In this document: piece by piece, positions 1-40,620 of the stretch
How the letters are laid out: each line of letters starts with the position of its first letter
Position numbering within the stretch: position 1 is the stretch's first letter
Assembly: GCA_002282015.1 (NCBI GenBank)
Contig: NCIJ01000017.1
Coordinates: 1 to 40,620 of the forward strand
DNA from: Sulfuricurvum sp. 17-40-25
Lineage (GTDB): Bacteria; Campylobacterota; Campylobacteria; Campylobacterales; Sulfurimonadaceae
Length of the DNA stretch: 40,620 bases
Reading direction: 5' to 3'
The notes under the pieces: model-generated
Told to the model about the DNA's origin: nothing
What the model saw: only the letters and a program-made list of their open reading frames with translations
Databases searched by the model: none
Position numbers and translations under genes: made by a program

Positions 1-258
1 TCTTCAAATCAATGGTTTTAAATATGATTTTTCGGATTTTAAAGCTAAATCAGTCTGAGATTTATAGGGTTCTTTCACAGTCTCAGTAGTTTTCCGTCAT
101 CCATATCAAAACTGAACCTTGACTATTCTTTTTCATTAGGTATTGTTCAATAATCTGTGCAGGAGCGAGTGATTTCTTAGATTATTTTATAACTTGAGAG
201 ACAGGTGTGATAGACTTTAAATATGTTACACTTAATTAAGTCAAAAAAGTACTTAATC
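1..258. other. Left-edge stretch without a supported gene
   Basis: No reading frame of useful length and no recognisable RNA gene is seen here. A short open stretch on the minus strand (around 75-170) ends in stops on both sides and matches nothing I recognise. It may be debris from the same insertion and deletion history that truncated the neighbouring S24 gene. Confidence 0.4.
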
Positions 259-633
259 TTAAAATGTATTAAAAGATAAAACAGCCTTAGCTACAACACG
301 AACTTCTGCTTCTTGATAAACTAAATGCGAGTATGCTTGATTTATAGATACTAGTGTCATTCCAGTAAGTATTTCTTTAGCCTGTTTTATCCACATTTTA
401 TTATCGTAATAGACTAAATAAATTCCTCCATCTTCAAGCTTTTTTTGAGATAAGTCAGCCACAACTAATGCACGGTCCTTTATAACAGGTTGCATGGATT
501 TACCATCCACTTTTATGACGAAAAGTGAACTCTTATTGACTGGTTCTTTTAGTAAACTTGTAGAAAATTTCAAAACTTTTTTTTCATTATCTGCATCTAG
601 AATATCTACATATTCAAGGGTAATTAGTGGCAA
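259..633 (-). CDS. S24/LexA-like repressor peptidase domain, N-terminally truncated
   Basis: This 124-residue protein is the C-terminal half of a LexA/CI-type repressor, the S24 self-cleaving peptidase fold. The motif VDGKSMQP supplies the nucleophile Ser46 and WIKQ supplies the general base Lys83. The 37-residue gap equals that between Ser119 and Lys156 of E. coli LexA. The N-terminal helix-turn-helix expected in a full repressor (about 200-230 residues) is absent. The only start is TTG at 633, with AAGGA just upstream; the frame stays open a little further, to a stop near 685, without an ATG. A scrap of IS3 transposase lies at 713-766, so I infer that an insertion and later deletion removed the DNA-binding half. 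It may be a pseudogene, or a free peptidase domain if translated from TTG. The catalytic dyad is intact; expression is unproven. Confidence 0.7.
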   Translation of the reverse strand: MPLITLEYVDILDADNEKKVLKFSTSLLKEPVNKSSLFVIKVDGKSMQPVIKDRALVVADLSQKKLEDGGIYLVYYDNKMWIKQAKEILTGMTLVSINQAYSHLVYQEAEVRVVAKAVLSFNTF

Positions 634-712
634 ACTTTTCCTTATTTTGGAATGACCCCGATTTATTGATAGAAACTTATTCGGTTAATACCTAATTTTT
701 TGAAGCCTAAAA

Positions 713-766
713 TTATATCTTTTTTTCATACTCATCAGGCAACATATATCCAAGACAACTATGTCT
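713..766 (-). mobile_element. Remnant of an IS3-family transposase C-terminus
   Basis: Read on the minus strand, codons 766 to 713 give RHSCLGYMLPDEYEKKI followed by a stop. This matches the closing motif of IS3-family OrfB (DDE) transposases, usually R-HS-LGY-(S/T)P-E(F/Y)E. A stop codon directly precedes the arginine (767-769), so only the last 17 residues survive. Some 45-65 bp beyond the stop lies TGGAATGACCCCGATTT (minus of this lies near 649-665 on the plus strand), which resembles IS3-family ends rich in TGACCCC; that assignment is weak. The rest of the element is gone. Confidence 0.65.
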
Positions 767-869
767 TCAAATATTTTATTAAATAGAATATATCTTATGT
801 TATCTAAAGTAGATAATGTCTAATATATAGTTGGTTTTGTATTGTATATAACTAAAGCTATACAGCAAT

Positions 870-1070
870 TTATTTAGCATAAATATGTTCATACTCTTTT
901 GGAACTTGTGAAGTTATTTCGCCGCTTGGAAGCTGAAAATAAGCGACACCATCACGGCTGTATACATTGGCCACACCGTTAGCCAAGCTACGTGCTTGAG
1001 CTTCTTTAATTGCTTTTTTACCAATTTGAAGAACCATATCTCTAAATTTAAAATTTTCTACTGTCTTCAT
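870..1070 (-). CDS. Small conserved hypothetical protein, possible antitoxin-like
   Basis: A 66-residue protein with a basic, helical N-terminal half (KKAIKEAQARSLANG) and a C-terminal half reading NVYSRDGVAYFQLPSGEIT. I recall similar small proteins in Campylobacterota and other bacteria, often beside toxin genes, with the pattern NVY..NG.IYYELPNGE; no function is established that I know of. ATG at 1070 is preceded by GGAGGAAT, a good ribosome binding site. It lies directly downstream of the HepT/MntA pair on the same strand (28 bp gap), so it may be the last gene of that transcript. Confidence 0.65.
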   Translation of the reverse strand: MKTVENFKFRDMVLQIGKKAIKEAQARSLANGVANVYSRDGVAYFQLPSGEITSQVPKEYEHIYAK

Positions 1071-1097
1071 TCGATTCCTCCAACTGAAAATAATTGA

Positions 1098-1448
1098 TTA
1101 TTGAATAATAACCAGACATTTTTCTTTGAATATTGGTAATCCATTGCGTATTATCCATTCAATAATTGCAAGGTTTACCCCTTCATAGTCATGTGCAATA
1201 TAGGTACGAACATCATAAAGTCCTTTAAGCTCGTCACTATTGAAAGAATCAAGGATCTGCGTTGCGTTTTCTTGTTTAAGCTTATTGAACTGCTCTGCAA
1301 TTGCTGTCAAATGCATAAGTATTGCTGGACGCATGGTGATTTCGTCATCTAACGCATTCGTAATACTTCCAGCATTATCAACAATATTTTCAATGTACTC
1401 AATTTTCTCAAGAACCATATAAATCTTACTAATTGACTCTTTAGACAT
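1098..1448 (-). CDS. hepT: HepT-like HEPN ribonuclease toxin
   Basis: HEPN-domain protein (DUF86/HepT family) of 116 residues, taking the start at ATG 1448. The HEPN RNase motif R-x4-H-x-Y reads RTYIAHDY: Arg81, His86 and Tyr88. In characterised HepT/MntA pairs the HEPN protein is the RNase toxin and the MNT protein inactivates it by adding AMP groups to the tyrosine of this motif; all three residues are present. The start overlaps the stop of the upstream nucleotidyltransferase gene as ATGTCTAA, implying translational coupling. A longer frame from 1463 exists, but its extra five residues are not family-like. Confidence 0.88.
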   Translation of the reverse strand: MSKESISKIYMVLEKIEYIENIVDNAGSITNALDDEITMRPAILMHLTAIAEQFNKLKQENATQILDSFNSDELKGLYDVRTYIAHDYEGVNLAIIEWIIRNGLPIFKEKCLVIIQ

Positions 1449-1749
1449 ACAATGCACGATCAATAATAAATTTTTTACCCGTTTTTCCCATACCAGTGCG
1501 ATCTGCCAAATCTACATGGACACCCAAAGCATTACTGAGTTCACTTTGAATTTGACGAATTCGTTCGAAAGATTTAAAACCATATTTAGATGCAAATTCA
1601 GGGGTAGCTTCAACCAATATATCAATATCACTTTTTTCAGTTGCATCATCTCTTGAATATGATCCAAAAAGGGCTTGTATCAAAAAACCCTCTTGCGCAT
1701 ATTTAGCTTTGACATTTCTAAGATAATTTAAAATTTGCTCTTTGTTCAT
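1441..1749 (-). CDS. mntA: MntA-like nucleotidyltransferase antitoxin
   Basis: Minimal nucleotidyltransferase of 102 residues (start ATG 1749). The signature GS-x10-D-x-D is intact: Gly29-Ser30, then DID with Asp41 and Asp43; a third carboxylate Asp80 lies in VHVDLAD. It is the adenylyltransferase antitoxin of the hepT gene that follows with an 8-bp overlap. A longer frame begins at GTG 1812, but its first 21 residues are unlike the family, and TATAAT (minus strand, 1757-1762) ends only 7 bp before ATG 1749. Transcription would then begin at or next to the ATG, suggesting a leaderless mRNA. Confidence 0.88.
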   Translation of the reverse strand: MNKEQILNYLRNVKAKYAQEGFLIQALFGSYSRDDATEKSDIDILVEATPEFASKYGFKSFERIRQIQSELSNALGVHVDLADRTGMGKTGKKFIIDRALYV

Positions 1750-1756
1750 GGTAATG

Positions 1757-1762
1757 ATTATA
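1757..1762 (-). promoter_or_regulatory. -10 element of mntA-hepT, start codon at +1
   Basis: A perfect TATAAT on the minus strand, with seven bases before the ATG of mntA. No clear -35 hexamer at 17 bp; GACTGA at 18 bp is a weak candidate. No Shine-Dalgarno sequence precedes the ATG, which fits leaderless translation. Confidence 0.5.
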
Positions 1763-1894
1763 GCAAAATTGTCGCAATATTCAGTCTGGGTGTATTTAAC
1801 AGCTGTAGCCACTTATATAGGATGAATTTAAAAGAATGGTATTATTTCGTCACATACTGTTTGAATTGCCAATTTTCTATACACTAAGGCCCAC

Positions 1895-3037
1895 ATGCAC
1901 CTTCGAGTCAGTGATCAGCACTATGCTCTGCAATATGATCAAAACAACAACTATATGTTGGCATATGAAGATATAGACGTAAACGTTGACAGTAATTTAA
2001 TTGTAGTAGAACCCTATGTATGTTTATTTGACGATGATTGGAAAATAGTTGATGAAGTTTGGGAATATATGCAGTACCTGCTTCATATCAAGAAACTATC
2101 CTTTTCGACGGTAATCACAAAAGGGTCAGATCTCAAGCTTTTTTATGAGTTTTTGCAACAGCATAAAATCAATTATCGTGCTACTACCCAAAAAACTATT
2201 CACGACTTCAATGTATGGCTATCACGCTGTGATCAACAGCCCCTTAATCGTATTATTTCATCCATGAAAAACTTTTATCAATACCATCATCAGCAAAATG
2301 GCCTCTCTACCCCATTTGATACAAGCACCCCATCAAGTCGCCCTGCTCCATCAAATGGACATACAAAGAATGCCCCTATTCACCAAAAGCTCATTAAAAT
2401 CAAAGAGTTTGATAATGGTATTCGAGTACTCTCCAAAGACCAAATTGAAACCATATTCAATGCCTGTACTATGCAGCGCGACCGTATATTATTTGAACTG
2501 CTTCTTTTTACGGGAATCCAAATCGCAGAAGCTCTGGGCTTAAATATACCATCTCTTGGTATTCCCGCTAAAAGACCACTTAGCCTTGATGAAGATAACA
2601 GTCAAGCTAAAAGCTACTACCATCAGCATAAAACCGGTATTCAAGATCTAAATATTCCGGCGCCATTGATGGAAAAACTATCAAATTATTACGAGAATAT
2701 TTGGCTAAAGATATATGACTCCAAGAAGATGCATCATGATTTTTTCTTTATCTCTGAATTTCATAATAACAAGGGTGAGCCTTTAACGTACCAGGCGGTT
2801 TGGGAACGCTGTCGCGGTATTGGCAAGAAGACAGGGCTCTTTTTTACCCCTGAGGATTTTAGACATACTCATGCTGCAGTTTTGTGCCATGATAAAGAGG
2901 GAAGTAAGCGTCTAAGAAAACTTCTGGGCAAAACACATGTTGCATCAATTGACACCTATGCTCAGATTGCACACAATGATCCAATCATGAATGAGCTAAT
3001 CCCCTATTATGAAAGCTATGGAGTCATTCGTGGATAA
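1895..3037 (+). CDS. Tyrosine recombinase (Tn554/integrase-like) with degenerate active site
   Basis: Protein of 380 residues with a SAM-like core-binding region (about 50-135) and a C-terminal phage-integrase fold (about 178-365). Catalytic positions: Arg I is Gln209 (FTGIQIAEALGL, normally TG-R-xxE), the beta-strand Lys246 is present (HKTG), the H-x-x-R box reads EDFR (Glu320 for His, Arg323 kept), the second His is Lys346 (LLGKTH) and the nucleophile Tyr355 is present (DTYAQI). Three of six conserved positions are therefore changed. RHTHA and LGK-x(8)-TYAQ spacing place it near Tn554-type recombinases. A small DUF6262/TnpC-like gene follows 23 bp later, as in Tn554-like elements, but the usual second recombinase is missing. 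It could be inactive, have altered chemistry, or serve as a partner subunit. Confidence 0.85.
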   Translation: MHLRVSDQHYALQYDQNNNYMLAYEDIDVNVDSNLIVVEPYVCLFDDDWKIVDEVWEYMQYLLHIKKLSFSTVITKGSDLKLFYEFLQQHKINYRATTQKTIHDFNVWLSRCDQQPLNRIISSMKNFYQYHHQQNGLSTPFDTSTPSSRPAPSNGHTKNAPIHQKLIKIKEFDNGIRVLSKDQIETIFNACTMQRDRILFELLLFTGIQIAEALGLNIPSLGIPAKRPLSLDEDNSQAKSYYHQHKTGIQDLNIPAPLMEKLSNYYENIWLKIYDSKKMHHDFFFISEFHNNKGEPLTYQAVWERCRGIGKKTGLFFTPEDFRHTHAAVLCHDKEGSKRLRKLLGKTHVASIDTYAQIAHNDPIMNELIPYYESYGVIRG

Positions 3038-3060
3038 AATAAATAGAGCAAAGGACTAAT

Positions 3061-3417
3061 ATGGCTAAAGGCGATTCTCTCAAACGATATAAAGAAGAAC
3101 AAAAAATACAAACACGCAAAAAGCTCGAAGAGGCTATCAGAGAGCTCAAGGCATCCGGAGGTGCAAAGATTACGGTTGATCAACTTGCGACGCTTTGTGG
3201 CATAAGCAGAGCGACGATTTATGCCAACTATAAAGATCTCTTGGAGAACCTCTCAGATAGAAGTACCACTTCAATGAAAATACAAGCAAACACTTCAAAA
3301 GCAAAAGATGCCATTATTGCCGATTTACGTGAAGAAAACAAAAAACTTCGTTTAGCAAATAACGCACTTATGGATCAAATTGTTGGAATGAAAATTTTAC
3401 TCGAAAAAACTACCTGA
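3061..3417 (+). CDS. DUF6262/TnpC-like HTH plus coiled-coil protein
   Basis: A 118-residue basic protein. Residues 15-58 form a small HTH (ITVDQLATLCGISRATIYANYKD) resembling TetR and DUF6262 proteins; residues 85-116 form a coiled coil (LREENKKLRLANNALMDQI). This layout, with the lysine/arginine-rich start, is typical of the small third protein (TnpC) of Tn554-like transposition gene sets. It directly follows the recombinase gene on the same strand with 23 bp between, so the two are probably co-transcribed. Its likely role is as an accessory DNA-binding partner of the recombinase; that is inference from family and position. Confidence 0.7.
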   Translation: MAKGDSLKRYKEEQKIQTRKKLEEAIRELKASGGAKITVDQLATLCGISRATIYANYKDLLENLSDRSTTSMKIQANTSKAKDAIIADLREENKKLRLANNALMDQIVGMKILLEKTT

Positions 3418-3511
3418 GATAGAAGCTTTTCAAATCTCCTGGAAGTTATTTTGGAGGGTGTGTTTTATTTGACGGATCAGTTTACATTTTAACTATACGT
3501 AATTTACACCC

Positions 3512-3724
3512 TCAGCTTGTCCACTTTAATTGTGGTTCAACGTGACGCATTGCACAATCGGTGAGATACGAGTTAATAAGGGTTTGATACGGTAGCCCCA
3601 TTTTTACAGATAGCTCTTTGAAATACTCAATAGTATTGACATCAACATTAAGCGATATCTGCTTTTTTACTTTTTTTGCATACGGGTTTTGGACAGATTG
3701 TGAAAAGTCGTATTCATCTCTCAT
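3512..3724 (-). CDS. brnA: BrnA/CopG-type ribbon-helix-helix antitoxin
   Basis: A 70-residue ribbon-helix-helix protein. The beta strand is KKQISLNVDVNTIEYF and the helix pair includes MGLPYQTLINSYLTD, the hallmark of BrnA-type antitoxins. The start ATG overlaps the stop of brnT by 4 bp (ATGA), so toxin comes first and antitoxin second, as usual in brnTA. It should bind BrnT and, as a complex, repress the brnT promoter, where a palindrome lies between -35 and -10. Confidence 0.85.
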   Translation of the reverse strand: MRDEYDFSQSVQNPYAKKVKKQISLNVDVNTIEYFKELSVKMGLPYQTLINSYLTDCAMRHVEPQLKWTS

Positions 3725-4014
3725 GGTAAAAACTCCTTATATTGGCGTGCTTCGTTTTTGGTTGATTCTCTGGCTGAGATAATCCGTATGATTCCATCTT
3801 GATCTCTATAGCAGTGAACAACGGTCAGTATTTTTAGGGTATAGCTCATCCCCAACAAAATAAACCGCTCTTCTTCTTGTGAGTGATCAGGGTCATGGAG
3901 TAAACGGGCGAAATCATCATCAAAGACAGTTCGAGCCTCTTCAAATGTGATGCCATGCTTTTTGACGTTAGTAAATGCTTTAGCTGGATCCCATTCAAAC
4001 TGTAACGATTTCAT
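3721..4014 (-). CDS. brnT: BrnT-type ribonuclease toxin
   Basis: A 97-residue protein with the full BrnT pattern: FEWDPAKAFTNVKKHGITFEEA at the start (residues 6-27), an acidic-aromatic middle with DHSQEEERFILLGMS, and IIRIISARESTKNE near the end. BrnT is a RelE-fold RNase neutralised by BrnA, whose gene overlaps its 3' end by 4 bp. The ATG at 4014 falls where transcription is predicted to begin (see the promoter at 4021-4049), and no Shine-Dalgarno precedes it, so a leaderless mRNA is likely. Confidence 0.9.
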   Translation of the reverse strand: MKSLQFEWDPAKAFTNVKKHGITFEEARTVFDDDFARLLHDPDHSQEEERFILLGMSYTLKILTVVHCYRDQDGIIRIISARESTKNEARQYKEFLP

Positions 4015-4020
4015 AATGCT

Positions 4021-4049
4021 ATGATAATGATTTAATCATGATATGTCAA
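4021..4049 (-). promoter_or_regulatory. brnTA promoter with palindromic operator in the spacer
   Basis: On the minus strand: TTGACA (4044-4049), a 17-bp spacer, then TATCAT (4021-4026), a near-consensus sigma-70 promoter. The spacer carries a perfect palindrome ATGATT-A-AATCAT (4027-4039). The RHH antitoxin and toxin of such systems repress their own promoter, so this is the obvious operator candidate. Confidence 0.7.
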
Positions 4050-4209
4050 GTATGCATATGAGAAATGAAAAATTTCACTCATAAAACAAGAAAATTTGTC
4101 AAACAAATAACACTGTTTTCAATGTTAGTAATAAAAAGGTGGATTTCTTATGCAAATGACTTAAATGTGGGGTTTTTAAGATCGTGTGATTGATATTATT
4201 TTATTTGAC

Positions 4210-4257
4210 AGACAAAGCTACTTTAGATAACTTATGTTAACCAAAGTAGCTTTGTCT
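4210..4257. repeat. 15-bp perfect inverted repeat (strong hairpin)
   Basis: AGACAAAGCTACTTT (4210-4224) and its exact complement (4243-4257) flank an 18-base loop. It sits alone in the 640-bp AT-rich gap 4015-4658, far from a gene end, and no U-tract follows directly. The loop side shares CTACTTTAGATAAC (4218-4231) with the reverse strand at 799-812 beside the IS3 remnant, so it may be mobile-element debris rather than a terminator. Besides this hairpin and the start of the dispersed repeat, the gap holds nothing I can name. Confidence 0.55.
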
Positions 4258-4527
4258 ACTAAAAAATATAGATTATTTTATAAAATTGTAAATATTTTAC
4301 TTTTTGAGTAAATCAATCATTTTAAAGGCTTCATAAGCTATAAAAATACTTTACCCATGTTTAGGTATTGATTTGTCTAGAAAATCATTTGTAGATATAT
4401 TTATGAGCTTCTCATTGCATATTAAATCAATAATAAACAAACTTTTTAATATCAATCACTTAAATAATACTATTCTTTAAAATATTCATCAATGATATTT
4501 GATTTCTAATTTTTTTTGAATTCAAAG

Positions 4528-4672
4528 TTACTCACGCGCGGATTTAGTGATAACTTTCCTGTCTCTATCTACCTGTAATAAAGCACTTCTAGAGTCTATA
4601 TCTAAACTCTAGAATTCTATATATATTAATATAGTATATATTATATAGGGTTTTACCCCTAATATACATACT
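4528..4672. repeat. Dispersed direct repeat, copy 1
   Basis: About 145 bp shared, with divergence, with 7815-7953. Conserved blocks are AGTGATAACTT, ATAAAGCACTTCTA, AGTATAT and TTTTACCCCTAAT followed by TAC.TACTC. This copy also holds a 9-bp inverted repeat TTCTAGAGT/ACTCTAGAA (4587-4595 and 4606-4614) and runs into the last codons of the 4659-5282 gene. The GGGG..ACCCT part (about 4640-4655) can fold into a small hairpin that may end that gene's transcript. Confidence 0.6.
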
Positions 4673-5282
4673 CGACTTCACTCAATCCGTTCGTGAAAAG
4701 ATAGCCTGCATATTGATGATCACCAAAAGCAACCTGCTTAAAACTTGCATCGTCTGAAATCAAATTTAACGCCTCTAAAAACTCTAAGCTTATTAACTTT
4801 CGAAGCTTCAAACTGTTAATTGGAACCGCAGAAAATCGTTTCAAATTTGCACCTTTTTGTATGCAAACAACATGAAAATGACGCTTCTTTATTTCAAGAG
4901 AACGGGCATTTTTATACTTGCTCATGTCTATTTTATTGCTATTGATTTGCACTAATCCAAAAAACCCTTCAAGTATTCCGCACACTAAAAATTCAGCACG
5001 CTTATACCTCTCAGCATCAACACCTTCGCTCATTGAAAAGTCCGTCTCAATTGTCTGATCTCCAACCTTCCAAGCAATACAATGAACCAAATAATTGTAG
5101 TCAATATTGTAAGCCGAACCTTGTCGCGAATAAACAATTGGTGGTATAAAATCAACTACACTTTTGTTCTTTATGCACAACTCAACCGTATCTTCAATGA
5201 TAGATTCAAGCATCTCTTTTAGATGAACAGACGATGCAAAATAGTTCGTGATTGTCAGTGGGTAACTGTATTGGCTATCCAT
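4659..5282 (-). CDS. Hypothetical protein, 207 aa
   Basis: I do not recognise a family. The protein is soluble-looking: no signal peptide or membrane span, and a mixed alpha/beta composition. Only a few scattered cysteines and histidines occur (HCIAWK, KKRHFHVVC). The start at ATG 5282 is well supported by AGGGAG six bases upstream. It is a single gene diverging from hipBA and lies between the two dispersed repeats. The last codons and the stop lie inside repeat copy 1; copy 2 shows the related end GAGTACGTAGATTAG but no gene in front of it. An island-borne accessory protein; function unknown. Confidence 0.7.
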   Translation of the reverse strand: MDSQYSYPLTITNYFASSVHLKEMLESIIEDTVELCIKNKSVVDFIPPIVYSRQGSAYNIDYNYLVHCIAWKVGDQTIETDFSMSEGVDAERYKRAEFLVCGILEGFFGLVQINSNKIDMSKYKNARSLEIKKRHFHVVCIQKGANLKRFSAVPINSLKLRKLISLEFLEALNLISDDASFKQVAFGDHQYAGYLFTNGLSEVEYVY

Positions 5283-5510
5283 TTTTTCTCCCTAGTTGTT
5301 GTGCTTAACCAAATAAATTAAACACAAATATTATTACTCAGCGCTCTATTTAGCGAACCTAATACAACTAACTTCGAACAAGATTTATCCCATTTTTTAT
5401 TTCTGTTCTAATCTATAATATGTTTTTTTTTCAATTTGCGTCCGAAAAAATGAAAAGAATTTAGGGGGTCACATCTAGTTTTTAATGTTTAGTACATTGC
5501 AGTAATATTG

Positions 5511-5586
5511 TTTACAATTCATATCAAACATACTATAATATGTTTAATAAGTAATTAGTTTAAATAAAACATACTATAGGAAGTTT
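5511..5586 (+). promoter_or_regulatory. hipBA promoter with two HipB operator sites
   Basis: TTTACA (5511-5516), 17 bp, TATAAT (5534-5539). Operator 1, 5526-5545, is the inverted repeat AAACATA-N6-TATGTTT and covers the -10. Operator 2, 5567-5586, repeats AAACATACTATA exactly and ends in GAAGTTT, so it covers the Shine-Dalgarno AGGAAG and abuts the hipB ATG. The copies are 41 bp apart, close to four helical turns, as suits cooperative HipB dimers. HipB autorepression is known for the family; these sites are inferred. Confidence 0.72.
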
Positions 5587-5889
5587 ATGATTGAGCTAAA
5601 AACCCCCTTTGAATTCATTGAAGCATTAATTGAAACGATTGAAAAAACGCGCAAGCGTAAAAAGCTTAGACAGCAGGATCTGTGTGAGCTTGCAGATCTT
5701 TCAATTGCTACCTATCAAAAATTTCTATATCAAAAAAAGATCAGTCTTACGTCTCTTGTGCAGATATTATATGCACTGGACATGATGTCTAATTTAGAAG
5801 GGCTAATCGCCTATGATGAGATACAAAGTCTTGATGATATCAGAGGGACTGCTAAGAAAAGTCCTTTACCACAGCGGATAAGGAAATAA
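5587..5889 (+). CDS. hipB: HipB-type XRE antitoxin and repressor
   Basis: A 100-residue XRE-family helix-turn-helix protein: the HTH spans about residues 20-60 (LRQQDLCELADLSIATYQKFLYQKKISLTSLVQIL). It lies one base upstream of hipA in the same direction, the standard hipBA order. Its role would be to hold HipA inactive and repress the operon through the two operators directly upstream. ATG 5587 has AGGAAG at a good distance. The C-terminal tail (KKSPLPQRIRK) is basic and probably flexible. Confidence 0.85.
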   Translation: MIELKTPFEFIEALIETIEKTRKRKKLRQQDLCELADLSIATYQKFLYQKKISLTSLVQILYALDMMSNLEGLIAYDEIQSLDDIRGTAKKSPLPQRIRK

Positions 5890-5890
5890 T

Positions 5891-7198
5891 ATGGTAAAAC
5901 AATTGGAAGTTGATGCATATTTATATGGGCACAAGATTGGAACCATGATAATTTATACAGGAAGAGTCTATTTTGAATATGATGCTTCCTTTAAATCTCT
6001 CGGACTTGAAATATCACCTCTAAAACTAAATACAAAAAAAATCACTGGTGCCTATACAAATCAAGATTCGCCGGATTTATATCATGGGATGCCCGGAGTT
6101 TTTTTTCAAGCACTTCCAGATAAGCATGGTATGCCGTTTATTGACCGCTATTTTGAAAGACAAGGGATTGCCGCCGATAAAGTGACATTACTGCAAAAGC
6201 TTACATTCATCGCTGATCGTGGGATGGGGGCAATAGAATATATACCGCAAGAGCATCAAGATGTTGAAGATAGCTCCATCGCCCTTAGCGCAAAATCTTT
6301 ACGTGAAGAGATGCAATACATTCTTGATGCTGACAATAAAAATACTAAGATCTCAGACTTTATGAACATTATCAATAATGCATCACCCATAGGAGGTGCG
6401 AGACCAAAATTACTGATCACCTACAATAAACAAAGTGGAGAAATCAAAAGCAATAGTGCTCAACAAGAGCATGGCTTTGTTCGCTCAATATTGAAATTTG
6501 ATGAGTCATACCCAAATACCAATGGAATGTATGAAAGTATTGAGCTGACAAAATTAGAATACCTTCACATGAGCCTTGCGTCAGAGTGCGGAATTACTAT
6601 AGCAGATATGACTCTGATTGAAGAAGACCGGGAACACCATCTTATCTTTACCCGATATGACAGGGATGATAACGACGAAAAAATCCATGTTTGCAGTGCG
6701 GCAGGTTTGATGCATAAAGATATCAGTATTCCTCAAATCATGTCTTATGAGGAATTACTGAAGTTGACCAATCTGATATGTAAAAGCCAGACTGATGTTG
6801 AACAGATGTATCGTCGGATGATTTTTAATGCATTATCATTCAACGTAGACGATCATGCAAAAAACTTTGAATTTATGATGGATCGAAATGGTAAATGGCG
6901 TCTTGCTCCGGCTTATGATGTCACCTATTCCAAAGGTGCACTCAAAGAACATCTGACCACTATCAACGGTAAAGGTTCAGATTTTACAATCGATGACTTT
7001 TTAGCAGTCGCAGAAAAAAATCTTATTGATAAAAAACATGCAAAATACATTATTGATACCATAGCCTCTGCGTTTACTACCTATGAAATAAGAGCTAAGC
7101 ACGCGGGAATAAATGCATTGGAAGCCACGAAAATTGCTAGTGAAATACAAGCACAACTTGTTAGGATGAATCTAATTGAAAATGTGAACATTTCATAA
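5891..7198 (+). CDS. hipA: HipA-type serine/threonine kinase toxin
   Basis: Protein of 435 residues, normal HipA length. The N-terminal HipA_N region covers about 1-105. The ATP loop is SPIGGARPK (about 165-173), with Lys173 as the ATP-contacting lysine. The catalytic loop NVDDHAKNF has Asp320/Asp321 and Asn325, and APAYDVTYS supplies the metal-binding Asp. All parts needed for kinase activity appear intact. Family members phosphorylate aminoacyl-tRNA synthetases (GltX in E. coli) and slow growth. Ser165 sits at the place of the autophosphorylated Ser150 of E. coli HipA. Follows hipB by one base. Confidence 0.92.
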   Translation: MVKQLEVDAYLYGHKIGTMIIYTGRVYFEYDASFKSLGLEISPLKLNTKKITGAYTNQDSPDLYHGMPGVFFQALPDKHGMPFIDRYFERQGIAADKVTLLQKLTFIADRGMGAIEYIPQEHQDVEDSSIALSAKSLREEMQYILDADNKNTKISDFMNIINNASPIGGARPKLLITYNKQSGEIKSNSAQQEHGFVRSILKFDESYPNTNGMYESIELTKLEYLHMSLASECGITIADMTLIEEDREHHLIFTRYDRDDNDEKIHVCSAAGLMHKDISIPQIMSYEELLKLTNLICKSQTDVEQMYRRMIFNALSFNVDDHAKNFEFMMDRNGKWRLAPAYDVTYSKGALKEHLTTINGKGSDFTIDDFLAVAEKNLIDKKHAKYIIDTIASAFTTYEIRAKHAGINALEATKIASEIQAQLVRMNLIENVNIS

Positions 7199-7475
7199 TC
7201 ATTTAGCTAAAACGCTTACTGTTGATTTAAATGCCTCTAAAAGCGATTTAAATCGTAAGCCTAGTCTAGGTATGGATTTATAGTTAGAATAGCTTTAAGG
7301 GCTATTTATGTGATGATTAGAGCATTTTTTGTTATATGTAGCCAGATAGTATATTCGGAAGTATTTTATCTATTGAATCTTACTGTTGATACATCCATGC
7401 TCGTTTTTTAACCTACATAAGAATCTCGTTTTCAGGTTTAAAAATTATTTTATTCTACGATACGTATTGCATGCA

Positions 7476-7787
7476 TCAACTAAAAAATCTTTTTGATCGT
7501 TGTTTCAAATGAGATGACAAAATTTCCGATCCATTTAGACAATCTTTCTCAATATCTTGAGCGTTGATTGTTTCTTCAAGAATTTGTAAAAAAACTCTTG
7601 GATTAATTTTCATAAGTTTAGTGCCATAAAAATCTTCTGTATTTTTTTCTGCCACGATTGCTGATGACTTATTTTCAAGAGAGACTTTATCTTCTAATAT
7701 TTTAATTTCTCTTGCTGGTTTTATGACCACGTTGATCATCGCATAAACAATAAAAGCAGCCGCAAGCATAAAACTGAATTTTTCCAT
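7476..7787 (-). CDS. Hypothetical single-span membrane protein
   Basis: 103 residues: one N-terminal transmembrane segment (about 4-22, FSFMLAAAFIVYAMINVVI), then a lysine/glutamate-rich, probably helical cytosolic tail with no known motif. Translation would start at ATG 7787; the ribosome site is weak (AAGTAAGAAAC). Dispersed repeat copy 2 lies directly upstream and could carry its promoter. Isolated gene, function unknown. Confidence 0.5.
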   Translation of the reverse strand: MEKFSFMLAAAFIVYAMINVVIKPAREIKILEDKVSLENKSSAIVAEKNTEDFYGTKLMKINPRVFLQILEETINAQDIEKDCLNGSEILSSHLKQRSKRFFS

Positions 7788-7814
7788 TTTTTGTTTCTTA
7801 CTTTTTTAAATTAG

Positions 7815-7953
7815 AAATTATCCCTCGCACGGTTCAGTGATAACTTCTGTATACCTATCATAAAGCACTTCTATTGAATATAAATATACAAGCTAATATA
7901 TAAATATATATATAGTATATTGTATATAGGATTTTACCCCTAATCTACGTACT
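7815..7953. repeat. Dispersed direct repeat, copy 2
   Basis: Partner of 4528-4672 in the same orientation, with the same blocks (CAGTGATAACTT, ATAAAGCACTTCTA, TAGTATATTGTATATAGGATTTTACCCCTAATCTACGTACTC in pieces). The two copies bracket the 4659 gene, hipBA and the 7476 gene. The part facing the 7476 gene could supply its promoter. Confidence 0.6.
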
Positions 7954-8187
7954 CATTTTCCTAAAATCATCGTAATAAAAAGAAATTTTTAATACTCTGA
8001 AACGACAAATATATCTTGTATAAAATCACTATTTTTTAGCAGTATTTTTAATGCATTTTATGTTTAAAACACATCAATTTTAGAAATATAAAACGCTATT
8101 TCTGATAAAAGAATTCCACTTTTATCGTCTATTTTTTGTATAAAATAGCATTGATTATTGTTGATTTATTCGATGGTTTTTGTCATT

Positions 8188-8314
8188 AATTAGTGTAATT
8201 TTGAAGCAATTTTTCAATGTTAAACGGAGTAAAATTTAGCAGTTACTATTGACAAAAGTGTCTTCGTTTTTACGCCGTCAAACATTAATATAAATACTAA
8301 AAATGACACTAATT
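8188..8314. repeat. Long imperfect inverted repeat behind the 8330-10495 genes
   Basis: The left arm, 8188-8251, and the reverse complement of 8253-8314 align over about 62 positions almost without gaps. Matching blocks: AATTAGTGT, ATTTT, AATGTT, ACGG.GTAAAA and TTG at the centre. The RNA or single strand would form one long hairpin with interior loops. It starts 15 bp after the stop of the last gene of the minus-strand set, so it may end that transcript or be a relic of a mobile element. Between 7954 and 8187 nothing else is seen. Confidence 0.55.
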
Positions 8315-8329
8315 TTCAGCAGTGCATAG

Positions 8330-8677
8330 TTAAATTTCTGTTGTTCTTGTAGGGTATGATTTATATGAAACTAAAAATATCATGCCCATTGAAAATAAGA
8401 TACCTGTTGCGCCGAATCCAAATCCCATCATTCTTTCCCAAATAAGTAATTCCAATACGCTTGCCAAAGAGGTCAATAACGCCAATCTATGATCTTCAAG
8501 CATACTCAGTACATGAGTGAATACAATTGTAAACAGCATTATTATTGCAAAATAATTCATGTTCATATCATCCATCGTGTAAGTACCGTTAAATGGATAA
8601 ACAGTCAAATACCAGAGTAACACACTTGAGACAATCCAACCAATATCACCCCAGGGGATGTTTTTATTGCTAAACAT
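8330..8677 (-). CDS. Hypothetical membrane protein, about three to four spans
   Basis: 115 residues with hydrophobic spans around 13-28, 42-60, 65-80 and 87-105. No charged catalytic motif; the end is short and polar (KSYPTRTTEI). No family recognised. Last gene of a minus-strand set: it starts 3 bp after the stop of the small secreted protein gene, so the two are surely co-transcribed. Confidence 0.6.
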   Translation of the reverse strand: MFSNKNIPWGDIGWIVSSVLLWYLTVYPFNGTYTMDDMNMNYFAIIMLFTIVFTHVLSMLEDHRLALLTSLASVLELLIWERMMGFGFGATGILFSMGMIFLVSYKSYPTRTTEI

Positions 8678-8680
8678 TTT

Positions 8681-9037
8681 TTATTTCACCTTGGCTATTG
8701 GATAATCAATACATTCTATTTTGTAAAACTTACCTGTTTTTTTACCATCATAGCCATCCCTTGCACCCTGGACACATAATGCATAAACAGTATCTGTACT
8801 CGTTTTAAACTGCTTAGGAGCAATCATTTTTGCACCTGAATAGGCCTGTATTACACCATGGCAATTGCCATTTTGCAAAATAGAGTAATCGAAGTTTTTA
8901 TTGCCATCACTAGAACTTTTTTGTTCGATACCCGCTTGATATCCACCAGAATATGCACCTTGCTCAGTCGTACATGCACCCAATAAATGTGTGCTTATTG
9001 AACTCCATAACGTTAAAAATATTAGTATCTTACTCAT
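8681..9037 (-). CDS. Small secreted protein or lipoprotein
   Basis: 118 residues from ATG 9037, chosen because AGGAG lies 9 bases upstream; the longer frame would use a TTG at 9046 that overlaps the spacing. The N-terminal signal peptide ends LLGACTTEQ, a possible lipobox (LGAC), so it may be a lipoprotein; otherwise Cys pairs (CTT, NCHG, ALCVQ, IECID) would form disulphides in the periplasm. GYQAGIEQ and ARDGYDG resemble small repeat-like GY motifs. No family recognised. Confidence 0.6.
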   Translation of the reverse strand: MSKILIFLTLWSSISTHLLGACTTEQGAYSGGYQAGIEQKSSSDGNKNFDYSILQNGNCHGVIQAYSGAKMIAPKQFKTSTDTVYALCVQGARDGYDGKKTGKFYKIECIDYPIAKVK

Positions 9038-9059
9038 ATATCGCAACTCCTACTTCTTA

Positions 9060-10079
9060 TTATTTTTTTCCATTAACGAGTAATTCAGTCATCTTTAATA
9101 TGTCTTTTTCTAAAAGAGCTGGCGGAATCTTTTCGATCAATGTTTTATCCTCTGTATCCCATGTAAGTAAAGAGGTATAGAGAAGATTTTCCGCTTCTAG
9201 ATAAGAACCGCTAGAGATTGTATCTCCAGCTTTATGGGTTTTAGTTGTAATAACAATGGGGTAAAAATCAAGTGTTTTCTTATCTTTACCTTCAAATTTT
9301 GCATGATAACGGATAACATCACGCTCTTGTGGAGACTTTGTAGTTAGCCAATTCACCATATTCAGTGCTAATCCCACACCTGCCACTGCCACTCCAACAT
9401 TGTTTCCACCTGTCGGAGTACCCAGTTGTGCACTGGAGCCTGAACGCATTAGATCATCACCGAAGCTTGGACCTCTTTGTTGACTACTTGCTGCTGTGTT
9501 ATCGTTCTTGATTTTAAGGGCAGTATTTTTTTGTACATACTCTTTGAATTCCTCTTCACTCATACAAGTATCAATACCGACCGTCATAGTAATATCAGGA
9601 TTTTCACTCGTATCTACGATTTTAAAACCTTTTTTTTCTATCCCTTTAGCTAAAAAATCGTGTTGGTAACACCCTCGGTAAGGGTTGATAACATACCCTA
9701 GCGACTTGTCTCCAAAAAAAAGATTCGTTGCAAGAATGGTAAATCTTGCTGAATAAGGAACATTTGTGGTTTCAATCGCATTTCTAACCGATATTGCAGC
9801 AACATCTTTTTCATACTTTGCGGCCGTTGAACTGTCGGTAGCGGTTTGAATATCAATTACCTTGCCAAAGATCTTTGCAGTTCCAAACTCAGCAGATTTT
9901 AGTTCACCCGTTTCCGTCAGCTTTTTAAAATATTCAAAGGCTTTGTGAAACAACGCATCCGGTGTTTTACCCTCTTCATAAACAATGGATATCGTTTTTT
10001 TAGGAGCCGTTTCCTCTGCAATAAGAGGAAAGGTCAATGAGCCTATCATAATAATAGCAGCTAAATGACAGTTTTTCAT
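9060..10079 (-). CDS. Secreted hypothetical protein with glycine-rich segment
   Basis: 339 residues. A signal peptide (about 1-20, ends LIAEE) directs export. A middle region of low complexity (about 200-225, SSQQRGPSFGDDLMRSGSSAQLGTP in part) precedes a glycine/alanine segment VGVAVAGVGLALNMVNW (about 228-245), similar to glycine-zipper segments that insert in membranes. An ordered C-terminal domain follows. Two cysteines (GCYQH, DTCMS) may pair. The gene is 24 bp downstream of the BamE-like lipoprotein gene. It may belong to an envelope complex with that protein; no family recognised. Confidence 0.65.
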   Translation of the reverse strand: MKNCHLAAIIMIGSLTFPLIAEETAPKKTISIVYEEGKTPDALFHKAFEYFKKLTETGELKSAEFGTAKIFGKVIDIQTATDSSTAAKYEKDVAAISVRNAIETTNVPYSARFTILATNLFFGDKSLGYVINPYRGCYQHDFLAKGIEKKGFKIVDTSENPDITMTVGIDTCMSEEEFKEYVQKNTALKIKNDNTAASSQQRGPSFGDDLMRSGSSAQLGTPTGGNNVGVAVAGVGLALNMVNWLTTKSPQERDVIRYHAKFEGKDKKTLDFYPIVITTKTHKAGDTISSGSYLEAENLLYTSLLTWDTEDKTLIEKIPPALLEKDILKMTELLVNGKK

Positions 10080-10102
10080 GAATCATACCTTTTATTGCAG
10101 AT

Positions 10103-10495
10103 TTATTGAAATAAGCCGCGTTTTGTTTCGCTCTCAGATTCTTTTGAGATAATCTCCTTAACGACGCCATTAGCATCAAACTCAGCTACTACAACTTTAG
10201 TAGTATTGTTTGTACCTGTATAAAATAAGTTTACAAGTGGAATGTACGCGGCCGGTTTTAATGATGATCTAGCAAAACTATAGCTCCATATCTCACCGCC
10301 ATCTTTAGTCATAGTTACTTTATCCGTTTGTCCCAAAAGTGCTTCAACATCTTGTTTGGTTGACTTTCCTTTAACGATTCCAGAGTTTAACTGACTTTTT
10401 TCCATTGACCCTAATTTTTGGTTACCCGCTGTTGCAGCACACCCTGAGATTAAAAGTGCTCCGGCAACAGCCATTGAGAGAAGTTTTGTATTCAT
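10103..10495 (-). CDS. BamE/SmpA-like lipoprotein
   Basis: 130 residues from ATG 10495 (AAAGGG upstream); a longer frame from 10555 adds 20 residues in front of the signal peptide and is unlikely. The signal peptide ends LLISGC, a clear lipobox, so Cys19 or Cys near it is lipidated. The mature part GKSTKQDVEALLGQTDKVT plus GGEIWSYSF and KVVVAEFDANGVVKEI fits the BamE/OmlA-like fold (alpha-alpha-beta3). Anchors in the outer membrane are usual. First gene of the minus-strand set down to 8330. Confidence 0.75.
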   Translation of the reverse strand: MNTKLLSMAVAGALLISGCAATAGNQKLGSMEKSQLNSGIVKGKSTKQDVEALLGQTDKVTMTKDGGEIWSYSFARSSLKPAAYIPLVNLFYTGTNNTTKVVVAEFDANGVVKEIISKESESETKRGLFQ

Positions 10496-10612
10496 AATCC
10501 ATACCCTTTGTAAAAATTTAGAAACGATTCTAACCATGCGAACCTTTTCACTCACTTAATAGTGATTGTTTTTAAATCACTGATTGCATTAAAATCAATC
10601 ATCTAAGAGTGA

Positions 10613-10876
10613 GTGGCGGTTGGTGTGTCAAAAGAAGAACGTGCAGAAGTAAAAGCGTATTACGATGCACTCACGGAACATATCAAATCAATGCGTCAAA
10701 AGCGAAAAATCAGTCAACTCAAGCTTTCCAATATTTTAGGGCACAACTCCACTTCTTTCATCGCCCGTATTGAACTTCGTCAAAATAACGCAAATTATAA
10801 TTTAGCGCATCTAGTCATTTTGGCGCAAGAGTGGGGGATGGATATTAAAGAGTTGCTTCCTTCACTAAAAGTATAA
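10613..10876 (+). CDS. XRE-family helix-turn-helix regulator
   Basis: 87 residues from GTG 10613 (another GTG at 10625 is possible). The HTH covers about 24-65: MRQKRKISQLKLSNILGHNSTSFIARIE, followed by NLAHLVILAQEWGMDIKELL, a textbook Cro/CI-type five-helix core. It diverges from the lipoprotein gene at 10495, across a 117-bp spacer, so it may control that set. The downstream stop lies 15 bp from the converging end of the nine-gene operon. Confidence 0.75.
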   Translation: MAVGVSKEERAEVKAYYDALTEHIKSMRQKRKISQLKLSNILGHNSTSFIARIELRQNNANYNLAHLVILAQEWGMDIKELLPSLKV

Positions 10877-10893
10877 AAAAGTATTTGCATTTA

Positions 10894-11417
10894 TCATCCT
10901 ACCCTCTCAAACACCCGCATCACATTTTTCATCTCCAAAATATCAATCACCTTCCCGTCCAACGTCTCGACCATACTCATAACACAATTGGCACCGCGCA
11001 GCCTGTACAGCTCGCAAGTTTCCCTCGAATAAAAGGTTTCGACCGAGTTCAATTTTAAAAAGAATGTCATATTTGGTATCAGCTCGGTATCTTGTAAAAG
11101 TCTGTCCAATCCTGCATCATCAAGTTGATTGACGATCTCTTCGGGAAAGAAATTCCCTGTACCGAAGGATTTTACATGAGCAGTAAATGCCTTTGTTAAT
11201 TGCTCAAATCCCTCCCTCTCATGAAAGTTTGAAACATCAAATTTAAACTCAAATTGGACTCTATACCGAAGGTCCGATGAGAGGTAAAATGCCTCGCAAA
11301 ACTTCACCCTTGGCTCATCCATGTCATTAGTCCCGCTATTGGAGCAATAATTCCAAATACAACTATGTCCAAAGCGATCAAATAAACCATTATTCTTTTC
11401 CAATATTTTTTAATCAT
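10894..11417 (-). pseudogene. Membrane-anchored hypothetical protein, frameshifted
   Basis: Two overlapping frames make one protein. From ATG 11417, coupled to the previous gene by ATGA, the reading is a basic start plus one transmembrane span (YLIALDIVVFGIIAPIAGL) to SQG then TGA. From about 11312 the other frame carries on with VKFCEAFYLSSDLRYRVQFEF to the stop at 10894. One additional G in the GGG run at 11307-11309 (CCC on the plus strand) joins them as SQGVKFCEAF. The C-terminal domain (about 130 residues) is soluble and matches no family I know. Read alone, the downstream frame would need a TTG start (11403). Last gene of the nine-gene operon; either a real mutation or a base-calling error. 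Confidence 0.65.
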
Positions 11418-11749
11418 GATGCATTTCCATCCTCTTTTTTCTCTTCGCCATTTTCAGGGGACATTCGTATTCTCCATTCTTCTAGTGACTCAAATGTTCC
11501 CTCCTTTTCAATTCGTTCTTCACGGTATTTTTGATACTCTTTTATGTTAAACGGTATTCTTTTTTGAGGATTAGTCAGCAATCGCTCATGAAGGATCGTT
11601 TCGATCTCCTCAAGCTCAAGTTCTTCGGCCTTGCATTTCATTTGGGCAATCTCTTCTTCGGTACAGTTTTCTCTCAAGAGTTTTATCTGCTCAGCTGTCA
11701 GACCGCTTTGGGATAGATCTGTCATAGGTGATTTCGTTTTTTTACTCAT
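11414..11749 (-). CDS. Hypothetical acidic cytosolic protein
   Basis: 111 residues from ATG 11749, with GGAGGG at good spacing (a TTG-type longer frame from 11773 is less likely). Highly charged and helical: a region LTAEQIKLLRENCTEEEIAQMKCKAEELELEEIETIL followed by EYQKYREERIEKEG and EEWRIRMSPENGEEKK. No transmembrane span, no named domain. It overlaps the next gene by ATGA and lies 44 bp downstream of a four-span membrane protein gene. Confidence 0.6.
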   Translation of the reverse strand: MSKKTKSPMTDLSQSGLTAEQIKLLRENCTEEEIAQMKCKAEELELEEIETILHERLLTNPQKRIPFNIKEYQKYREERIEKEGTFESLEEWRIRMSPENGEEKKEDGNAS

Positions 11750-11793
11750 TTTTCCCTCCAATATTACTTCCATCGATAGATAACAATCTCACA

Positions 11794-12216
11794 TCAATCC
11801 CGGCTGTTTAGATTATACGTGGGTTTTGTTTGAGCTAATACAGCCAACATCATTAAAACTATAAATACTGCAGCGATTGCAATTGGAACATATAAAATAA
11901 GCTGAGCAACAGTGCCAATAAGCGCAAGTTTTTTAGGAGTATTCCTGAAGTTGTTGACAATGACGCTGATGAGAATAATGGCACCGATGATTATCACTAC
12001 AACACCGTTTAATATGTCCTCATTAGATGTCATGGCGCTTTTAAACCATTGGGTTCCAAAGAACATCATCCCGTAGGATAGGACCACAGCTGCTGTATGC
12101 CCTTTTGTAAAAAACTCATATCGTGCTTTGGCCTGGGTATAGTTATTAAACCATTGAATGAAGCCATACAGAGCAGCGCATGCTGCAATCAAGGCTATTA
12201 ATGAAAGAACTAGCAT
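11794..12216 (-). CDS. Hypothetical four-span membrane protein
   Basis: 140 residues with hydrophobic spans at about 2-20, 43-58, 69-88 and 103-130. The loop between spans 1 and 2 (NNYTQAKARYEFFTKGHT) is basic and the C-terminus is polar (KPTYNLNSRD). No family recognised. It sits 11 bp downstream of the WGR-like gene in the same operon. Confidence 0.6.
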   Translation of the reverse strand: MLVLSLIALIAACAALYGFIQWFNNYTQAKARYEFFTKGHTAAVVLSYGMMFFGTQWFKSAMTSNEDILNGVVVIIIGAIILISVIVNNFRNTPKKLALIGTVAQLILYVPIAIAAVFIVLMMLAVLAQTKPTYNLNSRD

Positions 12217-12227
12217 TTGGTATCCTT

Positions 12228-12461
12228 TTATTGTTGTGCGTAGGCATAGCCACGCTTTTGTTTTTCATGGAGGATTGTCTCCATCGCCTCTTTTGCTTTT
12301 ATGAGCGTTGGGTACATTTCGCTGATGACCCGGGTTGGTTTACTATTGGTATACGCACCGTAGGTACGAATCACCAGATATTCATTGAACAAATTGCCAA
12401 TCAGCTCTAGCACGTAGTAGCGCTCTTTGCCATTGACTGTCCGTTTGAGCGTGGTCTTCAT
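12228..12461 (-). CDS. WGR-like domain protein
   Basis: 77 residues that make up one domain. YYVLELIGNLFNEYLVIRTYGAYTNSKPTRVISEMYPTLIKAKEAMETILHEKQKRGY follows the WGR plan: strand, strand with R-x-(W/Y)-G, then a helix with A...ileKq.rGY. The W of WGR is Tyr here and the second Gly-Arg is Ala. WGR domains bind nucleic acid ends in PARP-type and plasmid proteins. A stand-alone copy inside an operon of membrane proteins is unusual; it may be the operon's nucleic-acid contact. Confidence 0.6.
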   Translation of the reverse strand: MKTTLKRTVNGKERYYVLELIGNLFNEYLVIRTYGAYTNSKPTRVISEMYPTLIKAKEAMETILHEKQKRGYAYAQQ

Positions 12462-12485
12462 AGTCCCTATCTATACTTTCTTTTT

Positions 12486-12890
12486 TTATGCCGCAACACT
12501 GAGTCCGCATTCTTGTTTGGCGTCTTGAAACCATTCCATACTAAATCCGCACGTCTCTAGTAATGACTCATATGCCCGGTACTTGAAGGTCTGTGTAGCT
12601 TTGAACCGTTCACTCAGCTGTTTGATGAGGGTTTTTGATCCCACGTGCATCAGAAGTGATATGATTTTTTCATTCACACCTTTTAGGTTTGAGGGGAGAG
12701 GTTTTGGCATAGGAGCTGCACCACTTATGGCACAGAGATATCCATAGGTATCTGCATTTGTCAACGGCATAAAGGTAGCGATGAGTTCTTCATCGCTAAA
12801 TCCCGTATAAAGGTTCTTAATTCCAAGACCTGCTTCTTTGGTAAAAGGGTCAAATGAAGCATCGGATAAGTAAATCACATTATTTTCCAT
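12486..12890 (-). CDS. Hypothetical cytosolic protein, 134 aa
   Basis: No family recognised. Starts at ATG 12890 with AGGAGA upstream, overlapping the previous gene by 11 bp. The N-terminus (VIYLSDASFDPFTKEAGLGIKNL) and the later helical part (LKGVNEKIISLLMHVGSKTLIKQLSERFKA) look like a compact soluble protein. Four Cys are spread out with no metal motif. Confidence 0.6.
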   Translation of the reverse strand: MENNVIYLSDASFDPFTKEAGLGIKNLYTGFSDEELIATFMPLTNADTYGYLCAISGAAPMPKPLPSNLKGVNEKIISLLMHVGSKTLIKQLSERFKATQTFKYRAYESLLETCGFSMEWFQDAKQECGLSVAA

Positions 12891-13197
12891 AGGGTGTCTC
12901 CTGTTGACTACTTAGTTTTTCTTCCTCTTCACGTTCTTCGATACGCTTGATAGCCGCATCTACCCTTTTCTTCATCTTTATTAGAATGAATACCATCGAA
13001 AACAGATAAAATGGGAGCGCTGCCAACACGTACCATTTGAGCTCATAGTCCAAAAAGTACACTGCTGTCTCAGATACTGATAGTGTAATAGACCACACGA
13101 TCAATACCTTAATCTCCTTCGTCAGGTACAAAAGGTGAAAAGCAAATCCTATTAATATGATTGCCATCACGACTAAAGTGATTTCAATTGTTGTCAT
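12880..13197 (-). CDS. Small membrane protein, paralogue of its upstream neighbour
   Basis: 105 residues from ATG 13197 (GAGAGGAAACAACC ahead). Three spans (about 6-22, 28-46, 53-74) and a basic-acidic coiled tail MKKRVDAAIKRIEEREEEEK. It shares with the 13184-13489 protein the order span, span, ELKW, span, coiled tail, and a 14-bp overlap links the genes. I infer tandem duplication. No family recognised. Confidence 0.6.
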   Translation of the reverse strand: MTTIEITLVVMAIILIGFAFHLLYLTKEIKVLIVWSITLSVSETAVYFLDYELKWYVLAALPFYLFSMVFILIKMKKRVDAAIKRIEEREEEEKLSSQQETPYGK

Positions 13198-13489
13198 GGT
13201 TGTTTCCTCTCTTTTCGGAAGCTTTTGCTTCTTTAATATCTGCAATACATTGGCTCATGCTGCGACTAATACTCCATATCGCGTAGAATCCCACAATGAT
13301 CATAAAGACGAAACCTCCCATCAAAAGCCATTTAAGCTCTGTGAGCCAGATAATGCCTCCAACAATGACTGCGTATGTACCGATAAAGGGAATCATTTTT
13401 TTATGAAATCCGATGACAACTAGCTTAGCGAGTCCAAGAGAATAAAAGAACAAGCTTAGCAGTACCGTTTCATTGAGGATCAGGTTCAT
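13184..13489 (-). CDS. Small membrane protein, first of a paralogous pair
   Basis: 101 residues from ATG 13489, supported by AAGGAGAA at 5 bp spacing. Spans at about 7-24, 29-48 and 54-72, with ELKW before the last one and a tail SRSMSQCIADIKEAKASEKRGNN. The gene overlaps the previous one by 20 bp and the next by 14 bp. Function unknown; likely acts with its paralogue as a hetero-oligomer (inference). Confidence 0.6.
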   Translation of the reverse strand: MNLILNETVLLSLFFYSLGLAKLVVIGFHKKMIPFIGTYAVIVGGIIWLTELKWLLMGGFVFMIIVGFYAIWSISRSMSQCIADIKEAKASEKRGNNHDNN

Positions 13490-13955
13490 TTGTATTCTCC
13501 TTTTCTTCTTCCTTTTTAAGAACATTTTGAACAGCACCTCGCAATGCGAAGCACACTATCAGCTCAATTATCAATGCGAACGTGTAGGGAACTACAGATG
13601 GCTCAGGTGCCTTTTGGCCAATAACGTTACACCATCCCAGATCGTTGTGGATACGATCCTCTTTGATAAAGCCTATGCTAGATTGATATATCCAGCCTGA
13701 TTTAGTATTGATAAGAGTTCTTTCGCCTCTCCATAATCCGCATTCGATTGCATGTCCCTCATTAAAACGTTTAAGGATGAACTCTTTATCAAAATGGTGG
13801 CGGTGATGGGTGTAGGCAATGACCATAAGCATGCTTAGGATAAACGTTCCGCCGATCAGGACTTTCATATCTTTAGGAAAGATAATCATCATGAGACCCA
13901 CAAATGTAAGAAAGCCTAGGAATGTCAATTCTCCTGTTTCGATAAATTCAAGCAT
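13470..13955 (-). CDS. Hypothetical membrane protein with central soluble domain
   Basis: 161 residues from ATG 13955, which overlaps the previous stop as ATGCTTGA and has GAGGTG upstream. Two N-terminal spans (about 10-25 and 31-48), a histidine-rich loop THHRHHFDKEF, a soluble middle (FNEGHAIECGLWRGERTLINTKSGWIYQ), then one C-terminal span (about 121-140) and a charged tail. The middle segment is the most distinctive part for a homology search; I cannot name it. Confidence 0.6.
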   Translation of the reverse strand: MLEFIETGELTFLGFLTFVGLMMIIFPKDMKVLIGGTFILSMLMVIAYTHHRHHFDKEFILKRFNEGHAIECGLWRGERTLINTKSGWIYQSSIGFIKEDRIHNDLGWCNVIGQKAPEPSVVPYTFALIIELIVCFALRGAVQNVLKKEEEKENTNEPDPQ

Positions 13956-14348
13956 CTTGCACCTCACTTTGACAAGTATAGGATAAGAGCTCAAGACGTT
14001 CATGAATTTGGTAGGAAGTGTGTTTACAGATATAGCGCGAATGTACTTCTCGTTTCATGACACCCTTGACTCGGTACCAACTGATAAGTCCCAAGAAGCT
14101 GCGTTTGCTAATCAGTTCTTGTGGGTGAAGGCACAGAAGCTTTTCATAGCTGAAGCTAATATCGTGATGCTCGTTGTACAGCATCTGTGTCCCTGCCCAT
14201 CATCATCGATACTGAGCGTGGCATTACGGTAGATGGACGATTGGTCTTCACATGCAACATGGTAAAAACGGATCCCTTTTGGATTGATGGTTAGTATCTT
14301 GTGATATTCACTGATCATCAGATCAACATCACTATGGAGTTGTTTCAT
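13948..14348 (-). pseudogene. First gene of the nine-gene operon, frameshifted
   Basis: Two frames overlap at 14112-14184. Frame 1 starts at ATG 14348 (GGATAACC ahead) and reads well to SIDDDGQG, then degenerates. Frame 2 reads DAV-free from TQMLYNEHHDISFSYEKLL to a stop at 13948. One extra G in the GGG at 14191-14193 (CCC on plus) joins them as DDGQGTQMLYNEHHD, giving about 132 residues. The product is soluble and of unknown family. The same kind of defect, one G short in a run of G, occurs in the operon's last gene. Confidence 0.6.
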
Positions 14349-14372
14349 TGGTTATCCTTTTTGATTGTTTAT

Positions 14373-14428
14373 AATAAACAAATGTTTGTTTATTCTGTAA
14401 TTGTATAACTATATGTTGTCAAAGTCAA
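14373..14428 (-). promoter_or_regulatory. Promoter and palindromic operator of the nine-gene operon
   Basis: Minus strand: TTGACT (14423-14428), 17 bp, TACAAT (14400-14405). The predicted start, near 14393, lies in a perfect 10-bp inverted repeat, AATAAACAAA/TTTGTTTATT with 2 bases between (14373-14394). Partial copies of the same half-site (AAACATTTG, 14603-14611; AACAAACAT, about 14634-14642) lie before the divergent regulator gene at 14658, which points to one repressor controlling both. Other parts of the gap 14395-14657 show AT-rich sequence only. Confidence 0.6.
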
Positions 14429-14657
14429 TATCCAGTATAATCATATATTTGTTTTATGGCAGTATTTACAAATATATGTTTATTTTATCCGGTCTGATTG
14501 TACTGCTAACGTGCATTTGATGTTTATTATCCGTAAAAGTTCACAAATGAGTATATTAAATATTATTTTAGTAACAAAAGTGAGTATTAATTGGCTTTTA
14601 GTAAACATTTGATGTGATTTAGGTAGAATTCATTAACAAACATGCATCTGGGAACCT

Positions 14658-14897
14658 ATGGACAAACATCTATTCAATGATCTTCTCAAAACGGCCGGTC
14701 TTTCTAAAAAAGAGTTTGGCGAGATACTGGGCACTACGGGGGCCACGATCAGCAACTGGGGAAATGAAGATAGAGAGATACCCTATTGGGTAGAATCATG
14801 GCTGAATCTTTATATTGAAAATCAGCACTGCAAGCAGATCAAAGAAGCAATTAGCAAGAGCGGTGTATGCGATTTAATGGATAAAAAATCCAAATGA
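14658..14897 (+). CDS. Phage-type helix-turn-helix regulator
   Basis: 79 residues. The N-terminal HTH (about 12-50, LSKKEFGEILGTTGATISNWGNEDREIPYWVESWLNLY) belongs to a small phage/plasmid regulator type that is common on mobile islands. It diverges from the nine-gene operon and is the best candidate to bind the palindrome at 14373-14394. ATG 14658 follows GGGAACCT. The C-terminus is short and polar. Confidence 0.7.
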   Translation: MDKHLFNDLLKTAGLSKKEFGEILGTTGATISNWGNEDREIPYWVESWLNLYIENQHCKQIKEAISKSGVCDLMDKKSK

Positions 14898-14995
14898 ATT
14901 GCCCACCTCCCCGTTTAACTACACATATCCTGCTGTTCTAAATTACAATAATATGCATTCATAAAAAATTTACTATTAATTTACCTTTCTCGATA

Positions 14996-15020
14996 TATAA
15001 TACATTGTATGTATATTATA
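14996..15020 (+). promoter_or_regulatory. Promoter/operator palindrome of the 15031 toxin-antitoxin pair
   Basis: Inverted repeat TATAATA...TATTATA (14996-15002 and 15014-15020) around an inner ATACATTGTAT. It contains TATAAT (14996-15001) and ends 10 bp before the GTG start. Its symmetry and position suit autoregulation by the antitoxin; no clear -35 is seen. Confidence 0.45.
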
Positions 15021-15030
15021 AAGGCTTGTA

Positions 15031-15306
15031 GTGACTACTTACGGCAAAGAAAAGAATGAGCTTCTTAAAGAAAACAGAGGAATCGGGTTTGAAGAGATCA
15101 TAGCTGCTATAGATGCCGGGAAAGTGTTGGATGTATACGATCATCCGGATCAGGAAAACTATCCCGGACAAAAGATCTATATAGTAGAAGCATTGGATTA
15201 TATCTATCTCGTCCCGTTTGTTCGTAATGAGGAAGGGATATTTCTAAAGACAATCATCCCAAGCCGAAAAGCCAAAAAGATATATAAAGGAGATAACAAT
15301 GTTTGA
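15031..15306 (+). CDS. Type II toxin, BrnT-like
   Basis: 91 residues from a GTG start at 15031. The pattern EKNELLKENRGIGFEEIIAAIDAGKVLDVYDHPDQENYPGQKIYIVEALDYIYLVPFV and FLKTIIPSRKAKKIY is a common toxin family paired with CopG-type antitoxins; it resembles BrnT in layout (KN..L...RGI.FEE...I). It overlaps the antitoxin gene by 8 bp, giving toxin first, antitoxin second. The RNase role is inferred from that resemblance. Confidence 0.78.
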   Translation: MTTYGKEKNELLKENRGIGFEEIIAAIDAGKVLDVYDHPDQENYPGQKIYIVEALDYIYLVPFVRNEEGIFLKTIIPSRKAKKIYKGDNNV

Positions 15307-15565
15307 TACAGAAGAGATGGCGATTTTAGACGCTCTTGAGAAGGATAAATTGGTTAAAAGCATTGATGCAGATGAAGAGATCGCATTAGCTCGCAAGGCA
15401 GCTAAAGAGTATTTGTCGAAATCTAAAAATATTACAATCCGTTTGAGCCTGGGTGACGTTACAACAATTAAAAACAAAGCGCAAGAAACAGGAATACCTT
15501 ACCAAACAATCATATCATCGCTCGTGCACCAATACGCAACTGGAAAGATTCGACTGGAAGCGTAA
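15299..15565 (+). CDS. CopG-type antitoxin
   Basis: 88 residues. The C-terminal part NITIRLSLGDVTTIKNKAQETGIPYQTIISSLVHQYATGKI is the CopG_antitoxin ribbon-helix-helix (Pfam PF12441); the N-terminal 45 residues are acidic and would wrap the toxin. ATG 15299 has AAGGAGATAAC ahead. The GIPYQT helix resembles GLPYQT in the BrnA protein at 3512, so the two pairs are distant relatives. Confidence 0.85.
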   Translation: MFDTEEMAILDALEKDKLVKSIDADEEIALARKAAKEYLSKSKNITIRLSLGDVTTIKNKAQETGIPYQTIISSLVHQYATGKIRLEA

Positions 15566-16143
15566 GCTCCCATTAAAAGTCACAATTAAGTTCATACTTT
15601 TACAAGTATATTGCACAATAATTATCACATAGTATTAATTTTTCGTAACCATGTGGAAAACTACTGTTTGTCGTATGGTTAACTTTATCGATATAGGATA
15701 TATTCTATTGAAAATTTTATGGAAAAATTAAACAGTATCCGAGAAAAGACTATCCATTGTCAGGTCTGCAAAATGGACATTTACCCCTTTGCCACGCACA
15801 GCTCCATAATTAGACATTGATTGCCCACAAGTGCTATTCAATACCTTAGATATCCACTGTCAGATGTGGCGCCATGTCAAAATGTAAAAAAATACGCGTT
15901 AGAAAACCTGAACTTTATCGACCGATTTGTCAACTGACAGCGTTTTCTTGCTGGTTTAAAGTTGTGACAGAAATTGACGGTATGTTTGCATTTAACAATA
16001 TAGTACTTTGGATCAGCAACAGAGAAGATCCAAAAAAATATTACTACAAAAGGTGTCAAAAACTTTCCTATAAACTCGTCTAAGTAGGATTTTATTTCGT
16101 TTCCTGAAATGACCAGTTTGACAGATAAATTTAGCTTAAAACC
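15566..16143. other. 578-bp stretch with only decayed or tiny ORFs
   Basis: No convincing gene. A 33-codon ORF (15719-15820) contains HCQVCKMDI, a Cys-x2-Cys pair, and 100 bp on a related stretch reads DIHCQMWRHVKM; the DNA ATCCA(T/C)TGTCAG is shared (15752 and 15852 areas). This suggests two decayed copies of one element. A 69-codon plus-strand frame (15874-16083) and its minus-strand shadow have no ribosome site and no family features. Confidence 0.4.
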
Positions 16144-16755
16144 CTATTTTTGGATCTTGCATATAATCAAATCAGGATTGTTAACATTATCAATCAAAAT
16201 CTTTTTTACCCTATCTTGCCATGCGGACTTAAATGCTTGCTTGATTTCAAAATCTGCTTTATTACTTATGATCATCTCAAGCCACACCTGCATCTTTGGA
16301 TCGATGCTTACGATTTCAGGATGGTATGAGAGTGTAACACGTGCCCCATTATCCACTCTTTCTAACGCTATTTCTCCATCAATGTCAGCTTCATAAATTA
16401 GTAAATTACGGCGATCAAATTTTCCTCTTAAGCCATGAAATCCGCTCGTATCGGTAGAACCTATGATAAGTGAAGCTACATTTGCCATTACCCCTACAAC
16501 CCCTTCCCCCAGCTTTCCTTTCATATAGACTTTCACCTCTCCGCGAACTGGAGTTTTATCCTCATAGAGACATTTTAATCCTTTTTGTAACATCAGATAA
16601 GCTCCTGCTACGGTTGGACAAGAGTGTCCAGCCAGTTTTACGACATCGGAATATCCATAGATAATTATCCCATCATGCGAAGCGCCGAGTACTTCTGCAA
16701 GAGGATCATATATGATTATGGTTGATACTGATTGAAAAAATAACGGTGTTGACAT
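16144..16755 (-). CDS. FmdE-domain protein
   Basis: 203 residues related to the E subunit of formylmethanofuran dehydrogenase (FmdE family, which also exists widely in bacteria without methanogenesis). The signature GHSCPTVAGAYLM contains His44 and Cys46 of the likely metal site. There is no C-terminal zinc finger of the longer archaeal type. ATG 16755 has AAGGAG 8 bases upstream; TATAAT lies at 16799-16804 on the minus strand. Its place next to a molybdoenzyme operon (nap) is suggestive, because FmdE proteins are found with molybdenum enzymes, but the function is not established. Confidence 0.8.
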   Translation of the reverse strand: MSTPLFFQSVSTIIIYDPLAEVLGASHDGIIIYGYSDVVKLAGHSCPTVAGAYLMLQKGLKCLYEDKTPVRGEVKVYMKGKLGEGVVGVMANVASLIIGSTDTSGFHGLRGKFDRRNLLIYEADIDGEIALERVDNGARVTLSYHPEIVSIDPKMQVWLEMIISNKADFEIKQAFKSAWQDRVKKILIDNVNNPDLIICKIQK

Positions 16756-16937
16756 TGTGAGCTCCTTGTTTAGAAATTTAATAATGATATCTCATGTGAT
16801 TATACTTAAGCAGATTACTATAGAGTATGCATAATCGAATTGGGATCGAATGATACTAAGGAATACAACCAGTCATCGGATATTTACTATATCGCGACAC
16901 CGTTTATAGAGAAATTCTTCACATAAACTTTATACTA

Positions 16938-16967
16938 GCTCTCCAATGTAATTAGCATTGGAATAGC
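16938..16967 (-). terminator. Hairpin after the nap-porin operon
   Basis: TCCAATG-N7-CATTGGA (16942-16948, 16956-16962), extended by AGC/GCT at the base with small bulges. It follows the porin stop by about 45 bp in the direction of transcription. No strong U-tract follows, so it may be a weak or processed end. The remainder of 16756-17011 holds the fmdE promoter region and nothing else. Confidence 0.45.
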
Positions 16968-17011
16968 AACAAGAAAAAACCGTAGCTTTAACGTGCACTC
17001 AGAAGTTTTTA

Positions 17012-18325
17012 CTAGAACTTATAATCAAGTTCAACCCAGACTACGGTTTTGTCATTGGTATAGTTAGAAGTAGCTCCTGTGTTCACATCGCCACCCTTAT
17101 AAAAGGCAGCTTTTAGTAGCCCATTAAGCCCTTTTACGCCAGGAATTGCATTAGAGTATTGTAGGTCAAGCTCGCTACCTAGATCGCTATTTCCACCCAT
17201 GGCTACATCGGTTTCAAAGGTGTGATAGGTAGCCAAGGCCTTACCCAATCCAGCAGCTCCGTAACCAACAATTGCATAGGTGTCAAGCAGGCCGCCAGCA
17301 GGGGTTGCTAGAAACATATCTGCTGTGCCATTGAATTTATGAAGCGTTGCCAAAGGGGTTTGAAATTTAGTTGTGCCATCAATGATTGCTCCTGCACCAT
17401 TTGTTGCACTTCCACTAAGGAGTTCTTGCCCCGCTCCCAGTGAAACTCCCATCATACTTGCTGTTGCTTCGATATTGTAATACGAAGCATTGTTTTGAGC
17501 TTTGTCATTGGAATTAATCTTTTTAAATGTCGAGTCAGTTTGCTTGGCGTACTCAGAATGATAGGCAACTTTGAGCGGTCCTGCTGGAACATCTCCTGTT
17601 AAAGAGACCCCATAAGTATCCGCTGCAAAGTTTACTGAATTAGACTGAGGTACTGAGCTAAAGTTTTCTAATGAGAGCATGTAGTCGTATGCAGTGATTT
17701 TAAGCATATCGCTAACTTTATAACTTGCATTGAGGATGACCGATTTACTGTCTTGTGTTGGTCTGTCAAATATTGCATCATAGCCGTACATATAAGCACC
17801 AAAGAGATTTAAGCCTGGGATAGATGTATTGGCTACGGATACAGCATCTAAGCTCATAGGCATTTGTCTCCAGTCAACCGATCCAATGAAGCGTTGATTG
17901 TCTAAGTTGACAAGTTGACGTCCGACTTTTGCCATTGTTGCACCCATTTTATATTGTAAGTATCCTTGAGTAAATCGGGTTTGTTCAGGATCAGCAACTA
18001 TTTCATAGCTATTATCGCCCAATGCATTAGATGGATCACCATCGTACTTGGTTCCGCCAAGGGTTTGTACGGTTGTCCCATCCACTTTCATGGTTAAGCC
18101 ATCAATGCCCAATAAAGTGGTTTCAAGGCCCAACATTAGCCTAACGGTATATGCGTTAGCATTAGCTCTTGTTGCACTTTCGACATCAACGCTTTCATAG
18201 CGTGCTTTTACTTCGCCATTAAACTTTGGCTTACTAAAGAGGGTGAAATCATCTGCACACAGTGCGCTTGAAAAACCGCCGGCTAATGAGAGAACGGCAA
18301 CTGCTGATAACGTAATTTTTTTCAT
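17012..18325 (-). CDS. Outer-membrane porin (epsilon-type, OprD-like)
   Basis: 437 residues. A signal peptide (about 1-23, MKKITLSAVAVLSLAGG then ALCA) precedes an N-terminal beta region with FNGEVKARYESVDVESA, repeated amphipathic strands (for example GYLQYKMGATMAKVGRQLVNLDNQRFIGSVDWRQ in part) and a C-terminal VELDYKF with the terminal Phe typical of outer-membrane barrels. Similar porins are the major outer-membrane proteins of Campylobacterota. It is 26 bp after napD in the nap operon, so nitrate or nitrite passage is a reasonable guess. Confidence 0.82.
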   Translation of the reverse strand: MKKITLSAVAVLSLAGGFSSALCADDFTLFSKPKFNGEVKARYESVDVESATRANANAYTVRLMLGLETTLLGIDGLTMKVDGTTVQTLGGTKYDGDPSNALGDNSYEIVADPEQTRFTQGYLQYKMGATMAKVGRQLVNLDNQRFIGSVDWRQMPMSLDAVSVANTSIPGLNLFGAYMYGYDAIFDRPTQDSKSVILNASYKVSDMLKITAYDYMLSLENFSSVPQSNSVNFAADTYGVSLTGDVPAGPLKVAYHSEYAKQTDSTFKKINSNDKAQNNASYYNIEATASMMGVSLGAGQELLSGSATNGAGAIIDGTTKFQTPLATLHKFNGTADMFLATPAGGLLDTYAIVGYGAAGLGKALATYHTFETDVAMGGNSDLGSELDLQYSNAIPGVKGLNGLLKAAFYKGGDVNTGATSNYTNDKTVVWVELDYKF

Positions 18326-18351
18326 CCAAATCCTTTGATTGTTTATTAAAA

Positions 18352-18702
18352 TTAAAATCGATCTTTGAGATCGCCATTGTATTGGATGTCATGCTTAGTA
18401 GCATTTTCATCATTGAGCCATGCGGGCAACTCTGTTCCTGCAACCTCTAACTTATCACGCTCTTCATTGAGTTCATCTTCACTGTATGCAAACGACATAT
18501 CCGCAGCGATAACATGAGCCATCTCTTGGATTTTTACGAGTTTGGCAATTTCCTCTTCAACGCCGGCACCTTCGATAGTGACGATAATACGTCCCTTCTC
18601 ATCATGAAAATGGTAGTCGCAGTAATCTGCATTTTTTAATAGTTGGGCTACTTCTTCAACATGCTGCGGGCTCGTTTGAACCACAATGCTTGAAATATTC
18701 AT
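18352..18702 (-). CDS. napD: NapD, chaperone for NapA
   Basis: 116 residues. MNISSIVVQTSPQHVEEVAQLL, then CDYHFHDEKGRIIVTIEG and MAHVIAADMSFAYSEDEL match the NapD fold: two beta-alpha-beta units and the conserved DMSFAYSED. In known systems NapD binds the Tat signal of NapA and delays export until the cofactor is in place. The C-terminal 30 residues (NERDKLEVAGTELPAWLNDEN) extend past the short E. coli protein. Preceded by napF. Confidence 0.92.
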   Translation of the reverse strand: MNISSIVVQTSPQHVEEVAQLLKNADYCDYHFHDEKGRIIVTIEGAGVEEEIAKLVKIQEMAHVIAADMSFAYSEDELNEERDKLEVAGTELPAWLNDENATKHDIQYNGDLKDRF

Positions 18703-18730
18703 AGGTTACTCCAATTAAGATTGTTATTTT

Positions 18731-19207
18731 TTAGGCTGACATTGCTATTGCAGCACTTGGGCATACTGCGATGCAGTAGCCACATCCTGTACATTTATCT
18801 GGAATGATGATCGGGCGAAACATCCCCTCAAAAACAATCGCATTTTCCATACATGGCTCTTTACACGAAAAGCAAATCGTATCGTGATGCGACATACAAC
18901 TCATTGTTGAGATATGTGCTTTTGCCTGGACAAACCATTGCGGATCATTAAGGACGTTGGGACTACAGGCTTCCATACATTTTTCGCACCCACTGCATCC
19001 ATTCGCAGAAAAATCTAAAAATGGAACACCCATAGAGTCTGTTCGAATAATCTTTTCTTCACATACGTCCACACACGCTGCTGCACAGGTTTTACATTCC
19101 TCAAACGTTGCATCTGTAACGGCATAAGGGGGACGGATCACGGTACTTTCCTCTTTAAAAATCTGTGAAAGTACTCCCAGAAACCCGCTGCGGCCTGTCT
19201 TTCCCAT
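18731..19207 (-). CDS. napF: NapF-type polyferredoxin
   Basis: 158 residues with several cysteine clusters: CKTCAAACVDVC (about 38-49), CSGCEKCMEAC (about 70-80), CFSCKEPC (about 112-119) and CTGCGYCIAVCP (about 140-151). It is cytosolic, with no signal peptide. NapF is linked to maturing the [4Fe-4S] cluster of NapA. One base separates it from the napB stop, so it is translated with the operon. Confidence 0.85.
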   Translation of the reverse strand: MGKTGRSGFLGVLSQIFKEESTVIRPPYAVTDATFEECKTCAAACVDVCEEKIIRTDSMGVPFLDFSANGCSGCEKCMEACSPNVLNDPQWFVQAKAHISTMSCMSHHDTICFSCKEPCMENAIVFEGMFRPIIIPDKCTGCGYCIAVCPSAAIAMSA

Positions 19208-19208
19208 C

Positions 19209-19820
19209 TTAAAGTCCGTTGCCCGCTTTTACACCAATCTCAAGATGATCCATGAGGTATGATTTATTTTCATATTTTCTTCCTACAGGATCGAGACAAT
19301 CTTTTTTAAACTTATTTTCAACACGTAACTTGCCTTGATGTTGCGGTGCATGACATTGGGTACAATTGAATCGTCCCTGCCACAATGCTCCCTTAAGATC
19401 TTGTTTAACAATTTTATCGTGATCGACTTCCACAAAACGGCCATTTTTATCCAACGCCACATTGGGTCTGAAGCTGGTAAAATGGCTTGGCGGAATCGGT
19501 GTCGCCTGTACCCCCACGGCAATGTCAGGCATATGGCATCCAAGACACGCATTGTTGTCTTTGGTAATCTCACCGAAATCACTGATATCATGAGGAATCA
19601 TAGGCGGTGCATCTGGATAGGCACGTTTGATTTTTTTTGAGGTTCCCGGAGCATCCATACCGTATTTTGTCCCATCTGGCTTTGCATTGACTTCGCTGTA
19701 CAAATCCGTGGAACGCATCCCCAGTTGATTTTCATCAACCGATTTACTTGCTGCGGCATAAACGCCGCTGATCAAAAGAGTCGCAACGACTAAACTGCTG
19801 ATAAGTTTGTTTGTTTTCAT
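19209..19820 (-). CDS. napB: NapB, di-haem cytochrome c subunit
   Basis: 203 residues from ATG 19820 (the 19988 start would add 56 unrelated residues overlapping napA). A signal peptide (KLISSLVVATLLISGVYAA) precedes two haem-binding motifs, CLGCH and CTQCH. The body AYPDAPPMIPHDI, HFTSFRPNV and GRFNCTQCHAPQ is standard NapB. It is the periplasmic electron-transfer subunit of NapA. The start lies 10 bp after the napA stop. Confidence 0.95.
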   Translation of the reverse strand: MKTNKLISSLVVATLLISGVYAAASKSVDENQLGMRSTDLYSEVNAKPDGTKYGMDAPGTSKKIKRAYPDAPPMIPHDISDFGEITKDNNACLGCHMPDIAVGVQATPIPPSHFTSFRPNVALDKNGRFVEVDHDKIVKQDLKGALWQGRFNCTQCHAPQHQGKLRVENKFKKDCLDPVGRKYENKSYLMDHLEIGVKAGNGL

Positions 19821-19830
19821 AGCTGTCCCC

Positions 19831-22620
19831 TTACGCTTTGTAAATCTTGACCGCACATTTTTTGTGGTCAATTTGTTTCGAAATCGGGCAAGTATGATCC
19901 AAACATACTTTATTAATAAAGACTTTTTCATCAAACCAAGGAACAAAAACCAACCCTTTTGGAGGACGATTACGACCGCGTGTTTCAATGTGCGCCTTTA
20001 CTTTTCCGCGACGTGACTCGACCCACACCATATCGCCGCGTTTTACACCCCGTTTTTCTGCATCGCCGGGATGCATATAACAAAGAGCTTCAGGTACCGC
20101 ACGGTAGAGTTCAGGAACACGCATCGTCATCGTTCCGCTGTGCCAATGCTCAAGTACACGACCCGTGCACAACCAGATGTCATAGTTTTTATCCGGGACT
20201 TCAGTGGGCTCCATATAAGGGCGGAAAAAGATTTTTGCTTTGTTGTCCAAATGAACTTGTTGGGGGTTTGTAACGCCTTTGAGGTCTCCTTGAGGGATCT
20301 CTTTGAAAGCATGCCCATAGAACGCGAACTCACCGTTATTGGCTTTTTTAGCATACGGATCGTATTGTGCATTGTAACGCCAAAAAGTCTCTTTACCCTC
20401 CACCACCGGCCATTTCAAGCCGCGTACTTTATGATAGGTATCAAAATCAGCATAATCATGACCATGCCCATCTCCAAACTCACGATACTCTTCCCATAGA
20501 TATTTTTGCAAGAAGAAACCGTAGCCTGTAAATTTCTTACCGTCACTTCCCAGTACCGTACGCTTATCTCCCTCAACTTCGGAGTTTTGATACCCTTTTC
20601 CTACCGGATCAGGCCATTTGTGTCCTTTTGCTTTTTTGTTGGCGAACAATACATCATACAACGTATCGGTATCTTGGTATCCCATCGCTCTCGCTGCTGG
20701 CATAATATCGGGCAATCCCCCATCAAGCCCAGGAATCGGTTGTGCCCCCCATACTTCCTGAAGCGTAAAGCGCTTTGAAATCTCAACAAACTGCCATAGA
20801 TCCGACATCGCATCGCCAACGGGTGTAACCTGCTGACGCCAATGCTGTGTACGGCGCTCCGCATTCCCGTAGGCACCCCACTTCTCATACATCATGGCGC
20901 TGGGTAAAATCAAGTCGGATACTTTTGCCGAAATTCCCGGATACCCATCAGAGCAAACGATGAAATTATCCATCTCCCGTGCCGCATGAATCCAATGCTC
21001 GGCATTACCGCTGTTTTGATACGGATTATTGACACTGATCCAGGCAAACTTCACTTTTCCATCTTCTATATCACGATGAATCTGTGTATAGTGTGATCCG
21101 ACTTTTGGATTAATCGTCCCTTGCGGAATAGCCCAAATTTCTTCAGAGCGTTTGCGATGTGCAGGATTTGTTACCACCATATCTGCAGGCAAACGATGAG
21201 CAAAAGTTCCTACTTCACGCGCCGTTCCACATGCTGATGGCTGTCCTGTGAGTGAGAACGCTCCGCTTCCCGGTTTTGCTTGTTTTCCCAACAAAAAGTG
21301 GATCATATAGGCTTGTTCATTGACCCAGGTACCACGGGTATGCTGATTGAATCCCATCGTCCAGAAAGTCAGACATTTACGCTGTTTCTCGATGTAAAGG
21401 TCAGCCATCTTTTGCAGTTTTTCTTTGTAACTCTCGATACTTTCATCAGGATCACCTTTGGATACGTGCGCAACATAATCAAGGGTATAAGGCTCAAGTC
21501 CTTTTTTAAACTCCTCAAAAGTAATTTGCCAGTGCTTGTTAGGATCCAAGGTGTTTTTCATTTCCAGAGTATCACCCTCTTTGTAGCCCAAATATCCCAA
21601 ACTCACACCCTCATCGGCCGTAAGAATTTTTGATTTTTGTTTTGCCGCCGTATCAAGCTCTTTACTTCCATACTTTGAATGATTTATATCTTCCCGAAGC
21701 CCGTATCCAATATCCACAGGACCAGTAGCAAACACGATATTTTTGTTGACAAAATCCCAATCAATAGCTTCTGGATGATTGTAAACAATTTCGCGGGCAA
21801 TGTAGTTTTGAATCGCCAAATCAGTATTAGGCTTGAAAACGATCTCAACATCCGCCAAATCCATCGTACGATGTTTGTAGGTAGATAAAACGACAATTTG
21901 CACATTATCTGGATCGCTGAGTTTGCGATCCGCAACACGCGACCAGAGGATCGGATGCATCTCCGCCATATTTGAACCAAACGCTACAATTGTATTAGCA
22001 AGTTCAATGTCCTCATAACACCCCGATGGCTCATCAGCACCAAAGACATTCATAAATCCGGTAACCGCAGATGCCATACAAAGTCTTGCGTTAGGATCAA
22101 GATTATTCGTACGAAATCCCGCTTTCATGAGCTTGAGTGCCGCAACCCCTTCCATAACGGTTTGCTGGCCTGAACCAAACATCGCGATACCTGTAGGCCC
22201 TTTTTCTTTGAGTGCAATTTTAATATGCTTTTCCATTTCATCAAAAGCACGTTTCCAGGTAATGGTTTGAAATTGCCCATGTTTATCAAATTCACCTTGC
22301 TCATTCATACGTAAAAGTGGCTGAGTTAAACGATCTGCTCCGTACATGATTTTCGCGTTAAAATAACCCTTGATGCAATTCAGACCGCGATTGACAGGTG
22401 CTAACGGGTCCCCCTTGACCGCGACTATACGGTCATCTTTGGTTGCCATCATGATTCCGCATCCTGTACCGCAAAAACGACATGCCGCTTTATCCCAGCG
22501 CCACCCTGCCTGACCTGTAGCCGCTGCCGCTTCTACTTCAGCAGGAACTACCATACCGATTGCTGATGCTGCCGCTGCTGCCGCTGCACTTTTTAAAAAT
22601 TCTCTTCTTTCCAATGACAT
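19831..22620 (-). CDS. napA: NapA, periplasmic nitrate reductase catalytic subunit
   Basis: 929 residues. The Tat signal is [10 protein letters not shown] (RREFLK at 5-10) with an alanine-rich h-region. The [4Fe-4S] ligands are Cys47, Cys50, Cys54 and Cys82 ([13 protein letters not shown] and [10 protein letters not shown]). The Mo-coordinating Cys is Cys181 in [10 protein letters not shown]. The four domains with the molybdopterin-binding stretches follow through to the final CPISKQID region. It reduces nitrate to nitrite in the periplasm with the bis-MGD molybdenum cofactor, taking electrons from NapB. AAGGGG precedes ATG 22620. The Fnr-type promoter is at 22714-22755. Lacks a following napGH. 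Confidence 0.97.
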
Positions 22621-22713
22621 TGATGCCCCTTTGGTTATATCACTGATTTGAATGCTTTACAGTACAAATCTTATGATTTTTTTATGCAATAAAATAGTTC
22701 ATGCACTTAAAAC

Positions 22714-22755
22714 ATTATAAAGTAATTGTAAAAAAAAGTTTTTGACTTAAGTCAA
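22714..22755 (-). promoter_or_regulatory. nap promoter with Crp/Fnr-type box at about -41
   Basis: Minus strand: perfect palindrome TTGACTTAAGTCAA (22742-22755), 22 bp, then TATAAT (22714-22719). The transcript would start near 22707, giving an 87-base leader to napA. Placement is that of class II activation by a Crp/Fnr-family protein, whose gene lies just upstream (23673-24329). Confidence 0.8.
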
Positions 22756-22770
22756 GAAGAAGAGTAAATC

Positions 22771-23631
22771 CTAAAAAGGATTTCGAAGTGCGTTAGCTTT
22801 TTCTAGATTGTTTTTAAGTTTTTTTAGGCGATTGGAGGTTTGATGGAGCTCCTCTCCTACTTGTATCATGACATCCTCGCTTTGCTCTAATAAGTTTTTA
22901 GCTTCTGGTGTAGCAGCATACAGACCAGCCGTTGCCACTTCACTTTTTTCAATTGCATCGGTCGCGCTTTGGAGTGCTTCTTCAACGTTTTTTAGAAAAT
23001 AATCAATGTGAGAACAAGCAATATCGAGTTCATTATTACTTTTAACTGGAATTTCTTTTCCCCCTGTCAGACTTTTGGAGCGTTGCATAAAAGTTTCCAA
23101 ATTACGTTGTATTTGCAACGTTGTACGTCCCATATAAAGAATAATAACAAAAGATATTAGCGATAAAACAACCTGAATCTGATAGGCCATATTCCGTTTT
23201 TCCATCATATACGCTTCATATTGCGTTACTGCGTTATCCATAAGTAAAAGTGTGCTGTCTCCATTGTCATAGATTGTCTTGAGATCGTCAAGATTATGAT
23301 CACCTGCCAAATAATGATCTATCAATTCCGACAGTCGGTTCCAATGAGTGTGAACTTCCATCATTGTTTTTTCAATTTTATCGTTTGAAAATCTTCTATA
23401 ATCGGAGGTGGCGGCATTAAGTTTTAGGAAATTCTCATCAAATTCTTCTCGTGCCAATTGAAGCTTTCCATACGCACCTTTTTCATCTACAAACAAACGA
23501 TGTAATTCTAATACCGTTCGTTGTGTGAGCATCCGCTGTTTTCCGGCGATATTAATCACTTTAGCATCATTCTTTTGATCCATATTGAGCCAAATATTAA
23601 CCATAATAATTGCAATAAGGTTAAGTGACAA
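22771..23631 (-). CDS. Stand-alone PilJ/NarX-like periplasmic sensor, early in-frame stop
   Basis: 286 residues from TTG 23631: an N-terminal span (LNLIAIIMVNIW), a periplasmic PilJ/NarX-type four-helix domain with the P-box-like motif NIAGKQRMLTQRTVLELHRL (about 26-45), a second span (about 152-170), then a cytosolic helical tail without kinase or methyl-accepting domain. The natural start should be the ATG at 23673, which overlaps the fnr stop as TAATG and encodes MQSITIKVR, but codon 10 is TGA (23644-23646, minus strand); the next residues IVAILSLNL continue in the same frame. So the gene is either interrupted by a CGA-to-TGA change or restarted at TTG. The position suggests nitrate sensing, but no output domain is seen. 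Confidence 0.75.
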   Translation of the reverse strand: MSLNLIAIIMVNIWLNMDQKNDAKVINIAGKQRMLTQRTVLELHRLFVDEKGAYGKLQLAREEFDENFLKLNAATSDYRRFSNDKIEKTMMEVHTHWNRLSELIDHYLAGDHNLDDLKTIYDNGDSTLLLMDNAVTQYEAYMMEKRNMAYQIQVVLSLISFVIILYMGRTTLQIQRNLETFMQRSKSLTGGKEIPVKSNNELDIACSHIDYFLKNVEEALQSATDAIEKSEVATAGLYAATPEAKNLLEQSEDVMIQVGEELHQTSNRLKKLKNNLEKANALRNPF

Positions 23632-23672
23632 AATGGCAACAATTCATCGTACTTTGATTGTAATAGACTGCA

Positions 23673-24329
23673 TTATAGCCCCTCTTTAAAATAACGTGTT
23701 AATTCATCGCGCTGCAAGACCACTGTTTTGTGATCTGCTTCACTGATTAATCCCAGCCGTGTAAATTTTGCCAATACACGGGAGAGTGTTGCAGGCTGTA
23801 TATTTAGACGATACGAAACTTCTTGCTTTTTAAGACTGTTATATATATCAATATAACTGTGGAGCATTTTGGCGACTTTTGCAGTAACATCAAGCACCAT
23901 CCCCATATTAATCGTACATTCAACAAGCTGTTTCTGATCCGCGAGGATATTGACCAAATTAATAAGCAAAGCGTTATCGCTTTTTACCACTTCTTTAAAA
24001 AGAACCAAATCACATGAAAATACGCGGCTTGGGAGTAAAAATTCGATATTGCTGAAGCAACTAATACGTGCACAATCAAGTGAGCCGATGTTGGTTAATA
24101 ACGATTGACTATTTAATGTATAAAGAAATACTTCCGAATTAAAGCGATCAACTTTATAAAACTTCACTTCTCCCTCTATAAGAAAATAGACACGGCTCAT
24201 ATCATCCTCTTCATACACCATAACATCAGACATTTTGTACTCTTTGATCTTGGCAGTTGCAGATAAGGGGATCAGTTTTTCAGGGGCACACCCCTTAAAA
24301 AACTCTAGTTCATCGAATACAAGTGGCAT
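23673..24329 (-). CDS. Crp/Fnr-family transcription regulator
   Basis: 218 residues: an N-terminal cNMP-binding-like beta barrel (about 1-110) and a C-terminal winged helix. The recognition helix reads NIQPATLSRVLAKF, where TLSR corresponds to the S-R contacts of FNR. Cys residues (Cys14, two near 85-92) do not follow the FNR iron-sulphur pattern, so it probably senses by another ligand. It is the likely activator of the three TTGAC-N4-(A/G)TCAA promoters at 22742, 24674 and 28080. The next gene starts inside its stop codon. Confidence 0.85.
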   Translation of the reverse strand: MPLVFDELEFFKGCAPEKLIPLSATAKIKEYKMSDVMVYEEDDMSRVYFLIEGEVKFYKVDRFNSEVFLYTLNSQSLLTNIGSLDCARISCFSNIEFLLPSRVFSCDLVLFKEVVKSDNALLINLVNILADQKQLVECTINMGMVLDVTAKVAKMLHSYIDIYNSLKKQEVSYRLNIQPATLSRVLAKFTRLGLISEADHKTVVLQRDELTRYFKEGL

Positions 24330-24673
24330 AATCCCTCTTTCTTGATTTTTCTTCTGCTACTGTTTTTATAACAATATATACTGCTAGAATCATTTCATTT
24401 AAATCATATCAATTATAGCGAATTGCAAACAATAACATATTATGAATGCTAAAATATATCGTAGATATTTACTATTGTGTTGGTATTACTGTTGTTTAAT
24501 TAACTTTGGAAATTTATTTTACTTTAGAGATACATAGACCCTTCAAAAAGACACTTGCTTAGACATGTGATGGTGAGTTTATGGATATGTTTGAGAAGCA
24601 AGCTAAAAAACATAGGTGTTGCACTTATGACTTGAATTGGTGCGTTAAGGAAATAAAAATAGTCTAACAAATC
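24330..24673. other. Divergent intergenic region with a 7-bp hairpin
   Basis: Between the fnr-type gene and the GGDEF-EAL gene. TATAAT on the minus strand near 24411-24417 is a possible fnr promoter. CTTGCTT (24554-24560) and AAGCAAG (24596-24602) form a hairpin with a 35-base loop. The 17-mer GTTAAGGAAATAAAAAT (24644-24660) recurs before cheY. No gene or riboswitch consensus was found. Confidence 0.4.
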
Positions 24674-24715
24674 TTGACTTAGATCAAATGCACTCGTTAT
24701 TAATTACACTAAAAT
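24674..24715 (+). promoter_or_regulatory. Promoter with Crp/Fnr-type box for the GGDEF-EAL gene
   Basis: TTGACTTAGATCAA (24674-24687), 22 bp, TAAAAT (24710-24715). The same layout as the nap and che promoters. The predicted transcription start coincides with the ATG at 24722, only six bases after the -10, so this mRNA would be leaderless unless ATG 24791 is the true start. Confidence 0.75.
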
Positions 24716-24721
24716 ACCTGC

Positions 24722-27700
24722 ATGATATCTTCAAAACTAAAATTATTCCTTCATATTCATTCGAGTCATCAAAATTCATTACGTGAAATTATGCCTAGAC
24801 TTCTAGCATTAGCGATTGCATTTATATTTATTGCGCTAATTCCTTCCCTATATATAACAGAGGGGTATAAGGATTATTTACCGCTACACATGATGCTCGA
24901 AACGATCGCGATTGTTATCGCAATGCAAGTAGCTGGACTGGGGTGGAGTGCTTTTAGTTATAAAATACCTGGCAATATAGTATTTCTTGCCTCCATATTT
25001 TTTGGTGTAGCCATACTCGATTTTTCTCATCTTCTTTCTTTTAATGGTATGCCAGACTACGTGACACCAAGCGGCTCGGATAAAGGAATTTATTTTTGGT
25101 TGGTTGCCCGTTTGCTTTTGGCGATTGGTCTTTTGATTTTTGCCATCTCTACATTACGTTCACTGGTTTCTAAAACTTCTCAATATCTTTTGCTCGCATC
25201 CCTATTTATCTTGATTGGTTTTATGCATTGGCTAATACTCTTTCATCAGGAGTTATTCCCACCTATGTTTATCGTTGAAGAGGGATTGACTGCACTAAAA
25301 ACAAATACAGAATATGTAATCATTGTACTTAATGTAATTACAGCGATTATGCTATGGCGACGCATGTATCAGCCTCAGACTTATGATACTGTGGCGATGT
25401 TTGCTGCAGTGTGTGTTATGGCAATGAGCGAATTATTCTTCACCTTTTATGCTGATGTGACTGATATTTATAATATCTCTGGTCATATTTATAAAGCAAT
25501 TGCATACCTGTTTATCTATCGCGCAATTTTTGTGACCACTGTTCAAGAACCTTTTGAAGAATTAAATACAATACAAAAACAGTTATATGATAAAAACCGG
25601 CTGCTCGACAGTATCGTCAACAATATTCCCCATATGATTTTTCTCAAATATGCCTCAGACCTACGCTATGCCTTATTCAATAAAGCAGGTGAAGAGTTAA
25701 CCGGGTTAAACGAACAAACTTTCTTAAATCATAGTGATTATGAATTTTATCCAAAAGAGCAAGCAGATTTTTTTATCCAAAAGGATCGTGAGACACTACG
25801 CAATGGTATCATTGTCGATATACCTAATGAGCCGATTGATACACCTCACGGAACGCGTATCCTGCATACAAAAAAGATTCCGATAAAAGATGAATACGGC
25901 CAGCCACAATATCTTTTGGGAATTTCAGAAGACATTACAGAGTGGATAAATACACAAGATGCTCTGCGTAAAAGTGAAAATTTCCTCAAAGAATCTCAAG
26001 AAATTGCGGCTTTAGGAAGCTACACGCTTGATTTACGTACTGAAATATGGACCAGTTCAAAGATCTTGGATCAGTTATTTGGGATAGATGCGACCTATGA
26101 ACACTCTTTAGCGGGGTGGAAAGCCCTGATTCATCCTGATGAGCAGATCAGAATGGATCATTGCATTAGAAATGAAGTGATTGAAAACCATAAGCCCTTC
26201 GATCAAGAATATCGTATCGTTCGTCAAGATGATCAATCTGTACGCTGGATACACGGTCTAGGAAAACTCGAATTTGATGCCCAAGGTTTACCTGTGAAGA
26301 TGGTAGGTACTATCCAGGATATCACCAGTACAAAACAACTTACAAGCTCACTGCTAAAGCTTTCATTAGCCGTTGAGCAAAGTCCAAATTCGATTGTTAT
26401 TACCGATCTCGAGGGCAATATCGAATATGTCAATAACATGTTTACTACGGTAACTGGGTACAGCATGGATGAGGCACTAGGTAAAAATCCTAGGATATTA
26501 AAATCTGATATAACTCCTCAAGCAACATACGATGATATGTGGGCTCATTTAACACGCGGTGATATATGGCATGGGGAACTTACCAATCGTCGAAAAGATC
26601 AAAGTATCTACATCGAATGGGCCACCATCTCTCCCGTAAAACAAGCCGATGGTAAAATAACCAATTTTGTGGCTATCAAAGAGGACATCACCAAAAGAAA
26701 GAATACTGAAGCACATATTCAATATCTCGCCCATTTTGATCAACTTACCGGTTTAGCAAATCGTGTCATGCTTAATGATCGGGTCACCTACCTTCTGAGT
26801 ATGGCACAACGCACCAATGAACCTTTGGCGGTCATGTTCCTGGATCTCGATCATTTTAAAAATATCAATGATACTTTAGGACATACTATTGGCGATCAGG
26901 TACTAATAGAGATGGCAAAACGAATCAAGGAAACCGTTCGGGATGAAGACACCGTAGCACGTTTAGGTGGAGATGAATTCATTATGCTTTTTCCTAATAC
27001 CGATTCAAGTGCTGCTATGCATATTGCCACAAAATTGATCGCAGAAATTTCAAGAATCTCGATTATTGAACACAATGAGCTGACTATCACCCCTTCGATC
27101 GGTATTGCGATTTATCCCAATGATGGTGAAAATTTTGAAACGCTTCTCAAAAATGCCGATACCGCCATGTACCGAGTCAAGAGCGATAGTCGTAATAATT
27201 TTCATTTCTTTACACAAGAGATGCAGTTAAATTTAGCCCGTAACCTGCAGCTGGAGAATGCACTGCGCCATTCGCTAGAACGTAATGAGCTAGAGGTGTA
27301 TTACCAGCCACAAGTTGCTATTGAAGATGGTCGTATTATTGGAGCAGAAGCTCTATTGAGATGGCATCACCCAGAGTTAGGGATGATTTCCCCTGCTGAA
27401 TTCATTCCAATAGCTGAAAGTAGTGGTCAAATCATTGCGATTGGGGAATGGGTTCTCCGTACTGCAATTCAACAAACGAAAGCGTGGATGGATAACGGAT
27501 TTAATCCTATGATAATCGCGATAAACTTATCTGCAATACAATTTCGGCAGAATAATTTACTTACACTGGTCACAGAGATTTTGGAACAAGTACAATTGCC
27601 ACACGAATATCTAGAATTGGAACTGACCGAAGCCGTTACGATGCATGATCCAGAATCTGTGATTGATGTCATGAATAAATTTCATGAACAAGGTATCCGC

Positions 27701-28006
27701 ATGTCAATCGATGACTTCGGTACAGGCTATTCTTCTCTAAGCTATCTCAAACAATTCAAAGTATACAAACTAAAAATTGATCAATCGTTCATTCGTGATA
27801 TTTCAGATGATCCTGACGACCGTGCTATCGTAAGTGCCATCATCGATATGGCGCATAACCTTGGATTGCAAACGATAGCAGAAGGTGTTGAGACTGCCGA
27901 GCAGTTGGCTTTTTTACGTTTACACGGATGCAATGAAGTACAGGGATATTATTTTAGTAAACCGCTTCCCTCCGTGGAATTTGAACAGTTCTTACATACA
28001 ACTTAA
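24722..28006 (+). CDS. MASE3-PAS-PAS-PAS-GGDEF-EAL c-di-GMP enzyme
   Basis: 1094 residues. The N-terminal MASE3 membrane sensor has about seven spans (about 25-275, with DFSHLLSFNGMP). Three PAS units follow (about 285-400, 410-530, 540-655). The GGDEF site is intact, Gly749-Gly750-Asp751-Glu752-Phe753, with RDED five residues ahead as the product-inhibition (RxxD) site. The EAL domain has EAL at 876-878, DDFGTGYSS at 997-1005 and KIDQSFI, so both cyclase and phosphodiesterase sites look active. It should tune c-di-GMP in response to a respiratory or light/redox cue. No Shine-Dalgarno precedes ATG 24722; M24 (24791) is the alternative start. Confidence 0.92.
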   Translation: MISSKLKLFLHIHSSHQNSLREIMPRLLALAIAFIFIALIPSLYITEGYKDYLPLHMMLETIAIVIAMQVAGLGWSAFSYKIPGNIVFLASIFFGVAILDFSHLLSFNGMPDYVTPSGSDKGIYFWLVARLLLAIGLLIFAISTLRSLVSKTSQYLLLASLFILIGFMHWLILFHQELFPPMFIVEEGLTALKTNTEYVIIVLNVITAIMLWRRMYQPQTYDTVAMFAAVCVMAMSELFFTFYADVTDIYNISGHIYKAIAYLFIYRAIFVTTVQEPFEELNTIQKQLYDKNRLLDSIVNNIPHMIFLKYASDLRYALFNKAGEELTGLNEQTFLNHSDYEFYPKEQADFFIQKDRETLRNGIIVDIPNEPIDTPHGTRILHTKKIPIKDEYGQPQYLLGISEDITEWINTQDALRKSENFLKESQEIAALGSYTLDLRTEIWTSSKILDQLFGIDATYEHSLAGWKALIHPDEQIRMDHCIRNEVIENHKPFDQEYRIVRQDDQSVRWIHGLGKLEFDAQGLPVKMVGTIQDITSTKQLTSSLLKLSLAVEQSPNSIVITDLEGNIEYVNNMFTTVTGYSMDEALGKNPRILKSDITPQATYDDMWAHLTRGDIWHGELTNRRKDQSIYIEWATISPVKQADGKITNFVAIKEDITKRKNTEAHIQYLAHFDQLTGLANRVMLNDRVTYLLSMAQRTNEPLAVMFLDLDHFKNINDTLGHTIGDQVLIEMAKRIKETVRDEDTVARLGGDEFIMLFPNTDSSAAMHIATKLIAEISRISIIEHNELTITPSIGIAIYPNDGENFETLLKNADTAMYRVKSDSRNNFHFFTQEMQLNLARNLQLENALRHSLERNELEVYYQPQVAIEDGRIIGAEALLRWHHPELGMISPAEFIPIAESSGQIIAIGEWVLRTAIQQTKAWMDNGFNPMIIAINLSAIQFRQNNLLTLVTEILEQVQLPHEYLELELTEAVTMHDPESVIDVMNKFHEQGIRMSIDDFGTGYSSLSYLKQFKVYKLKIDQSFIRDISDDPDDRAIVSAIIDMAHNLGLQTIAEGVETAEQLAFLRLHGCNEVQGYYFSKPLPSVEFEQFLHTT

Positions 28007-28079
28007 AATATCAAAAACTAAATTGAAGAGAAGACTCGCCTTTGGGGCTAAAAACGAATGTGAAATATTTTAATAACTA

Positions 28080-28121
28080 TTGACTTAGATCAAAAGCATT
28101 CATTATCAATTTTGCTAAAAT
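28080..28121 (+). promoter_or_regulatory. Promoter with Crp/Fnr-type box for the che operon
   Basis: TTGACTTAGATCAA (28080-28093), 22 bp, TAAAAT (28116-28121). The box is base-for-base the same as that at 24674, and flanking bases are also alike (AAA-GCA--C-TTAT-AATT---CTAAAAT). The leader to cheY is about 65 bases, with AAGGAAAT as ribosome site. Confidence 0.8.
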
Positions 28122-28192
28122 GATTCTTATCTTATAAATTAATAAATTCTAATATTTATTTTTTATTGAGTTACTAAGTTAAGGAAATAAAA

Positions 28193-28579
28193 ATGCCTAA
28201 AAAAGTCATAATTGTAGATGACTCTAAAGCCGTAGTTGCTACTGCGGAATTAGCGCTGGAAGAAATGATCAATACAAATCAAATTGAGTTTGTATCTTAT
28301 TTAAATCCAATGCAGCTTTTAGAAGCACTGCAAAATGGCAGTGAAACATTCGATCTACTCATCAGTGATGTCAATATGCCTCAACTCAATGGTCTTGAAC
28401 TTGCCAAAGCAATTAAATCCGATGACCGCTACAAAACAAAACCGATCATTATCCTCACAACCGAAGGGTCCAATGAAATGAAAATGGCGGGAAAAGAAAT
28501 TGGCGTCACCGGATGGATGGTTAAACCGTTTAGTGATGAAAAACTCGTTAAAACATTGAAAATGTTATTGGGGATCTGA
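28193..28579 (+). CDS. cheY: CheY-type response regulator
   Basis: 128 residues, one receiver domain: acid pair Asp9-Asp10, phospho-acceptor Asp59 (LLISDVNMPQ), a Thr switch (ILTTEG) and Lys in WMVKPF. No output domain. Partner of CheA in the operon; in most systems such a protein carries the signal to the flagellar motor or another target. First gene after the class II promoter, 2 bp before cheW. Confidence 0.92.
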   Translation: MPKKVIIVDDSKAVVATAELALEEMINTNQIEFVSYLNPMQLLEALQNGSETFDLLISDVNMPQLNGLELAKAIKSDDRYKTKPIIILTTEGSNEMKMAGKEIGVTGWMVKPFSDEKLVKTLKMLLGI

Positions 28580-28581
28580 TA

Positions 28582-29079
28582 ATGGAACAAAATACTTTGC
28601 AGTCAAAAAAAGAACGCTATTTGACCTTTTATCTAGGTAACGAGCAATACGGTATCGCAATTGATAGGATTAAAGAGATCATTGCGATGATGAAAGTAAC
28701 CCACATTCCAAAAACACCCGATTTTATGCGTGGTGTTATTAACCTTCGGGGTTTAATTATCCCTGTTGTGGATACACGTCTTCGTTTTGGTATGGAGTTT
28801 CGAGAGCCTGATATGCACACGACCATTGTCATCGTAGAAGTCGAGAAAATAAACATCGGCTTTATTGTCGACCGTGTCGAAGAGGTAGCCTCAATTGACC
28901 CTTCCCATCTAAGTGAGCCTCCACGTTTTGGAAGTCACATTGACACCGATTTTATCTGTTCAATGGCACAAATCGAAGAAAACGTCGTCATGATATTGGA
29001 CGTATTAAAACTGTTTGAAGCAGATGAACTGGTCAGTATCGAGAACATTACACAAACACACACAAGTCAAGGAGAATAA
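28582..29079 (+). CDS. cheW: CheW coupling protein
   Basis: 165 residues. [25 protein letters not shown], then [23 protein letters not shown] and [10 protein letters not shown] form the SH3-like CheW fold. It links the methyl-accepting protein to CheA. The C-terminal 20 residues are extra and polar. The stop is one base before the ATG of the MCP gene. Confidence 0.93.
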
Positions 29080-29080
29080 A

Positions 29081-30727
29081 ATGAGTTGGATGGATAATAT
29101 GGTACTTCGCAGTAAGTTAATTATGTTAACTGCAATAATGGTAATTGGTCTGATTGTACTAGGTGCTGTTGGGCTTAACTCAGTGAGTAACTGGAAAAAA
29201 CAAGTCAACGAAATCGGAGGCGTAAGTGTTCCCTCACTTTTAGGTTTAATGGATATGAGAGCGGGACAAGCTCGTATTATTTTACAACAATTTCGAGCAC
29301 GAGGGCTAAAAGATGATCCACAGCGGTTTGCAAAAACCGTTGATGTTATTGATCAAATGAATAAAGCATGGGAGCTTTACAACAAAGGATATGCCAAATA
29401 TAACTCGGTACCTCATACCGAAGTGGAAGTGATCGAATTCAAAAAATATGAAGAAAATTTCGCTAAATGGCAAGAAATTGCTAAAAAAATACAAAGCAAC
29501 TGTATTGAACCTCTCTCACGAACCAACGATCCGCGCATGGTGGATACATTATACGTAAAATTGTCAGAATTAATCTTAGAAGGGCTCACACCGAGTAAAA
29601 CCTTGGCATTAAATATCGATGCCATTATAAAAATGAATGCGGACCTTTCAACTGCCGCAGTTGAACAAGCGCAAAGTGATTCTTCCCTTGCCGTGACATC
29701 CACAATCACAGTTAGTGCTGTAGCATTATTGCTCGCCATTATCTTAGCAACCATCATCATCCGATCGGTAAATCGATCCATTTCGCAAAGTGTCACATCC
29801 ATTCGTGATGGAGCGATGCAAATTACCTCCGCAAGCGATCAAGTGGCTTCTTCCTCTTCTTCACTGGCACAAGGGGCTAGTCAACAGGCATCAAGTGTTG
29901 AGGAAGTAAGCGCGACCTTAGAGCAAAGTACTGCGATAAATTCCCAAAATACGGATAATGCACGCCAAGCGGATATATTAGCTAAAAATGCCAATGACTC
30001 AGCACGTTCCGGCTATGAAAAAGGGGAACAGCTTGCTCATTCGATGCAAGCCATCACCGCTTCAGCTTCCAAGATTTCAGGCATTATTAAAGCCATCGAT
30101 CAAATCGCATTTCAAACCAATTTACTTGCTCTTAACGCAGCAGTAGAGGCAGCTCGCGCAGGAGAGCATGGTCTTGGATTTGCCGTGGTTGCGGATGAAG
30201 TACGAAATCTCGCGCAAAGAGCAGCAGCTGCTGCCAAAGAAACTTCCGATATTATTGAAGTCGTAGTGGAGCAAATCAAAGAGGGAAATCAAATTGCCTT
30301 GGCAACGCATACCTCGTTTAAAGAAATCGTAGAACAGTCCAAAAAAGTATCCGATTTGATCGGAGAAATTTCCATCGCCGGAAGAGAACAATCCGAGGGA
30401 ATGGCACAGATCAATCAAGCAATGGGACATGTCGATCAAGTCACTCAACAAGTCGCAGCCAATTCCGAAGAAGCTGCAGCGGCGGCTGAAGAGCTCAATG
30501 CACAAGCAACCTCAATGATGGATACAGTTCGCACATTGGCAAAACTAGTTGGAATGGAAACCGATACCCCCATAGCAGCACCAAAGAAAAGAGCACTTGC
30601 TCATATCGAAATGAAATCGTTTTCGCCTCCTAAAAAAGTGATGCATGCTTCTTCCAATAAAGTGAATTCATCTTCAAGATCTGAAGATATTTTTCCTTTG
30701 CACGAAGATGATTTGAAAGAGTTTTAA
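29081..30727 (+). CDS. Methyl-accepting chemotaxis protein
   Basis: 548 residues from ATG 29081. Two membrane spans (about 12-32 and 193-215) enclose a 4HB-type periplasmic ligand domain. The cytosolic hairpin tip reads [41 protein letters not shown], nearly ideal. The C-terminal linker is proline/serine-rich and ends HEDDLKEF. CheD, CheR and CheB in the operon would methylate and deamidate it. No PAS domain; the ligand is unknown. Confidence 0.93.
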
Positions 30728-30991
30728 ATGGAATTTGACGGTGACGTACTGAAAATTGAACTTGATATGACAATGGACGACATTCGAACGTTTGAAGAGT
30801 TTATACGTCCCCGCTTGGAATATTTAGAGATGATCAGCATTGATGAAACAACAACACTAGTCTCTAGCGCCTTGCTGTCACTGCTGGTGAGTCTTAAAAA
30901 AACACGTCCTGAGCTTCAGATTCCTTTTTTAGACAAAAAAGAGTTTTCTTCAAGCGCTTTTGGAACCGTACATTGGATCGCTAATGACTAA
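30728..30991 (+). CDS. STAS-like small protein
   Basis: 87 residues. The pattern VLKIELDMTMDDIRTFEEFI then SIDETTTLVSSALLSLLVSLKKTRPELQIPFL resembles the STAS (anti-sigma-factor antagonist) fold, where the Thr/Ser after the acid marks the phosphorylation loop. Its gene abuts the mcp stop and overlaps cheA by 8 bp. STAS proteins accompany some non-flagellar chemosensory clusters; a partner kinase or phosphatase is not seen here. The fold call is moderate. Confidence 0.55.
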   Translation: MEFDGDVLKIELDMTMDDIRTFEEFIRPRLEYLEMISIDETTTLVSSALLSLLVSLKKTRPELQIPFLDKKEFSSSAFGTVHWIAND

Positions 30992-33080
30992 ACAAGAACA
31001 AGTCAAGGCAATTTTTATTGAAGAAGCCGGTGAAATCATTGAAAAGCTCAATGTTGATATTCTTCGTTTTGAAGAAAACTCCGCTGATTTTGAACTATTA
31101 AATGAAATTTTCCGAGGGGTACACACCCTAAAAGGAAATTCGAATGCATTTGGTTTTACACGACTGGGAGAATTTGTCCATCATTTCGAAGATTTACTCG
31201 ATCACTATCGCACGACAAAAGAAGCGATAGAACCCGATAATTTAGAGCTTTTTGTAGGAAGCGTCGACGTCATCAATGATGTGATGCAATGCGAATTAGA
31301 CACAGTTGAAGAATTGCCACAGAGCTACACTTTATATTTAGAGAAAATTATTGCACTAATGCTTTTTAAGACCAACCAAAATACCCCAGCGACCACCCCT
31401 GCTGAAACATCTCCACTTAATGATCTCGCATCCGAATTTAGCTTTGACGAAGAGCGACAGCCAAAAGAAGCGATTGAAAAACGAATTGAAGAGTATCAAA
31501 GTCAAGACAACAATCCTCTCAATTTGTTTTACATTGACCTGCGACTTGATTCTGATGGTTACAAAAGAGGATTTGATCCTTTGATTTTTTTGCATATCCT
31601 TCAAGAAAAAGCTTCCAGTGTGGAGAGTTTTTTCGATATGAGTTCGGTTAAATCTCTCGAAGAATTTTCCGCTGATGAGAATCAAATTGCCAATGTTTTG
31701 ATTTTAGTTCTCACCCAACAAAACATATCGGATATCGAAGAGTGTTTTGAGTTTTTATTCGAGCACGAATACACGATTCGTCAAATCGAGAAAGACAGCC
31801 CAACAGCAAATAAAACTTCTGAGATTTCAACAGATACTGCTGTTGCGGTTCCTGCACAAACAGAGTCTATAGTTAGTAAAAAAATAGAAAACTCAATACC
31901 AACGGCTACCCTTGTTAAATCAACCATCAAAATCGATACAAACAAACTAGACGAGCTTTTTGATTCCGTCGGGGAGCTAGTAATTGCTCAAAACTTCATT
32001 GCACAAAATGAAAAAATTAGGGCTATTGAAGATGAATCGATTTCAAGAGCCATCGAAACCCTCTCTAAAATTACCAAACGTATTCAAGACAGAGTGATGA
32101 GTCTTAGAATGGTTGCCATTCGTGATACTTTCGACAAAATGAAGCGCGTAGTTAGAGATACCTCTAAAAAAACAGGTAAACCGTTGCATCTCATTGTTCA
32201 GGGTGAAGATACGGAAATCGATAAAACAATGATCGACAGTCTCTCCGATCCCCTTATCCACATCATTCGAAACGCAATCGACCATGGACTCGAAAATGAT
32301 ATAGATGAACGTATAGCGGCAAACAAAGAGCCTGAGGGAACAATTACCCTTCGTGCCTATCATAAAAGCGGTAGCATTGTCGTGAGTGTAAAAGACGACG
32401 GACGAGGAATCAGCAAAGAAAAAGTTTTTCAAAAAGCGGTTTCCAAAGGAATTGTTGCTGCCGATGACAACTTGACAGATAGTCAAATCTTCAGTTTGAT
32501 TATGCAGCCTGGATTTTCAACCGTTGATGTGATCAGTGATCTCTCAGGTCGTGGAGTAGGACTGGATGTGGTCAAAACTTCCATCGAAAAGCTTCGCGGC
32601 AAAATTGAGATAGATTCAAAAATAGGAGAAGGGAGCACCTTTTCGATGGTGCTCCCTCTAACCCTGGCAATTATTGATGGAATGTTGGTCAAAGCTGCGG
32701 AAGAAATTTATATTATACCAACACTCAGTGTCGTTGAATCATTTAGACCCAATGAAGAAATTGTCCACGTCCTCAAAGGAAAAGGTGAATTTGTCAGCTT
32801 GCGAGGACAGCACATACCCATTGTCCGTCTCAGCGATGTTTTTTCTCTTTCTACGCAACGTATCAACCCATGGGAAGGGATTTTAGTCTGTGTAGAAACG
32901 GAATCAGGCCGCATTGCCATTATGGTCGATGAGCTTCTTGGACGTCAACAAGTGGTTATCAAAACGCTGGGTCAGTCATTAGCCAAACTCAAAGAAATCT
33001 CAGGCGGCGCTATCTTGGGTAATGGGGATATTGCTCTTATTTTAAATGTTGAAGCGTTCCGCCCTGCTTTGGAAGGTTAA
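30984..33080 (+). CDS. cheA: CheA histidine kinase
   Basis: 698 residues from ATG 30984. P1 Hpt with His47 in VHTLKGNSNAFGF; a CheY-binding P2-like region (about 150-270); P3 dimerisation LDELFDSVGELVIAQN; P4 ATPase with NAIDHGLE, DDGRGI and SGRGVGLDVVK; P5 CheW-like end (IDGMLVKAAEEIYIIPTLSV). No receiver domain at the C-terminus, unlike the flagellar CheA of many Campylobacterota, so this looks like a second system. It phosphorylates CheY and CheB. Confidence 0.95.
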   Translation: MTKQEQVKAIFIEEAGEIIEKLNVDILRFEENSADFELLNEIFRGVHTLKGNSNAFGFTRLGEFVHHFEDLLDHYRTTKEAIEPDNLELFVGSVDVINDVMQCELDTVEELPQSYTLYLEKIIALMLFKTNQNTPATTPAETSPLNDLASEFSFDEERQPKEAIEKRIEEYQSQDNNPLNLFYIDLRLDSDGYKRGFDPLIFLHILQEKASSVESFFDMSSVKSLEEFSADENQIANVLILVLTQQNISDIEECFEFLFEHEYTIRQIEKDSPTANKTSEISTDTAVAVPAQTESIVSKKIENSIPTATLVKSTIKIDTNKLDELFDSVGELVIAQNFIAQNEKIRAIEDESISRAIETLSKITKRIQDRVMSLRMVAIRDTFDKMKRVVRDTSKKTGKPLHLIVQGEDTEIDKTMIDSLSDPLIHIIRNAIDHGLENDIDERIAANKEPEGTITLRAYHKSGSIVVSVKDDGRGISKEKVFQKAVSKGIVAADDNLTDSQIFSLIMQPGFSTVDVISDLSGRGVGLDVVKTSIEKLRGKIEIDSKIGEGSTFSMVLPLTLAIIDGMLVKAAEEIYIIPTLSVVESFRPNEEIVHVLKGKGEFVSLRGQHIPIVRLSDVFSLSTQRINPWEGILVCVETESGRIAIMVDELLGRQQVVIKTLGQSLAKLKEISGGAILGNGDIALILNVEAFRPALEG

Positions 33081-33083
33081 TCG

Positions 33084-33908
33084 ATGGAAATTGAACTTTC
33101 AACCAAAGAATTCAGCCTTTTTCGTCAATATATTTATGAAAAAGTAGGAATATCCCTTTCTGAACAAAAAAACACCCTTGTTAAAGGGCGTTTAAATAAG
33201 CGCTTGAATCAGCTAGGTCTCACTTCATTTCATGCTTATTATGAATATTTAGTACGTGACACCTCGGGGGAAGAGCTTGGCTTTTTTGTGAGCGCCATAT
33301 CGACCAATGTAACCTCTTTTTTTAGAGAAACCGCTCAATGGAAATGGCTAGAAGGAGCTCTTCTAACGATACTTCAATCTAAAAAAGAAAAAAAAATCCG
33401 TATTTGGTCTGCAGGATGCTCCAGCGGTGAAGAACCATACACCATTTTAATGTTTTTACAAGAAAATTTGCAAAACTTTGAAAGCTGGGACATTAAGATT
33501 CTCGCGACCGATATATCTGAGAAAGTTCTTTCACATGCTATTCATGGTATTTATGAAGAGAAGCAAATTGAATCATTGCCAAAACATATCCTGCTCAAAT
33601 CCTTTCAAAAAATAGGTCAAGGCAATAACATCAAATACCAAATACTCCCCTCTTTACGGGAAAAAGTTACTTTCCGGCTTTACAATCTCGTCACGGATCC
33701 CTTTATTCTCAAAAATAATCAATTTGATATGATTTTTTGTCGAAATGTGATGATTTACTTTGATGATGTAACCCGATTTGAGGTTATCAGACGTTTCACC
33801 ACCATCATGCCCAAAGGGGCACCGCTGTTTTTAGGCAGTTCAGAGTCCCTCACCACTCATCGTGATACATTAAAGCTAATAGGCTCTTCGATCTATCAGC
33901 GATTATAA
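33084..33908 (+). CDS. cheR: CheR methyltransferase
   Basis: 274 residues. An N-terminal helical domain (LSTKEFSLFRQYIYEKVGISL) and the SAM fold with IRIWSAGCSSGEEPYTILM, ILATDISEKVLSHA and FDMIFCRNVMIYFD. It adds methyl groups to glutamates of the receptor, using S-adenosylmethionine. It starts 3 bp after the cheA stop. Confidence 0.94.
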   Translation: MEIELSTKEFSLFRQYIYEKVGISLSEQKNTLVKGRLNKRLNQLGLTSFHAYYEYLVRDTSGEELGFFVSAISTNVTSFFRETAQWKWLEGALLTILQSKKEKKIRIWSAGCSSGEEPYTILMFLQENLQNFESWDIKILATDISEKVLSHAIHGIYEEKQIESLPKHILLKSFQKIGQGNNIKYQILPSLREKVTFRLYNLVTDPFILKNNQFDMIFCRNVMIYFDDVTRFEVIRRFTTIMPKGAPLFLGSSESLTTHRDTLKLIGSSIYQRL

Positions 33909-33943
33909 TCAAACGTTTAATTAAAAACATACTAGGAAAAAAA

Positions 33944-34786
33944 ATGGATGAAATAATGGTAACAACGAACGATACCGCTGAGATGATGTTAGAGGAAGTG
34001 GATTTTTTAAGCCGTAAACTTTTAGATTTAAACAAACAGTTAATCGAAAGCGAAAAAGCAAAAACCCGTTTCCTCTCACTGGTTGCAAATGAGCTGAATA
34101 ATCCGATGACCGCTTTACTTGGCCTTATTCCCCATCTTTCCAAAGAGCCCAATGATCAAAAACAAAAAATTCTTGGAATGGTTGAAGAAGAAGCGCTTCG
34201 TCTGGATTTTCACATCCAAAATCTGGTCGCAGCAGCAGAAATCGAAAGCGGCGAGATTAAAATGAGCTATGCCCTTATCAATCCAGAAGAGCTAATCGAC
34301 GAAGTGCTTAAATCATTAAAATATCAAATTTTAGCCAACTCCATAACCATACACGTTGATAATAAACTGCAGCAAAAAATCGTCACTGATCCTCAAAAAC
34401 TACACCTTATCCTAAAAAATCTCATTGCCAACGGGTGTATTTACGGCAATGATGGGACATCGGTCGAAGTAATTATTGATTCCCCCTCAGTCAATGAGCT
34501 TACCATAGCCGTAAAAAATATCGGGAAAGGGCCTAGTGTAGAATATAAACCCCAAGTATACACGCGCTTTTCTCATGGCCCCGAAGGAATTCATGGTTTA
34601 GGAATAGGATTGAGTATTGTTCGTGAACTTTCAGAAAAATTGAATGGAAATGTTGATTACGAGACGAAGGATCGATCCGTGACCTTTACGGTGACACTTC
34701 CCTTAGAAAGCAAGCTTCCCGATTCTCAAGCCTGCGGTTCCAATGAGTTTTTATTTGAATCTTTTGATGATGCGTTTGAACTCTAA
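33944..34786 (+). CDS. Pseudo-histidine kinase (HK fold, lacks catalytic His)
   Basis: 280 residues: a coiled coil (about 12-40), a DHp-like region and an ATPase-like domain. The H-box reads FLSLVANELNNPM, with Asn49 in place of the phospho-His, and the G1 box reads KNIGKGP, with Asn192 for Asp. The N-box (KNLIANG) and G2 box (GLGIGLSIVREL) persist. It therefore cannot autophosphorylate in the normal way and may act as an allosteric or scaffold partner. The tail ends SFDDAFEL, similar to that of the response regulator 37435. It lies between cheR and cheD, one base overlapping the cheD start. Confidence 0.82.
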   Translation: MDEIMVTTNDTAEMMLEEVDFLSRKLLDLNKQLIESEKAKTRFLSLVANELNNPMTALLGLIPHLSKEPNDQKQKILGMVEEEALRLDFHIQNLVAAAEIESGEIKMSYALINPEELIDEVLKSLKYQILANSITIHVDNKLQQKIVTDPQKLHLILKNLIANGCIYGNDGTSVEVIIDSPSVNELTIAVKNIGKGPSVEYKPQVYTRFSHGPEGIHGLGIGLSIVRELSEKLNGNVDYETKDRSVTFTVTLPLESKLPDSQACGSNEFLFESFDDAFEL

Positions 34787-35265
34787 TGATAGAAGGTTGC
34801 TCAACATTTATTCATGTCGGACAAATACATGTTGACCGCTCTCCGGCAGCGATCTCAACGGTATTAGGCTCTTGTGTCGCCGTATGTCTTTACGATTCAG
34901 GGATACAATTGGGAGGGATGAATCACTATCTCCTCCCTTTTTGGAATGGAAATGGGTTGCAGTCTCCGAAATTTGGGAACATATCTATTCCCAAATTGAT
35001 TGAGTCGATGCTGGATAATGGAGCCTCCATACGAAGAATGGAAGCAAAAGTTTTTGGAGGGGCCTCCATGAACCAAAATGTCTCGGAAGCGATGATGATC
35101 GGGAAAAAGAATATTTTAGTTGCACGAGAAATTCTCGAAGAATACAAAATAAAAGTCGTAGCCCAGGACGTCGGCGGGTACAGCGGCCGTAAAATTCAAC
35201 TTAATTTAGAATACGGCAAAGTCTTAATGAAATATTCTTCATCACCAACTAAACAAGGAAATTAA
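34786..35265 (+). CDS. cheD: CheD receptor deamidase
   Basis: 159 residues with the CheD active site: Cys30 in VLGSCVAV, His47 in GGMNHYLL and the rest of the fold (AKVFGGASMN, YSGRKIQLN). CheD deamidates glutamines in the receptor methylation region and can bind CheC/CheY-type partners. The first base overlaps the preceding stop. It lies next to cheB. Confidence 0.92.
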   Translation: MIEGCSTFIHVGQIHVDRSPAAISTVLGSCVAVCLYDSGIQLGGMNHYLLPFWNGNGLQSPKFGNISIPKLIESMLDNGASIRRMEAKVFGGASMNQNVSEAMMIGKKNILVAREILEEYKIKVVAQDVGGYSGRKIQLNLEYGKVLMKYSSSPTKQGN

Positions 35266-35267
35266 AT

Positions 35268-36290
35268 ATGGCAATACGGGTACTGATCGTTGATGATAGC
35301 GCGACTGCAAGAGCGGTATTAACTGAAATTTTACAGTCTGACCCATCCATAGAAGTGATTGGGAGTGCTTCAGATGCTTACATCGCACGGGATAAAATTG
35401 TCGAACTTAAGCCCGATGTCATTTGTCTTGATGTCGAAATGCCGCGTATGGATGGAATCACTTTTTTAAAACGCTTAATGCAGTATATGCCCTTGCCGGT
35501 TGTTATGGTCTCTTCTTTAACTCAGAATGGGGCCAAAACAACTTTAGATGCATTAGAAGCAGGAGCCGTTGACTTTGTTCCAAAACCACATTCGCATATT
35601 TATGATGGAAAAGCCGAAATCCATGATGAGCTCATTAGTAAAGTTAAAATCGCTTCAAAAGTAAAAGTGCATCAACGAATCAATCATAATGCGCAACAAG
35701 CTAATACCACTTCATTGGCCGAAACAACCAATAAAATTTTGGCAATAGGAGCATCTACAGGCGGAACAGAAGCGCTTAAAGATGTATTAATGGGGTTGCC
35801 TCGCAATGCTCCCGGAACGGTTGTCGTTCAGCACATGCCTGCAAACTTTACGGCCCCGTTTGCTGAGCGACTTAATGGATTATGTTCTATGGAAGTTCGC
35901 GAAGCACGAAATGGAGATTCTATTGTCCCAGGATTAGTACTTATCGCTCCAGGGGATTATCACATGGTAGTTCGTCGTTCGGGAGCTCGCTACTATGTTG
36001 AGATAGGGAGTGGAGACAAAGTGTCCGGACATAGGCCTTCCGTAGACGTACTCTTAAATTCTGCCTCTAAGGTAGCAGGGGCAAATGCCATAGGGGTAAT
36101 TTTAACCGGGATGGGTGCAGATGGAGCAAAAGGGCTTTTAAATATGCGTAAAGCTGGAGCCCGAACAATCGGTCAAGATGAAGAGAGCTGCGTTGTGTAT
36201 GGGATGCCAAAAGTTGCGTATGATTTGGGCGCGGTTGAATATCAGCTACCGTTAAATTATATCTCCGGAAAAATTATCAACCTTATTTGA
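35268..36290 (+). CDS. cheB: CheB methylesterase/glutaminase
   Basis: 340 residues: receiver domain with Asp55 (VICLDVEMPRMDG), linker, then the esterase with catalytic Ser163 (GASTGG), His189 (VVQHMPANF) and Asp285 (GMGADGAKG), the same spacing as Ser164, His190 and Asp286 in E. coli CheB. It demethylates the receptor after phosphorylation by CheA. Confidence 0.95.
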   Translation: MAIRVLIVDDSATARAVLTEILQSDPSIEVIGSASDAYIARDKIVELKPDVICLDVEMPRMDGITFLKRLMQYMPLPVVMVSSLTQNGAKTTLDALEAGAVDFVPKPHSHIYDGKAEIHDELISKVKIASKVKVHQRINHNAQQANTTSLAETTNKILAIGASTGGTEALKDVLMGLPRNAPGTVVVQHMPANFTAPFAERLNGLCSMEVREARNGDSIVPGLVLIAPGDYHMVVRRSGARYYVEIGSGDKVSGHRPSVDVLLNSASKVAGANAIGVILTGMGADGAKGLLNMRKAGARTIGQDEESCVVYGMPKVAYDLGAVEYQLPLNYISGKIINLI

Positions 36291-36304
36291 AAGGGACAAC
36301 ACTA

Positions 36305-37438
36305 TTGATAAGCGATTATTCTAAAAACAAACACTACTTTGAAGCCCTTATGACGGCTTCTATTGTCTCTAAAACAGACAGCAAAGGGATAATTACATAC
36401 GTTAATGATAATTTTTGCAAAATAACGGGCTATAGCAAAGAAGAAATGCTTGGTCATACTCATGCAATGTTTAGGCATCCTGAGAACTCAGACACCCTAT
36501 ACCAAGAAATGTGGGAGACAATTACAACAGGAAAGATTTGGCGTGAAAGAATGATCAACCTGAATAAAGACGGGTCAAATTTTATTGCAGAATCAACCAT
36601 AATTCCTCTAATTGATGAAGAAGGACATATCAGTGAATACTTAGCTATTCGCAACGATATTACCGATATTGTCAAATTAAAACGCGAAATATTTTTAAAG
36701 GAACAAGAAAAAGTCGAGCACGAAAAAATTCGCGAAGCACAAAAATCATTCCTTCTACTTTTTACCCATGAGTTAAAAACGCCCCTAAATGCTATCATTA
36801 ATTTCACCAAATACATACGAAAACAAATCGAAAAACCAAAAGAAATTGATCAAGCCAAGCTCTTGGGGCTGCTGGATACCGTTTCACTAAATGCCGTCGA
36901 TATGCTTGGCAATATTACAATGATTCTGGAAACCTCCAAACTAAACGCCAATAAAATGATCTACCATTATTCGCTCTTTAGCCCTGAGTCTCTTATAGAA
37001 GAATTACTGAATAAATATCACATCTTAATTCATGAAAAGAATATTCATGTGACTAAGTATTTTACCAGCAATGCTCTTATCCATAGCGACGAATATCGCG
37101 TAAAACAAATCATTGCGAACATCTTGTCCAATGCCATTAAATATGGAAACAATGAGATTCATATTACCCTGTCTACACATGATGACGATGTTGTTCTAAT
37201 AATTGAAGACAACGGTCCTGGAATAAAAAATAAAGAGGCAATTTTTGAACTGTACACCCAAGAAGATACTAATATTCTAGAACGAAAAGGTCAAGGTACA
37301 GGGATCGGTCTTTATTTTTTAAAGCTGCTTTGCCGAGATTTGCATATTGACTATACGATTGACGATCGCAAAGATGCTCCTGGTACCAAATTTTCACTCT
37401 GCTTCTCGAAAAATCCATCCAATAAGGAAAAACAATGA
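36305..37438 (+). CDS. PAS-domain histidine kinase
   Basis: 377 residues from TTG 36305, preferred because AAGGG lies 9 bases before; a longer frame starts at TTG 36287 overlapping the cheB stop. One PAS domain (about 12-125, SKGIITYVNDNFCKITGYSKEEMLGHTHAMFRHP, an Aer-like type) leads to a coiled coil, DHp with His155 (FTHELKTPLNAI) and HATPase (NAIKYGN, DNGPGI, GQGTGIGLYFL). All boxes are intact, so it should phosphorylate its neighbour regulator, whose gene overlaps by 4 bp. It is soluble; no membrane span. Confidence 0.88.
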   Translation: MISDYSKNKHYFEALMTASIVSKTDSKGIITYVNDNFCKITGYSKEEMLGHTHAMFRHPENSDTLYQEMWETITTGKIWRERMINLNKDGSNFIAESTIIPLIDEEGHISEYLAIRNDITDIVKLKREIFLKEQEKVEHEKIREAQKSFLLLFTHELKTPLNAIINFTKYIRKQIEKPKEIDQAKLLGLLDTVSLNAVDMLGNITMILETSKLNANKMIYHYSLFSPESLIEELLNKYHILIHEKNIHVTKYFTSNALIHSDEYRVKQIIANILSNAIKYGNNEIHITLSTHDDDVVLIIEDNGPGIKNKEAIFELYTQEDTNILERKGQGTGIGLYFLKLLCRDLHIDYTIDDRKDAPGTKFSLCFSKNPSNKEKQ

Positions 37439-38730
37439 TAGAAATTTTATGCGTTGATGACGATCGTAATAACAGAATGACACTGCAACTTCTTTTAGAA
37501 GAATTTGACGATATTCAAACCACTGAGGCATCTGATGGGCAAGAAGCCATTGAACTGTGCCGGCAAAAACATTTTGATATTATTCTGATGGATATCATGA
37601 TGCCAAATGTCAATGGTATTACTGCAACGAGTGTGATTAAATCGTTTGATAAAAAAACAATGATCTTGGCATTGAGCGCTTTGGATGATGAAACATCAAA
37701 AAATCAGATGCTCGTAAGCGGTGCAGAAGACTATATGACTAAGCCCATTGAAGACAACCTTTTCCATCAGCGCATCGCGAACTACATTCAAATCGTTCAA
37801 CTGCGAAAATTAAAGCCGTTGAATACCGATGCCATTAACCCCTTTAGTCAAGAAATCTATTCTCGTTCCTTGAAATTCAAAATTAATTCCCCTCAATCAT
37901 TAGCCGAACTGTGGGACTATTATCTTAATCAAGCGAAATATGAAATTGCCGAACTGGAAGATTGCATACGAATTATTTATGCCATTGGTCAATTTAGTCT
38001 CAAAAATCATCACTCTTTTAGTATTGTCGCAGAGGAAAATGACGATAATCTATTTATCACCCTCGAACTTTTAGAGACCATTAATGATTTATCGATTCAG
38101 CATATCTTAGTCAAAAATTATAAAAACGGAATTTTTATTCTAAAGAACCATCTACTTTCATTTCGCCTGCCAAAAGCTAAAATAATTCCAAAAGTTGATT
38201 TAGCAAAAATTGAAATCAACGACTATACCCAATCGGTTCTCGCTAAAACACATTTTAATAAAACGCTTGCATCGGATTATGTTGAAAGTACGGCTGTTTC
38301 CCTAATGGATAAAATAGAAAATCTTGAGAATATTCGATACGATTTGGAAACAGCAGCCATAGAGTTTGAAAAACTCCCCAATCAAGATACGTTGCATGAA
38401 ATCACTAGCATTCTTAGTTTGTATATTGATGTAGTTGATAATTTAATGGAGTTTGAACATTTTGCATACGCGCTAAATACGTTGAATGATTTTTTAAAAA
38501 CACTGGATTTGGAACAAATCGAAGCCAAAGATTTTAAAAAGTTTTCCATACTTTTTTTATCGTTACTGGATGATATAGAAGGATGGAGAAAAAATATATT
38601 TATCTTAAAAGAAGCCAATGATATCCATTATCTAGACTCTTCTTTATTAAGTACATGCCTTCAAATACAATCTATTTTTTCAAAGCAAGAAGTTTCAAGA
38701 CATGATGAAGATGAGTTTGAACTGTTTTAA
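37435..38730 (+). CDS. Response regulator with long unassigned C-terminal region
   Basis: 431 residues. Receiver domain (1-120) with Asp8-Asp9-Asp10 acid cluster, phospho-acceptor Asp53 (IILMDIMMPN), Ser81 and Lys103 (YMTKPI). The remaining 300 residues are mostly alpha/beta then helical and carry no HTH, GGDEF, HD-GYP or other domain I recognise. The middle (SLAELWDYYLNQAKYEIAELEDCI) and the last helical part (about 290-415) may be separate domains. The C-terminus DEDEFELF ends like the pseudokinase (DAFEL). Last gene of the operon; fits as the output of the PAS kinase. Confidence 0.82.
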   Translation: MIEILCVDDDRNNRMTLQLLLEEFDDIQTTEASDGQEAIELCRQKHFDIILMDIMMPNVNGITATSVIKSFDKKTMILALSALDDETSKNQMLVSGAEDYMTKPIEDNLFHQRIANYIQIVQLRKLKPLNTDAINPFSQEIYSRSLKFKINSPQSLAELWDYYLNQAKYEIAELEDCIRIIYAIGQFSLKNHHSFSIVAEENDDNLFITLELLETINDLSIQHILVKNYKNGIFILKNHLLSFRLPKAKIIPKVDLAKIEINDYTQSVLAKTHFNKTLASDYVESTAVSLMDKIENLENIRYDLETAAIEFEKLPNQDTLHEITSILSLYIDVVDNLMEFEHFAYALNTLNDFLKTLDLEQIEAKDFKKFSILFLSLLDDIEGWRKNIFILKEANDIHYLDSSLLSTCLQIQSIFSKQEVSRHDEDEFELF

Positions 38731-38778
38731 GAATAACCATTTTTTTTAAGTTTAGCTATCTAGAAATCCACTTGCAAG

Positions 38779-38814
38779 TCTAAATCCGAACTCTTCCAAA
38801 ATTTCGGATTTAGA
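38779..38814 (+). terminator. Hairpin after the che operon
   Basis: TCTAAATCCGAA (38779-38790) and its exact complement (38803-38814), 12-base loop, 49 bp beyond the last stop. No T-run follows, so it may be a weak end or a bidirectional barrier. The remaining 38815-38911 shows nothing further. Confidence 0.5.
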
Positions 38815-38911
38815 TTGACAAAGAACAAGAGCACCAACCATAAAATGGCTTGCTACTTTTGAGGCACCTTTTATTTAATACATAACGAAAAACAAATGTT
38901 TTACACACACT

Positions 38912-39072
38912 TTACAATCAAAAGACCAAAAAAAATCTACAACTTTATAATGCCATTAGACACAATAGGAAATAAATATGATTGCCTTAAATTACAATCA
39001 AAAGACCAAAAAAAATCTACAACTTTATAATGCCATTAGACACAATAGGAAATAAATATGATTGCCTTAAAT
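38912..39072 (+). repeat. 80-bp tandem duplication with promoter and ORF start
   Basis: Two perfect copies of an 80-bp unit (38912-38991 and 38992-39071 with one more matching base). Each has TATAAT (38946-38951; 39026-39031), GGAAAT and ATGATTGCCTTAAAT. The second ATG (39058) opens MIALNANQFLAEVDAG and stops at 39106; the first (38978) opens a 25-residue ORF through the second copy. The identity suggests a very recent duplication. The short ORF may be a remnant of a larger gene. Confidence 0.85.
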
Positions 39073-39111
39073 GCTAATCAGTTCTTAGCTGAAGTTGATG
39101 CAGGATAAAGC

Positions 39112-39378
39112 TTATCCAAATAACTGTGAATGAGATCCAATTCGTGTTAACTTTAAAATCTCATCTTCAATGCAGTAGATGACCAAAAGATCCCCCGAAA
39201 TATGAAATTCTCGAAAATTTTCATAATCACCTATTAAAGGATGATCTTTGGCTTCAGGTGGAAGAAGTTCTCCCTGGAGAAGCAACACCAAATACTGAAG
39301 ATACTTAGCGTAATGGGTATCGGAGATTTTTAGTTTTGCATACTCTTTGAGAAACGTTTTAGTACGAAATAATCGCAT
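39112..39378 (-). CDS. YafQ/RelE-type mRNA interferase toxin
   Basis: 88 residues from ATG 39378. MRLFRTKTFLKEYAKLK, LPPEAKDHPLIGDYENFREFHISGDLLVIYCIEDEIL and RIGSHSQLF match YafQ; the His in GSHS matches the catalytic His87. It should cut mRNA at the ribosome. Placed one base after the antitoxin stop. The frame from 39414 adds 12 residues inside the antitoxin gene and is unlikely. Confidence 0.9.
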   Translation of the reverse strand: MRLFRTKTFLKEYAKLKISDTHYAKYLQYLVLLLQGELLPPEAKDHPLIGDYENFREFHISGDLLVIYCIEDEILKLTRIGSHSQLFG

Positions 39379-39379
39379 T

Positions 39380-39619
39380 TTATCTCTCAAGATCTGCAAG
39401 CGTGATAAATTCACCTTTTAGCTCTTTAGCTTCTTTCATAGCTGCTATTGTCTTTTTGTTTGGAATTTTCGCTTCAAAAGGCAATCCATGATTCAATACA
39501 ACCATACGGTTAAACATATTAATTGCTTGTGCATAGCTCATACCAACAAACTCCAAAATTTCTCGCGCTTGTTTATAATCTTCTTCTTCGAGGCGTATGG
39601 TGGTTTGCATTTTTGACAT
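39380..39619 (-). CDS. DinJ/RelB-type antitoxin
   Basis: 79 residues from ATG 39619 (AAGGAG ahead; a longer frame begins at 39676). MQTTIRLEEEDYKQAREILEFVGMSYAQAINMFNRMVVLNHGLPFE is the RelB/DinJ ribbon-helix-helix; the C-terminal part (LKGEFITLADLER) binds and blocks the toxin. The operator palindrome lies directly upstream. Confidence 0.9.
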   Translation of the reverse strand: MSKMQTTIRLEEEDYKQAREILEFVGMSYAQAINMFNRMVVLNHGLPFEAKIPNKKTIAAMKEAKELKGEFITLADLER

Positions 39620-39636
39620 ATCGTCTCCTTTTTCTA

Positions 39637-39666
39637 ATTGTATCCCATTTGGGATGCAGATGTCAA
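39637..39666 (-). promoter_or_regulatory. dinJ-yafQ-type promoter with palindromic operator
   Basis: Minus strand: TTGACA (39661-39666), 18 bp, TACAAT (39637-39642). The spacer and -10 hold the perfect palindrome ATCCCA-TT-TGGGAT (39642-39655), a natural site for the RHH antitoxin. Confidence 0.75.
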
Positions 39667-39874
39667 TATGATTCACATACTGTATTTAATCGAATCTTTT
39701 CCGTCGTCCTCCCCTGCTTTCAATTTTAATGGCCAGAATGAGTACTAAATACATACGAAAAACACTATCGTAATTGTCCAATATACGAAAACTAAAATCT
39801 GTGGTTTTCCGATGGCTCAGAAGCTTATGAGGTCTAAATAACTGGCTTGAATCGTACAACTCATCTCAATAATT

Positions 39875-39882
39875 GCCGATAT
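39875..39882 (+). promoter_or_regulatory. Sigma-28-like -10 element for the 39912 gene
   Basis: GCCGATAT agrees with the sigma-28 (FliA) -10 box, for which the epsilon form is CGAT(A/T)T. No clear -35 is seen (TACAA at 15 bp). The start would be near 39890, with AAGGAGG at 39898-39904. It would couple the gene to late flagellar expression. The rest of 39677-39911 shows nothing else. Confidence 0.5.
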
Positions 39883-39911
39883 AGCTTCTAACTCCCTAAG
39901 GAGGATAAACT

Positions 39912-40094
39912 ATGGATTCAATTAATTCGTCTATGGGTATGGGGCCGCAAATGTACGCTATGAAAAAAGCGATCGATACACAAGAACAAGGGATTATGAA
40001 ACTCTTGGAAAGCGCCCCTTCTCCATCAAGCAGCAATGCATCACTTGGTGCAGAGCTTACAGGTCTGGGTCAGAATCTAGACATCAAAGCCTGA
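39912..40094 (+). CDS. YjfB-like small motility protein
   Basis: 60 residues. The motif QMYAMKKAIDTQEQGIMKLLES matches the putative motility protein family (PF14070, YjfB-like), which carries KxALDxQ and a leucine end; no biochemical role is known. AAGGAGG precedes ATG 39912. Expressed from a sigma-28-like site, so probably with the flagellum. Serine-rich C-terminus. Confidence 0.7.
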   Translation: MDSINSSMGMGPQMYAMKKAIDTQEQGIMKLLESAPSPSSSNASLGAELTGLGQNLDIKA

Positions 40095-40116
40095 CTTTAG
40101 CTTTAGGGCTAAGGTC
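40093..40116 (+). terminator. Hairpin at the end of the YjfB-like gene
   Basis: GACTTTAGC (40093-40101) pairs with GCTAAGGTC (40108-40116), one G-U pair, 6-base loop, overlapping the stop codon. No poly-U follows, so termination is uncertain. Confidence 0.4.
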
Positions 40117-40129
40117 AATGCTGTTGTGC

Positions 40130-40135
40130 TATACT
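40130..40135 (+). promoter_or_regulatory. Extended -10 element of the DUF3293 gene
   Basis: TGC-TATACT, an extended -10, ends six bases before ATG 40142. With no Shine-Dalgarno, the mRNA would be leaderless. Confidence 0.45.
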
Positions 40136-40141
40136 CACCGC

Positions 40142-40552
40142 ATGAAAGACATTTACGATCAAACCCATTTCAGTATTACTCTCAAGTCTAAAATCATTGA
40201 TTTTACCATAGACACCCTCCCCTCTGATCCACCTCTCGACAAAGCATTTACTATCCTCACAGCATGGAACCCTAACAATCAACCTTTGAGTCTTGAAGAG
40301 AACACTGTATGTAACACGCAACTGTTTGCCCTGCTCTTGGAAAGAGACTATGCGTTCGATGAAGCGCTTGGGTATCTGGATGAACACAGCGAAGAAAGTT
40401 ATTGCATTTATGGCATAGATTTTGATGAGGCCATTGAATTGGGAAAAATGTTTGATCAGTATGCTATATTTTACCGATCCATGGAAAGTGTCGGTTATTA
40501 TGAGTGCGCTTCCGGTGATGCGATTACCCAAAGAGGGCTTCAAGGTCATTGA
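40142..40552 (+). CDS. DUF3293 family protein
   Basis: 136 residues from ATG 40142 (the frame can start at 40118). The pattern AFTILTAWNPNNQPLSLEENTVCNTQL, then ESYCIYGIDFDEAIELGKMFDQYAIFY, is that of DUF3293 proteins (TAWNP, EN, E.S..V.G....A...A..F.Q.A). No function is known. Nothing downstream to 40620 can be called. Confidence 0.8.
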   Translation: MKDIYDQTHFSITLKSKIIDFTIDTLPSDPPLDKAFTILTAWNPNNQPLSLEENTVCNTQLFALLLERDYAFDEALGYLDEHSEESYCIYGIDFDEAIELGKMFDQYAIFYRSMESVGYYECASGDAITQRGLQGH

Positions 40553-40620
40553 CCTCTATGACTATTTGAGTTCCCCCCAAACGTTTCTCAATTTTTGAGT
40601 GTAATAGATCAATGCATCTT

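Follow-up and report, generated by a model that had tools for sequence, protein, structure and literature searches.

An altered TnpA-type tyrosine recombinase and its DUF6262 partner in a dif-like site of Sulfuricurvum

Results

Genes and catalytic residues of the element

The window (the whole 40,620-nucleotide stretch analyzed here) is contig C30 of the 2.3-Mb assembly of Sulfuricurvum sp. 17-40-25 and carries a 3.4-kb element with a tyrosine recombinase gene (tnpA*), a gene for a DUF6262 protein and cargo on both sides of the two (Table 1). The recombinase matched the Pfam models Phage_integrase (PF00589, 2.9e-16) and Phage_int_SAM_1 (PF02899, 1e-7); searches with PADLOC and NCBIfam returned no specific family. 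Alignment with its relatives placed Gln209 at Arg I, Lys246 at the beta-hairpin Lys, Glu320 at the His of the HxxR motif, Arg323 at Arg II, Lys346 at the second His and Tyr355 at the nucleophile. TnpA* reads Q/K/E/R/K/Y, therefore, where the Tn554 family has R-K-H-R-H-Y, exactly as called in the initial annotation of this DNA. An AlphaFold2 model built from two sequences had a mean pLDDT of 38.5 and was unusable, and a promoter and terminator scan gave matches no more frequent than in shuffled sequences.

The initial annotation had also paired the recombinase with a DUF6262-type protein and described the second recombinase of Tn554-type sets as missing, and both statements are borne out. The tnpA* stop falls at the stop position of canonical TnpA and the DUF6262 gene, whose Pfam match exceeds the cut-off, starts 23 bp downstream; it is 94% identical to the DUF6262 of a canonical element (L013). 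No tnpB was found in the window element, either between or after the two genes. Because the canonical family has the arrangement tnpA-tnpB-tnpB2-DUF6262, two recombinase genes (tnpB and tnpB2) rather than one have been lost. The junction retains a AAAGGACTAAT stretch that is found at the tnpB2 end in canonical relatives, and its length is identical in the window and in two copies of the variant in a sister metagenome-assembled genome (G023). A separate tnpA-DUF6262 pair in another genome (G450), where the short contig truncates tnpA on its 5' side, has the standard R/H/H residues and a different, longer junction. Thus, the tnpB genes have been lost repeatedly, and their loss alone does not lead to the Q/E/K residues.

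Table 1. Features of the element, in window positions.
Feature	Position	Strand	Remarks
Left end	776..830	+	outer XerC half of a dif-like site (TTAAATAGAATATATC), core CTTATGTTA, inner terminal repeat
66-aa ORF (cargo)	870..1070	-	no Pfam match; region conserved in G023
HepT-like ribonuclease, toxin (cargo)	1098..1463	-	PF01934, 4.3e-9
MNT nucleotidyltransferase, antitoxin (cargo)	1441..1812	-	PF01909, 3.2e-11
tnpA*, TnpA/GinA-type tyrosine recombinase	1895..3037	+	intact open ORF, 380 aa
Gln209 codon CAA, Arg I position	2519..2521	+	counted from ORF start
Glu320 codon GAG, HxxR His position	2852..2854	+	counted from ORF start
Lys346 codon AAA, second His position	2930..2932	+	counted from ORF start
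tnpA*/DUF6262 junction	3038..3060	+	23 bp; site of tnpB and tnpB2 in canonical relatives
DUF6262 protein, TnpC/GinD-like	3061..3417	+	118 aa; PF19776, 7.5e-7, slightly above cut-off; ORF intact
BrnA antitoxin (cargo)	3512..3724	-	PF14384, 1.5e-5, slightly below curated cut-off
BrnT toxin (cargo)	3721..4014	-	PF04365, 6.7e-27
Right end	4201..4250	+	inner terminal repeat (CTACTTTAGATAAC), core CTTATGTTA, outer XerD half (TTATGTTAACC) of a dif-like site

Toxin-antitoxin cargo recurs among the relatives. The element of pSULFM1 has RelE/XRE and HepT/MNT pairs, as annotated, in or beside it, and toxin-antitoxin-like ORFs, named by resemblance, lie in or beside the elements at L011-L014 and L100. At L100, right-end-like sequences at 1831 and 3227 flank a 398-aa ORF, which we take to be Fic-like, behind a tnpA-DUF6262 pair whose catalytic residues are the standard ones. 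Outside the window element, a 207-aa ORF (4659-5282) is homologous to the ORF behind a canonical set on contig C4 of the same genome (L011 14438-15064), and a toxin-antitoxin-like locus adjacent to the element (5587-7198) is presumably a HipB/HipA-like pair.

Relatives and the canonical operon

The TnpA* protein matched 6 of 60 genomes at an E value of 1e-3, its own included, with strong matches only in its own genome, G023 and G018. Relatives were found in 3 of 41 genomes of the genus (1e-25), in 9 of 228 of the family (profile search, 1e-30) and in 2 of 397 in each of the phylum and class samples; where the phylum sample gave weak DUF6262 matches, tblastn found no TnpA or TnpB relatives. A plasmid collection yielded 190 matching records, all below 60% identity and many from Gram-positive hosts, three of which (H1, H2 and H10) were inspected for their catalytic residues. 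We rejected a viral origin, as two scans of IMG/VR found no relative and a phage collection gave only 14 weak records.

The canonical operon, in which the four genes overlap or almost touch, is carried by G023 (contig C43), G018, pSULFM1 (with tnpB2 interrupted by an IS256), pAMYT, G453 and G566. The window's own genome has a second set on contig C4, with tnpB, tnpB2 and DUF6262 intact and a tnpA that lacks its first part and adjoins ORFs resembling a broken transposase, presumably of the Tn3 type. In its right half, from DUF6262 to the terminus, the window element shares 92.5% DNA identity with the canonical element on G023:C43, whereas the two tnpA products have only 56% protein identity, which indicates that the elements exchange parts by recombination.

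Among 14 aligned TnpA proteins, 11 have R/H/H, with Arg at the Arg I position in every one of them, and three have Q/E/K. The three are the window protein and two diverged copies in G023 that are 90% (copy 1) and 76% (copy 2) identical to it; a third G023 piece (L012 2639-2947), which repeats a 957-bp stretch of copy 2 exactly, was excluded from the counts. The initial annotation had set conservation of Q/E/K against standard residues in homologues, and each is found in part: the two closest copies share the altered residues and the 11 other relatives have R, H and H. Because R/H/H prevails in the family and Q/E/K recurs in two diverged copies, the variant is not a chance pattern. The Q/E/K sequences form one clade (support 100/100) nested in the canonical family, whose stem is long, at 0.57 changes per column. 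Only two assemblies are known to carry the variant, or 2 of the 41 genomes of the genus.

Element ends and the dif-like target

Comparison with the relatives by blastn revealed two short conserved blocks well outside positions 1895-3417. Once aligned, the blocks proved to be terminal inverted repeats (CTACTTTAGATAAC) with the common core CTTATGTTA, at about 795 and 4234; nothing was found near 1850 and 3450, where the initial annotation had suggested the ends. The left end is conserved with those of four canonical elements (L013, L014, L016 and L047) and the right end in L011, L012, L013 and L014. The arms of the window ends match the published dif of Sulfurimonas denitrificans (TTTCAATAGAATTTACATTATGTTAACC) and the similar dif of Sulfurovum (Carnoy and Roten, PMC2731167). 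Of the two complete XerC/XerD sites that flank a dif/pdif module, the left end has the XerC arm plus 9 of 11 positions of the XerD arm; the right end has the XerD arm and no recognizable XerC arm.

The same arrangement is seen in the relatives. The left ends of nine elements (window, L012, L013, L014, L016, L047, L096, L098 and L099) run outward into the XerC half, that of L012 being followed for just 13 bases, to the contig end. Eight of nine right ends (window, L011, L012, L013, L014, L096, L099 at 3303, and L100 at 3227 and 1831) run into the XerD half, L012 with a mismatch, and the end of L100 at 1831 deviates. L099 has a further end-like motif at 2022. Because their ends are flanked by XerC and XerD halves, the elements target dif or dif-like sites. 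When the outer flanks of the window element were joined, 18 of 60 genomes, its own included, had a match to the resulting site at no more than 3 mismatches, and a reversed control was matched in none of the 60. Exactly one match was present in 16 of the 18 genomes; the window's own genome and G023 had four each, as the element ends themselves match. GC skew was ambiguous as to the position of the terminus. We also considered an integron-like array of end sites in the window and rejected it, as there are just two exact end motifs and the three matches with 2 mismatches are at chance level by number.

Several other end-like sequences were noted. A second dif-like XerC half-site (TTTCAATAGAATATATC) at 15697-15713 (within 15680-15713, minus strand) continues into sequence unlike the XerD arm and lies near a gene (16144-16755) with a homologue next to an empty dif in G020; it resembles the end of a further element inserted at dif. 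The right end and its flank (4200-4270) form a near-perfect palindrome (CTACTTTAGATAACTTATGTTAACCAAAGTAG) that is also present in L011. A different end, GAATATATC followed by TTAGGTTAACCAACTTTT, occurs in three copies in the window's own genome (L044, L045 and L046, on contigs C16, C26 and C42), and the L044 copy has a 396-aa tyrosine recombinase next to it. Over 118 bp, the left flank on C26 shares 99% identity with the flank of the G023:C43 element, which suggests that two distinct types of element use a common site.

Selection on the variant

The window gene and G023 copy 1 differ at 82 nucleotides and 37 amino acids (dN/dS 0.24). Across 500 neutral simulations with 82 nucleotide changes, the amino-acid differences averaged 57.7 and never fell below 47. 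Counted by codon, the pair has 37 replacement to 36 silent changes (p = 0.00035 against a neutral ratio of 2.36:1). We split the changes by branch with copy 2 as the third row (269 codons), omitting the 10 codons that differ in all three. The ratio was 13:16 on the copy 1 branch (p = 0.004), 9:8 on the window branch, which is not significant alone (p = 0.10), and a neutral-looking 32:16 on the copy 2 branch (p = 0.34). Copy 2 has Q/E/K plus a change of Arg II to Lys and is N-terminally truncated, with in-frame stops upstream. In the G023 contig concerned (L012, G023:C80), which comes from a metagenome, stretches of 127, 144 and 957 bp are repeated exactly, so the arrangement of copies there may be partly an assembly artifact.

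About 0.1% of 2000 simulated frames were still open after 200 neutral substitutions; on the long stem to the Q/E/K clade, a neutral frame of such length would almost never stay open. Constraint acted after the fixation of Q/E/K, and it is clear solely for copy 1 or for the pair of window and copy 1. The initial annotation had argued that three changes in an open gene mark a dedicated variant and not decay. By themselves the three changes do not carry that conclusion, as copy 2 has all of them together with a lost Arg II, a truncated N-terminus and neutral evolution. What stands is that Q/E/K is shared and inherited and that the window and copy 1 pair is under purifying selection, so the variant goes beyond the random decay of one copy.

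Discussion

Comparison with known systems

The window element resembles the Tn554 family (tnpABC) in several respects. Its TnpA is homologous and about 25% identical to that of a Staphylococcus plasmid set carrying fexA, which we take to be Tn558; its DUF6262 aligned with the DUF6262 of that set and provides the TnpC-like component; and it has imperfect terminal inverted repeats and a specific target. The full sets of the relatives differ from Tn554 in having one extra recombinase and another target, and the window copy differs further in lacking TnpB and in its non-standard TnpA. RIT elements have three adjacent recombinase genes, unlike the single recombinase and DUF6262 of the window.

In GInt elements (ginABCD), three recombinases are followed by a small TnpC-like protein, and GinC is an essential protein with a recombinase fold that lacks Arg I (Bardaji 2017, PMC5385486). 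The full relatives share with GInt this order of three tyrosine recombinases and a small TnpC-like protein, site-specific insertion, cargo after the fourth gene and a short right end. The operon of three recombinases plus GinD is present in L013, L014, L017, L096 and L099; the window retains only one of the three recombinases, an altered TnpA. Further differences are the target, which is dif or a dif-like site for the window and its relatives and a gene end for GInt, and the retention of the first Arg and the Tyr in all three canonical recombinases here, in contrast to GinC. A study of SE elements describes another altered recombinase fold, Tfp, which lacks the catalytic set and is encoded in an operon with the TnpC-like Srap (Mob DNA 2023, PMC10214605). 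Tfp and TnpA* are thus alike in their altered folds and TnpC-like operon partners. According to the same study, however, Tfp has none of the RHRY residues and is encoded in addition to two active recombinases, whereas the altered protein of the window is TnpA itself, with its Tyr kept and no active partner in cis.

Cargo at dif-like sites has precedents as well. Examples are the Acinetobacter dif modules and IS1202-family insertion sequences at dif-like sites (PMC10132070) and the dif-targeting element LME-1 of Legionella (PMC9765430). Like the elements described here, dif/pdif modules and other dif-targeting elements place toxin-antitoxin or other cargo DNA at such sites; they either depend on the host Xer system or are themselves insertion sequences, whereas the elements here carry their own recombinase operon and terminal repeats. 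The literature on DUF6262 that we found, judged by title, concerns Clostridium and Listeria genomics. No paper joining Tn554 or GInt/ginABCD operons with dif targeting was found in the limited library searched, which leaves their absence from the literature unproven.

A non-autonomous derivative and its alternatives

We lean towards reading the element as a non-autonomous, dif-resident derivative whose TnpA* would bind DNA without cutting it and whose tnpA*-DUF6262 pair was kept for some time. The operon itself we regard, with moderate confidence, as the remnant recombination operon of a GInt/Tn554-kind element that resides, with toxin-antitoxin pairs, in dif-like sites of Campylobacterota. 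Judging from its residues, TnpA* has most likely lost cleavage, because Arg I and both His, invariant elsewhere in the family, have changed; and as the gene has nonetheless stayed open beside its partner, the protein probably binds DNA without cutting. The window lineage has lost tnpB and tnpB2, and a clean junction stands in their place. TnpA* would still fold and bind the core or the terminal repeats with DUF6262, and its presumed inability to cleave or exchange strands would make the element non-autonomous. Any movement would depend on full sets acting in trans or on homologous recombination with related elements. Potential sources in trans are the complete set of G023 and, in the window's own genome, intact TnpB, TnpB2 and DUF6262, but there the canonical tnpA is 5'-truncated. 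The pair may have been kept for DNA binding, plausibly regulating or occupying its own ends. Such a role with DUF6262 is the simplest reading by analogy with GinC and Tfp. The gene has been kept open and is constrained in at least one lineage.

The main rival, for the window copy too, is plain decay, with an element immobile after the loss of tnpB and tnpB2 and a tnpA* that is a pseudogene still open by chance. We consider this possible but unlikely. Copy 2, with its lost Arg II and N-terminus, its upstream stops and its near-neutral ratio, is what decay would produce, and the non-significant ratio on the window branch and the rarity of the variant in the genus are also in keeping with it. Against decay, the window and copy 1 are clearly constrained relative to each other, no stop arose along the long stem, and the junction and the DUF6262 gene are intact.

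Selection for binding itself could be taken further. TnpA* and DUF6262 may form a selected, non-cleaving complex that binds the element ends in or close to dif and controls what moves there, by regulating or excluding insertions or by modulating Xer. We think this improbable; if true, a recombinase would have been turned into a DNA-binding regulator at the hotspot of chromosome dimer resolution. A related reading, a dedicated regulator or immunity factor selected to bind the ends or dif and so block incoming full elements or XerCD, seems to us decidedly improbable. Purifying selection on a form without three catalytic residues, the retained DUF6262 pairing and the location in a dif-like site are consistent with it, but the variant is rare and both binding and exclusion are putative. 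In G023, moreover, the variant coexists with a complete canonical element on another contig, which gives no sign of genome-wide immunity. Least credible, and very improbable in our estimate, is a still active recombinase with a re-tuned site, in which Glu320 and Lys346 would assume the roles of the His residues and Gln209 would be tolerated. Arg II, the beta-hairpin Lys and the Tyr are indeed kept in the window and copy 1, and the HxxR His is also replaced in other recombinases of the same genome (by Asn in L078 and Lys in L077). Yet Arg I is retained by all 11 canonical relatives, its replacement by Gln is a well-known inactivating substitution in lambda Int, and no partner recombinase is present in cis.

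Whichever role the probably non-cleaving TnpA* may have, the window element links operons of the GInt/Tn554 type, dif as a target in Campylobacterota and toxin-antitoxin cargo. Its TnpA* lineage provides a clean test case for the residual abilities of a catalytically altered TnpA acting with TnpC, the same question that Tfp and GinC raise.
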